DNA of 64,000 nt from Gordius sp. MW1. Taxonomy: Eukaryota; Nematomorpha; Gordioida; Gordea; Gordiidae. Each line of letters starts with the position of its first letter. Position 1 is the first letter of the stretch. The DNA lies in contig OZ038529.1 of NCBI GenBank assembly GCA_964036665.1, positions 23,198,060 through 23,262,059 of the forward strand. Reading direction: 5' to 3'. The notes below the pieces were generated by a model. That model was not told the DNA's origin. It did no database searches and saw nothing but the letters and a program-made list of their open reading frames with translations. Of this stretch, positions 1-64,000 are shown in pieces. The position numbers and the translations under genes are program-made.

Positions 1-252
1 ATACTAGAACGAGATACTGGCAACGGGTGATTTGTGCAATAAAATTAATCAATTTACTTCTATCGCCATCTTGAGTGAGATTACTTAAAATGGGCGTTTG
101 TGGAGTTAAAAGTTGCGAAAGTTATGGAATAAAGGTTAAGGAGAACTTTAAACGATTATCTTTCCATTCATAAATTCTAAATTTAATTATACGAGACTGA
201 ATGTTAAGCCTTTAATTTGCTGACATATGCTTCAAATATGGCTGAGAACACC

Positions 253-423
253 CATGGGCGTAGCCAGCATTGGAATTAGAAGGGGGCAATAATGATTTAG
301 GGAGGGGCAAAATGATCATTTTGCAAAAGTTTAGCCACAATTTTGAATAAATTTCAACAAATTTTTGGATTTAGAGGGGATAGCCGTCCCTCCCTGCCCC
401 CTCCCCCCCCGGCTAAGCACATG
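253..423 (+). mobile_element. MITE family 1 copy (CATGGGCGTAGCCAG ends)
   Basis: Starts with CATGGGCGTAGCCAG and ends with a degraded GGCTAAGCACATG. The inside has the family hallmarks: a GGGGCAATAATGATTTAGGG-like block, AT-rich centre, and TTTAGAGGGGATAGCC before a C-run. It lies left of the last helicase exon that I can see. Confidence 0.8.
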
Positions 424-776
424 ACTTACTGTTCGTCATTCTATCGTATTATTATTAGTGTAAAAGCTTTCCTACAATTATGACTATATTTCCCTAAAAA
501 TTATGTCCACGTACGCCATAGTCTCAAGTAGAATAGGATAGGGTACATGGTATTTTTTACATATTGAAAGTTTGGCAAGAGCATCACTGTGTTTACAAAA
601 GGGTGAAACAAAAATTTAAGTGCATTTCCCTAGCTACTACAAACTTAGAATCCACCAAAAAATTTTATTTTCTTTAAAAAAAGTTAGGGTGATTCTCTCA
701 ATAACAAACGACATTTCCCCCCCCCCCAAAAAAAAAAAACAAATTTTTTTTTTAAATTTTTTAAAAAAGTCTATAC

Positions 777-3700
777 GTGTGCCAAATGATCGCTGCCGGG
801 CACGGGGGCATATTTAAGTTTGATGTCTCGGAGGTTCGAACCCGAACCCCCGGCACCCTCTTGATTGTCGGTCCCGAGTCCGTACAACCCACCCACTCGG
901 GCCGTGGGGAGAAGGAGGCTTCGATTGTGACTCATGGCGGCGGCCAGGGTGATCACGTGACCGGGGCACCGAAAAAAGGAAGCCCAAGCCATGGCTAATG
1001 AGAGGCGAGGATGACACGCGACCCCCACCAGGCGTTGTCCCAAATGCGTTAAACTAATATATAGATTTATTAAAATTTCCATTTAACAAGTGCCAATATC
1101 TTTATTAAAATTCTTGTAGTGCTACCTTAATGGTATAAGAAAGGCAAAATTATTATAAAGTTTCAAAAAGTTCGGCAAAAACTATTTTCGCTGGTAAATA
1201 CAGGTATAAAATGATGAAAAATTGAGTGTAACTAAAATTCAGCCATTATATATACAAATAAATATAATTTAAATCCTTGACTTTCAACTTACATAAAAAA
1301 ATTTATATCAGGAATAATATGGCGAAAAACGGAGTTTTAACAGAAACCCTTTTACATAAGGCACGATTCAGTAGTGTATACAAAACCATTCTAATTGTCG
1401 TATACAATTATAAAATCAACACACATATATATATATACATATATCGCATAGTGTTGTTAAAACGGCCAGGTTTGGTTTGGTAGACCTTAGGTTTTAGTCC
1501 ACTAAACATCAAAAAATCAAAGATTTATTGGTCTGTTTTTCTTAGTCGCATAAATAAACTAAAGGTTTGGCCAAAAAACCTTTCGGTCTATTTATGTTGA
1601 GTTGACTAAAACCAAAGGTATTATAAAATAATACATATATTGGCTCTTTCTTCACCTATGTATTAGCCGCATTCTCATCTTTTTTCAAGCAAAAAACAAC
1701 GACCTAATTCAACTGTCATCCAAAATTTTCATTTTTCAATGTAAATTTAACCATAACATACTTTTCATTTTGGTCCAAAAATCCCAATTCATCACGTAGT
1801 ATAGTAAGAGCAGCTTTTATAGCTTCTTGCGTAGGTGGAACTATGAGAGAGCTCAAAAAATCTTCGGCCTTGCAACCTAGCACGGGGTTTGTTTGGCTAG
1901 TGGACCCGGGCGGGCCAAATGTGCTAGAGATCAACTTTGCTTCCAAGATTATAGTTTCCAACGGTATTCTAAGCAAAGGCCGAAATTATTAACAAAATAT
2001 TTAAGACACGAAGCTCAAAAATTATTAACAAAATAGTAGTCAAACAAGCGAATATTTTTTTGTATAAAACAGAGAATCGGCATGACTATTATTAAATAGC
2101 ATTCAATAGCAATATCAAAATGTTTTCCAACTTTTATTTATTTCATTTATTTTCATAAAATACGTAATTCTTGGCTATAAATTATCTTATTCGACTATTT
2201 CCTATTCAAAATTAAAATCTTTGAAAATTTGTAACCTCAAGATTTCTGGTACGGGATGATCTGGGAGGGTGTTGTAAAATTCTCGACTAAACAGATGATA
2301 AGACTTTCCGGGTCGAACCCTTCCGGCCCGACCCTGACGTTGGCGTATGTTGGATTTAGACGCCCACACCATATCCAAGTAACTCACACCCGTCTCCGTA
2401 TTATACCTGCGATGTTCCGAAAGGAACTTAATATTACATATAATCGATTATACTTAAAATCGGTTTATTTCCCATTATTTTACATGTTATATTCGAAGGC
2501 CAATAACCATGAGCGTAGCCAGCATTGGAATTAGAGGGGGCCAATAATAGGGAGTGGCAAATGATCATTTTTTGAAATTTTAGCCATAATTTTAATAAAT
2601 TTCAACAAATTTTCGGATTTAGAGGGGACAGTCGCCACTTTTTGCCCCCCCCCCCGGCTACACCCATGCCCATACTACTATAGATTGACGAACAACTTCT
2701 TTTGATATTAAAACTTGTAAAGTAACATAGTCGGCCATGATGAGTTTTTCCTATATGTGCACTTGTGCAGTGAAACTGACAAGTTGCAACAGTTATGGGG
2801 AAGAAAGATTAATGAAAGCATTCAAGGTTTATACCTTTGCGTAAGTAAGTTTAACATTCGTTTATTCAACAGAATGAATGCGCTTACTTCATTAATACAA
2901 CATATGCATGAGCGTAGCCAAGGGGGGGGGGGCTGCCCCCCTCCCCCTAAATCCAAAAATTGTCCTAAATTTATTAAAAATTATGGCTAAAATTTCAAAA
3001 AATGATCATTTTGCCCCCCTCTAATCCCAATGCTGGCTACGCCCATAAACATATGTGTCAAAGCTGGCTGCCTTAACCCTTACGTAATAACTATATCAGC
3101 TGTTCGCCAGTATGATACATGTTATTAGTGGATGGTTGAAATACAGTCGTCAAAAATATTGGACTTCAGGTCGTCGATATGAGATATTTGACACCGTACA
3201 TTTTCAAAGACTATAACCTATTTAAGTTTAATTATAATTGTTCGAGTTTAAAATTATATAAATACCTTTGTTTGTTATTTAAAAGTTAGTTTTATGTGGC
3301 ACTTTTCCTATTTATGCAATTTGAAGCATCAATTAAAACTATTTTGAGCATAGGTGTTTGGAGTAGTATTGCAGACGAATGGGTTTAGCTTGGCCGACCT
3401 TTGGTTGTTTAACTAAACTTAACAGTCGAGTCTGGTCTGTTTTTCAAATTTTGAATAAGCCTAGTGGTCGAATAATAAAAAAAGACCTAAAAATCTTTGG
3501 TCTGTCGAATAGATAGGGAGGGTAACGGACGGACAGACAGACGGACGGACAGACGGACGGACAGACGGACGGACAACAAAAAACGAGCCCATAAATTGCA
3601 TAGCAATTAATAAAGGCCAACCAAACAAAACCCAGCTGCTTTTACAACACTAGTTCAAACTTATAATTTTCTTTTTATATATGTCTGGAGAGGGCTGTAG

Positions 3701-6700
3701 GTTTAAATCATTTTAGTGTTTGTAAAAAAATCTACATAACCCAGAATCCGTTGTTACATTAAAGTGATCTATTAAGAAAACTGGGAAGTAATAAATGTCA
3801 TTAGCCATGTCGATCTTTGGTTATTATTGCCACACCTACACGCTAAAATTGCAAGATTTACTCATAATACTATTGATTTTTTTCACTATTTATTTATTAA
3901 TTTATTTATTAATTTATTTTATTTACTTATTTAATTAATTTATTTATTGTTTACTTGTTTTCTTTGGCTAAACCCGAATCGACAACGTAAACAACGTCGT
4001 CTATAGTGACAGCAGTTTCAGTTATATTAGTGGACAATATCACTTTCCGGCCCGGTAATTTTCGGGCCGGAGTAAATATTTTGGCTTGTTCTTCTTGGCT
4101 CAGGCTAGAATGCACAGTAAATACGTGCATGGGAGGAACTAGAAAAATACGTATATAAACATAAAACACACTAGCGAATAGATCCTGTAGTGTTGTAAAA
4201 AGGGCTCGGTTTTGCTTGGTCGACATTTGGTTTTAGTCGACTAAACATGAACAAAAGACCAAGGTTTTTGGTTTCTGTTTTTCTTAATCGACCTCTAGGC
4301 TTAGTCGAAATTTGTAAAAACAGGCCAGAGTGTTAGTCTTACTCTTAGTTATACCGAAGGTCGATCAAACAAAACCCAGCCGTTCTTACAACACTAATAT
4401 ACAGGATTTTAACCCTCAAAATTGGTTATACAATCTATTTATCCTCTCTAATGCATAAAAACGAAGAAACGATGGTATTCAAAAAGGTAATAGTTTCCGT
4501 ATGTTATAATACCCCGTTTAGAGGAGTTTTTGCTATTTCTGTACTGCACCCTATTCCAATACTCTAAGTCATCCCTAACTTTTTTAATTTCGCTCCAACC
4601 CGGCAAAAAGGCCAAGACGGCCCCATTGCCTCCTTCACTTTCATGGATGTGAGTTATAGTTTGAACGAACAGTTTAGAATCCAGCCTCGGGATTGTGGTC
4701 TGGGCGGTGCCGCATTTTTCCACATTTTTAACCATTTCCCGACTGTCCGATAGCTTTAAAAATAATTTTTCCAAATTTATAATTATTTACAAAAAAAACA
4801 AATTATTTGGCTGAATTTGGAAGGAAATTCACTTGGGTAGATTTTGTAGTGGGCTGAGTTGGTTTTTGAGCTATGAGTTGACATACCTCGGGGAGGTAAA
4901 AGGATTCTACAGGGAACATGCGGCCTTTGACGTTTATTATGGGACAATTGCCGAAATATCTAAGTCGTGGTAAAAATATGGAAAAAATTAACGTATATTT
5001 AACTTTTCAGAAAAATGAGATTAATTTAAAAAATATTTGAAAAAATGTATCAAAAACAATAAAGTTTAAAGTGTTTTATGAAAAACTGAGGGGCAAAGTC
5101 AGAAGCATATATCTACAAGTTTTGAAAGGTTAAACGATGTAAAAATCATAGCTCTTCGTTAATTTCTACTAATTTTAGTGGCAAACGTAAGACAAACAAA
5201 TTTTGAAACCTTAAGTTACATAAATATTAATCAGAAAAAATAATTTTATTATTAAACAATATTTAAAAAATAATATTTTAAAAATTTTTAAAAAATGCAA
5301 ACCTGGAAAATTTTTCCGTATTTATAGTGGCGCTCATCAGAATGACCCGTAAGGTGGGGTTTCGTTGGGTAACGCCCTTTAAAACGGCCATTAAGAAATC
5401 GGTCAACACGTCGTGTTCGTGAACTTCGTCTACGATCACGTGACTAACACCTGGATCGACCGAGGAGATCACGTGATACAATTTGGATAATAGAAAATAA
5501 AATATATTGCCCATTTGTACCTGAATTTATAGAGACCCCAAGTCAGGATAAGTCCCCGTAATAAAAGTCCACAAAAACTGTCCAGGTCTATAAAAGAGGA
5601 GACATGGGCGTATCCAGGATCTGAATAAAGGGGAGGGAAGCAATAATGAATTAAAAAGGGGCAAAATAATAATTTTTCGAATTTTAACCATATTCATTAA
5701 TAATAAATTTCCATTTTTCTGAACTTGAGGGATAGGAAGGGGCATATGCCCCTGCCTCCCCCTAGCTACGCCCAATAATAACTACCCTGATATATCTATA
5801 CAAATCAACATAAACAATTCTCCCTTATTAAAAGAAACAAAGGGTTGGGGGGGACTTGTTTAGAACTGATTTTGTAAGTCCTGTACATACTAATTTCGTC
5901 AAAATAAACGTAAACTCTCTCTGGGAAAACGCTAAGCAATAGTTTTGTCCAAAAGGAGATTAAAATTTCGTTATGGTTTAATTCAAAGTTTGGTACTAAT
6001 AAATTTTTTTAAGAATTCAACAACACTGCGATTAGAAACCAAAGAAAGTGACATGGACGTTAAAGGGGACCCCAAGAAAGCCTCATTTAAAATAGCTACA
6101 ATATAATAAGTCGATTGTTTCGAAAGATTAACTTTCTAACCTTCGTTAGCATATTATTTTAAATTCAATCAATATTAATAATACTATAACGACCAAAACG
6201 TTTCCCAATCATTGTCCTGTCCATTTTTAAACAGCATTTTAGACTTTTAAAAATCCGATCCTAATATCAAAACTTAAAAAATATATTAATATTAATTTTG
6301 TTTTTTCAAATTTTTAAGTCAAGATAAAAATAAAATTAAGAGGGGGGGGGGGCACAGGGGGAACATTTACCCAGGAGGTCGGGATTTTGTTGTAGCTTGC
6401 GCAACAGTATGCCGGGCGTACAAAATAGGATGGGAGCTTGGTGGACTTCGCGGGGCACCTTTTGGAACAGTCTCACGTGGAAACCCACGTGATTCCAGCC
6501 CGGTGCGGCCCGATCACCTGATTCCACGTCGACGGTCAGCTGATCGTCAGCCGGTCGGCGGGAGGGGTGCAAAACGCTGTGGTCTTCGTCACCCATTTCG
6601 TAAGCCAGGCGCCGGGCCAAGGAAATGGCGCTAATTCGGCGAGGCTGAGTAACTAAAAGGGCGCAATCTACGGCCCGGCCCCGTTCTATCGCCCATTCTC

Positions 6701-8692
6701 GAAGGTATTGGGGCATTTGAGTCGATTTCCCCGAACCCGTGTCCCCGCACAAAACGACTACGGGGTTTGCCGCGACAATTTCCAGAATTTCGTCACTATC
6801 CGCGTTATATTTTTACGTTATTAAATCAAATTTATCGACTAGTACATCATATGAAAAATGCGCTTTTACTCCGGCGATATTGGCTGAGAGTGGGCAAAGG
6901 ATATAAATTATTTTTCTTAAAGTACCCTATGATGCATTATTTATGCGTTATTAAAATCAAATTTATCCAAAACTATATCATAAAAAATTTGATTTCCTCA
7001 TGGCGGCCTTTCTCCTCCTGCCATAATGGTCAAGAATCGGCAAAGTACTTAAAATTATTATTTTTCTAACGTTAATGAAGTTCCCTAGGGTCTTAAACTT
7101 TAAACAACCTTAATAACTTGATCGTTATTTTAACACGCCTGTCTCGTTTGAAAGGTAAAAAGATAGAGGGCTTTGGAGGTCGTTTTAACTTAAGAATGAC
7201 ATCAAAACTATAAAGGCTAGATCGCAATTAACGCGAAGTTAGTTAAATAATAACTAACGTTAGGCCATAAGGAATTTATAAATTGGGCGGGGTCTATTCA
7301 GGATTTTAATAGGGAGGGGCACGACTCCTTTATGCCCCACCCCCAGCTATGTCCATCTATCAAAATTAAAGTCAAGGTTTATGCTATCAATAACAGATGA
7401 GAGATAATTTGTTACTAAATACTGCACCATTTCTATCAATGATTGCGATGTGCGATCATTAATGAAAGAAGTGCACTACTTCTCTAAGTATGAGAGGGTC
7501 ATAATAAAAATTTAGTTACCGTTTCAAAGCAATGGGTAGGGATTGACGATTTCGATATATATTGACTTGTTCATTATCTCGGTTTCCGGGATTATGTTCC
7601 ATACTTTGAGATAGGGTAGACTGCCACTTGTGGAAAAGTTGGGCATTTATAACTTCTCTACGCTTAGCATCTAGGCTAGTTAAAATCTGACCATTGATTA
7701 TGTTTTTAACTTTATTAACACTTCGAGATGTACCCTCACCACTAACAAATTCTCTAAACATACCATCTTCAATTTCCTTCAATGCTTCTGAATCTTCTAT
7801 TAATAGTTAATATTTAAAAGAAAACTATCAATAGCACACGTTATCACACAAAAAGTTATCTTAAAAAGTCTTAAAATATTACCATCAGTCAAAAGCTGGC
7901 TCAATTTCATGGGTCCTGTGGGTTTATGAAAGGTTTTAAATGGTTGAGTTTTAATGGAAGATTCTAGACGTTTGTATTCACTTGTAATAAAGTCAATTTG
8001 ACTAGCCAGAGTGGGTTCAACCCAAATTGGACTCGGTGGATTTAATCGAGCTAATATGGGTGCCATGTTTTTGAGGACTGTTCCTGCATTTAAATCTGGT
8101 TGGTCATCTTTATCAAGTACTCCCATTTCTCTCAGCTTCTCCAAAGCTGCTTTTATGTTTGAACGTTCAGCTAAAACTTTACGTGTAGACCAACTTTCAA
8201 ATGTCATTTCTTGAGGCCATTTTAAATTCAAGGTGCTTCGCCAAAGATTAACCTTAGACTTGTGGGCCTTCAATGATTTGTGAGGAATTGTGTGAATTAA
8301 AGGTTTATGATTACTGCCCATCTTATGAACCACCTTCTGGTATATGGTCACGAATGTGTTTTTTAGTCTACCTATATTTAAAAATGTATAAGCATATATT
8401 ATATTTAAGTTAGCCATAAAATCGCCTACAAATTTAATAGCTCAGTTCATAAAATTAAAAGTATATCACAAATTTATTTATACGCAATTTAAAATTCAAG
8501 GTTTAATAAGAAATATGTAATTTCATATTAAAAAAATTACCACTCGGATCAGGATTGTCATGAACAACATTCTCAGGGTTATAATCAACTTTAGGATTTA
8601 GCTGAGTGCTGTAATTTGTAACAATTTTAGCATAATGAATTAATTGTTTGCTGCCTAACTTATCTTTACAACATTGAAGCATGCTCTTTAAA
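777..8692 (-). CDS. DHX30-like: DHX30-like DEAH/RHA-family RNA helicase (partial, 3' end missing)
   Basis: Eleven exons joined in phase (high to low): 8541-8692, 7883-8371, 7520-7796, 6371-6795, 5303-5450, 4887-4959, 4513-4753, 3955-4138, 2236-2406, 1762-1968, 777-1053; about 881 codons. Order of domains: a degenerate dsRNA-binding domain ([11 protein letters not shown]...[13 protein letters not shown]), then the helicase core with GDTGSGKST (motif I), TQPRRIS (Ia), DEVH (II), SAT (III), [11 protein letters not shown] (V) and QRQGRAGR (VI), then the HA2 region ([21 protein letters not shown]). The phrases [22 protein letters not shown] and [10 protein letters not shown] match DHX30 better than DHX9 or DHX36. 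In vertebrates DHX30 acts on RNA in mitochondria and cytosol. Exon 6371-6795 has an extra charged insert of roughly 40 residues before VGFHVRL. The first exon is weakly supported; the true start and the C-terminus (OB-fold side) were not found. Confidence 0.88.
1449..1620. mobile_element. MITE family 2 copy (TAGTGTTGTAAAA ends), 3' end decayed
   Basis: Begins with ATAGTGTTGTTAAAACGGCC followed by TTTGGT...GACCTTAGGTTTTAG and ends in ACTAAAACCAAAGGT, the inverted counterpart. The terminal TTTTACAACACTA of the right end is not recognisable. It sits in an intron of the helicase gene. Confidence 0.65.
2508..2668 (+). mobile_element. MITE family 1 copy
   Basis: CATGAGCGTAGCCAGC at the left, GGCTACACCCATG at the right, same internal plan as the 253-423 copy. 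It is in the helicase intron 2407-3954. Confidence 0.85.
2907..3046 (-). mobile_element. MITE family 1 copy, opposite orientation
   Basis: CATGAGCGTAGCCAAGGG at the left and TGCTGGCTACGCCCAT at the right. The C-rich block with CTAAATCCAAAAATT comes first, so it is reversed relative to the copy 240 bp upstream. Same helicase intron. Confidence 0.85.
3362..3652. mobile_element. MITE family 2 copy carrying a microsatellite
   Basis: The right end is well preserved (GGCCAACCAAACAAAACCC then TTTTACAACACTA). The left end is more diverged but still shows GGTTTAGCTTGGCCGACCTT. Internal GTCGA and TTGGTCTGTC blocks match the copy at 4187-4397. A GGAC/AGAC microsatellite lies inside. Confidence 0.65.
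3529..3573 (+). repeat. GGACGGACAGAC microsatellite
   Basis: Tandem GGACAGACGGAC-type tetranucleotide repeats, about 45 bp, inside a MITE family 2 copy in a helicase intron. Confidence 0.9.
4187..4397. mobile_element. MITE family 2 copy, both ends intact
   Basis: Starts TAGTGTTGTAAAAAGGGC and ends CCGTTCTTACAACACTA. Subterminal inverted blocks are TTGCTTGGTCGACATTTGG and GGTCGATCAAACAAAACCC. Lies in the 374-nt helicase intron 4139-4512, so it makes up over half of that intron. Confidence 0.85.
5603..5774 (+). mobile_element. MITE family 1 copy
   Basis: CATGGGCGTATCCAGG at the left and CTAGCTACGCCCA at the right, with GGGGCAAAATAAT and a C/G-rich right third. In helicase intron 5451-6370. 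Confidence 0.8.
7284..7356 (+). mobile_element. MITE family 1, internally deleted
   Basis: Only about 73 bp: TGGGCGGGGTCTATTCAGG, AATAGGGAGGGGCA, then CCCCCAGCTATGTCCAT. Both ends are diverged and the AT-rich middle is missing. Confidence 0.5.
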
Positions 8693-9120
8693 CTACAGAT
8701 AAGTTGCAACTTGTAGAAACACTAGCAAAAACCAACTCGTCACTAATTGTATCATTATTGAAAGATCCTAAATATTTATAAATATTTCCCAGCTCAATCT
8801 TGTAGTCGACAAATATATACTAAAATTCAATAGATAATTCATATATCCTGATTTAAATAACATAATAGAATCATGACTCTGCGCGCCAATAATCTCTTAA
8901 ATGTGAATTTTAACTCAACTAATTCGGTGTTAGCTACAACACACTCAGTATGCAACGTCCCCCTTTTTAACTATATATTTGGATGTTATTATGATAATAA
9001 ATTGTATATAGATACCTCTAAAATCCATTTTGTAAGACCCGGCCGGGCCTCATATTTAAAGGTGTAAAAATTCAGGCTCGCTGTCTGAAATTATAATTAA
9101 AGAAATCAAAAATAATTATT
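8693..9120. other. Upstream of the helicase exons; no exon resolved
   Basis: The 5' end of the helicase gene should be here or further right. No in-phase exon with family similarity was found. Short open frames exist on both strands but none resembles a protein I know. Confidence 0.4.
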
Positions 9121-9286
9121 GGCGTAGCCAGGCCCCCCCCCCCCCTCCCCCCATTAATTTACGAGAAAAAAAATTTCAATGCAAAGACTTTGAAAAATGA
9201 AAAATTTGATGTTTTGCTCCCCTCTAGTTGAACTTTTAAACGTTTTGCCCCCCCCCCCCCTAATTCAAAACCTGGCTACGCCCATG
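9121..9286. mobile_element. MITE family 1 copy with long C-runs
   Basis: GGCGTAGCCAGGC at the left, CCTGGCTACGCCCATG at the right, with two C homopolymers. A further isolated end fragment (GGGTGGCTACGCGCCTG) lies near 9787-9803. Confidence 0.8.
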
Positions 9287-9899
9287 ATAGGACGTTTTCA
9301 TCTACATCATTATTTAGGGTGACATCTATAGATTATATTCAAATGAATTAAAAATTTTGTATATATTTATATAGGATAGGAAAGGTAACCATATACTTAT
9401 TTTGATAGTCAATGCTCTTAGGTTTGGATATGTGTATATTTTGCCTACATATGCTCAATTAACAACTTATAAAATAACCATAATATTTATAACAATTGAA
9501 ATAAATATGAAATTAATTACTAAATTAACAATCGAGTAGTTAGCTACTTACAAGCAATGGAAGGGTCTGGTGTTTTCACGGCGAGAAAATGTTCAAACAA
9601 ATTCTTTCATAGAAATTTGCACAATAGAATTCGGAAATATTTTGTCCAACAATTAATTAAATGAAATATATATATTTTGTTTCCAGGTGTTTTTAAGTGT
9701 CTTAAAATCTTTTATGCAGCTATACTATCATAAAATTTAACCCATTTAATTTATTTATTAATGGAATTTTTTTCAAATTTTGGCCAAGGGTGGCTACGCG
9801 CCTGTTGCAGTCACATTATATTAGCTTAGTTACATAAGAATGCTCTCTTAATTTAATTTTGTCAATATATTGAATTAAATTTTATCGATTGGAATATAT

Positions 9900-9972
9900 G
9901 GGGGATTAGTTCATATGGTAGAGCGCTCGCTTAGCTTGCGAGAGGTAAGGGAATCGATGCCCCTATCCTCCA
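9900..9972 (+). tRNA. tRNA-Ala (AGC)
   Basis: A 73-nt cloverleaf. The acceptor stem GGGGGAT pairs with ATCCTCC (one G-T), discriminator A. The D arm is TAGTTCATATGGTAGAGC. The anticodon stem CTCGC/GCGAG is perfect around loop TTAGCTT, giving anticodon AGC. The T stem AGGGA/CCCCT has one mismatch and the loop is ATCGATG, as is usual for animal tRNA-Ala. It is followed by ATTTTTTA, a pol III terminator. No intron. Confidence 0.95.
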
Positions 9973-10072
9973 ATTTTTTATTGAATTGATTAAAAAAATT
10001 TATAATTTTTATTTATATAATTATGAATTGTTTATAAGCTTAAATTATTATTGTTTAAAACTCTACAACATA

Positions 10073-10150
10073 AAGCTAGGGCGTCCTCCGCTGCGCATTG
10101 CATCTCCCACCCGTGCAATGCGCAAAATACACTAGGGTTACCGCCTACAT
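10073..10150 (+). mobile_element. RTE LINE 5'-end fragment
   Basis: AAAGCTAGGGCGTCCTCCGC, then GCGCATTGCATC..CCCGTGCAATG and AATACACTAGGGTTAC, matches the 5' region of the RTE elements at 12884-16560 (reverse complement near 16370-16440) and at 45480-45550. It lies 100 bp downstream of the tRNA-Ala gene and no LINE coding follows. Confidence 0.8.
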
Positions 10151-10662
10151 AACAAAGGTGGTTTCGGACAAATACATGAGAAGAAGATGAGATATGTTTA
10201 ACATAGGACATTTCAGAAACTTAAATTGAATTCCAATAAATTTAGACAAGCTCTTAATTAGATCATAAATTATGACTTTCTTAACCTTACATGTTGCTAG
10301 AGATTCTAGTTCTCATAGGTTTAAATGTCTACCAAAGCTTATCATTAACTAGGAATTTCTTTAACTTATTATGATTTGTGTATCTATGCCAATAAACTAA
10401 AAAGATATTGAACAAAATAAGAAATTTATATAACTAGTTTGTAAAAAAGGACTGGCATAGATATGTTCAAAGTGAGGAACTAGGATCAGGAGCTAGAAAT
10501 TTATAGAGCAGATGAAGGGCCAAAGTATCCACTTTTTCAAAAAAAATTATTCTTAATTTATGTATTACCAACAATAAGTCGAATGCTTATTAATTTAAAT
10601 CCAAAAAAATAGTCTGAACCATTAAACAGGCTTCATCAAAAACAATCAATAATAGGTAATCT

Positions 10663-11029
10663 CATGGGCGTAGCCAGATTTGAATTAGGGGGCGGGGGCA
10701 GATTTAAAAAAAAATTTTCCTGCGAGCAAAAAAAAAAGGTCTCGACCATCCAAATCCAAAAATTTTCCTCTATAATTTTCCTGAGAGCAAAAAAAGAAGG
10801 TTTCGACTATCCAAATCCAAAAATTTTCCTCTATAATTTTTCTGAGAGCAAAATAAAAATAAAAAAAATGTCTCGACATCCAAAAATTTTCCTGAGAGCA
10901 AATGCAACTCCCCTAATTAAGCAGTCTTTGGCTAATTAGGGGGGGGGGGGCATATCATATTTTTATTTTTAAATTTCTAAGGGTTTTTGTATTGAAATTT
11001 TTTTTAAATTAGGGCTGCCTACGCCCATG
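10663..11029 (+). mobile_element. MITE family 1, long variant with 8-bp target duplication
   Basis: CATGGGCGTAGCCAG at the left and CTGCCTACGCCCATG at the right. Flanked by GGTAATCT on both sides (10655-10662 and 11030-11037), an 8-bp target duplication as in hAT elements. It is longer than its relatives because a block of about 65-70 bp (GAGCAAAAAAAGAAGG, TCGACTATCCAAATCCAAAA) is repeated about three times inside. Confidence 0.9.
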
Positions 11030-11385
11030 GGTAATCTGAATAAAATTTTATGTTTTATATTCCTATTTTTACAAATCCTTATCATACAAACCGTATTTGA
11101 ATGTATATAAATATAAGATACTAAGCGTGGACACCTGAATCTTTCATACCTCAACAAAATTACAAAAGAAATTTGTGTATATTAAACTTAGTTCACAAAA
11201 ACTAAGACATTTTTGGACGCCTACGTCATAGTTCTTTCTACAACTAGTCTTAAACTTTTAGGAGTTATATGGTTGTTTATATATGGCTTTTCAATATTTT
11301 TTTGTAACTTATTTGATGATTACATCATAATCTCTATAAACCTGAACTAGGTTCGAGTATAATGTAAATTTCTTAGCTTTAGTTG

Positions 11386-11550
11386 CATGAGCGTAGCCAG
11401 GATTGCAACTTAAAGGGGCAATAATGCTTTAGGGAGGGGCAAAATAAAATTTTTAAGAATGTAAGCCATATTTATATTAAAATTTTAGAAATTTATGGAT
11501 TTAGAGGGGGCAGCCGCCATTCCCTCCCCCCCCCACTGGCTACGCCCATG
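11386..11550 (+). mobile_element. MITE family 1 copy
   Basis: CATGAGCGTAGCCAGG to CTGGCTACGCCCATG, standard 165-bp size. Flanks TTTAGTTG and TCTAGCTG are a diverged 8-bp target duplication (6 of 8). Confidence 0.88.
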
Positions 11551-11849
11551 TCTAGCTGTGGGTGTCTCGATGATGCCAAAGATTTTTTGTGAATAAACTT
11601 CAACCTCTATGCATCACTGTGTGTACATTTTATTTATATCGTCAGAGTAATAAATTAATGAATAATAGAATATATAAACGGAGGAGCAATGTTAAGATAA
11701 AAAATGCTATTAGCGCCATTATTAATTTTATAAACGCAGTTTCTCGTTTTGAATCCTTTATTTTAATAAGTCAAAATGTACGATTGGGTTATACAATATA
11801 AGTCAATAAGGAATCAGATAAAGTTTCTCGATATATATAAAAGTATGGA

Positions 11850-12340
11850 ATGGACGATGGCCGTGGAGAAGCGGTGTTCGCGTAACCAATCGGTTAGAAT
11901 GAGGGACGTCTACGGTTAACAAATAAGGTATTGAGTTAGGGCCGTTTGATACTTCGTGGACAATCGCAGTTACTAGCAGAGAAGAAGAGAATAATACGAT
12001 TCCGTCTACGGCGAAAGGAAGGTATCGGATTAAGGAACGTTTGGCTCTCGTTAGATAATTGCCGCTGGACCCCCGTGTCTAAAATGAGGAATAAACATCT
12101 CCCCCCGCAGGACTAACGTGTCCTGAACGCAAAATAAATAACTCCTCTAGCAGGACTAAATAATAAATTAAATAACTCCCTATAATGGTCAAATTCTCGC
12201 TATTTAAACCTTGTCGATGCTCTCCTCAATTTGCATGAGGGATGCCGACCGTTCGACGTCTGCTTCTAATTAGTGCACATCTATTCACATAACAAAATAC
12301 ATTATATTTTATTCCCGACGCTATCTCATTAGCATAGGCT
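11850..12340. other. GC-richer non-coding block, origin unknown
   Basis: Composition is clearly more balanced than the surroundings (for example ATGGCCGTGGAGAAGCGG, CGTTCGACGTCTGC). All frames carry stops and I see no protein similarity. It could be a solo LTR or other repeat, but I could not define ends or a target duplication. Confidence 0.3.
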
Positions 12341-12866
12341 AGCCAAAGAGTTAACTACCTAACCATGGCTGCCGCAACAACTAAATCTTTTACTCACGTT
12401 AAACTCATTTGAATAAGCGTCAAAACTAACTAACTACCACAATTAACATATTGTCCTAAAATACTCTATGCTTTAACCAAAATCTTTCATCTTCTGTACA
12501 TAACAAACCCAAACAGCTATAGCCTTTGACACCATACTATCGTTTGGCGCTCCATGATGGACCTTTTCAATTCCTATGGAAGATGAAGTTAAAGCAAATA
12601 AAACTTTTTTAATCGAAGCAATTTAAGCGTTAATGAGATGAGGATTTAAGCAGTACCATTGTTACTGGTCACTACCGTCTCTACCTTACATAAGTAGAAC
12701 TTCGGCTAACCATGTACAGTTAAAATTTTACATGATAATAGATCATCTTTGGCAATACTCTTTTTTGAGGCCGTTTTTTAATCATTTATATTGGTGATTA
12801 GTTAAGACTAATTGGATGTTTAAAACTTTATTTTATCATCACTTAACAATAATAATTCTATATTTG
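12341..12866. other. Non-coding stretch, nothing recognised
   Basis: AT-rich sequence left of the RTE element. No gene, RNA or repeat seen. Confidence 0.5.
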
Positions 12867-12902
12867 AACAGAAGCATGCCATCTTTTTTTCTTCTTTATC
12901 AG

Positions 12903-15900
12903 TTATTTGGTCACACATTCGTGGGGTTTGTTTTGATAAGTTTCTTCCATCTTGACCGAGGTGAGTGCCATGTCTTGAGTAATCACTTTAGTTTTCATAA
13001 CTTTATCGACTTGCCCTTTCCACGTGACACGGGGTCGTCCTCTTCTTCTCTTCCCCGGTACCTCCATGTCCAGTATTTTTCGATTTACGTCATCCATGTC
13101 CCTTCTTAGTATATGCTCATACCACCTTAGCCGATTTTCGTTAATCATGTCCGCGATAGGTTGAACACCCATCTTTGTCATGAAAAAGTAATTTGTCATC
13201 TGGTCGAGCTTAGTATACCCCAAGCTCCACCGTATCATTGCCATCTCTGTGGCTTGTAATAGCTTTCCTTCCATGGTGTTTAATGCCCATGTTTCACTTT
13301 AATAGAGTAACACCGGTCTTACGATGGATTTGTAAGCTTTGCTCTTCAACCATATTGGCATTTTCTTGTTGCACATTACACCGGATATACTTCGCCATTT
13401 AAGCCATCCTTTTTGGATCCGGGCATTGACTTCTGATGCACAACCTCCCTCATGATGTAGAATAGAGCCGAGGTATGTAAACCTTTCTACTTTTGGGTAC
13501 TTTAGATGATCATCCAGCGATGGGTGCTGTACCATTCATTTCCATGTATACCGTTTTCCGATCGTTGACCTTTAGACCATATCCAGCTAAGCGCTTTGAC
13601 CACTTTTCGGCTTCTTCGAATACTTCTCCCTTGTTTCCTTGCATAGTACTATATCGTCGGCATACAGCATACGGCGATGGCTTTTGAATGTCCCTCGTTA
13701 TTGTGTCTATAATTATATTAAATAAAAAGGGACTTAAAGCTAGAGTCCTGCATGGGCCGGTTTTTGCCAGCCCAGCCCAACCCATGTTCAGGTCGACCCA
13801 GCCCAACCCAGCCCATGCTCACAAAATTCAGTTCAGCCCAGCCCATCTTAAATATTTTTTCTTCCCAAATTTAATTCACACTTTACAATGTATAAATATA
13901 TTTATTTTCATATTAGATATATATTAAAATACAATAAAAAGATATAAATTAATCATCTGTGTCAATTCCATCTTTTAATAATTCAATTTTCATTGGTTCA
14001 CCTTTAAAATAATTAAAAGTATATAGCTTATAAAATTTTTAAATACCTCCTGGTTTTAGATTATGATAGATGTATAGTATGGATTCTAGATTTTCCGGGC
14101 TCAATCGTGACCTCCTTGATGTTAAATAAAATTTGGAATTGCAAAACTTAATTAGAATTTGAATTAAGATATTAATTTTAAAATTAAATTTTTATTATTC
14201 AACAATTCTCAGCCCAGCCCATCAAATTTATTTAGGTCCAACCCAGCCCAGCCTATTAAAATATATTATTTACTTAACCCAGCCCATTAAAATATTTATT
14301 TTCCTCGACCCAGCCCAGCCCAACCCATCATATGCTGGGCTAGGCTGGGCGGGTTGATGGGTTTACTGGCCCATGCAGGACTCTACGAAAGCAGATCCTT
14401 GATGTAATCCAATTTTAACCCGAAAAGATTTAGAGTCTCCAACTATCGTCCTAACGCAAGAGTTTGAGGCTTCATAAATATTGTTCATAAGCCGCATATA
14501 TGCGTCAGGGATATTTTGTTTTCTCAGGCACCACCATATTAAATCGCGGGGAACCGCGTCATAAGCTTTCTACAAGTCGATAAAGACCATATGTATGTCT
14601 TTCCTCTTTTCACCATACTTATCCATCATTTGTCTTCGTGCGAAGATTGGGTCGATTGTGGATTTGCCGGCCACAAATCCGAATTGATTAGCCGATATTT
14701 CCACCTCGTTTTTCAGCCTTGTTACTAAGATCCTTTCCATAGCTTTAAGAAGAGGCAAGTTAGCTTGATAACTCTGTAATTGCCACAGCCTTGAGGGTCT
14801 CCTTTGCCTTTAAATAAGGGTATAATCGTGCTTGCTCTCCATTGATTTGGAATTCGCTCTTTTACCAATATCTTGTTGAGGAGGTTCGTTATGGTGGTAA
14901 CTCCTTCTTCACAACATCCGAGCAATGCTTCCATAGGTATTCCATCTGGGCCATTTGCTTTTTTTGCATCTTGTTCATCTGTGTTCTAACTTCATCCTCC
15001 TGAAAGAGTTCGACCATACCTATATTTGGCTCAATTTTAGGAAGGGAATCCTTGTCATTTGCAAAATTCATAAGTTTCTTAAAATATCCTTTCCACCTTT
15101 CCATCACTTCTTTCGGCTTGAATAAGATTTGACCCTTCTCGTTTTTGACTATTTTAAGAACTCCGACATCGCGACTTTTCTTCTCCCTTATCTTGGCCAA
15201 TTTGTACATAAACCTATCGCCCGCTTTATGATCCAGTTTGTTTGCCATCTCGGTGTAGAGGGTATTCTTCGCTTTTGCAACGGCTTTTTTTGCGGCCCTC
15301 TTTGCGTCTTTATATTCTTGATAATCCTCCGACTTTTTGATTTATGCCACCCTCTATTTAGATTTTTTTTTCTATAAAATCCCTAACCGATTGATCCCAC
15401 CACCATAGTTCCCTATTCATAGCTTTGCCTCCTTTGGTCTGTCCTAGATCACGAATCGCTGTTCCCTTAATGTCCTTAGATAGCGTCTCCCAATCGTCCT
15501 CTACGTCCCTTTGCAACTTCCTTGCACCCAAGAGTGAGGAGGCTTTTTGATGGTATTCTTCGTTCGTCGACGTATCCTTTAGCCTTTCGTATCGAATTTG
15601 AGGTTCATATACCTTTCTTCTTTCGGGAAATACTCAGTCAAGATCCCGATATTACTTTGCAATCCTTGATACTCCATAATTCCTTTCGCCGTATAAGCAA
15701 ATGGTCAATTTGACTGAAATGCTTCCCACTTCTATAGGTCACCATATGATCTTCGCGTTTTTGAAAAAAGGTGTTAACGATCACCATGTCATATGCTTGG
15801 GATACTTGGAGAAGTTTTTTCCCTTCTTTGTTCTTCAGACCATGTTCATAGCCTCCATGATTGCGTTCGTACCCGAAGCGATCTTTCCCTACGTGAGCGT

Positions 15901-16469
15901 TGAAATCTGCCCCAATAATTAGCCTTTCTTCCTGTCCTATTCCTTGTATTTCCTTTTACAATGAATCGAAGAATATGACTTTCTCTGATTCTGAACACCC
16001 AATTTGGGGAGCATACGCGTATATAACGGTTAGAGGTTTCTTGATCTGCAATCTTCACCCACATTAGCCTGTAGGAACAACGCTTGAATTCCATTACCTT
16101 GTTCTTGAACGATTCGCTTAGAACGATACCGACCCCGTTTCTACGTTTTGGTGACCCACTGTAGAAAAGCTTGTATCCTTCTCATAATTCCCGAGCTTTC
16201 GTTCCGTTCCACCTCGTCTCTTGTAGGCAGGCGATGTGTACCTTTCTTCTTTTTAGCATTTGTGCGACGATGCTCTTCCCCGTCAACGTTCCCACAATCC
16301 AGCACGTTATTCGCATTCTTTCAACAACTGATTTCCCGAACCGCCTTCGTTGTGAGTTGGGCAGTAACCCTAGTGTATTTTTTACATTGCACGGGCTGGG
16401 TATGCAGTGCGCGTCGTTTGTGGAGGACGCCCTAGCCTTTTCTTGTAATATCTTGTTTGAAACAATCAT
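12903..16469 (-). pseudogene. RTE endonuclease/reverse transcriptase ORF remnant
   Basis: Broken single ORF of the element above. Pieces: 16182-16469 endonuclease start; 15846-16094 continuing endonuclease in another frame; 14889-15248 linker (GDRFMYKLAKIREKK, ERWKGYFKKLMN); 14570-14934 first RT motifs (NQFGFVAGKSTIDPIF); 13510-13740 RT centre, where YADD is out of frame with its upstream part; 13299-13535 RT thumb; 12903-13274 C-terminus. Breaks are single-base shifts plus the 645-bp insertion at 13741-14385. Confidence 0.85.
13741..14385. mobile_element. MITE family 3 (hAT-like), nested in the RTE
   Basis: Perfect 18-bp inverted ends TAGAGTCCTGCATGGGCC / GGCCCATGCAGGACTCTA. The interior is rich in AGCCCAGCCCAACCCA motifs at both ends around an AT-rich core. 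It interrupts the RT reading frame; the flanks repeat GCTTT (minus strand), a decayed target duplication. It is therefore younger than the LINE. Related copies are at 33483-33642 and 53132-53376. Confidence 0.88.
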
Positions 16470-16577
16470 AATTTTGGAGTTGGTTTTTATAGCCGGTTTC
16501 CGACCTTACGCCAAACCTCCACGTTTTGCACACGGACTTAAGACCGTTGTAGGTAGTGTTAACAGAAGCATGCCATC

Positions 16578-17036
16578 ATTTTTAATACTTATATTTTTAA
16601 ACAAAGGCTTGTTAGAATATTACAATTAATATGCTACTCTTTTTTTTAAATGTTAGTATTATTTTAGGAGCACTATAAGTAGTTTATTAAAATAACCGTT
16701 ATCCTGAGTCTTTCAAAAGTATATGTTTGATGACTCTTTTAGATCTAAAATACAAAAATCTAAAACAAATTTAATAAACGCTCAAAGATATTAAAAAGCG
16801 CCTCAATTAAAGTAGTTACATAATGTTTGGTGTTCTTTCTCTAGCACACGTTAGTTATATACATAATTAATTATTTTTCAATCAATAAATTAATGATGCG
16901 ATATTCTCATAAATATAATTCTTTTAAGACTTAGCATCACAATTAAGCATTTAATATGGTTAAGGTTATAATTTCAAAATTAAACACCGTCGCTTATTCT
17001 AATGAGAGAGAGAGAGGAAGAAAGATAAAAATTAAT
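16578..17036. other. Non-coding stretch, nothing recognised
   Basis: AT-rich; a short GAGAGA tract is at about 17004-17015. No gene seen. Confidence 0.5.
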
Positions 17037-17070
17037 GTCAGGGAAAAGTAATAATACTTTTTCCCCTGAC
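17037..17070. repeat. Perfect-ended short hairpin
   Basis: GTCAGGGAAAAGTA is followed directly by its inverted complement TACTTTTTCCCCTGAC around a few A/T bases, with one bulge. It could be a palindromic repeat relic; no function can be assigned. Confidence 0.6.
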
Positions 17071-17404
17071 TATACACTAAAGAGTAGACTACGGCTGTTT
17101 TGGCGCTCGCTCTGCCTAGGCATCGCTAAACGCATATTAATTTGACAATAGCCGCTCTAAGGTCGAAGCAATAAACTATTATATTGCTCTTTTACTACAT
17201 CTTAGGTCGACCCTGGCTTTTGTTGATAGTTGATCTTAATAGGTACCCTAGCCCCGCCTTAACTTTCTACCATTGATTTCATCGCCTAAATCATTTCTCA
17301 ATCAAATATTTTAATACATTATTACGTCATTATTTTTGGAAATATTTATAAGAGGGAGAGAGAGAGAGAATCTTTAGTTTGGTTCTTAGACTTTCAATTG
17401 TTCA

Positions 17405-20400
17405 ATGTCGCACATGATTTCCAAATATGTCGGCAACTTCCAGCGCAAATCAAGCTATATATTCTCAAAAAAGGGTAAGTTTTTTATCTAAAATTTTTAT
17501 TTGAAAGATTAAAATCCCTTTCAAATACACACCAAAATATAGTAAAAGATAGATTTATATAACGAAAATCATGGGTCTAATTAAGGGTAAACCTAGAATT
17601 ATAATAAACCATCATAACTAAATCTCTTAATGAAGCTCAGTTAACTAACTTTGTAAATAAATTAGTGAGTTGATTTTTATAACTTATACATATTATGGAG
17701 CATGAGTGTAGCCAGGGGGAGGCAGGGAGAGGCGGCTGTCTACCTCTAAATCCAATAATTATTTAAAATTTAATATAATTATGGCTAAAATCACGAATAA
17801 TTATTATTTTACCTCTCCCTAAATCATTATTGTCCCCCTCTAATACCAATCCTGCCTATGCCCATGTTGAAAATAATTAATAATTTTTTTTTTAATTTTT
17901 TCGCATTATATGAAAAACGACTTTTAAAAGATTAAAATTAGCTTTTTAACAAAAAATCAAATGCATTTAGTTAGAAAATATATTTTACCATATTAAAAAA
18001 ATAAGGTTGGAGGATAGGGGCATCGATCCCCTTACCTATCGCATGCTAAGCGAGCGCTCTACCATATGAGCTAATCCCCCTTCTGATAATTGTCTATATT
18101 ATTGAAAATATATTTTGATCTCCGCCAATTATTTCTATTTACATTATTCCTTTCAACATAGGCGTAACCAGAGTCCAAGGCGGAGGGGGGCAGAGAGGGG
18201 CCGACCCCCCCCCCCCCCATAATTAAGTTTTTTAATATTTACTCTAATAATACCTAAAATTTCAAAAAAATACCAATTACCCCTCACTTAATCTTTTTGC
18301 CCACCTCTTTATAGAAAATACATTCATTGAATAATTTAAAAATAGTTTTATAATATTTTTTGTTCTTGACTTAAGACAAATAATTTTGAGGTAATCGCAA
18401 AAACTAACAAGTACCTAAATTTACAGAGTTACCACAAATAATAAATATGTTGATCCCTTGGGATGTAGTAATATCTTTAAATTACACGACGTGCATATCC
18501 AATTTTATTGCACCTTTAACTTTTAGTGGTGGTAAATTGCTTAATTGATTTTTATTATTTTGATCAACATTTTAAAGGAATTTTAGCAAAAAGGTTCTTT
18601 TTTGGACTTACAGAAATATGAATTAATTACGAAATATAAATACGTAAAATAAGCTTTGATGCAACATCCCACGGGCTTAATAAATTATTTAATTAAAACG
18701 TTCGCAAAATTTATAATTTTTTCTGACTTTTTAAATGGGCAGAGTATTGCATAAAATTAATACGAATGTACGATCATATGTCTCCCTATTTTTTTGTTTT
18801 ATAAGTTTATTTGTTAAAAATCCGTTGATATTAACATAATATAAACCATTAATACATGAAATATAAAAGACAAAATGCATATCGTATTAAATGATAAAGA
18901 ATTATATAATTATTGCTCAATATTTTATGTGGCATGTGTGAAGGAAAATTCCAATCAATAATATAGTGATTGTAAATTTTAAAAGGGTACAATTATAATA
19001 AGGAATATTTATAAAAAAATTTATTTTCGTTATATATGTTTTGAATGGGCATAGCTAGTGGGGGGGGGCATAGACAGACAATTGCTTCCTCCCTTCAAAT
19101 TTGCTGAATCCAATAATGCTAATGCATCTAATAACATTATGATATGACTCATTAAAAAAATAGGCATTCTACCTTTTGGCAACGTGTTGTTACCCATTAA
19201 TTTGCAAAGTAATGATTAAAGGGTTAGCCCCAAATTATTGATCGGGCCTTCATTTGCATATAGGTAGATTTAAAAGGGGTCTTAAATTACCCCTAGATTG
19301 ATTGATTATACCCCCCCCCCCCCGTTTGCCCCGCCCCCCATTAAAATCTATCGTTTTTTGGGCACAGGAAGGGTACCTAATTTGATTTAATCATATCTTC
19401 ACAAATCTTTAAATTCCATATTATATGGCAACTCCTTTCTTTTCGTCAACTGTTTGTAGTAAAAACTTTTGAAAATTTTTAATTTACTCAATTAATCCCA
19501 TTAACATTTGAAATATTTATATTAGCCACTAAATTCTATTCTAAAATAAGGTAAAGATGTCGCTAACGTATTAAATTCATTCAATTTGCATCGACCACCT
19601 AGCTTAGAAAAATTATGTTCAAGGACCAAATTTACAGCCTCAGAAATAAAAATTTTATACCAAAAGTTTAAACAAGTAATTTGTTTTATTTTATAAATAT
19701 TCGTTCATCTATGAACTTTAGCAGTTTCCAAGGGGTATGATGACAAGAGATGATTTTTTGGGCATTTTCAAACAAATATATTCTAGCGGAAGTAAATAAA
19801 AGTTATAATTAAGAAAATAATAAGTATAGTTGAATTAGAAAATATTAATATTCATTTATTTTATTGCCATTATATGATGTTATTTATAACAAAGGAAGCG
19901 ATAGGTATGCAGCATTGGTTTACAGAACGTTAGATATGGATAAATCTGGATTCATAGATTTCGAGGTTATCAATTTATAAATTTATTTAAAAAAACAAAA
20001 GACGATGTTAGATTTCTTGTCGGATATTTGTTTCAATACGTTGGAAGATAATTGTGCATGGATTTTTCGTTTATACGATGTAAATGGTGATGGGTTTGTG
20101 AGCAAAGAAGAATTATTAGAAGTTGCAATAGCTATTTATTACTTAGAAAATGCTAACATCAACCCTCCTGTTTTCTCTAGCCTTACTTCTCATGTCCACA
20201 ATATATTTAAGGTATAAATTATAGATAAATAAATGATTTTAAAATTAGAAAATGGATTACAAAGATCATGGAGCAATAGATGAGGAAGATTTTTGTAAAT
20301 ATTGTATTAATCAAGTAATTAATAAGAAAACTATAAATATCCTATTTAGTCACCCGAGATTCTTACTTCAATCAATATATTAAAATCGACTTTGATATGA
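17405..20400 (+). CDS. KCNIP-like: KChIP-like neuronal calcium sensor (EF-hand), complete
   Basis: Seven exons: 17405-17474, 19551-19675, 19722-19791, 19895-19965, 20002-20211, 20249-20314, 20350-20400. They total 663 nt, 220 residues, the size of vertebrate KChIP1. Features: HRPPSLEKL and RTKFTASEIKILYQKFK (the KChIP/NCS N-lobe signature), FPRGMMTRDDF (degenerate EF1), DMDKSGFIDFE at 102-112 (EF2), canonical EF3 DVNGDGFVSKEE at 138-149, and EF4 DYKDHGAIDEED at 185-196, where K187 and H189 replace the usual N and D. Family members bind Kv4 channels or act as neuronal calcium sensors. Introns 2-6 are 46, 103, 36, 37 and 35 nt. The first exon (MSHMISKYVGN..) ends in GTAAGT and is in phase, but its identity is less sure. 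An AATAAA lies at 20422-20427, 22 nt after the stop. Confidence 0.9.
17701..17866 (-). mobile_element. MITE family 1 copy in KChIP first intron
   Basis: CATGAGTGTAGCCAGGG at the left, CCTGCCTATGCCCATG at the right; reversed orientation (CTCTAAATCC block first). Confidence 0.82.
18008..18080 (-). tRNA. tRNA-Ala (AGC), second copy
   Basis: On the minus strand: acceptor GGGGGAT/ATCCTCC, D arm TAGCTCATATGGTAGAGC, anticodon loop TTAGCAT (AGC), perfect T stem AGGGG/CCCCT, discriminator A. The anticodon stem CTCGC/GCGAT has one mismatch at its outer pair. It is followed by ACCTTATTTTTTT, a pol III terminator. It lies inside the first KChIP intron on the opposite strand. Confidence 0.93.
18158..18325 (-). 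mobile_element. MITE family 1, one end lost
   Basis: CATAGGCGTAACCAGAG at the left, GGGGGGCAGAGAGGGGCC, a C-run and TTACCCCTCACTTAATC..TTTTTGCCC, but no clear right terminal repeat. Another weak relative starts near 19045 (TGGGCATAGCTAGTGGG). Confidence 0.5.
18326..19550. other. Rest of the KChIP first intron; little recognised
   Basis: AT-rich. A G-run near 19061 and C-run near 19312 suggest MITE family 1 debris. No exon seen. Confidence 0.4.
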
Positions 20401-20793
20401 ATATTTATATATAATAGTATTAATAAATAAACTATTGTAAAGAAATGAAACTTAAAATGTTTATTTATGTAATATATGAAGAAGTTATGTAATATGTATA
20501 AATTTGGACATATGTAGTTATTCATTGGATATCAAATTAACTTTTTTATCTAATTGCTAATCTTAAATTAAATAGAAAGTTATTACAAAAACCCTCAACT
20601 TTTAATGTTGGTATAATTTTTAAAGAATTCGAGAGTTTTTCTCAAGTTTACTATTGAACACTATTTTAATTCACAAATTTTATTTTCATTCATACTACAT
20701 GCGCAACGAGAATGGGATTGAGCATAATAAACACTTTAATAGTAAGATTAATAATTTTACTAAACGTATAATTGTAGATTAAAATATATTTAG
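20401..20793. other. Convergent intergenic region between KChIP and stonin genes
   Basis: About 390 bp separates the two stop codons, so it holds both 3' UTRs. AATAAA on plus at 20422-20427. No other feature seen. Confidence 0.6.
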
Positions 20794-23700
20794 CTAATCG
20801 GAATCCATTTCTGATGATTGCTGTTGACTACTACTTTGAACTCTAGAAGTTTCTATAAAGTCTGCACCATTCCCCAAGTCTAACAGAAGCGAATCTTGAT
20901 CCTTAGAAACTTTTCTAGAAGAGTTGCCTGACTTATCAGAGTTGTTTTGCGATGCGCCGCTACTTTTCCGAGCTGCTTCAATGTATCTCTGCTTATCCTC
21001 TGAAATATCAACTCTTTCCGTGTGCGAGATTGCAACCTTTAAGTCAAATTTAGAACCGTATATAGCACTCTTTTCCACCCCATCCACAGAACTAACAGAT
21101 ATAGATCTGATCATGACGCGAGAAGCAAAGGTCGTAGCTTAATATAATTAAAAGTATCATCATTAAAAATGATATAAAGCGCAACCAAATTTGGTATTAA
21201 ACGTTAGGACTCATAAGGGATAACATATGTTAGAGTAATTGTGTGTAATTTTGATAAGTTGGAGTAGTATAATGATAAATAACTACGGAAATTATACTAA
21301 AATACCCATTTCTAGCTCCACGCTAGCATCAGCCATAATTTCTCTAAGATCTTGAGGTATGACATCATGTCGACCCAACCTAAGTGTGCATACCATTTTA
21401 TGAGTCTTATAGGCATCTAAATAAAAATTCAAAGTTTAATAAAAACTATTTAAGGAAATATAATTATTACTTTGTTTTATATCCGGTATTTTTAAAATCC
21501 TCCAAACCAAAGCCTTATACACGTGCTCATATTTAGCTAATCCTATAGTAGTTTCAAGGCCTAGTGGTGATGTAGCATTGTTTTCGTGTCCGGTTAGATT
21601 TATGTTGTCAGCTGTAGATCCTAATGGACTAGGGGACAAGAACCTGCTTAACCCTTTTATTTTACCCGGGATTTTAAGGGTTGAATGTTTGGTCCCAAAT
21701 TTTAGCGTCTTCTCTTCGCGGAACATATATATCCAATCTATCGGGATTGGGATGTGTATAGCTACATTTTCACAGGCAAAGCTAGTCAAACTGCAATGCT
21801 TGATACCGAGATTAACAGCCGGTGTTATATCGCACGTTATACAAAATTGTCTGCCTTTGTATATAGCAGTGGGTGGTCGATTAACATTTATTTTAACGTT
21901 GAGTGGCAATTCAAAGTTCTCTTTAGTAGGAACGCTAAAACGGCAAAATTCTATTCGAATCGCGTCGGGAGGATGCAGACGAATGGTTGAAGTCTGATTG
22001 CCTTCAGGTTGTCGAGCCACACAATTAGTATTGAATTTAATAGATCGCGGATTGAGTTTAATCCATTCGTCAGTAGCACAAGGCATTATATCCTTTCTTC
22101 CTACAACTTCGCAACCCGCCCTTCGCTCGTCATTGATCCCTACTTCGCATAATGGTACCGGAGGGCCGTTTAGAAATGCTAGGCAAAACATTCTAACCCT
22201 AATCCTTTGGTCTGTTAAACCACCTGCGGTACTCGTTCCACTCAAGCTGCGTCGGATTCTTTGTCGAGTAAAGGTTGGCACGACAATTCGCCCACTATAT
22301 TCTTCATTTACCCATATCGTTATTTCTTGAGTTGCGTAACCTGTTACAAGGCCTGAGGTGCGTGCAGGTTCTAGGTACAAATGAGCAGGTAATTTAAAAA
22401 AGGCATCCTGAACACATTTCACGAAAGCTTTAATGTAATCGGATTCGAAACTCCCGATCTTGAGGAGTGTAGTATAGGTGGCGTTAAAAAGGGCACTGGC
22501 TGGAACAGTCGGTACACTACCCGAGACGCCTTTGCTTTGAGGATTAGTGGAGACGGCTTGAATCTTATTAAGAGTCACGGATAGACCGGACGTAACCTTT
22601 TCCCTGTACATAACGTGCTGGAGCTTCGCAACTAGAATCTTACCGTATAAATCATACTTTTGTGCACCCACATCAGAGATGGCGTAAGACGGCAGCAAAC
22701 TAATTTCTTGAAAAGGTGTCGATTCAAGTTGATCGTTCCCTTCTACTTTGTATAGCAACATCTTTTTGCCTTCATACATTTTGATTAAAACTTTAGACCA
22801 ATATTTTTGATTGTCACTTTTCTTTTTATTCGATGTCCTAATTAATAAATCCCATTGATTAGGATATTGCGCTGTAGTAGACGCCTTACGGACCTCTCCC
22901 TTTTTAACAACTTTTTTCACCTTTTTAATTTCTACAGGAGTTGGCAATTTATTTACACCTTCGTCGCCAGCCCCAGTTGTAGACGTGAGAGATGGTTTGG
23001 TATCTTGCAAGAATAAGTCATCAAATTGAACATTCTTAGAAGGCGAGTTAATTGTTTGCTCTAATGCCGTATTTGACTGAATTTCTGGTTTGTCTGCCAT
23101 GGTAACAGGCTGATTTTCAGCAAAAATATCAGAAAATGCATCTAATTTAACTGGCTGTAACGGTTTATTCGCTCCTAAATCATCTTTTAAATCCCGCAAA
23201 CTCCAATCATCCGTTATTATTGCACGTTTCTCCGATGTTTCCTCAATTGATAGTAAGTTGTCAAGTGTTGTAGGTTCTAAAGGTTTTAGGCCAGGCTGAG
23301 GAGGTTCTATGACATCTTCTCTAAACCAGTCCACCCCTAACTCAGTTTGGTCTTTTGGTTTAATTTCATCAAACAATTCATCCTCATTGACTCTCTCACG
23401 TTTTAAAGGCTCGTTACCTAATGTAATATTCACGGGAAAATTGTTTTGTGTTTGATTTTCTATGCTATCTGATATAATTACATTTTCAGGATATTGCAAA
23501 TTTTCTATTATATTCTTAAGGAAATCTCCATCGGGCTCATGTAAAAGAGGTTTTTTAGATATTCGGATAGGAATGAAATCTGTAGTAATAGGTGTCAATG
23601 GTTTGGATAGTGGTATTGTGGTCTGTATCAAAAATGGATTCATTGAAATTGGTTCTATATCTAAAGTGACATTAGATAATGTATTTATGTCATCCATTTT

Positions 23701-26700
23701 GCTGATATTTGCGGCAAAAGGATTAGTGTTTGCCAGATTTGGATAAAGTGATTGGTGCTCTGCTAATTCCTTGCCTTCAGGCCCTCTTTCCTGATCATTT
23801 GTAATCTTTAAAAAGCATTAAGTATCAATAATTGTTTAAATAAATATCAATTTAGAATCTTTCTTACATCTAATAATAGGTCAACTTGAGGCATTGATTT
23901 CGGTTCCAAACTTTTTTTTCTAATCTTTTTCTTTCTTATCACCTTTGTTTCTATTTCAGAGTTTGTCCTAGTTGAAATCGGAGAGTTGCCTTGATTCTTT
24001 GGTCGGTTTTCCAAACTTGCGCGCCTTGTTTTCAATTCTTTTTGCAATGGGTATGACTGGGCTTCAATTTTAAGAGTATTAGATAATGGGTTATCTTGGG
24101 CATTAGCTTCTATATTTGAAATTATTTCACTGAGATTTTTGAAACTTTCTTTAAAGACATTTAGGCTGTCATCGTCGTCATTCATTTGCAATGCTTTATT
24201 ATTTGATATATTTTCTAGTAAGTAAAAAAATCAAAAGAATTTATCTTAGGCAAAATAATTCAAAATAAGTGTTATTTATCTTGTTTTACAACAAATAATT
24301 TTGTGTAATTTAAAAATCAATTTGTACATACTAAGAGTTGCATTGTCTTTGGTTGGATCATAGCACTCGTCCATTCCGTGAATTGTAAGACTCCCCTTTT
24401 TGACACGCTGTTCATTCTTAAACTCGGCACCATCTTTACCAGATCCAGCAAGCTTAGATTCCATTAAATCCCCACTTTGATCCTCAGTATAATCTTCTAT
24501 CGGGCGCGCATATACAACTTTATCTTTTGAATTCTTCCTAGTAGACTTTTCTGGCACGCTCGAGTAGGATTCTATGTCCAAATTAGGTCCGTAATCACTA
24601 ACATATCCCTTTGATTCCGCTAAAGATTGTTGATATTTTGGGTGTAAAGATGTTTGTTTCCTTTCAAGGTCGTAGGCATCTTTACTTCTTTGCTCATATT
24701 TGGCGAGTTTCCCTTTTTGCTTTTCATCTCTCTTTCTCTCTTTTTTAATAGTTTTCATCATTTTTTTATAGCTCTTAGGATCCATGTTGAGGATGTCGAT
24801 GGTTGAACCGGGGTAAAATTTATCGGACGTTAGCTTTTTCTGTAATTCTAGCTCCTTCCTTTTTACTTCTTCCGTGATGGGCTCATTCCTTTTAGGTGGT
24901 AGCTTTAATACACCTATCCATTCATCACCTTGCTTTTCGTTAAGCGTATCCTTTGTTTGCTTTATAGTCTCTGACACTTTGGCTGTGAGTTTCTGAAATT
25001 GATCCCAAGAATCGTCACTCTCTGTATAAATATAATTTCACCAACCTTAAATTCTATTCAATTATTATTTTGTTCGCGCATAAAATAATTAACGTTTAAG
25101 CATAATTACTTTGCGGTGCTTGCTTTTCTTTTTCATGCGCAGACGGTGGTGGTCTTGCTGGGGCAGCGCGTTTTTTCTTGAGGATATCTGGGAAAGTTTC
25201 AGACGCGCTTGATTGGTTTGAAACCCAAGAAGATGTACCACCAGGAGTGTGAAGACCTATTTGGGGAGGGGGAGGTCTTTGGGGTGGCCCTAATTTCTTA
25301 GTTATGGAGCCATAATCATCCTCGGGATTTGGAGATTGAACATCTATTGATGGTGGTAGCTGTGGTGGTGTCGTTTGAACAGCACGGTCAATGGATACCC
25401 TCCTTTGCCAATTAAAATTATTTTGGGGGTCATCATTTTCGGTGTATGAGAAATGTTGCGGAGTGTTGTCTTCAATAATGTTTTCATTGAAATAACTTTC
25501 TTGACCTTGGACCTGTCCGGAAGGACTATCGTAATAAGTCCAAGATAACCGACGTTCGCTATCATAAAAGTCTTCGTGTCCCGTATGACATGCGACTTCA
25601 TCGTAAAAATCAGCTGGTATTAAACTAATATCGAGAGGCGGCGGTGGCATTTCGGGAGGAGCGTATAAAAATTGTGGTGAATAGGGTTCCGAAGATAGGG
25701 GACTTGTTACATCGACTGAGTCATAAGAATTAGGATCATGTTGATAATGTGATTGTGACGAAGGAAAAGGACTCGGCTCAATGAATGGCGTATTAACTTT
25801 ATCAGGAGTTGACAACTGCTTTTGTAGTTTCATCGTTTCTTCTATGTTTTTCCTGTACAATTTATTTAAGGAATCGGATGAATCTGTGATTCCCGATGGA
25901 TTATTTTCATCACCTAACTCAACTGCTAGCATCGATTCGTTAGTGTCTAAGCTAGTTTTATTCGCCATGATTATATTGTAAGGGGGCTTAGTGGATTCAG
26001 ATGAAACATCGATTTCGAGTGGATTAAATTGTAGAGAAAGATCTTTGACTGCGGCGGCGACCTTAGCAGCAGTATTGGCTATTTCGATCTAATAAATTAA
26101 TAAATATTGCACTTTGGCTAAGCCTAACAGTCAGTCTAGAGAAAATGTATTGATCCAATTTATTAAAAAAAATGAAAATGTTAGCAAGCAACTCATAAAC
26201 GTCATGCGTTGAAATATGTGATAGAATTATGAATGGTCTCCCAGAGTGGTCCAAAAATCGATAAATAAAATTGAGTTGGATGCATTGGTCCATTCCACCT
26301 CAATATTGATGAAGTGTATGTGGTATGCGAGACAATTTTATAATTTTGTTATGATGTTGTTTTAAAATCATTGATTTTTTAATACAACTTGTATCAATCA
26401 TTTAAATTTTGTTTTTGAAAATATGAGCAAATTTTATTTTATAATATTTGCATTTATTGAAAAATTTATCTGAAGATATATATAAAATTAATGCTACAAT
26501 ATATCGATTTTTAAAGCTAAGCGTTGCCTTTTAATAGGACCCCTTGTTTTGTTCACTATTAATTGCTATGCAATTTATAGGTTATTTATCACTTTATAGT
26601 GAATCCGACAGAATAAGATAAGAATAATAATTATATCAGTGTGATAGTTCATTTAATTTTGTAATAGTGCTCCTTAAATTATTTTTACAGCTTTACTACA

Positions 26701-29700
26701 ATATTAAAGCATTTTTATGATAAATTAAAGTCTAACAAATTAAATGTTAAAAATACGGAGAATCAATGTGAATATCAAAATCGAGTTCTTGGTTCCAGTA
26801 AAACAATATGTTTTATGATTTTTTATATATGTGCAACAAACATTATAAATCTAAAATACTACCAAATGTCGTAATGTTGTATAACAAAAAAAAATCAAAT
26901 TTCAAAATAAAATTAATAGAATTAATTAATATTTTTTTAATTCATGAACGCTTACCTAACCTAATTTGTAAATGTTCTTGTAATAATTTAATTAATATTA
27001 ATGCCCTAGCTAGATTAAATAACTTTCATTCTCATATTACTAACTATTTTTAATGATTTACTAGGATTTTAGAGCAATTGTCTAAGATATATTAGATTCG
27101 AGATTGGCAATCTAAAATTCAAATCATATTTATAATATAATTTTAAAAATTATAAATGCTCAACCAAATTATTCTCACACACAATTTTTAAATTTATAAA
27201 TTTAAAGTTTTTGCTAAATTATTGCAAATTAATTTTTGGTCTTTAAATTTCGGGTAGTCCTGCAGTTTAAGAACTAAATATAACACTAAATAATAGCTTA
27301 AGGAAACATTTATTATTAAAACAAATATGACTATACAAAATTTTACACTACAATATTTTGTAGTTATGGTTAAGGTGCAATCCTTTAAATTTCGGTTAGC
27401 TAATTGACAGAATATCAACCTGTATATGTCAGTAAATATTAAAAATAAATTTTTATTAATGCAAATTTTTAAAACATAGAAATTTGTCTTTGGTTATATG
27501 TTGTGTTGTCGACGAACAATTGAGCTTGATATTTCCATCTTATGTATATTATTTTTAACAAAAATGCGCATATAAGAAGAGCAGAGCAAGTTATTTAATA
27601 AAAAACAGTAAAAAACTATTGTCTAATAATGCCAGTTTTAATAATAATTTAAGCAATAACAACAAAATTAAATAGGATTTTCATTCGTAATATAAATCTT
27701 ACCTAAATCGTAAATCATTGCCTACTACTTTTTATTTGTAAAGCTTATCTGTAAATTATTTTACTTAATAATGCTTCGCGATCATATTGATATTATAGTA
27801 CCTTACCTAATAAATTATATTAAACAATATATATTACAGTATATGTTTGAACATATTAGCTATATTTAGAAATTGAATGCCTCGTAAGAATAAACATTTT
27901 AATAACAGAATATTAACTCAGTTTTTAACATAAAGTCTGCTAACTTTAAAATTCGTCTTAGATTTATAACACATATTAGATAAAATTTTAACTAGAAGCA
28001 TCAATTGTGTAAACACTTAAATTACTGGACCAATGCTTTAACATTAAAACTCTTACCTACCTCGTTTATATGTGAACGTCTATCGTTTTCGTCGCTCTTT
28101 CGTTCACCACCGGATAAATATTTTTCATCGTTATTCATGTAATTAGGTGAGACCCAACTTTGAGCTCTTCTATGCAAAGCTAATTTAGCTCCGTCGTTTT
28201 CTGTAAAAATGGTAGAACTTTCTAAACTCATCTGTTTTTGACCTTTGCCTACATCGTAATTGACATTTGTGCCAGATCTTAATAAATCAGTTTCGCTCAT
28301 AACCTTGCTCTTACCGTAATTGCTAGATGCTGATGGCCTTTTACTTTTTGTTTGAAATGCTTTGTTAGTAAATTCAGCCCAACCGTCGTTGCTAACGCTA
28401 CTACTTCGACGACGGGTTATAATTTTTGAATTGCTTCTTTCGGTTTCGGGTTCTTCATCATCCTCATCGTCTAAGTTAGATGGAAGTCGGATACTTAGTT
28501 TACTTTCGCTCCTATATGAATTTTTGTTAATGCGTATATCATTTTGCCCACTAGGATCTTCTCCTAGAGCATTGATGTAATCTTCAATGCGTGAGGCTCT
28601 CAGGGGTGTAGTACTTCTGGGTCTTTCAATTGGCATAGTCATTATAGGATACCTTTTGGTTTGGGAAATAATACTCCCCACCACTTCAGGATTACTAACG
28701 TTTGTCGATTGGACCGAGGGTCTACGCTCAGCTATACCTTTTCGCGTCACGTTTTCGTATATAAATTCGGGTTCATAATGTGTACTCTCTCCTTCACCCT
28801 CTCCTAGTAATGAATCCTGCCCAATGAGCCCTATCTTGGATATGGGTAGGTTTTTGCCTTCCTTAATTTTAATCTGTTTGCCATCTTTTCCCATAGGGTG
28901 ATTCACTAAGTCGACATCTTCTCTATCTAAGATCTGTTTAGCTTCTGATTTATCTTCCATCTTAAGTTCATGTGATTTCTTTTTCAATGAAGAAAAAAAG
29001 GGACGCCTAGTTTTCTTAGAAGCGACACGGGGCTTAGACCCAATTAGAGTAGGATCTAAAGAAGATGATGAATCTGACTGGGACGCAGATGAGCTCTCGG
29101 CTGATGAATTATCTTGATCGGAATAGCCTTTAGAATTTCTTCTTTTAAACGATAATATACTTTTTTTCTTTTTGGAATATTTGCGGCTCCTATGCTTAGC
29201 ACTCTGAGATTCTGGGTCGTTTACAATATTGATATCTGATTCAGTATGTGCTTCTTCAAAGTCTTGCGCTTCACCACCTCTCATATTTTGCGATGCCTCA
29301 GCAGGCGTTTCTTCACTTTTTAATGAAGCACTTTTTAGCGTTTCAAAAACGTTGGTGCTTGATTCATGGAATGGTACAACATTCTCTTGTGGGGTTTCGG
29401 ATTTTTTGCTCCTCTTCAGAAATGAAAATTTAGACTTACTTTTCTTAGTGTCGGCTTTGATTGGGGGCGATAATGGGGAATTTAAACTTGCTATCGAATC
29501 AGGTCCTACAGATTCTCGAACGTTTTCATTGTTGAGCATGGTTAAGCCCTTTTTCTTAAATAAACCTCCGAATAATTCAGACTTTTTTGAAACTTTAGGC
29601 ATAGATTCTATGCTCTCCCAGACTTTAGGGTCTTTATCGGATGGTATAGATAGTTCCTTTTCAATTGTTATACCTTTTGCGACATTATCTTTAGTAGGGG

Positions 29701-30100
29701 TCGGGGAACAATCTGATGGCGGAATTATAGTGTTAGTTAAAGTGTTGGGAGCGAGATCATTGAGTTGTCCTTGTGAAACCTTTGATTGTTCCGATAGTTG
29801 TACTTTGCGCTTGGCTAAATTAACATCGTCACAAGTAGTTTCACCCAAATCTGTATCATCGAATGTAGCGATAGGAGCAGGCAATAAATGCGTATATCCG
29901 CTAGCTATCGGTTTTGTTATATTGACTGATAAGGGTAGGATATCGTTATAATCATCGCGGTTTGTATCTACACTTGGTATGCGAATATCAGGAAGCCCCT
30001 GGGTGGAAAGTGGCCTTTCTTGTAAATTGGAATCAAAACTTTTTTCATTCCTATATTCCGCACTTTCGGAAGACGTTATTGAATCTCCCAATTTCTCCAT
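20794..30100 (-). CDS. stnB-like: Giant stonin (stoned B / UNC-41 family) endocytic adaptor, complete
   Basis: Seven exons (high to low): 28061-30100, 25110-26088, 24332-25021, 23868-24214, 21471-23805, 21306-21416, 20794-21137. Total 6,846 nt, exactly 2,282 codons with the stop, all junctions in phase. The C-terminal third is the diagnostic part: two NPF motifs (about 1380 and 1408) for EH-domain partners, a stonin-homology domain from about 1667 (QWDLLIRTSNKKK), and a mu-homology domain from about 1795 to past 2160 (FESDYIKAFVKCVQDAFFKL, PVPLCEVGINDERR, IPIDWIYMFREEK). Stonins link synaptotagmin to AP-2 in synaptic vesicle endocytosis. Residues 1-1350 are disordered and unlike vertebrate stonins; exon 1 carries four basic blocks such as GGLFKKKG and FFSSLKKKS. 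The start is the first ATG after an in-frame TAG. The 1,972-nt first intron makes linkage of exon 1 the least certain join. Confidence 0.9.
26089..28060 (-). other. First intron of the stonin gene
   Basis: Donor GAG|GTAGGT at 28060 and acceptor TTTATTAG at 26089, both phase 0. Strongly AT-rich, with many poly-A/T tracts. No exon or mobile element recognised. Confidence 0.55.
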
Positions 30101-32227
30101 TTTTACAAATAAGTATGGAGGTTTCAATAAATTTTCCTAAACAAGTCGTTCACATTGACCATATAATAAAGTGAGGGCAAAAGTAGATGGGTATATATAA
30201 ATCCCGACATTAAATTATTCACGAGGATGAGTTGTAAAACAATTTATTGATTTTCGAGGGCTATCACATAAAACCGGAGATATTGGGGACAGGCGGTATT
30301 GTAGCCTGTGAAGAGTGTGAGAGCTACTCCCATTACACTTTCAAGAATCCAGAGTAATCCATAAGGACCAATACCACTTACATCATACATATTCATGCAG
30401 CACGCATTTTATATATAACACAGACAATAGTATAGTTCTTTTGTTGTGTATTGTTTAATACGATACAGGAACCGATATAATATAGAGATACATTATAGCA
30501 CACACCCAAACATTTATCGATTATTTTTTTTAATTCCCTCCTATCTAATAATATAAACAATAGTGGACGGGTCTCTTTAAAAATAAGACCAAAAATCAAT
30601 AAATGGACATTGGGTTCTGACCTTGTAATTTAAATTAACAAGTTGATTTTGAGTTAGGTAGAGCAATCATTCAATTTATAATATGATTTATGACTAATAG
30701 CAATTTTAAACTTTTGTAATATGTTACAGCAGATAACTAACACAGTATTTTAATTCAGCCATTATTGCGTATTCAAATGTTTATGAATTTCACTTAAATA
30801 TTGTCACAAAATTAAACAAATGAAATTGATGCAAATCTTTTACAATGTTTACTTCAAGAGACATAGAACTCTATTATGTATAATCATCAAAAAACGAAAA
30901 GTTATCTAAAGTTACCTTATAATATCATCATTAGTGACAATAGCAAAGTGTAATATCTTACCACAAAAATTTTAGGATACAAAACTTTTACGTTATAATT
31001 GCTTGATTCTATTGTTATGTGAAATTAGTTTATAAAAATAATACTTCTTCCTTTAATGCAAGCAAAAAATACTTAGTTGTAATTCTTTCGATGGCGTTTT
31101 TAATTAATGGATATATAAGATTTGTGTTTGCGACTAGTTTGATTACAGACTTAGTCCCAATAAAATGGGTTATGCAAAAAATTTCTAACCATAGCCGCTG
31201 TATACATAATTAAATTATGATGAAGTGTCAGACATTTTGAAAATATTTGATCTTTATTTGTGATCATCTGTTTAATTATAATTTATTAATGTAAGGCTTC
31301 ATATCTTGGTTACAATGGATTCAGAACTGGTCCGACCTTGGCCCGCCTTAAATGCTTTTTAAAATATAATACCGAACATACCAACTCTCACGGGATAACA
31401 AAATATTAAATATTCCGAAATTTTTAAACGTCAAAGTCAAACAATCATCTTGGATGAAAATAATAAGTCATATTTATTTTATTATCGGAGAGATCCGAGA
31501 TTGTATTTTTAAGTTTAGATGCGACCGTTGAACTTTAAATCGCTGGTCATTTTGGCTGTCCATGTAGGATTCTTTGAGGAAACTTTTTCAATTATAATGG
31601 CATAACGCATATGTAACTTTATAATTAAGTTTGGCTAAATAGTTTAAGGTTTCTAATAAAATGATGAATCTTTACTGGGTTTTAAAAGGTATCTGAGCTA
31701 TACCTAGCCCACTTAAATTAATATTTCATATATTTTACCAGACCGGGACAAAATCTACGAGTCGGGTAGGGAATGCGGGACTCTGATTTAAAAACGATAT
31801 TCCCGTTTACTTGCTTGTTTTAATTTAAAGAGAAATTTAGTCATGGCAGATTTCAAACGTGGCAATAAGGCATTATAATCTTGTAACACATAATCCTAAA
31901 TATAATTATTTTTAAACAATAGGTATTACCAAAAAGAAGATTTTTTTTAATGGATAATTACGTCTTCATTGAATACAAAACAGGTAATTTTTATTCAATT
32001 TAGAACCTTTAAAGATGCCAATTTCGGTATTTACCGATCGCTAGATGGGAAAGATAAAAATCATCATCTGGGCATGGTTTCACATTTAGCCTTAAAAAAA
32101 AGCTACTCTGATTAACATTATATGCCAAATCCAGTCTTTTCATTAGTAAAAATCTATACAAAATGTCAATATAGTGACCAGTGTGTATCGTGCGCATTAA
32201 AATGTATTTATAGAGGTAAAAGTTTTA
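30101..32227. other. Upstream of stonin; no gene recognised
   Basis: Should contain the stonin promoter and 5' UTR (minus strand). AT-rich, stops in all frames; no domain similarity in the short open frames. Confidence 0.5.
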
Positions 32228-32235
32228 AGCGAGAG

Positions 32236-32382
32236 TAGTGTTGTAAAAACGGTTGAGTTTTGTTTGGTCGACCTTTGATTTTAGTCGCCTAAACGTAAGC
32301 AGACCACCAATGGGTCTGTTTATGTTTAGTCGACTTAAGTCAAAGGTCCGCCACACAAACCCCAGGAAATTTTACAACATTA
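32236..32382. mobile_element. MITE family 2 copy with 8-bp target duplication
   Basis: TAGTGTTGTAAAAACGG at the left and TTTTACAACATTA at the right. Flanked on both sides by AGCGAGAG (32228-32235 and 32383-32390). This duplication fixes the element ends and places family 2 with hAT-type transposons. Confidence 0.92.
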
Positions 32383-32390
32383 AGCGAGAG

Positions 32391-33474
32391 CACCACGGAA
32401 GAGTTTCGCATCATTTTAACAATATGTTTTATAACTTGGGAAAGAATTTTCTATATATAATGCTTTACGGCTCAATTTTCATGTGATCTTAAAAGTTTTA
32501 TAGCCATAAAAAATTAAAACCCTTCTGCCTAGTACACGGGTTTTAAAGAATTTTAAAAAATAGATAAGCTTTAAAGTTAGGACAAGCCCGAAAAGTAAAT
32601 TTTAATTATTTAATAAAAAAAGATGTTTTTATTATTCAAACACAATCCGAAATCATTACCCTCTGATAAATTTTCATAAGAGGGACAGGGCGGAGCACAA
32701 CATAACTTACTTCCTAACTTATTTCAAAAATACTCTATCTTTCATTATATTAATAGCGCTATTATTAATTAAATGATGTCAAATGTTCTCGATGTTATTG
32801 CTTGTGTCATTACGTTGATTCATTTTTAATTAGTTAAAAGGCAAATGGTTTTCATCTTGGTTATGTATGATAAATAATCGATCCATTTAATGCATTATAC
32901 ATTATGACCAAAATGATTTCCTTTTCAAATTCCAACAAAATTCACAGATTTCCAGTCTACTACGCGGGTAGCCGTTAACCTAATGTGACATTAATATAAT
33001 TTGTAATTTTCCTTTTCTCCTTTATAAAAGCTTTATAAAAGCTTAGTTTAAATTTTTCCAAAATAACTTTCATCATTATCATTATGGACTTAAAAGGGGT
33101 TTAAAAGAAAAAAACTAATAACAATGTATTTTTATTATCTTTACCAAAATTTGATGCTTATATATTGGTTTATATATTAATAACCTCTAAAAAAGTCCTG
33201 GATTTTTTTTAACTCTAAGACTTCTGATTAGGTAAAAATTAATTGTTGTATTTTTAGACTTTTCTGATTGGTTGCTATCATAAATTAATTCTTTATAAAC
33301 ATGAAATTTTCAATGCAAACCTTTGACTGTATTAGACCCGCGATACTACAAGCTCATTATATATTTGATCATAATATAAAGCTGTGTGTATTTAAAAAAC
33401 GATCAAAATTCAGGACTAATTAATTTAAATTATTAATTTACAATCTAAAATTTGTTCTTTCCTCCTTTTATGTC
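32391..33474. other. Non-coding stretch, nothing recognised
   Basis: AT-rich with a tandem TTTATAAAAGC near 33020. No gene or element seen. Confidence 0.5.
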
Positions 33475-33482
33475 GCTTTATA

Positions 33483-33642
33483 CTAGAGAACTGCACGGGT
33501 GACCCGAGACCCGACCCGACTTCGGGTCGGGTACGGGTAGAAAATTTGAAAATGATTTCGGGTCGGGTCGGGTCCGGGTAGAAAATTTGAAAATTATTTC
33601 GGATCGGGTCGGGTTGAAAAAAAGTGACTTTGCAGTTCTCTA
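33483..33642. mobile_element. MITE family 3 short copy with 8-bp target duplication
   Basis: Inverted ends TAGAGAACTGCA / TGCAGTTCTCTA and flanking CTTTATAC on both sides (33475-33482, 33643-33650). The interior is a tandem of TCGGGTCGGGT and TAGAAAATTTGAAAAT blocks. Only 160 bp, so non-autonomous. Confidence 0.93.
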
Positions 33643-33650
33643 CTTTATAC

Positions 33651-34738
33651 ATTATCGACTTTTCCTAAAAAGAACATTAAAATTGAATTTGTATAAATCT
33701 AACGTTTTAATAAAGACAAAGGTTACTAGATTAAATTTTAAATTTATAAAGGCCACAAAAAGATATACCAAGTACACCGTACTTATACCCTTAGAAACAA
33801 TTATGACACGCTAAATTTAATCAATGGAAGTGAATTAGTCGAACTCAAAATAACGGATGAAAGTGTTCAACTTATCTCAAAAAAGAATAATGAACTCTTA
33901 GCAGATCTAGGATTTAACACGGTAACAACATAATATATATTTGGTATTAATTTATAAATGAAACTTAATCTGTAAAAGCATATGATTAATCGCTCTTCCT
34001 TGGCTTTATTAAATTTCAAATAGGCTTAGCGGAGTACTTAAGGACTAAAACTGGACTCTTATAATTTTTTTATTAGTCTCCTTAAGATTTAACTTAATAT
34101 GCCTATGATTGTGAAGCTTATAATTGCTGTTATGGTAAAAATTTTACATTTGAACTTTTTAAAAGTTTTTATCTCAATAAAACTGCAGACAGATTTTCCA
34201 TACATTTCATTCAATGCTTCCAAGTAATTTGAGAATATTAGATGCGTTTTAGATCGTTTATTTCGCTAGTTTGCCCAAAACGCACAAAAAATTTGGGATT
34301 GTGACCAAAGATGAAACACAGCGTTGCATGCGTTGCTACACGTTCAAAATGAAAGAAATGTGGCATCTAACCTCAGCATTGTATATTTGTGATATTCTAT
34401 ATTTGAAAATTAAGCTGTGGCAAAGCAATTACCACCAACGCATGTCTCACACACTCAAGAACAATAAGCACACGGAAGAAAAAGATGTTGGACTTGTTTA
34501 AAAAGATGAACAAATTGTTAATGTATTTCTTAAAATTTAGCTTTGTCCTTTCTTCGTACGATTTATAAAAAAACAATGCGTCTCCATAAACAACCATTTA
34601 TACACAATAAAATGAATAAATAAGTTATTATTGTAATGGCTACTATACTGTCAATTGATTATGTTAGTTTAAAGAGCTTTTAATTGTTTATGCCTAATTT
34701 AAGTGACTATATAGAAGGTTTTGTACTAACTCACAGCG
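33651..34738. other. Non-coding stretch, nothing recognised
   Basis: Short open frames at 33587-33814 and 34271-34501 have no recognisable domains and base use like the rest of the intergenic DNA. Confidence 0.45.
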
Positions 34739-36083
34739 TTTTTCTTAACTTTTGCACTTCTTATTCCTCTCCTGCACACTAGTAGGAGAGAAAAGAGATT
34801 ATCCATTATAGCATTTAACATGAATCGCTCATTCCTTCTCTCCCCTTCGCATGTAACACACTCCTTCCCCAACCTTACATGTTATTTAGCAATTCATACA
34901 CCATATTTTGCACTTTTTTATAAAATGGTCGTTTTTTTGTATTAGTGAATTTTTTTTAAATTTTTTCTAGTTTAGTTTAAATTAAATAAACTTAAATTTT
35001 TTTAATGATTAGTTTAAGTTTATTCAACCTTAAAAATGAAATTTTGTCATGTATAGGTTTATTGTCGTAATTTTCATTATTTATACAATTTTTTTGGTAA
35101 ATTTTTTGTTAACGGCTTTAATAAAACATGGTGTATATTATAGTATATTTCTTGGATGAAAATCTAATTTCACTAACTCTTTCCGTCTCCCTATTTGGCA
35201 TGTACCTCACCTTCTTTTTACTGTGAAATGTGTTTTGGGAACTCTTGCAACTGCCCCTGCGCCTTTCATAATTTTTTTCCCGTCTAAATTTGTTCATTTC
35301 GATATTTTATAAAATGATTTTCACATATACAATAGTACATTAATCGTTAGATTACTTCAGAAGATTGTCGAAACTATTTTTCCCAGGTAAAAAGATATAT
35401 TTACCCGTGTTTGAATAATGAAAATATTGTATTAAATTTTACATGCATTTCTTTTGTTTTATATATCTATATTTTATTGTATTTTACATTATTTTTTCGA
35501 CAATAAACGTATACATGACAAAATTTCATTTTTAAGGTTGAATAAACTTTAAATTAAAAAATTAATCATTAAAAAAGTTTAAGTTTAATTAATGTAAATT
35601 ATACTAGAAAAAATTCACTAATTTATACAAAAAACGACCATTTTATAAAAAAGTGCAAAATATGGTGTATGAGTTGCTGAATAACATGTAAGGAATCGGG
35701 GTCAAAGTCGCAGAAAAAAAGCAGCAGAATTGGTCAGAACTGGTCAGATCAAGATTTTAGATAATCAATATATTGGAATTAAATCTCAAATGGGGAAGGA
35801 ATTTGATGTGCATCTAACCCTAACCGTAACCCGAACCTAAAACGCTGACCTAAAACACTAACCCTCCTGACCAATCTTGATCTGACCAGTTCCGACCAAT
35901 TCTGCTGCTTTTTTCTGCGACTTTGACCGGTTCCCACATGTAAGGTTGGGGAAGGAGTGTGTTTCATGCGAAGGGGAGAGAAGGAATGAGCGATTCATGT
36001 TAAACGCTATGATGGATTACCCCTTTTCTCTCCTACTAGCGTGCAGGAGAGGAACACGAAGTGCAAAAGTTTAGAAAAAAAAG
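34739..36083. mobile_element. Foldback element with long inverted arms
   Basis: Left arm about 34739-35075 and right arm about 35525-36083 are inverted copies. For example CTTTTGCACTTCTTATTCC...CTAGTAGGAGAGAAAAG at the left is matched by CTTTTCTCTCCTACTAGCG...GAAGTGCAAAAG at the right, and CCTTCCCCAACCTTACATG by CATGTAAGGTTGGGGAAGG. The arms are about 350 bp apart from a nested insertion. No coding capacity. No target duplication was fixed. Confidence 0.85.
35692..35935. mobile_element. MITE family 4 nested in the foldback, 8-bp target duplication
   Basis: Inverted ends GGAATCGGGGTCAAAGTCGC / GCGACTTTGACCGGTTCCC continue through a long subterminal inverted block (GCAGCAGAATTGGTC). ACATGTAA flanks both sides (35684-35691, 35936-35943). 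The centre holds a telomere-like run (CTAACCCTAACCGTAACCCG). It split the right arm of the foldback, so it inserted later. Confidence 0.92.
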
Positions 36084-36288
36084 CTTGCTTTATTATATTC
36101 GTATGGTTTAATCTTATTTTTTCACTATCAAACTTTATATTGTTATTTGACAATTTAAAACTAACAAAAGTTATTAATAACTTGCTTTCAAATTAGTAAA
36201 GGAGATTTCGAAATCCGAAAATTGAATAAAATCTTGTTAAGCCATCTAGAGGCAGTTTTAAATTAAACAATGATTTGGTTAATCAAAC

Positions 36289-36450
36289 CATGAGCGTAGC
36301 AAGTGAGGCAGGGAGGGACGACTGCCTCCCTCTGAATACAAAAATCCTTTAGCATTTATTAAAATTATGGCCAAAATTTCAAAAAATTTTATTTTACCCC
36401 TCCTTAATTCAATATTTCCCCCCTCAGTTCCAATGCTGGCTAGGGACATG
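36289..36450 (-). mobile_element. MITE family 1 copy
   Basis: CATGAGCGTAGCAAGTGAGG at the left, GCTGGCTAGGGACATG at the right, reversed orientation. Confidence 0.8.
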
Positions 36451-37221
36451 AAGCCAATTCTTTTAGTATAAAAAATTATTTCATATCGATGAAATCTAAT
36501 AAGAGCGGAAACGTTATATATTTATTAATTTTATTTTTTATTCGCATAATGTTTAACCATATAAGTCTCTAATTTAAAATTTCCCCTGGATGGCATAAGA
36601 GTATTAATTTGCAGACTCATTAATCCCTTTAAAATATTGTTATATCGATATCTACTTACTAATTATAGAATAAAAAAACCAAAATCGGTTTTAATAACTC
36701 AATCTAAGACTCATTCTTAATGTTCGCAAATAAAATATTCTAAAAAGAATGTATAATTCATAAATAGAAAAAGGCAAAGGTCAAAGTGAATAATGCTTAA
36801 AAGATATATAGAAGAGAAGTAGAAATGATGCAAAGTGTGAAAACTGTAAATAAACTCAGAGCAGCTATCTTGATAATAATAGAAAACAAAATTGTAAGAA
36901 GGGGATTGCATGTTAGGAATTAGCCAATACAGCAGTGTAAAAGATTGCAGTCAAAAATAATTAACAATAAGAGTCACTTAAAACATAAATTTGAACCCGT
37001 GTAGCAAAAATTAAAAAAATTACCCTGAATAATAGGTATCGTATGAATATGTAATTTATCATTTCCTATTCTCATGAGGTTTTGGGTATTATCAAAAACG
37101 CCATAAATGGGTGTTAAGCGAAGAAAGACAATAAATATTTTGAGCTATTTGACTGACATTAATCTCATATTTTAATTCGTACATACCGAAAATATTCTCG
37201 ACAATACCTCTGCCCACTTAG
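36451..37221. other. Non-coding stretch, nothing recognised
   Basis: AT-rich; no gene seen on either strand. Confidence 0.5.
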
Positions 37222-37434
37222 TAGTGTTGTAAAACGGCTGAATTTTGTTTGGTCGACTTTTAGTTTTACTCAGACTAATGGTCATTTCAGGTCTGTTTAT
37301 CAAATTTCGACTAAGCTCACAGGTCGACTAAGGAAAACAGACCAATTTTTTTTAGGTCTGCTTATGTTTAGTAGACTAAAACGAAAGGTCGACCAAACGA
37401 ATCACAGTCGTCTTTACAACACTAGTAACAACAT
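37222..37434. mobile_element. MITE family 2 copy
   Basis: TAGTGTTGTAAAACGGCTG at the left and CGTCTTTACAACACTA at the right; subterminal TTTGTTTGGTCGAC / GGTCGACCAAACGAA. No clear target duplication. Confidence 0.85.
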
Positions 37435-37769
37435 TCAAATTATATATGCTTTATATTCACTAAACGTAGTACGAATATAAAAATAAGTTTAAAAGATTTG
37501 TTATAAACAATAATTTATTTGCCAATTATTAGTTGCAAAGCACCTCTTCATTCTATATATAATTTTAAAGGGCGTAAGAGAGCGTTTTTAACATTCTATA
37601 ACTTGGCTACTTCAAAAGATAAACAACCACTTTTTATTCCAACTTTATAACATAAAATGATTTTATTTTACACATTTCACTTCCAAAAATTGAAATTTCA
37701 AATAATCTACAAAAAAAAGTTATATATAATAATTTGGTGGTCCAATGGCCCCCCCCCCCACAAATTGTA

Positions 37770-40286
37770 TCACGTGACTATCTCCGCTTCGTCGTCGTAA
37801 AGGTACCTATACTTGCCCCATCCCATTCTCCGTTTAGTGACCACATCCTTTTCCCAACTACTTTCGCACTCCCCGTGGAGCCAATCGAAGTTTGGATAAA
37901 CGGGTCTGGGTTCGGGTGGGGTAAAAGGTGATTTTCTAGATGCTAGTTTCGTCAAAATTACCTCTTTTGCCAAATCTTTGGGATCCTTATGGGATTCTAG
38001 ATATCTAAAAAAACATATAAACCCTTTAAGTTATTGGGCATTATCAATTTTTAACTTGGTGCAATTTTAGAAATATATAAATATATAATTTATTGGTAGA
38101 TCTAATTAAATAGCAAATGCATCAAGTAACATTAGATAAGTTTATATAACTATGATAAAATTATATGATAAAATAGGAGCAAGGCAACTTCAAATAACTA
38201 CTTTTCATAAATCCTTTAAAAACCAAACAATTTTTAACAGGAATTAAGGTTTTTTGTATCTATAAGAAAGACAACTGAGGGGACCAACAAAGCTGTCTGA
38301 ACTAAAGTAGGAGAGGGCATAAAATGTTTACTTTAATCTGTTTTTACAAAGAAAAATCTTTCATAAATTATTAAAAATGTCACAATTTCCATTACTACTC
38401 TATATTTAGATTAGATTTGGATAATATTTAATACTTTAATATATATCAAATTTTGCAAAAAGGTAAAATTACCCCCTACAATTTATAGAATATGTAGCCT
38501 AGGAAAAATACGTAAATTATACAAAAATTAAGGTAAAAAATTTTTTGATAGAGCATATGTCAATGTCAGAATTAAGGTGACAAAATAACTAATACCTAGT
38601 ATCTAATGATCATTGAAATTAAAGATTTTTTTATACATGTATAAAATTTAAATGAGGCAGGCTAAGATAGTGAGCAGGGTAAACATCAAACTATTGCTAA
38701 AAATAAATGACTGATTGCCAAGTGCATGCATCCACTTACGAATCAAATTTCTTGTGCTGAGGGTATGTCTTCTGAATAGCTTTATGTCTAGGAGGCATTT
38801 CTATTTTAAATAACGGTTCCCGAATCTCTGTATAAAGAATTTTAGTTTGATTTTTGCAACTTATAAAACTTTGAAATAATATAGTAATTTGGAGGTTAAG
38901 TAATTCTAAAATTTTATGTATAAAAATACTAAATTGCCCATGTTTTGATTAATTTAAGTACTATCTAATAATATATTATCGGTTTAGACAAAAAATTATG
39001 ATTTGACATAAAATAAAGTATGGTAATCAATTAACTTTAAAAATTAAAATATGACAAACTCAAGGTATTGTGAAAGAAATGTCTAAGAGATGGATCCCAA
39101 ACAGCTTGAAAAAAGTTCATGCCTGCAGGAGTTATTAGTTTCTGATATTTTCTATAAAATTCCAACGTAGAAAATGTGCGTTCTGATAATGAAATGCTAT
39201 AATCATATGTTAATATAATACATTTATTCAGCTTTAATAAAGAATTATGTAAAATTAAAACAAATAATTTTGCATGGGAAAATGTGTAAATTCTATCAAG
39301 AAATAATCTAATATCATATATACCATGGCTGTTGCCTTTTTTCATTATTAAAATCAATTTTTTGAGTTTGTTGATATAAAACATATACCATTCGATGATA
39401 ACCTGATCCATAAAATGGAAATGGTTGCATGTAATCACATATTAATTCTCCCTCAGAAATATTATTGCCAGGAATGTTTGCACTAAATATATTTGTAACA
39501 TCAATATATTGTAATAATAGATAATAAAAATAAAATATAAGCTATTTTTATTACATGAACCAATGTAGATATTCTGAATTTTCTTGATTAATATGAGAAT
39601 CTAAACTTGTTAAAAGAAGGCTCCATAAAGAGTTTGGCTCAGATTCAAATTCCACATTGGGACTAGATACAGCCTACCACTAAATTCAAAAGAATTATAA
39701 TTTTTAAGTACTTCATTAGCTTGTAATATATTTCCCCTATAAACTGGTATTAGATCTTCTTCATTTTCAGAAAGCTTTTTTGTGTAAAATATTTTCATAT
39801 TTTTGACAGGGTAAAAATAGGCCATATCAAATAGATCTTTATTTATGTTATAATGATCAGCTAATTGTAGCATATTCTCAGGTCCAATTGTATCAAGCCA
39901 ATCCTTTTCCACTTTCTCTAGGTCAATTTTGACTATTATTAATTTAAAAAAAATTATATTTAATAAATTACGTTTAAGATATCTTGCATCTTCCTCAAGT
40001 TTTAAATCTTGTTTATTCTTACGCATGACTTTTAGCCTCTCTTTATACTTTCCAAGGGACACTTGAGTCTCATATGGTAACCCAATATTAACCCTATCAT
40101 ACAATTCATCATGAGTTTCTAGACCTAAAAAATTAACGCATTATAAAAACAATTACTTTTTAATTTTTCTTTTAGAGAAGGAATTTCAAATGGATGCAAT
40201 TGAAGAAGATGCTTGGGAGGTTGGCAATAGCCTCTTAAGCTTATCTCAAATTTAAAAGCCAAATTTAATAAAAATCTTTTAGACAT
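37770..40286 (-). CDS. MRPL38: Mitochondrial ribosomal protein mL38, complete
   Basis: Eight exons (high to low): 40157-40286, 39972-40124, 39712-39932, 39555-39673, 39324-39482, 39060-39196, 38740-38827, 37770-38004; total 1,242 nt, 413 residues, near the family size. The start MSKRFLLNLAFKFEIS looks like a mitochondrial presequence. Family matches: RVNIGLPYE, KVEKDWLDTIGPENMLQLADHY, DLFDMAYFYP, then the PEBP-like fold (SLWSLLLTSLDSH, YLHWF-IANIPGNNI, PFPFYGSGYHRMVYVLYQQ), and SERTFSTLEFYRKYQKLITPAGMNFFQ. The protein belongs to the large mitoribosomal subunit. Intron 1 is 32 nt; introns 2 and 3 are 39 and 38 nt. Intron 2 is a multiple of three without a stop, so an unspliced form would still read through. 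The last exon ends YLYDDEAEIVT. Confidence 0.95.
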
Positions 40287-40421
40287 TATGCGTATCGATG
40301 CATTCGACCAAAGTTCAACTGACCAAATGTCTATGAATGCCTATGAATGCCTATGAATGTCTATGAATATTTATTGACCAATCAGAGCGTGGCTGTTCAA
40401 TATCACTTCTTTTAATTTCAA
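40287..40421. promoter_or_regulatory. Putative bidirectional promoter, mL38 / FLYWCH gene
   Basis: Only 135 bp lie between the two divergent start codons. Four head-to-tail decamers of the form YCTATGAATR (about 40330-40369), spaced one helical turn, are followed by a CCAAT box in ATTGACCAATCAGAG (about 40374-40388). A second ACCAAA-type motif is at 40308-40326. That both genes use it is inferred from position. Confidence 0.5.
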
Positions 40422-43400
40422 ATGCCAGTTAAATTTTGTATATCCCAGAAAAGACGACCATATTTAGTTGAGGGAAAATAAGAATACATTAAAGTGAATG
40501 TAGGGAAGTGTTCACAAGTATATTACAGGTGTAGAACACGAAAATGCTCCTCAAGAAATGTTTACAGAGACGAAAACTTTACTATAACAAGAAATCATGA
40601 TGATATTCCCCACACAAGTAATGTTTATGATTATTATATCTTATCTTCATAATAGCTTATACGAACTATGGACCTTTTACTCAGGTTTCACAACCTCTAC
40701 AAACATTGGACATCAGCAAAGTTACTAGTAAGCTAATTTTAAAATATATCCACATGTTTTAGATTTAATTAAAAAAGTGAGAGCAATCAATAATCAAAGT
40801 GCAATATCATATTCATCCATCCCAACCACCACTAACTGTAAGTTCATTTAGTCATAAACCAGAATTTTACACTTGTCTTATTTGAGGGCTTCTGCTGCAG
40901 AAAGTATACGTGCAATATCATATTCATCCATCCCAACCACCACCAACTGTAACTTCATTTAGTCATAAACCAGAATCTTACACTTGTCTTAGATTTGAGG
41001 GCGTCTGCTGCAGAAAGTATACGTGCAATATCATATTCATCCATCCCAACCACCACCAACTGTAAGTTCATTTAGTCATAACCCAGAATTTTACACTTGT
41101 CTTAGATTTGAGGGCGTCTGCTGCAGAAAGTATACGTGCAATATCATATTCATCCATCCCAACCACCACCAACTGTAAGTTCATTTAGTCATAAACCAGA
41201 ATTTTACACTTGTCTTAGATTCGATGGCTTCTGATGCAGAAAGTATACAAAGTGCAATATCGTATTCATCCTTCCGAACCACCACCAACCTTATTTTAGC
41301 TTCGATGGCTTCTGCTGCAGAAAGTATACGTGCAATATCATATTCATCCATCCCAACCACCACCAACTGTAAGTTCATTTAGTCATAAACCAGAATTTTA
41401 CACTTGTCTTAGATTTGAGGGCGTCTGCTGCAGAAAGTATACGTGCAATATCATATTCATCCATCCCAACCACCACCAACTGTAAGTTCATTTAGTCATA
41501 AACCATAATTTTACACTTGTCTTAGATTCGATGGCTTCTGATGCAGAAAGTATACAAAGTGCAATATCGTATTCATCCTTCCGAACCACCACCAACCTTA
41601 TTTTAGCTTCGATGGCTTCTGCTGCAGAAAGTATACGTGCAATATCATATTCATCCATCCCAACCACCATCAACTGTAAGTTCATTTAGTCATAAACCAG
41701 AATTTTACACTTGTCTTAGATTTGAGGGCTTCTGCTGCAGAAAGTATACGTGCAATATCATATTCATCCATCCCAACCACCACCAACTGTAAGTTCATTT
41801 AGTCATAAACCATAATTTAACACTTGTCTTAGATTTGAGGGCTTCTGCTGCAAAAAGTATACGTGCAATATCATTCCCAACCACCACTAACTGTAAGTTC
41901 ATTTTGTCATACAGAATTTTACACTTGTCTTAGATTTGAGGGCGTCTGCTGCAGAAAGTATACGTGCAATATCATATTCATCCATCCCAACCACCACCAA
42001 CTGTAAGTTCATTTAGTCATAAACCAGAATTTTACACTTGTCTTAGATTTGAGGGCTTCTGCTGCAGAAAGTATACGTGCAATATTCATTTAGTCATAAA
42101 CCAGAATTTTACACTTGTCTTAGATTCGAGAGCTTCTGCTGCAGAAAGTATACGTGCAATATCATATTCATCCATCCCAACCACCACCAACTGTAAGTTC
42201 ATTTAGTCATAAACCAGAATTTTACACTTGTCTTAGATTTGAGGGCGTCTGCTGCAGAAAGTATACGTGCAATATCATATTCATCCATCCCAGCCACCAC
42301 CAACTGTAAGTTCATTTAGTCATAAACCAGAATTTTACACTTGTCTTAGATTCGATGGCTTCTGATGCAGAAAGTATACAAAGTGCAATATCGTATTCAT
42401 CCTTCCGAACCACCACCAACCTTATTTTAGATTCGATGGCTTATGCTGCAGAAAGTATACGTGCAATATCATATTCATCCATCCCAACCACCACCAACTG
42501 TAAGTTTATTTAGTCATAAACCAGAATTTTACACTTGTCTTAGATTTGAGGGCTTCTGCTGCAGAAAGTATACGTGCAATATCATATTCATCCATCCCAA
42601 CCACCACCAACTGTAAGTTCATTTAGTCATAAACCAGAATTTTACACTTGTCTTAGATTCGATGGCTTCTGATGCAGAAAGTATACAAAGTGCAATATCG
42701 TATTCATCCTTCCGAACCACCACCAACCTTATTTTAGATTCGATGGCTTCTGATGCAGAAAGTGTACAAAGTGCAATATCGTATTCATCCATCCCAACCA
42801 CCACCAACTGTAAGCTCATTTAGTCATAAACCAGAATTTTACACTTGTCTTAGATTCGATGGCTTCTGATGCAGAAAGTATACAAAGTGCAATATCGTAT
42901 TCATCCTTCCGAACCACCACCAACCTTATTTTAGATTCGATGGCTTCTGATGCAGAAAGTGTACAAAGTGCAATATCGTATTCATCCATCCCAACCACCA
43001 CCAACTGTAAGTTCATTTATTCATAAACCAGTTGATTATATTATCTTCTTGTTCTAGATAATATAGAATTCATTCCATCCCATAATGGCTCTGTGTTATA
43101 TTATGATGGTTTCTTATACAACAAGCAGACAACAACTCCATCTGCCACCTATTATAGGTGTAGGAATAGAAGTTGTTCAGGAAAAGCTAAAATCACGACT
43201 TTTTCACTGTTACAAGGACATAGTCACGAGCCTCCCAGAGGTGACTATGAGTACTTCATAACACTTCGGGACTTAAAGGCTGCTGTTCTGGCAGAGCCTA
43301 AAAAAAATTTGAGGAATATATATAATACAGTGATTTTTCAAAGATTGCAAGAGGTACCTGACCTTGTCCTGTACCCGCAGGCGACCCCCACATTTGCCTC

Positions 43401-43590
43401 AATTAAACATACAATGCTACGGGTTAATCCCAAAACCAAGAATGATCCAGAAAACAATAGGGACATTCTCCTAGAACCAGAACATTGTTTTACCAAGAAA
43501 GGTGAAAGATTCTTGCTGTGGAACGGGGACAATCGCCTCTTCATTTTTGGAACACTAACACCGGCCCAAAATATTAAATTTGCCTGTTAG
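40422..43590 (+). CDS. FLYWCH zinc-finger gene with amplified exon array (one in-frame stop)
   Basis: Exons: 40422-40622 (FLYWCH 1: EYIKV..YYRCRTRKCSSR..ITRNHDD), 40685-40727, 40763-40837, then the array exons 40993-41061, 41106-41174, 41219-41368, 41413-41481, 41526-41675, 41720-41788, 41833-41892, 41934-42002, 42124-42192, 42237-42305, 42350-42499, 42544-42612, 42657-42809, 42854-43006, and 43058-43590 (FLYWCH 2: LYYDGFLYNKQ..YYRCRNRSC..GHSHEP). Sum 2,220 nt, in frame throughout except TAA at codon 20. The last exon continues into a MULE-transposase-type leader (PTFASIKHTMLRVNP, RLFIFGT) and stops where the catalytic domain would start. Probably a domesticated or decaying transposon-derived DNA-binding gene. 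The donor of exon 1 is weak (GTTTAT; GTAATG two bases earlier breaks the frame). The early stop may mean a pseudogene, a read error or another start. Confidence 0.7.
40763..43057 (+). repeat. Tandem array of exon-intron units (113-bp basic period)
   Basis: Basic unit: a 69-nt exon encoding YLRASAAESIRAIS then YSSIPTTTN, followed by a 44-nt intron that starts GTAAGTTCATTTAGTC and ends TTACACTTGTCTTAG. About 22 coding repeats are present. Five exons (150 or 153 nt) are doubles in which the intron has been replaced by CTTATTTTAG read as coding. One exon (41833-41892) lost 9 nt. Two units cannot splice normally: the one at 40882-40948 lost its acceptor AG, and the one at 42047-42123 lost its donor through a deletion. 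Confidence 0.93.
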
Positions 43591-44162
43591 GCCCGAAATT
43601 TTGCGATCTAAAATTCTTTCAACCACTATTAAAAAATAAGCATTAAATTAATGGCATATTGAATAAAACAAATATAAAAATATTTTATTATCTCGGACAA
43701 AATCTAATTTCCTATATTATATAAAAGTCGGATGATGTTACCAAATAAAACTTTTGATCTTTAATTTTAATCCTAATGGGTCAAAAAAACGTAGTATTTG
43801 GTCTTTCTAAAATATTAGGTCCGAATTTCTTTAAAATATTGTTATCACTGGCAAAACCGCTCTAGGTTAAAATATTTTAACATATTAATTGCTAAGCCAT
43901 TTCGGTACAAACATGTTTTAGAACGTTTACAAATCTTATAAAAGCAAAATATTATTTAGTTGCAGCCGATGTCCTTGAGAATATTTATTTTTTAAGTTTA
44001 AAGTATATATACTTTATAAATACTCGTGCCCGCCCGAAAATAAAAATTTAAAGCAGTTGCCCGGCCCGGGCAATCTGATCTCTGATTAACACCCTCAAAT
44101 ATTTCTAATGTCTAACATTATTTAAGCTTTAGTAATTAAACTTTCACTTTTATAACTACATC
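43591..44162. other. Non-coding stretch with possible MITE family 3 debris
   Basis: CCCGCCCGAAAAT and GCCCGGCCCGGGCAA near 44028-44072 recall family 3 interiors, but ends were not found. No gene seen. Confidence 0.35.
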
Positions 44163-44890
44163 TATTCTATTAAAAGTATACTATCAGGAATAAACATAAA
44201 ATATCTACACATAGTCAAGTTAATTTTATATAGTCATCACTAACATTCCCAACATAAAAGATTTTTTTATCATAGTCCTTTTAATTTTACATTTATATTT
44301 ATACTTGATTCAATGATTATATTAAAATTATATTATCAGGAATAAACATAAAATATCACATAGTCAAGTTTGTTTTTTTATAGTCATCAATAACATTCCC
44401 AACATAAAAGATTTTTTATCATAGTCCTTTTAATTTTACATTTATACTTGATCATCAATGATTATATTAAAAGTATATTATCAGGAATTAACATAAAATA
44501 TCTACACATAGTCAAGTTTATTTTATATATTCATCACTAACATTCCTAACATAAAGATTCTTTATCATATTCCTTTCTATTTTACATTTACACTTGATCA
44601 TCAATGATTCTATTAAAAGTATATTATCAGGAATAAACATAAATATCTACACATAGTCAAGTTTATTTTATATAGTTATCACTAACATTACAAAAGAATT
44701 TTTTCTCATATTCCTTTTAATTTTACATTTACACTTGATCATCAATGATTTTATTAAAAGTAATTATCAGGATTAAACATCTACGCATATTCAAGTTTGT
44801 TTTATATAGTCATCACTAACATTCCTAACAAAAAGATTCTTTATCATATTCCTTTTTTTTACATTTACATTTATACTTGATCATCAATGA
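44163..44890. repeat. AT-rich minisatellite, about five copies of a ~150-bp unit
   Basis: Recurring blocks in fixed order: ATTAAAAGTATATTATCAGG, AATAAACATAAAATATC, CACATAGTCAAGTTTATTTT, CATCACTAACATTCC, TTTTAATTTTACATTTA, TTGATCATCAATGAT. Units begin near 44166, 44318, 44461, 44605 and 44750. Stops in all frames. Confidence 0.9.
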
Positions 44891-45367
44891 TAGAATTTAC
44901 ATTATATTCGTCTTACCTATTCATTTAATGTATAAAATGTATGATTATAAAGTGCGTATAAACATTCATGCATTTCCGTAGACATTTATATTGGTTTTTT
45001 GCTTTTTGGACAATTGCAACTGAATCGACATTATGCTACCTGACGCTGCGATTGTATCAAAATGATATAAATTAATAAAATTGTAAACGAAATTATTTAG
45101 AAGAAATATATATCTAGTGATCATTAATGCGTAATACATTTACAAAAAAACCTATAAGTCGCGAGAGATATGTTCTCACAAAACATTTAAATGGCATTGG
45201 CATAGATATTACAGGTGAGGCCGTACCCGGCCTAATTTTTAAATCTTTTGTAAACAATGTATTTGTAATTTTTTTATTATCTACCGAAACCTGATGATTA
45301 AATAATATCCAAACTAATAAATTAGCTTGATAACATAAATAATAAAAAGTATTTTTTGCCTAGTCCA
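44891..45367. other. Non-coding stretch, nothing recognised
   Basis: AT-rich, between the minisatellite and the RTE copy. Confidence 0.5.
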
Positions 45368-48125
45368 AAGACCTACGACGCTCAAAGTGCACAAAAAGTG
45401 AAGAATTGGTGCCAGTCTTAAGCTGGCTATGAAAACCAATTCCGAAATCATGATAGTTTCAAACAAAATATTACAACAGAAAGCTAGGGCGTCCCCCATA
45501 AACGACGCGCACTGCATACCCCGCCCACGCAATGTAAAAAATACATTAGAGTTACTGGCTAAAAAGAAGAAAGGTACACATTGCTTGCCTAGAAGAGACG
45601 AGGTCTAATAACGGAAGCAAAGCTCGAAAGTTAGGATAAGGATACAAACTATTCAAGGTGGGTCCCCAGTTCGTAGGGGTGTGTGTGTATCGTTCTAAGC
45701 AAATCGTTCATGGACAAGGTGATGGAAGTCAAGCGTTGTTCCGATAGGTTGATGTGGGCAGAGATTGATGATCAAGAGGGCCTCCAAATTGGGTGTATGA
45801 AATTAGAGAAAGATATGTTCTTCAATTCATTGGAAAAGAGAATACAAGGAATAGGACAGGAAGAAAGGTTAATTATTGTGGCTTTCAACGCTCACCCCTC
45901 ACTTCTCGGGTATGAACGAAATTATGGAGGCTAGCAAGGTATGAAGAAGAAAGAAGGGGAAAAACATCTCCCAGTATCCCAGCATACGACAGGCGATCGT
46001 TAACACCTATTCTAAACATCGCTAATATCATATTGTGAATTATAGAAGGGAAGCATTTTAATCAAAATGAACATCTGCTCATACGGCAAAAGGACTTATG
46101 CGGCATCAATAATTGCAAAGTAATATCGAGAGAAGAAATTGCCGGCAAGCATAGTCCACTTGTGATGGATTTTAAAAAAAAAGTATTTCCGAAAGAAAGT
46201 TTTATTAACCTCGTATTCGATACGAAATGCCAAATGATAATGATAGGTCGACGAACGAAGAATATCAAAAGGCCTACTCACTCTTAGGTCCATTGAAGCT
46301 GTTGAGGGACGTAATTAACGATTCGGATACGCTAACTAAGGACATAAAGGAAACAGCAACTTGAGATCTAGGTCAAACTAAGGGAGGCAAAGCTTTGAAT
46401 AATAACTATGGTGGTGGGATCAATCTATTAAGGATTTTAACGAAAGAAAGATCGCTATAACCGGTGGCATAAATCAAAAATCTCGGAGGATTATCAAGAG
46501 TATAGGGAGGCAAAGAAAGCCGCAAAAAGGCCGTTGCAATAGCGAAGAATTAACGAAGTCAGAGTTCTATAAATAGTCAAAAACGAGAAGAGTCGAAACT
46601 TATTTAGGCCAAATGAAGTGATGTAAAGGTGGAACGGATATTTTATGAAACTTATGAATATTCTAAATGACAAAGACCCTACCGATATTGATGCAAACAT
46701 AAGTAAGGTCGAACTCTTTCAGGGATGAAGTTTTGATACGAATAAGCAGGATGCAAAAAGTAAAAGCCAATGGCTCAGATGGAATATCTATGGAAGCATT
46801 GCTCGGGTGCCATGAAGAAAGAATGACCATGACGATCATATTTAACAAGATTTTAATAGAAAAGCGGACTCCTAATTAATGTATAGCAAGCACTTTAATA
46901 CCCTTATTCTAGAGCAAGGGAGACCCTTAGGACTGTGGTAATTAAGCTAACTTGCCAGTCCTTGAAACTTATGAAAAGGATTTTGGAAACAAGGCTAGAA
47001 ACGAAGTGGAAATGTCGAATAACTAATTCAGATTTGTGGCCGACAAATCCACATTCGTCCCAATCTCCGCACTAAGAAAAATGGATAGATATGGTGAAAA
47101 GAGAAGAGACCTACATATGGTCTTTATCGACTTGGATAAAGCTTATGACACGGTCCCTCGCGATTTAATATGGTGGTGCTAAACACATCCGTGACGATAT
47201 ATACGGCTTATAAAAAATATGTATGAAGCCTCAATTCTTGCGTTAGGACGACAGTTGGAGACTCTAAACCTTTGCGAGTTTTTATTGGATTACATCAAGG
47301 ACAAGCTTTAAGTCCTTTAATATAATTATCGATACGATAACGAGAGACATTCAAAAGCCATCGCCATGGTGTATGCTATATGCCGATGATATAGTACTAT
47401 GCGAATAAACCTGGAGAAAGTATTCGAAGAAGCCGAAATGTAGTCAAAGCGCTTAGCTGGATATGGTTTAAAGATCAACGATCGAAAATACATGGAAATG
47501 AACGTTACAGGCAGCCCATCCCTGGATGACCATCTAAAGTACCCAAAAGTAGACAGGTTTACATACCTCCGCTCGATGCTAAATCAAAAGGGAAGTTGCG
47601 CAACAGAAGTCAATGCTCGGATCCAAAAAGAATGGCTTAAATGTCCAAGTATATCCAGTCTAATGTGCAACAAGAAAATGCCAATATGTGAAGAGCAAAG
47701 CTTACAAATCCATCTTAAGATCGGTGTTACTCTATTGGGCATTAAACTCCACGGAAAAATTTATTATAAGCCACAGAGATGAGGATGTTACGGTGGAGCT
47801 TGGGCTATACTAAGTTCGACCATATGACGAATGACATTCTCAAAAATGGGCATTTAACCTATGGCGGACAATATTAACAAAAATCGGCTAGGGTGGTATG
47901 GGCGTATACTAAGAAGGGAGACGAATAATATATATCCAAATACTGGACATGAAGATAGCCGTAAAGAGAGGTAGAGGAAGACTTCATTCACGTAGGAAGG
48001 GCAAGTTCATAAAGTTATAAAAACAAAAGAGATCAATAAAGACATGGCACTTATCCGGTCAAGATGGAATAAACTCAGCAAAACGACTGTGGGACCAAAT
48101 AACCTAAAAGAAGAAGGAGAATTAC
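45368..48125 (+). mobile_element. Second RTE LINE copy, heavily decayed
   Basis: Collinear with the 12884-16560 element but on the plus strand. The 5' region GCTAGGGCGTCCCCCAT is at about 45483; a deletion removes the start of the endonuclease; DKVMEVKRCSDRLMWAEI at 45700 continues it. The RT catalytic site YADDIVLC is encoded near 47377-47400, the thumb (GSPSLDDHLKYPKVDRFTYL) at 47500-47780, and the C-terminal GRGR region near 47960. The 3' end GACCAAATAACCTAAAAGAA equals the other copy's end. Many shifts and stops; about 2.8 kb. Confidence 0.88.
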
Positions 48126-49550
48126 AAAGTATGTTTAGATATTATACCTTAAATTAGCGCAGAGGAAAAAGTAAAATCTGCAAAATAAAAAATGTATTGC
48201 TCCACGTCTACAGTAGGGTGAAGCCAAGCCCCCCCCCCCCCAGAACAAAATCCTGGCCCCTTAACCCCATCGGCCTTCTCTAGCTTCAATCTCTAATCCA
48301 ATTTAAATTATTAAAGTAAAAATAATAATTTTATGTATTAATTTTTAAATAATGCTAACTTTTTCTCATTCTATAATTCTTATTTGGTTTGCAATAGCAC
48401 GCACTACTATTAATGCTCTAATTAAGAGCTGTAACAAATAGATATTAACATGTTAATGTGAAAAGGGTATTTCATTCATGTGTTAAAATAACAAAATGGT
48501 GCCAAAGCATATATAATCCATCTAAATGATAGTTCCAGTTAAAGCCGTCCGTGTACGACCTGAAGTGTCGTTTTTTATATTTACTCGATTCGACCCACAC
48601 ATATTTTTTAATCTTCATATATAAGCAAATTTACTAATCGAATTAAATTTATCTGTATGAATTAGCCGTTATTTCCACATAATTTAAGTAAAGAATATAT
48701 ATGACAAATAAATTTGACGAATCAATTTACCTTTCAAATTCTATAATTTTTAGTAATAACCCCGATACTTTTTATTTTATTTTGGGAGAGCCAGACACGA
48801 ACCCAATTTTTTTTCAATCAGGCCCAGCCCGAGCCCGGCCCCCTTTTTTGAAATTTATATTATAGAATTTACGATCACGCCTTTCAAACATAAAAACATT
48901 TTTCTCAATTAACTATTCAGCAAAGAGATTAGTAAAAAGTTTCAAAACCCCAATCTTATAAGCCCTATGGTAGATGAGCATAATAAAAAGGATGGATATG
49001 AATGACCTGGGACTTTAAAGTCATTATTTTAATGAAACTTCCAATCGATAAAAAATTAAATTTAACTATATAGGCGTTTGAACATTACATTAGTCATTAA
49101 TTTTTAATAGCTTCAATTTTTCGTACATTATTTTATTTATACTTTTTTAATCTAAACAAAAATAAAGTTTGAAAGTCAATTTTATTATATTTTGTACAAA
49201 TGAGAATTGTATATCAATACAAAAAGATCTACTGTACCACATAGATAAAAATCTACTTTTAGAATATGAAAATAGATAAAAAAAAATTAGCCCCATTATA
49301 AATATTTGATTATCTTTGCAATACAATTTGGGAATCGTAGGGGGACCGTGTTTGATACAATTTTTTATAATCAAGTCCTTAACCCCCTCCCCCCCCCTTT
49401 CCCTAACTGTATGTATGCCTATACTGTTTCCTCCTACTCAGTTATACTCATACACTGCACTACACTGCATGAAGCACGTCCTCCCCACCCACCTCTTAAT
49501 GATTCCTATATCCTACTATTCCTATGCTATTTTTATGCAAAATCCTCCTA
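48126..49550. other. Non-coding stretch with repeat debris
   Basis: GAAGCCAAGCCCCC..ATCCTGGCCCC at about 48221-48260 is MITE family 1 debris; GGCCCAGCCCGAGCCCGGCC near 48820-48842 recalls family 3. No gene seen. Confidence 0.4.
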
Positions 49551-49580
49551 ACACACACCACACACACACAGACACACATA
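49551..49580 (+). repeat. CA-rich microsatellite
   Basis: ACACACCACACACACACAGA-type dinucleotide run. Confidence 0.85.
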
Positions 49581-49918
49581 TCCAACAGTCCTGTATAGCT
49601 CAGAATGCTTTACATAAGAGGGAAGAGCAACGCCTAGCGTCCATGGACATGAAAATGCTACTCTGGATGCTAGGAGTAAGCAAAAAAGAACATAAACAAA
49701 ATAAAAAATTAAGGAAAAAATTGGTTACTATATCTATGAAAACAAACGTAACAAACAGATTAAATGGTATGGCCATGTTGAGCGAAGGGACAATAGCTAC
49801 CAACATTGAAAAAATAAATTTTGCCGGAAAATCTAAAAGAGGATGGAATCATAAGATGGCAGGATATAAAGCACAGAAAATAAAGGTCTATGTAAATATA
49901 GAGACATATATTAAATAA
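49581..49918 (+). pseudogene. LINE ORF C-terminal fragment
   Basis: An open stretch encodes EEQRLASMDMKMLLWMLGVS, then KKEHKQNKKLRKKL and KSKRGWNHKMAGYK. This is the typical post-RT tail of LINE ORFs (RMLRWMLGVS.. / GHV.RR / GRGRP). The upstream RT is absent. It ends at a TAA at 49916-49918. It is from a different element than the two RTEs, whose tail reads RWSLGYTK. Confidence 0.7.
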
Positions 49919-50278
49919 TGCTGAAAAGACACCGATGTTAAACAAAGAAGATAGATAGAAAAAGTTTAAATAACTATACAATATTATCGACGCTTATAAC
50001 TCCAAACATTGACTATTATTGCTTTGGGAAAAATAATATAATTGTAAACATGCAAAATGATTAAGCCTAAATGAGTTTAGTTTGTAATATATGATAGACA
50101 AATGAAAATCAACGTATGACTTTAATATCAAAGGTTCTTTTATATTTTTAATTTATATTATTATAACGTCATTCGGTCTTGTTAGTAATAAACGCGAAAT
50201 TTAAATTTTTAAATGTGACAATCTGTTTAGGAACGGTTGAATATTAATTCTAGAAATTTATAAAGTTATTGGCCAAAG

Positions 50279-53200
50279 ATGGATAAAAATAAAGGAATTT
50301 TAAAGAATGCAAGCAATGTACCTAATAAAATTCGCCAAAGGGAGGCTAATAAAATTAATTTTATTGGCTTAAAAAGTTCAATAAATAAAGACAAGAAGGA
50401 TATTGCAATTATAAAGGATCAGACCAATCTTAAAAAATCAAAACCACTGATAAATAATGAAAAAGAAAATGAATTTTTTTTAAAAGCTCATGATAAAATT
50501 ATAAAACCTATTAATAAACCACGGCCACGTTCCATCTATGGTAACTATCAGGAAACTCGCGTTATAACCCAGATCAAAATGACAAAAATTGGTGAGGAAA
50601 AGCCACCAGCCCTTAATAATTGCTCTGTAAGTCATAGCAATAATTCTAATTTATCCAATGTCTTGGCTCCTTCAGGTAATAAATTTTTGTTTGTATAATG
50701 ACTCATAATTTCATTAAAGACAAAGAAACTGCTAATAATCAAAATAATATTGAAACTTCTCAAATTACTACATTAACTAATATTGTAAGCAAACCCATTG
50801 ATTTGGAAACTTCAATTATAAAACCATATAATGATCAACAACTAAACATAAATGCCACTTCAAAATTACAAAATAATGACCTATCAACCCATGTAAAGTC
50901 TCATATCAATTCTATTCAACCTAACAATGAAATTGAGAAGTCAAGTACTACAACCATATCATCTATAAGTCAAAACAGTCAACCAACAATTTACAAACCC
51001 ATTTCATCTAATGTATCAAATGTGGATTCCACAAATGTTATTTCAAAAGAAAAACATTCATCCACAACGTATGTTGTTGTTTAGCTACTTATATATTTTA
51101 TGTTTATTCAAGTGGGCGTAGGAAATGGTCTGTTGATGATTTCGAAATTGGAAGGAAATTGGGTAAGGGTAAGTTTGGAAATGTATACTTAGCACGAGAA
51201 AAGGCAAATAAATTTATTGTTGCCTTAAAAGTATTATTAAAGCTTAGAGGATCAACCATTGATTGATTTATCATAGGTTTTATTCAAATCATCCTTGATC
51301 GAACATAACATAGAGCATCAGGTTAGACGTGAAATTGAGATACAATCTCATCTAAGGTATATTAATCTTTTTGAACATATTTATGCCAATCTTTTAGGCA
51401 CCCAAATATATTAAAGATGTATGGATACTTTTACGATAGTTCTAGAGTTTACCTCATCTTGGAGTATGCTCCAAAAGGTGAAATATACAAAGTGTTGAAA
51501 GAATGTAAAACATTTGATGAGGCCACCACAGCTACAGTTAGTCTTCCTTACTAAAATATTGCAATTTTTTAATGAGGAGGTGATTTTTTTGTTTTCAAAT
51601 CCACAACAGATACATTTAGTTTTACTTATATTTAAAATATTGCAATTTTTGGATGAGAAATAATTATTTGGTTTTCAAATATTCATTTTTTAAATTGCCC
51701 CTTAATTTTGTAAATCCCATTTAATTATAATGGTGTTTTTTTTTACATTGACAATGTGTATAAATTGTTTTTTTCCATAACTTTAATTTTTAAATGATAC
51801 CAATATTTTTTATCAAAACAAACATATCTAAAATTATTTAGATGTATTTAGCATAAGGTCATGATTACTCTTGGACTTGAATGATAAAAGATACTCGTAC
51901 ATATAATTTTTAGCATTTTATAACATTTAAATTGAGTGTAACAGCACTAAATGTGTTAAAAAATAGAATCATTATATTTATAAATTTTTAAAAAATTATA
52001 AAATTGCACTGTCTTCACAGTATATCCATCAGATAGCAGATGCTTTAAAGTATTGTCACACCAAAAATATAATCCATCGAGATATAAAACCAGAAAACTT
52101 GCTGCTAGGCTTTCATGGAGAAATTAAATTGGCCGATTTTGGATGGTCGGTACATTCTCCCGACTCTAAGTATGATTTAAAACTAATATTCTTATTTTTT
52201 CTAAAATGATTTTTACCAAGTGCAATTTTGAAAATGAACTCTTAGTATAATTAATATATGTGGTTTTACTTTTTGAATAGTGGTCAAATAATATAAAGTT
52301 GTTTCCTATTAGTTTTACTCTCTTTTGGATATATAATTTAATTTTATTAGAACGAGTAAAAAGCTTTTATTGGGCAAAAGATCACAATGAAAATCGTTAA
52401 TCCAACACTTTTTTCATACATTGACCCATGCCATCCGTTTAGTTTTGCGCGTTTTTATAATTTTTAGTCGTGAATATAATTGATTATACCGTTATATTGA
52501 TTAACTACGCAAATTTCTTACCGTTCCAAAATTGCTAGAAATACTATCAAGGGCCACCTAATTTTTATAATGAGCCTAGCTTAGTAATTCCATTTTTCTT
52601 TGGCCAGGGCCCGAAGTCTTGATTTTTTATTTGTTCATACCCCGGCCAGACCCGATTTTTTAATGATAATTTATTAAACAAATTTTACGTTTGAAAATTA
52701 TTTTACTCTATAAATAAGTGTAAAATAAAGTTCTTTGTTTATATTCATAATCTAAAACAAGGATATAGGTTTGAAATAAAGGCCTAATTTCTCTTGCTTT
52801 GATTAAGCTAATCTAACATAATAATCTAACATTATAATAATATATTTAACAGTTTAAAATAAATAAGGCTACGAAATATTTTAAAGTTCTGATTTAGTCA
52901 CTATGGATATATATATATCAATATTAGAAAATATTTTGCGATTTTAATAAAAAAAATTAATGTCGTTTATTTAGGTTGTACCAGGATATTTATTTGTATA
53001 AAGTTGGGTTTATTTAAATCATGTTGGCTTAAATTTAAGCCCGGGCTCGAGGCTCAATTTTTTATTATATTTAGCCTGTTTTGCGCTGGGCTCAGACAAA
53101 TGCAAAAATAGATAAAAGATCGGTCCATGACTAGAGCCCTGCAAAATGGAATTTCTTTATTTAGCCCGACACTTTATATTTTATTTAGCCCGACCCGGCC

Positions 53201-56023
53201 AGACTTTTTTAAAATTTAAATTTACAAAAAGTTTTATTTAGAATACCACCCGCACTTCATTTAACATAAAAATTACACTGGTCTACAAAAAAAATATTTT
53301 GTCTCGGGTCGGGTTGACCCATCAAACCCGAGCCCGAGGCCTAACGGTTTAGGCTTTGGACGGCCCGAGGGCTCTATCCATGGCTACTGAAAAGCAAATT
53401 TGCAGTGCTCTAGTTACAACTCACACGTTGTGTTGTAAAAATGGCTGGGTTTTGTTTGGTCTTGTTTTCATGAATATTATTCATAGGTCGTTTCTGTCTT
53501 TATATTTCATCCTCTTTTTAGCCTTTAAACTTGAACATTTACACACCCCCAGGAGAGCTACTCTTTGTGGCACGATAGACTACTTAGCACCCGAAATGAT
53601 TGCGGGCCAACCCCACGACGCCTCTATCGACCTATGGTGTCTGGGAGTGCTGTGCTACGAATTTTTGGCTGGCACTCCTCCCTTTTATTCCAAGCAGGTG
53701 AACGATACGTACGCCAAGATAAATCGCGTGGCTTACACCTGCCCCTCGCATTTTTCATCACAAGCCCAATCCTTCATAGCTTCCGTACGATGCATTTATT
53801 AATTGCTATTTTCTACTAAAACAATCAATTGCGATTTTAATCGCAAAATTCAATTTTAAATTCTTTTTGGATTGTTGTCCTTCCTTAAAAGATGAAGATG
53901 TATTAGGGCCATTCCATGTCGATTCGTCAAAAAAAAGACGATTTTCAACCGACCATTTCAGATCAGGATAATTTTTGGTGAGGGTGTAGGCCTCATTTAT
54001 TAGATTAATTTCTGAAAGTTTTAGCCATTTTGGGCCAATACTTTTTAAGTTATGGACGTTTAAAGGGCCAAAATCTTCGGGAGCGTCTTATGAATTTTAC
54101 TATTTTTGTCATCTTTTTGAAAGTAATTGCGTTATTCACTCAGATTTTGGTGCATTTTGTTCCTAAAAAAATTCTCTCTCTAAATACTTTAACCAAAAAC
54201 CTCAAACTTTTGCGGTTAATTTTTTGTGGTAAAATTAGTGAAAAATCATAAAAACATATTTCTCCGGTATATGAAATCACCAATTTCACAATGTAAACTC
54301 CTTTATGACCCATTATCATATTTCAATCATAAAAAGTTTGGGCGCGGCTACGAGATGGTCAAAAATTCGAAAAATTGATTTTCAACAAAAATATTTATAG
54401 ATGGCGGTATAATCTATTATCACAAGAACATATTATGGTGTTTGCTTTTTATCAAATTCCAAATTTTTAAAAAATATATGGTAAATAAATAATATTGGAT
54501 TAAAAATCAACTTAAATTTTGAACTTTTGTCTACGCGGTGGGCAAGTAACCGAGTTTGAAAATAACTTTAGGTTTAATTAAGATAAAAAATGGTCACAAC
54601 TCACAAGAAATTTTTTTTAAAATACCTTTCATCCTGCATAAATTTTTTATTTTTAGCATGGATTATCAGTATAAGAATAAAAAGATATGAGCAATTTTGC
54701 CATCATATTAGTATTTATTTATTTTTTCAACCTCATATTAATTTTAGCATACCCCTACATCATTTAAGTTAAAATTCAAGATCTAATTTTCAAACTCGGA
54801 TAATTGCCAATTGCGCAGAAAAAAAAATTAAATTTAAGTTTATTTTTATTCCAATATTATTTATTTACCATATATTCTTTATAAATTTGCAATTTGATAA
54901 AAAATAAACACCATAATATGTTCTTGTGATAATTGATTATACCGCCATCTATAAATATTTTTGTTATAAATGCAATTTTTTGAATTTTGACCATCTCGTA
55001 GCCGCGCCCAAATTTTTTATGATTGAAATATGATAATGGGTCATAAAGGAGTTCACATTGTGAAATTGGTGATTTCATATACCGGAGAAATATGTTTTTA
55101 TGATTTTTCACTAATTGTACCACAAAAAATTAACCGCAAAAGTTTGAGGTTTTTGGTTAAACTATTTCGATAGAGAATTTTTTTAAAAACAAAATGCACC
55201 AAAATCTGAGTGAATAACGGAATTACTTTCAATAATATGACAAAAATAGTAAAATCCATAAAACGCTCCCGAACGTGATTTTGGCCCTTTAAACGTCCAT
55301 AACTTAAAAAGTATTGGCCCAAAATGGCTAAAACTTTCAGAAATTAATCTAGTAAATGAGACCTACACCCTCACCAAAAATTATCCTGATCTGAAATGGT
55401 CGGTCGAAACCGTTTTGATTTGTCCTGGAATGGCCCATAAGCTACTTTACGCTCTTTTTTAATTTTTAATTGCTATATTTATATTACATTTTACCGTAAA
55501 AAAACGCGTAATTTTTGCATAATTGCCGTGGAAACTTATAAGGGTTTTTAATGGCTGTGGACTTATGCGCATTTTCGTTTCGCAAAACCAATTGTCTCAT
55601 GACCTCTGGTTGGCTTTAATTTTTTGACCTCGCCCCAGGCCGATATCTATTTTTGTTTATGTGCCGCCCACTAATTAGCTTTATTTACATAAATTCTTTT
55701 GCCAACTTCCCTAGGTTGTTGCTTCATAACGGAATTGGTTAAATATATATATAAACATTTTTGAAGTACATGATTCTGACGTTTTTTCCCCAAAATAATG
55801 CTTAGTTTTTGTAACATTTCGTGTGATTTTTGTGTGCCTATGTTAGTTGCTGAAGAAAAGTCCTAAAGCGCGATTGCCTTTGGACGCGATATTGGGCCAC
55901 GGCTGGATACAGAGCAATTTGAAGAGCAAAGATGGGGTCGCTCCAGACCCCAAGAGGGAAGAAGCGGTGCCATCATCAGCTTTAACAACAACAAAAACAA
56001 CCATTGGAACTGACGATAGCTAA
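50279..56023 (+). CDS. AURK: Aurora kinase, complete
   Basis: Eight exons: 50279-50675, 50720-51068, 51113-51230, 51277-51356, 51398-51536, 52021-52169, 53553-53784, 55847-56023; 1,641 nt, 546 residues. The kinase domain begins near 259 ([19 protein letters not shown]). Key residues: K288 (VALK), helix-C E307, HRD with D382, DFG with D400, activation-loop T414 in RATLCGT (equivalent of AURKA T288), and [12 protein letters not shown]. The C-tail is [20 protein letters not shown]324 in MYGYF corresponds to AURKA G198, the position that favours TPX2, but [14 protein letters not shown] resembles Aurora B. The 250-residue N-terminus is Asn/Lys-rich with a KEN box at 62-64. Mitotic Ser/Thr kinase. 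Introns 1-4 are 44, 44, 46 and 41 nt; the last two (1.4 and 2.1 kb) hold mobile elements. AATAAA at 56218-56223. Confidence 0.96.
52600..53110. mobile_element. Possible MITE family 3 relic in an Aurora intron
   Basis: CCAGGGCCCGAAGTCTTG at the left, AAGCCCGGGCTCGAGGCTC and TTTGCGCTGGGCTCAG at the right, with an AT-rich centre. The ends and a target duplication could not be fixed. Confidence 0.35.
53132..53376. mobile_element. MITE family 3 copy in Aurora intron 6
   Basis: Left end TAGAGCCCTGCA and right end CGAGGGCTCTA. Flanks TCCATGAC (53124-53131) and TCCATGGC (53377-53384) form an 8-bp target duplication with one change. The interior has CCCGACCCGG and CGGGTCGGGTTGACCC blocks. 245 bp. Confidence 0.9.
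53427..53465 (+). mobile_element. MITE family 2 end fragment
   Basis: TGTGTTGTAAAAATGGCTGG followed by GTTTTGTTTGGTC, the left end of family 2 only. Lies 90 bp before Aurora exon 7. Confidence 0.7.
53906..55436. mobile_element. Long palindromic (foldback) element in Aurora intron 7
   Basis: Arms of roughly 650-700 bp face each other around a centre near 54600-54760. Ends: GGGCCATTCCATGTCGATTC and, inverted at the right, TTGTCCTGGAATGGCCC. GACCATTTCAGATCAGGATA, GGTGAGGGTGTAGG and GTTATGGACGTTTAAAGGGCC recur inverted. Both arms therefore hold the same small frames; these are not genes. It fills three quarters of the 2,062-nt intron. Confidence 0.93.
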
Positions 56024-58148
56024 AAACCACCATTTTTTTACGACTTTTTAACGCCATTTTTATATAATATCTTATTTAATTTTAACCCCGATATTATTTG
56101 TGATTGACTTTGATTATCCGAATATTTTACAAGGTGGACCGCGCATTGAAGAACTGACCTACTTGGCCCATATAAATGAAATTATCTAAATTTTTAACGA
56201 TCCTCGTTTATTATTGTAATAAAAAAATGTACGTGTCGCAAATTACTTAATATATTGATTTCCGATGTGAAATATGTGGCTTGTAGATTCATCGCGCCTT
56301 GTTCAATGTTTTAATTATTCAGTGACAGAAATTTGTTTTAAACCGACTTTACTCCTGCCCGACAGTTAAATTTTAGTGTAATAAAATTTTTTGCTATTAT
56401 TAAGTGATTAAAAAAATATACTTATCATAAATAAATAATCTTATTTATCAGTTGTTGTTTATTTGGATGCTCGTCCATTAGTTGATGTAACGGGTATTAC
56501 TGAATTATCGTACTATCTCGCCTAAGAAAAATCTTTGCTATGGGTTTTTAACTAAGGTCTCCAATCATAATTGTTACGGCTTGTTTTCAACCTCATTTTC
56601 TGATTTTAAATTTATAATAAATTTTCTTGGATTTTTTACGCTGTTATTCGAAATTCCTTTCACGTTAGTTCCTCTCAGTAGATGTTATTTTATTTGTTTA
56701 GGGCATCTGGGGTAAATATTTCACCGGACAAGTGTAAATTTTCGGCATTTTCTTTTAAAAAAACTTGGAACTTTAGTAAGTTTCATAATTTCATTGGCTG
56801 TTCATGAAAAATTTCCTGAAATTCGTAAGAAAACTATATGGTTTAATTAAAAATCAACTTATTTGTTTTTTACGAGGCGTTTAGCCAGGATTTGGACAAG
56901 GGGGAAGAGGAAGATTTTCATAAGAATTAAATGTTTTTATATATAAGATAACCAGAGAGCCTTGGGCCACTTAGCCTCCGGTAATATCAACCTGTGTAAA
57001 ATTAAATTTTCGGTAGGTCCGGGCAGGCACAAAATTCGGGTTCAATAAGATTGTATGGTGTATTATCATATTTTCATATATTATTTTGTCACTTTTTTTT
57101 TGAAAGTAGTGATTATTAATCGAAGCGTTCGATCTTTTTATTTTTTGAATATGTTGTTTGAAATGCATTGATAAATTAATGCGATATTTAATTTAAAAAA
57201 CTTGAAATATTCGAATTGAATTTGAACCTTATTTTTTTCAGAATTCGAATCCTTATTTTAATATTCAACGAATCTGGAATCGGATATTTTTTATTCAAAA
57301 ATTTCGAATCTAATACCAAAAAATTCGATCAATTCGAAACTTAGAGGCGTTTAAAAACTTACATTATCTAAGAATTTTGATATTCATGATCGTCATACAG
57401 ATTATATAATGATTTATTCGCTTAAAAAACTAAGAGACCGACTACATAAGTTTAAAAAATTGTTTCGTAAAACCGACACTATTTGAACTGTTTGAACAAC
57501 ATGTTTTTATAAATCATAAAAAACACAAATCAAGAACAAATGTAAGTTTCTTTAAGTCCTAGCTGTAATTGTAATTAGTTAATTGTACAAAAATAAAACG
57601 CAGTATTTTCTTTTAAAGTAACTATCTGAGTTAGTACATCATAAAAAACGTTAACAATTGTCATTTGAATTATTTATATTTTGCAAAAATTTTATCAAAA
57701 AATTATATTAATTGACCACTCACTTGTGTTGTGTTAAAGCGCGTCATATCAGACCAGCCCTTTAAAAGGAGTAAACAGATTAAGTACCACCATCACCATT
57801 ATAACGGTACATCGTGAGATGTGCTTCCCTAGTGTAAGGGCTTTTTTTTACTAATTCCCTTTCCCATGGTCCTAAATAGTAGATAAAATTACTATGAGGC
57901 GAGCGCTCTTGTTTTTATAGAACCGCCACATGTGCCATATTTTTAGTTACATTAACCATCATCACATTGATGAAACAAATAAGGCATGAGGGGGAGGGGG
58001 TAATTTGTACTATTTAATTTCTTTTAACATAAAATAGCAACACTGTGGATAAATAAATGTTTATTTTACATTCCTAAGGGTCATACATATCTAAGATCCA
58101 AAAATATAAAGATAATAAAATTAGGGATTTTTTTGATATATATATTAA
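56024..58148. other. Downstream of Aurora; no gene recognised
   Basis: AT-rich. A weak MITE family 1 relic (AGGCGTTTAGCCAGGATTTG) is near 56875. Otherwise nothing recognised. Confidence 0.5.
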
Positions 58149-58156
58149 CATAGAAG

Positions 58157-58318
58157 CATGGGTGTAGCCAAGGAGGGGCAGGGAGAAAGACTGCCCCTTT
58201 AAATCCAAAAATTTGTCGAAATTTATTAAAATTATGGCGAAAATTTCAAAAAATAATAATTTTGCCCCTCCCTAAATCATTATTGCCCCCTTCTAATCCC
58301 AAAGCTGACTCGCCCATG
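58157..58318 (-). mobile_element. MITE family 1 copy with 8-bp target duplication
   Basis: CATGGGTGTAGCCAAGG at the left, AGCTGACTCGCCCATG at the right, reversed orientation. CATAGAAG flanks both sides (58149-58156, 58319-58326). Confidence 0.92.
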
Positions 58319-58326
58319 CATAGAAG

Positions 58327-59655
58327 TAATATAACTTGATTCATTCTGTTACCTAAAAAAGTTAATAATTGGAGGCCACATGTTCTCATAAATTCAAAAT
58401 AACTATTTATTATATTAACTACTTTTTTACAATTCTAATCGACCATTTTTCGCAAGAAAAATCTAATTAACTTTTAGTAAATGACAATTATGACAATTGC
58501 TACCAAGATAAGTCAACAAATTTAATTTTTTATATATATTTCAGTATTATTTGGTAAGATGATATTCTAGTTAGGTATATATTTATATCCATATTTTATT
58601 CTAAAGTTGTTACATTTTATTAAATTTTGCAAATTGATCCGTTTTTATGGGCCATCGCTATATTTATACTATATTTTACAGTCATCTTCAAATATCAAAA
58701 TGTCGCACTCAATAAAAATAGTATAGCTTGCTGCTTGTTGGGTGCCTTCCAATGCACCAAATACCATGACTTGCTTCAAGCCTAGCACGGTACCAAGTTT
58801 TGTTTTAATTCCGAGGACTAACAATGTCAATAATATATCAACCTTTAATTTTTAAAAAAAAATTTCCTCCAAAATCATCACTGCGTCAAATACCACCATT
58901 ATTTTGTTTTAACCTTAGATATATTGCAGAAATGATATGAATACGTCAAAAGGCAATTAATTATATTAAAAGAGACTAATTGTAAATAAAAAAAACGTTG
59001 GAAATAATTAAGAAAAGATTAAAAAAGATGATGTGAATATAAATTAGTGAATTATTTTGGTGAAGTATTATTACAAATAACTATAAAAGTTTAAAAGATT
59101 TTGTAACGTTGAAATGTATGAGTATTGCACAGTAGCTATTAATGACATTGTAAATATTTTATTAATAATGTTGATAAATAGTTATTACATAATTTAAATA
59201 ATTCAGCTGACATTGTTTACATTTCCCTAAATAATCACGATTTTACGGTAATTTTTTTTAATAACGTCAAATTTGCTAACTAATTAAGAATTTAATTGCT
59301 ACAGAGTTAATAACTTTTATTATCTGAGAATTACATTAGGTTATACTTTGCTCCTATTTTATCCAACATAAAACAATCATCTTAAATGTTTATTATATTT
59401 TCACGCATTAGTCAGTTTTTTGTGACCTTCGTACAAAAAAAAATCAATATAAATGGGTATTTTATTAATGAGGAAATAAGGTTTGGTCCAATGGACAGGA
59501 GCCTAATAACAGGTAGAAAACACAAGACTATTAATTTAATTAAAATGGTTTGTACTACCACTACAACCCCTGTTTATTGCACGTTTAACGCAACAAAACA
59601 AGCATTTAATATCAAAGTGATCATTCACTGAAGTATATTCCATAACATCAAGCGC
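58327..59655. other. Upstream of the GPCR gene; nothing firm
   Basis: AT-rich; expected to hold the GPCR promoter. An 81-codon open frame (59386-59631) ends 24 nt before the GPCR start, in the same frame but closed by TGA; no domain seen. Confidence 0.45.
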
Positions 59656-60966
59656 ATGGATAACTCTCCATCTCGGGATCCTAAATTAGGCGGATTTCTT
59701 TGTTCGTCGGCCATTAACTCCATGAGATTTAGTTACGTCGTAATTTATGGAACATTTTTGACTCTAGGGTTTTTCATAAATTCATTTGTATTCTATGTTT
59801 TAACCCGACCGAATCATTCTACTTTGGTACAGGGGTTAAAGGGTGTTCGAAAAAACAATGGCGCCTATTATTTTCTCAAATTCGTTTCTCTCCTTAATAC
59901 CGTATACTGCTTCTTATCCATAGTAAATTTGACCGATCAAACAATATTAGTTAACGGGCTTTATCTCAACCTGTGTTATCCATATTTAATCATTAAAAGG
60001 ACACACGCCATCCTAATTCGTGCCGTGTTGAATGTAGCTTATTGGACAAAAATTTGTTACTTGCTCGATCGCTACCTTTGCATATTTTACCCGACAACAA
60101 TAACAAGCATAAGGGAACAAGCATTTTACCGAGGATCTCCATACCTAGCCCTCATCATTTTTACTATAATCAATGTGCCATGGTATAAGACGCATGATAT
60201 TAGATATGAGGTTCGCCTATCAAATAGCTCCTCCATCTGCAACTACACTCATCCCCACTTATTTTTTAACCATACTATTTACACGCAACTTACGAATGAG
60301 AGAAAGTGCGAAGTGTACATCAGCAAATTACCCTTTGGCCTAGGACTTTTCATCGGAATTCATAACGTTATTTCACTTTGTGTAAGTTTGGTGATAATAG
60401 TCATATTGACAATCTCCATAGTACGTTACTTGAAGCGACTTCAAAAAGTCAAAGTTGGTCCGATTTCACAGAATACTAATGTTCCTAAGGTTAAAGAGAC
60501 GCGACAAAATGACAACGCTCCATCATCAGTTAAGGATGTTACAATGTCGACAGCTCGAGTATGCTCAACCTTAATAGCCTTCAATAAAAGTTTGTTGACC
60601 AATCCTTCCACCATTGATGCTGTTTGGACTAAAGCCGCTATTAAACCAACTCTTTTATTAGCTCACAACTACACGAAAACCATTAGTTGCGCTAGAAGAT
60701 GGCGTCAAGCTTTGAACAGAACGTATGGATTGTTTTTCATAATAATAGTTTATTTCGCCTTGATATCCCCTATGTCCATTTATAACCTTCTTTATTTTTT
60801 GAAATGCTTTCGTATGGATAACCCTGCCACAAGCTGCATCTACTTTAAACCTATACATTTAGTGTTTTCATTTTTGGAACTACTAGATTTTTCGTGTTTT
60901 ATAATTGTATTTTTCATTTACGACGCTAATTTAAGATGTAAATTGAAGTGTGTATTATGTAGATAA
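59656..60966 (+). CDS. Rhodopsin-like G-protein-coupled receptor, intronless, probably peptidergic
   Basis: A single 436-residue frame. Seven hydrophobic segments: about 25-49, 70-93, 116-145, 155-172, 222-252, 355-383 and 397-424. Helix 3 ends in LLDRYLCIFYP (DRY box). Cysteines at the top of helix 3 (NLCYP) and in the second outer loop (RKCEVY) can form the usual disulfide. Loop 2 has several N-glycosylation sites (NSSS, NYT, NHT). Helix 6 has ALISPMSIYN, lacking the usual CWxP. Helix 7 ends LLDFSCFIIVFFIYDANLR, where D and IY stand for NPxxY, as in FMRFamide-type receptors. The third inner loop is long and basic; a Cys pair at the C-terminus may be palmitoylated. Ligand unknown. The start is the first ATG after an in-frame stop. 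Confidence 0.88.
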   Translation: MDNSPSRDPKLGGFLCSSAINSMRFSYVVIYGTFLTLGFFINSFVFYVLTRPNHSTLVQGLKGVRKNNGAYYFLKFVSLLNTVYCFLSIVNLTDQTILVNGLYLNLCYPYLIIKRTHAILIRAVLNVAYWTKICYLLDRYLCIFYPTTITSIREQAFYRGSPYLALIIFTIINVPWYKTHDIRYEVRLSNSSSICNYTHPHLFFNHTIYTQLTNERKCEVYISKLPFGLGLFIGIHNVISLCVSLVIIVILTISIVRYLKRLQKVKVGPISQNTNVPKVKETRQNDNAPSSVKDVTMSTARVCSTLIAFNKSLLTNPSTIDAVWTKAAIKPTLLLAHNYTKTISCARRWRQALNRTYGLFFIIIVYFALISPMSIYNLLYFLKCFRMDNPATSCIYFKPIHLVFSFLELLDFSCFIIVFFIYDANLRCKLKCVLCR

Positions 60967-61767
60967 AGAACTTAAAAAGCCTATATAAAACTATTTATTC
61001 AAACCTATGTATATCAACTCTGTAGTGAATTGTAACATACTATTAGTGTTTTAGTCGAAAAACTTCAAATTGTCAACATCACAACTTATTCTGATAATCT
61101 TATCAGCATATTTTGGTAACGTACTCTATTCTGATTTGCTATATATATAAATACGTGTTTCAATATGTATAATTATTTAATAAATCACGTATTTTGAAAC
61201 GGTCTATTAGTTCACTTTTCTTAGTGTAAGGTGAAATCATAAGTTTAACACACACTTTTAGTGTAAAAGAGAAATTAAATTTGCTTTGAATGTTATACAC
61301 ATAATCAGGGCATGAGTTTTGCATTATCTAAATCCTTTCTTACACCTACAACAATTTAATTCAAAATAATAAAATTTAGGATTACCCAAAGTTCTAAATA
61401 CTAACATTTTATAGTCCGTCGTAAGCATTTATTTATCCAATTGCTGCCATTTAAAGCTTCTCTGAGGTAAAAAAAATTCTAGTTATTGATTAAGCATTAT
61501 ATAATGATTATTTATTAAGAGTTACATCTTAAGAATGTTATTCCCAAAAGGCAAAACCCCTCAATCAGAAAAATAATCAATTAGGTCATTTATAAAAGCA
61601 TGAAAAACAATTTGTCGTGTTTACAAGATTGTATGATAAATTAGGGTATCAACAAGTTATAACCTAAAAATATGCAAAACAAAACACTGCAGCCTTAACC
61701 TTAATATCTTATTAGGTGAAAAATATAGAATGAAAAAATCATTTTTGTTTTCTCTACGTTTAAGATT
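60967..61767. other. Intergenic, nothing recognised
   Basis: AT-rich region between the GPCR stop and the macroglobulin-type gene; should include the GPCR 3' UTR and the next promoter. Confidence 0.5.
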
Positions 61768-63841
61768 ATGATACAACGCAAGTGTAGCGTATTTTTCCCC
61801 ATAATTTTGTTATGGCTCCACGTCGAACATCTACAATGTCAAAAGTAATTTATAAATACATATTCTGAAATTTAAAATTTTATATATCATATAAAATTGT
61901 AAACTTTTTCAAAATATATATAAAATTTTAGTGGCTCCTACGTCATAGTAGGACCATCAGTTATACGGCCCGGTCTTGATTATAATCTGGTTGTCAATAT
62001 TATTGATTCCAATGTGGGAGTGAATGTTGAAGCAAAAATAGTTAAAAGTAATGGAAATGAAATAGTAGACATTGTTAGTAATGTTGGAGATTTTAGTTCT
62101 AATAAGTTTGGTCAATTATCGCTAAAGGTATTATTTTAATTAAATTTTAGAGATATCTCGTTATCAGGTACCTCAAAGTTTAGGTCAAGGAGCCTATTCC
62201 TTAATTATAAATGCTGATGAAAATTTGTTGGAAAAACAATCCGAACTTAATTTCGATGTTAAAAGTGCCTCAATTTTTGTTCAATTGGATAAAGCAAAAT
62301 ATAAGCCATCCGATTTAGGTAAAATATTTTTAAATTTGCTTTAATAAATCCCTATTTTTATCAAAGTTCAATACAGAATAATTTTGGTGAATCCCTTTTT
62401 GATACCCTTGAAAGACCAGATTGACTACTTTATACTCGACCCTCATAGCAATCGAATCAAGCAAGAATTTGAAATAGGCCTTTACAAAGGTAATATTTAA
62501 TATTTACGTGATCAATAATTTCTTATCCATTTCTTAATAAAATGATCGTTAATTTGATAGGTTTATACTCGAGTTCGTTGAAATTATCAGACCAAGCGGT
62601 ACTAGGCCCCTGGCAAATCGTTGTTAATTATAGAGCACAAAGTTATTCCAAAGAATATGTAGTGGAAGAATATGTTTTGCCAAAATACGAGATTAAATTA
62701 AATTTGCCATCATACGCTCTTTTATCCAACAGCAAAATTATAAAAATTGTTGGATCATTTTCTGCAAAGTATGAATTAATATGATACTCCCAATAGCCTT
62801 AAAAACGTATTAAAGATAAAATTATTATAAAGTTATAGTATAATCATAGACTAAATAGACTGCTCATCTCTTATATATTAACGCATCAAAAGTGTTGCAA
62901 AAACGACCGCCATTTTGAAAAGTGACGTAGAATTTGTTTAGCGATGGATAGTATTGGTCAATAATCATTGATTTTATAATATAAAACAACCCATTTTAAT
63001 ATTTATAGCGATTTTAAAAATTCATCAAACCATATAAATTGGCCAAAATTCATGTTAGAAAATAAGTTTAAGTGTAGATGGCGCTATAAAAGTTAATATT
63101 ATTTATAAATAATTATTAATATTCATACCAATATTTTAATTTTTAAAAGCTCATGTTGATAAAACTCAAAATGATTTACATTTTTATATCAAAAAAAATA
63201 TATAAGGCATAACCGAAACCATTATAAACATAAACCTAACCATGCAATTCATTTCAAAATGGATGCCAAAATTTGGAACACTTTTTAAAAGTGGATGAGC
63301 AGTCTATTAGTCAAAGAGTATAATATAAAGCTCTAGCTACTATGCATGGGCTTAGCCAGATTTGAAATTAGGGGGGGGGGCAGTAATGATTTAGGCAGAG
63401 GCAAAAAGATTTTTTTTTTAATTTTAGCCATAGTTTTATCAAATTTTAAGGAATTTATAGATTTAGAGGGGGCAGCCGCCCCTTCCAGTCACCCCCTGGC
63501 TACGCCCATGCTACTATGTTACAAATTGTATTAAACCTCAATCTCATGTATGCATCCTTTAATAAAATTTTCGGATTTAAAAAAAAAAAATTTATTGACC
63601 AATAGGTGATACGAATGTTTATGAATACAATGAATCAATTTTTTGCATAAAATTAAAAAAACAGATATACATTTGGTGGTTCAGTCAAAGGGTCATTAGT
63701 TTTATCGCTGAAGGATCTTTATGGAGTCTATCTACAATCATCGAACAGCTATGTATACGAAGAAGTGTCACAATCACTCTCAGTGAACGGTGACGTAAAT
63801 TTTGAACTCCTTTTGGACATTAGTTTGAACAACTATTTAAA
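61768..63841 (+). CDS. Alpha-2-macroglobulin / CD109 / TEP family protein, 5' part
   Basis: Six exons: 61768-61844, 61932-62127, 62168-62318, 62367-62489, 62561-62768, 63665-63841, giving 310 residues plus two bases, open at the window edge. Residues 1-25 are a signal peptide (MIQRKCSVFFPIILLWL..). MG1 follows (YVIVGPSVIRPGLDYNLVV). MG2 is marked by IFVQLDKAKYKPSD, FILDPHSNRIKQ and LSDQAVLGPWQIVV; MG3 by VEEYVLPKYEIKL and AKYTFGGSVKG. The family is secreted or GPI-anchored, with a bait region and usually a thioester used in protease trapping or innate immunity. Those parts lie beyond the window, so the subfamily cannot be decided. Introns 2-4 are 40, 48 and 71 nt; intron 5 (896 nt) carries two MITEs. 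Confidence 0.92.
62849..63312. mobile_element. MITE family 5 in the macroglobulin-type gene
   Basis: Inverted ends GACTAAATAGACTGCTCATC and GATGAGCAGTCTATTAGTC (one gap), 464 bp apart; further inverted blocks inside include CCGCCATTTTGAAAAGTG and ATTTCAAAATGG. No coding frame; no clear target duplication. Confidence 0.8.
63345..63510 (+). mobile_element. MITE family 1 copy with 8-bp target duplication
   Basis: CATGGGCTTAGCCAG at the left, CTGGCTACGCCCATG at the right, flanked by CTACTATG at 63337-63344 and 63511-63518. In the fifth intron of the macroglobulin-type gene. Confidence 0.95.
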
Positions 63842-64000
63842 GTATACTTAATAACGCAACATTCAAAACAAAAGCTTTAATATATATATTTCACATTTAA
63901 CGAATAAATTAAAAGTTAGGTTATTAAAATATAATCTCTTTCAATCACATGTAATAAGTAATAACTAATAAAAAAATGGTTCCTCCTAGCTGGTAAAGAA

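Follow-up and report, generated by a model that had tools for sequence, protein, structure and literature searches.

The duplication of exons is thought to require symmetric introns, and in the kringle IV-2 VNTR of LPA the reading frame is kept across units. Among described systems, the Phantom-type Mutator-like elements (MULEs) come nearest in their parts to the locus reported here; in design, the nearest are the LPA kringle IV-2 VNTR and the W1/W2 repeats of EBNA-LP. The likeness to Phantom and other Mutator-like elements, as the sections drawn on here describe them, lies in a FLYWCH zinc finger joined to a MULE domain, target-site duplications of ~9 bp, MITE-like derivatives and, in some relatives, tandem repeats (PMC3169594, PMC6446971). 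Tm1 of Meloidogyne encodes a FLYWCH-MULE protein and has tandem repeats in its terminal inverted repeats (PMC3169594), and MULEs elsewhere carry minisatellites, at the C-terminus in Rehavkus and after the ORF in an aphid Phantom (PMC6446971). The locus differs from these in its tandem exon-plus-intron linker units, which the passages on Tm1, Rehavkus and the aphid Phantom do not describe (PMC3169594, PMC6446971).

The LPA kringle IV-2 VNTR is likewise a coding array with exons and introns in each unit, present in 1 to ~40 units, but the account of it gives 5.6-kb units, long introns, a folded domain and a host gene (PMC11462820), whereas the units here are 86-151 nt, form a transposase linker and come in several unrelated versions. 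In EBNA-LP of Epstein-Barr virus, W1/W2 exon pairs in a tandem DNA repeat encode 66-residue repeats in variable number, so that exons of variable copy number again lie in a tandem DNA repeat; as described, this is a single viral gene with two exons per 66-residue unit (PMC5834210), in contrast to the one very small exon per unit and the many mobile elements found here. In the openly licensed literature, as far as its accessible passages go, no transposase with exon-plus-intron arrays was found described.

The window, that is, the whole stretch of DNA analysed, comprises 64,000 nt of Gordius sp. MW1 (contig OZ038529.1, positions 23,198,060 to 23,262,059). At 40763-43057 a short coding repeat occurs in 22 copies, the leader exon included, as delimited from the sequence, by TRF and by wrap-around alignment. 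The array and its surroundings are made up of the following features, in window coordinates:

40282..40291, plus strand: 5' target-site duplication GACATTATGC, 10 bp, an exact match at the element end
40292..45026, plus strand: internally deleted copy, 4.7 kb, of a MULE DNA transposon resembling Phantom (ends common to other copies; dispersed matches; MULE domain in copy L003)
40422..40617, plus strand: first FLYWCH exon, with an in-frame TAA at 40479-40481 (gene model; the homologous exon of copy L004 matches PF04500 below the cut-off)
40728-40762, plus strand: putative 35-nt intron 5' of the leader exon
40763..40837, plus strand: leader exon, 75 nt (sequence and wrap-around alignment)
40838..43006, plus strand: the 21 other copies of the repeat, for the most part made up of a 69-nt exon with a 44-nt putative intron (TRF, alignment, motif count)
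40838..40879, plus strand: putative leader intron, 42 nt, acceptor AG lost (wrap-around alignment)
42047..42123, plus strand: unit with a 36-nt deletion, donor removed and in-frame TAG left (sequence and alignment)
43007..43057, plus strand: putative 51-nt intron separating the array from the second FLYWCH domain, FLYWCH2 (gene model)
43058..43560, plus strand: FLYWCH2 exon, L003-like up to the deletion junction 43560/43561 (PF04500, 23.5 bits; comparison with L003 by eye)
43561..44090, plus strand: fragment of a nested, GCCCG-rich element with approximate end; the deletion that took out the MULE domain made the join (by eye)
44164..44891, plus strand: 145-bp subterminal tandem repeat of the transposon (TRF; also in copies L002, L005 and L039)
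45027..45036, plus strand: 3' target-site duplication GACATTATGC, 10 bp, an exact match at the element end

The commonest unit is 113 nt long and consists of a 69-nt exon and a 44-nt predicted intron that starts with GTAAGT and ends with TTAG. The intron is 44 nt long in 13 copies (the donor being GTAACT in one) and 41 nt in 1; in 5 copies it is missing after a frame-preserving loss of 35 nt that leaves CTTATTTTAG behind, and the reading frame continues from each into the copy that follows, so that exons of 150 and 153 nt result. Of the remaining copies, one has lost its donor, the leader has lost its acceptor AG (at ~40879, the next donor being the GTAACT at 40949), and the last is followed by the different 51-nt intron. 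Exon sizes are thus 60 (one exon), 69, 75 (the leader), 150 and 153 nt, with phase 1 wherever both splice sites are intact. The preliminary description had counted about 22 copies, most with their own 44-nt intron, had listed the same exon sizes in phase 1-1 and had placed the units between two FLYWCH domains; all of this was confirmed, the exon sizes and phase for junctions with both sites, and the unit as an exon with its own intron, symmetric in phase 1, between two FLYWCH-like domains. Its statement that exon indels are only of 3 or 9 nt did not survive, as the 36-nt deletion at ~42085 takes an exon end together with the donor and leaves the in-frame TAG. The introns of the array would be removed by splicing in vivo, judging from their sites and phase.

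The array sits in a copy of a Mutator-like DNA transposon, not in a host gene. The 10-bp end sequence has only two exact matches in the window, both exactly at the element ends, where 0.08 would be expected; 9-bp repeats were seen by eye at the corresponding ends of copies L006 and L008, and no target-site duplication was seen by eye at the ends of L003. With the array as DNA query, the source genome (212 Mb, 12 contigs) gave 23 rows on 7 chromosome-size contigs, and the region upstream of the array gave at least 65 rows (40 of 332 candidates scored), some copies accounting for several rows in these counts. Copy L003, at 12.516 Mb on contig 4, shares the FLYWCH2 exon and continues from it into a MULE domain (PF10551, E 4.8e-7, 30.6 bits, cut-off 27.6). 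The window FLYWCH2 scores 23.5 bits against PF04500, just under the Pfam cut-off of 23.6, and the L004 exon homologous to the first FLYWCH exon scores 21.7 bits, also under it; FLYWCH2 is over the cut-off in families B (26.9 bits), F (31.7 bits) and N (40.7 bits). In its FLYWCH and MULE make-up the element resembles Phantom, the criteria used being a PF10551 domain, FLYWCH before the transposase and a target-site duplication of 8-11 bp. Its ends are defined and show no clear inverted repeat by eye; for Phantom, the relevant part of a MULE survey gives terminal inverted repeats of 18-613 bp or none (PMC6446971).

It had been proposed that the array belongs to a host gene. An array between two FLYWCH-like domains would be explained by a host FLYWCH gene whose repeat linker is under selection, and a host ORF does lie close to the element: an mL38-like (mitochondrial ribosomal protein) ORF at window 39610-40140 on the minus strand (E 3.6e-9 to a solved chain), with the transposon inserted ~140 bp from its upstream end. 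This explanation is barely credible against the 10-bp target-site duplication, the dispersed copies, the stop in the first FLYWCH exon and a MULE domain that is lost here and present in a sister copy, and on these grounds it was rejected.

The window copy looks dead, with no sign of a working protein still made from it, because it has a stop at codon 20, no transposase domain and damaged splice junctions. The stop is the TAA at 40479-40481, codon 20 from the ATG at 40422, where L002 and L004 read TAT. By eye, the copy departs from the L003 pattern at 43560/43561 and enters the nested element, whose sequence sits 3' of the transposase in L039 and L003 (also by eye); the MULE domain is therefore gone. 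L003 is open through the leader exon, two 69-nt exons, one 153-nt exon and FLYWCH2 to the transposase stop. Its gene model runs to 588 residues; a short intron in the MULE part probably accounts for a few of them. All four array introns of the model are in phase 1. The first FLYWCH exon of L003 is interrupted by an insertion, and no copy with every part intact was found among the window-family copies compared. In the family B copy, at 19.066 Mb on contig C3, the gene model is open across the array and poor in the MULE part.

Several observations were made on the sister copies and related transposases. The MITE-like derivatives L006, L007, L057, L059, L062 and L065 have a common deletion junction, give or take a few bases, which lies inside a repeat unit, with CATCCATCCCAA joined to the transposase 3' end; since they share it, one deleted form seems to have spread. 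An altered genetic code was considered for the in-frame TAA codons in many transposase matches and rejected for L045, L046 and L054, which were read closely, because there the codons lie within a short gap in the MULE exon that resembles an intron (36 nt in L045). A search for genomic retrocopies of the spliced array gave matches at chance level (4 vs 5 in a reversed-pattern control), and no relatives were confirmed in IMG/VR.

Arrays of the same kind were found at other FLYWCH/MULE loci. The genome has at least 146 FLYWCH matches (150 of 455 candidates scored) and at least 140 transposase matches (138 of 784 candidates scored), and TRF was applied to 53 loci and 11 further regions. The exon/intron test asks for an intron of 30-55 nt with GT..AG ends and a donor agreeing with GTAAGT in at least 4 of 6 positions, and for an exon part with a length divisible by three and an open phase-1 frame. 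From the TRF rows, 19 linker units and 14 controls were hand-picked, the 48-nt L030 array being among those set aside. The linker unit types pass in sense in 17 of 19 cases and in antisense in 0 of 19, where shuffles predict 2.2 (P 2e-15), and the 14 control arrays give one pass on each strand; arrays J2 and M2 fail. Clustering by DNA similarity yields 12 clusters, of which 10 pass when a failing member is counted against its cluster (P 9e-9).

Because the units had been chosen by hand and the thresholds fixed only after inspection, the test was repeated, within the 53 loci of known gene strand, on all TRF arrays with a period of 60-200; the 11 MITE-type loci L056-L066 and the L030 array (period 48) fall outside this set. 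Upstream of a FLYWCH or MULE match, 26 of 34 arrays pass in sense and 1 of 34 in antisense, with thresholds fixed after many of these arrays had been viewed and with the 34 not independent, several coming from one family or locus. The lone antisense pass is the inverted half of a palindrome in family E, one of the 26 sense passes, the AT-rich L036, is probably due to chance, and 8 of the 34 arrays fail. Downstream, the figures are 0 of 12 in sense and 1 of 12 in antisense. Passing arrays occur in 23 of the 53 loci and in none of the other 30, many of which are other FLYWCH families. Among 11 regions chosen by transposase position, 9 have tandem arrays of period >80; one of these, the L074 array, fails the test. 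Of the remaining two regions, L073 lies upstream of the array in L046, and the MULE locus L080 has no array in the 4 kb upstream.

The putative exon/intron sizes (in nt) are 69/44 in family A, 66/35 in B, 81/42 in C, 78/32 in D, 78/47 in E, 81/34 in F, 63/38 in G, 114/37 in H, 57/36 in J, 51/38 in K, 78/54 in M and 102/34 in N, so that introns in the tested arrays measure 32-54 nt and whole units 86-151 nt; in D, F and N a second exon/intron split also fits. In family B the array has a FLYWCH domain on either side, with scores of 26.6 and 26.9 bits that both exceed the cut-off, and in family N it lies between a weak first domain (17.0 bits) and a second of 40.7 bits. Related FLYWCH/MULE loci carry, in front of FLYWCH2, units that by their predicted splice sites and phase are of one design and are unrelated in sequence, in the sense that their DNA similarity does not exceed that of shuffles, a very old common origin of some being possible. 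Because this design recurs in arrays of unrelated sequence, the pattern of the window array is more than chance. In L030 (1160-1409), a 48-nt (16-codon) intronless tandem repeat stands beside a FLYWCH domain; similar growth may have taken place there with no intron involved.

To compare exons and introns, 11 array groups were pooled, families J, K, M and N being left out of the substitution counts and the leader row and last row of the window array being dropped from the rate and dN/dS counts. Changes were found in 102 of 861 exon columns and 57 of 412 intron columns (p 0.32), dN/dS between units is ~1.05 in the pooled groups, and stops are not depleted (2 seen vs 2.9 expected). Within introns, fewer changes were seen at the splice dinucleotides (1 of 44 columns) than at the other positions (56 of 368; one-sided p 0.009, units whose site went by deletion being omitted). 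In a hand tally that leaves out indels spanning an exon-intron border, the length is divisible by three for 8 of the 10 indel types within exons and for 2 of the 9 within introns; both frame-breaking exon indels, of 1 and 4 nt, are in family E. It thus looks as if the frame and the splice sites are constrained and the residues are not. The preliminary description had argued for selection on the protein rather than a plain satellite and had named, as an observation that would speak against it, equal divergence of exon and intron parts together with frame-breaking indels in other individuals. Equal divergence, one half of that observation, is what was found; selection on the protein sequence finds no support in it, in the dN/dS of ~1 or in the undepleted stops, and what holds of the argument is the apparent constraint on frame and splice sites. 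Equal divergence together with dN/dS of ~1 fits tolerance better than sequence selection.

The same equality is what would be expected of a plain satellite or minisatellite that resembles exons and introns by accident. Such an origin would also agree with the 145-bp tandem array of the same element, whose L044 copy fails the exon/intron test on both strands, and with the derivatives that share a deletion junction and, without most of the transposase, keep 0 to 3 further units. It is nevertheless improbable in view of the strand and position bias of the passing arrays (26 of 34 sense vs 1 of 34 antisense upstream, none in sense among 12 downstream), of L003, which is open across its whole array, and of the young units of family F, in which the sole indel type is 1 nt and lies inside the intron.

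The number of units varies among related elements while the frame holds, in agreement with the frame-safe gain and loss of units first proposed. Six copies of family F, taken from at least 11 places with its FLYWCH score among the matches listed, have 8, 4, 9, 4, at least 13 and 8 units and are 97.5-99.9% identical (first alignment listed per pair); a family F copy lies at 2.369 Mb on contig C5. Six copies of family D, taken from at least 24 such places among the matches listed for that family, differ by whole 110-nt units, by 27-nt and 9-nt exon steps and by one intron base; gaps of 1 and 9 nt beside the 27-nt exon repeat, being artefacts of alignment, were left uncounted. In the window-family copies compared, a fuzzy motif count puts 0 to 21 units behind the leader. 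In family B, a different linker exon is also duplicated, into two 72-nt copies, and in L058 and L064 a 183-nt stretch with two linker exons is duplicated; different exons have therefore founded repeats.

A length-variable, perhaps alternatively spliced tether might be useful to the transposase and tuned by selection, through the spacing of binding sites or through inactive shorter forms. Eleven primary sequence clusters, that of the window family among them, have upstream arrays of this design, which would be in keeping with such a use, as would the two FLYWCH domains around the array in families B and N and the changes of unit number among near-identical copies. The residues look unconstrained, though, L080 does without an array in its upstream 4 kb, and unit number differs widely in young copies, which suggests that length matters little; a selected use is considered unlikely.

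The array is probably best explained by minisatellite growth in a tolerant linker of a Phantom-type MULE transposase. The linker before the second FLYWCH domain would consist of very small phase-1 exons between short introns, and because such exons are symmetric, a tandem duplication of one exon plus one intron length would add an exon without harm to the frame, whatever its breakpoints. Replication or repair would generate such duplications in these elements in a minisatellite-like manner, and the linker would tolerate them because it is, by eye, a tether rich in Ser, Thr, Pro and Asn. Duplications that break the frame or splicing would vanish with the copies bearing them, so that arrays would grow, shrink and turn over with splice sites and an exon multiple of three kept. 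The window copy would later have lost its MULE domain and acquired the stop in the first FLYWCH exon, and would now be decaying.

Beyond minisatellite growth in a tolerant linker, a bolder reading may be entertained, and it is held with considerable doubt. This group of transposases might evolve by recurrent amplification of units of a tiny exon and a tiny intron, starting from different founding exons, and so possess a frame-safe, possibly alternatively spliced length dial before a DNA-binding domain, which could affect the choice of binding sites or yield self-regulating isoforms. The dial would be regarded as built in because different linker exons repeatedly founded new arrays.

Further observations concern the genome at large. 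In L077 (1-3775), two family E arrays of ~11 and ~18 units face in opposite directions ~60 bp apart, in a palindrome centred in the repeat. In one young FLYWCH family (30.7 bits), 14 of 24 places among the matches listed form 7 head-to-head inverted pairs, 4.4-17.7 kb apart, each minus then plus, and none within 20 kb is oppositely arranged among the matches listed; these pairs suggest palindromic, foldback-like elements. TTAGGG telomere repeats stand at four contig starts. COX1, with TGA read as sense, is on the small contig C12, which is probably mitochondrial, and further COX1-like matches on C1, C3, C4, C5 and C8 bring the rows, C12 included, to 24.

Within a single genome, the principle of symmetric introns appears here repeatedly, at the same position of one type of gene and in sequences that are unrelated. 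The young copies, with their differing numbers of units, provide a natural series on the birth of exon-plus-intron arrays. This series also bears on the splicing of many identical tiny introns, and on whether a transposase tolerates such an array or profits from it.
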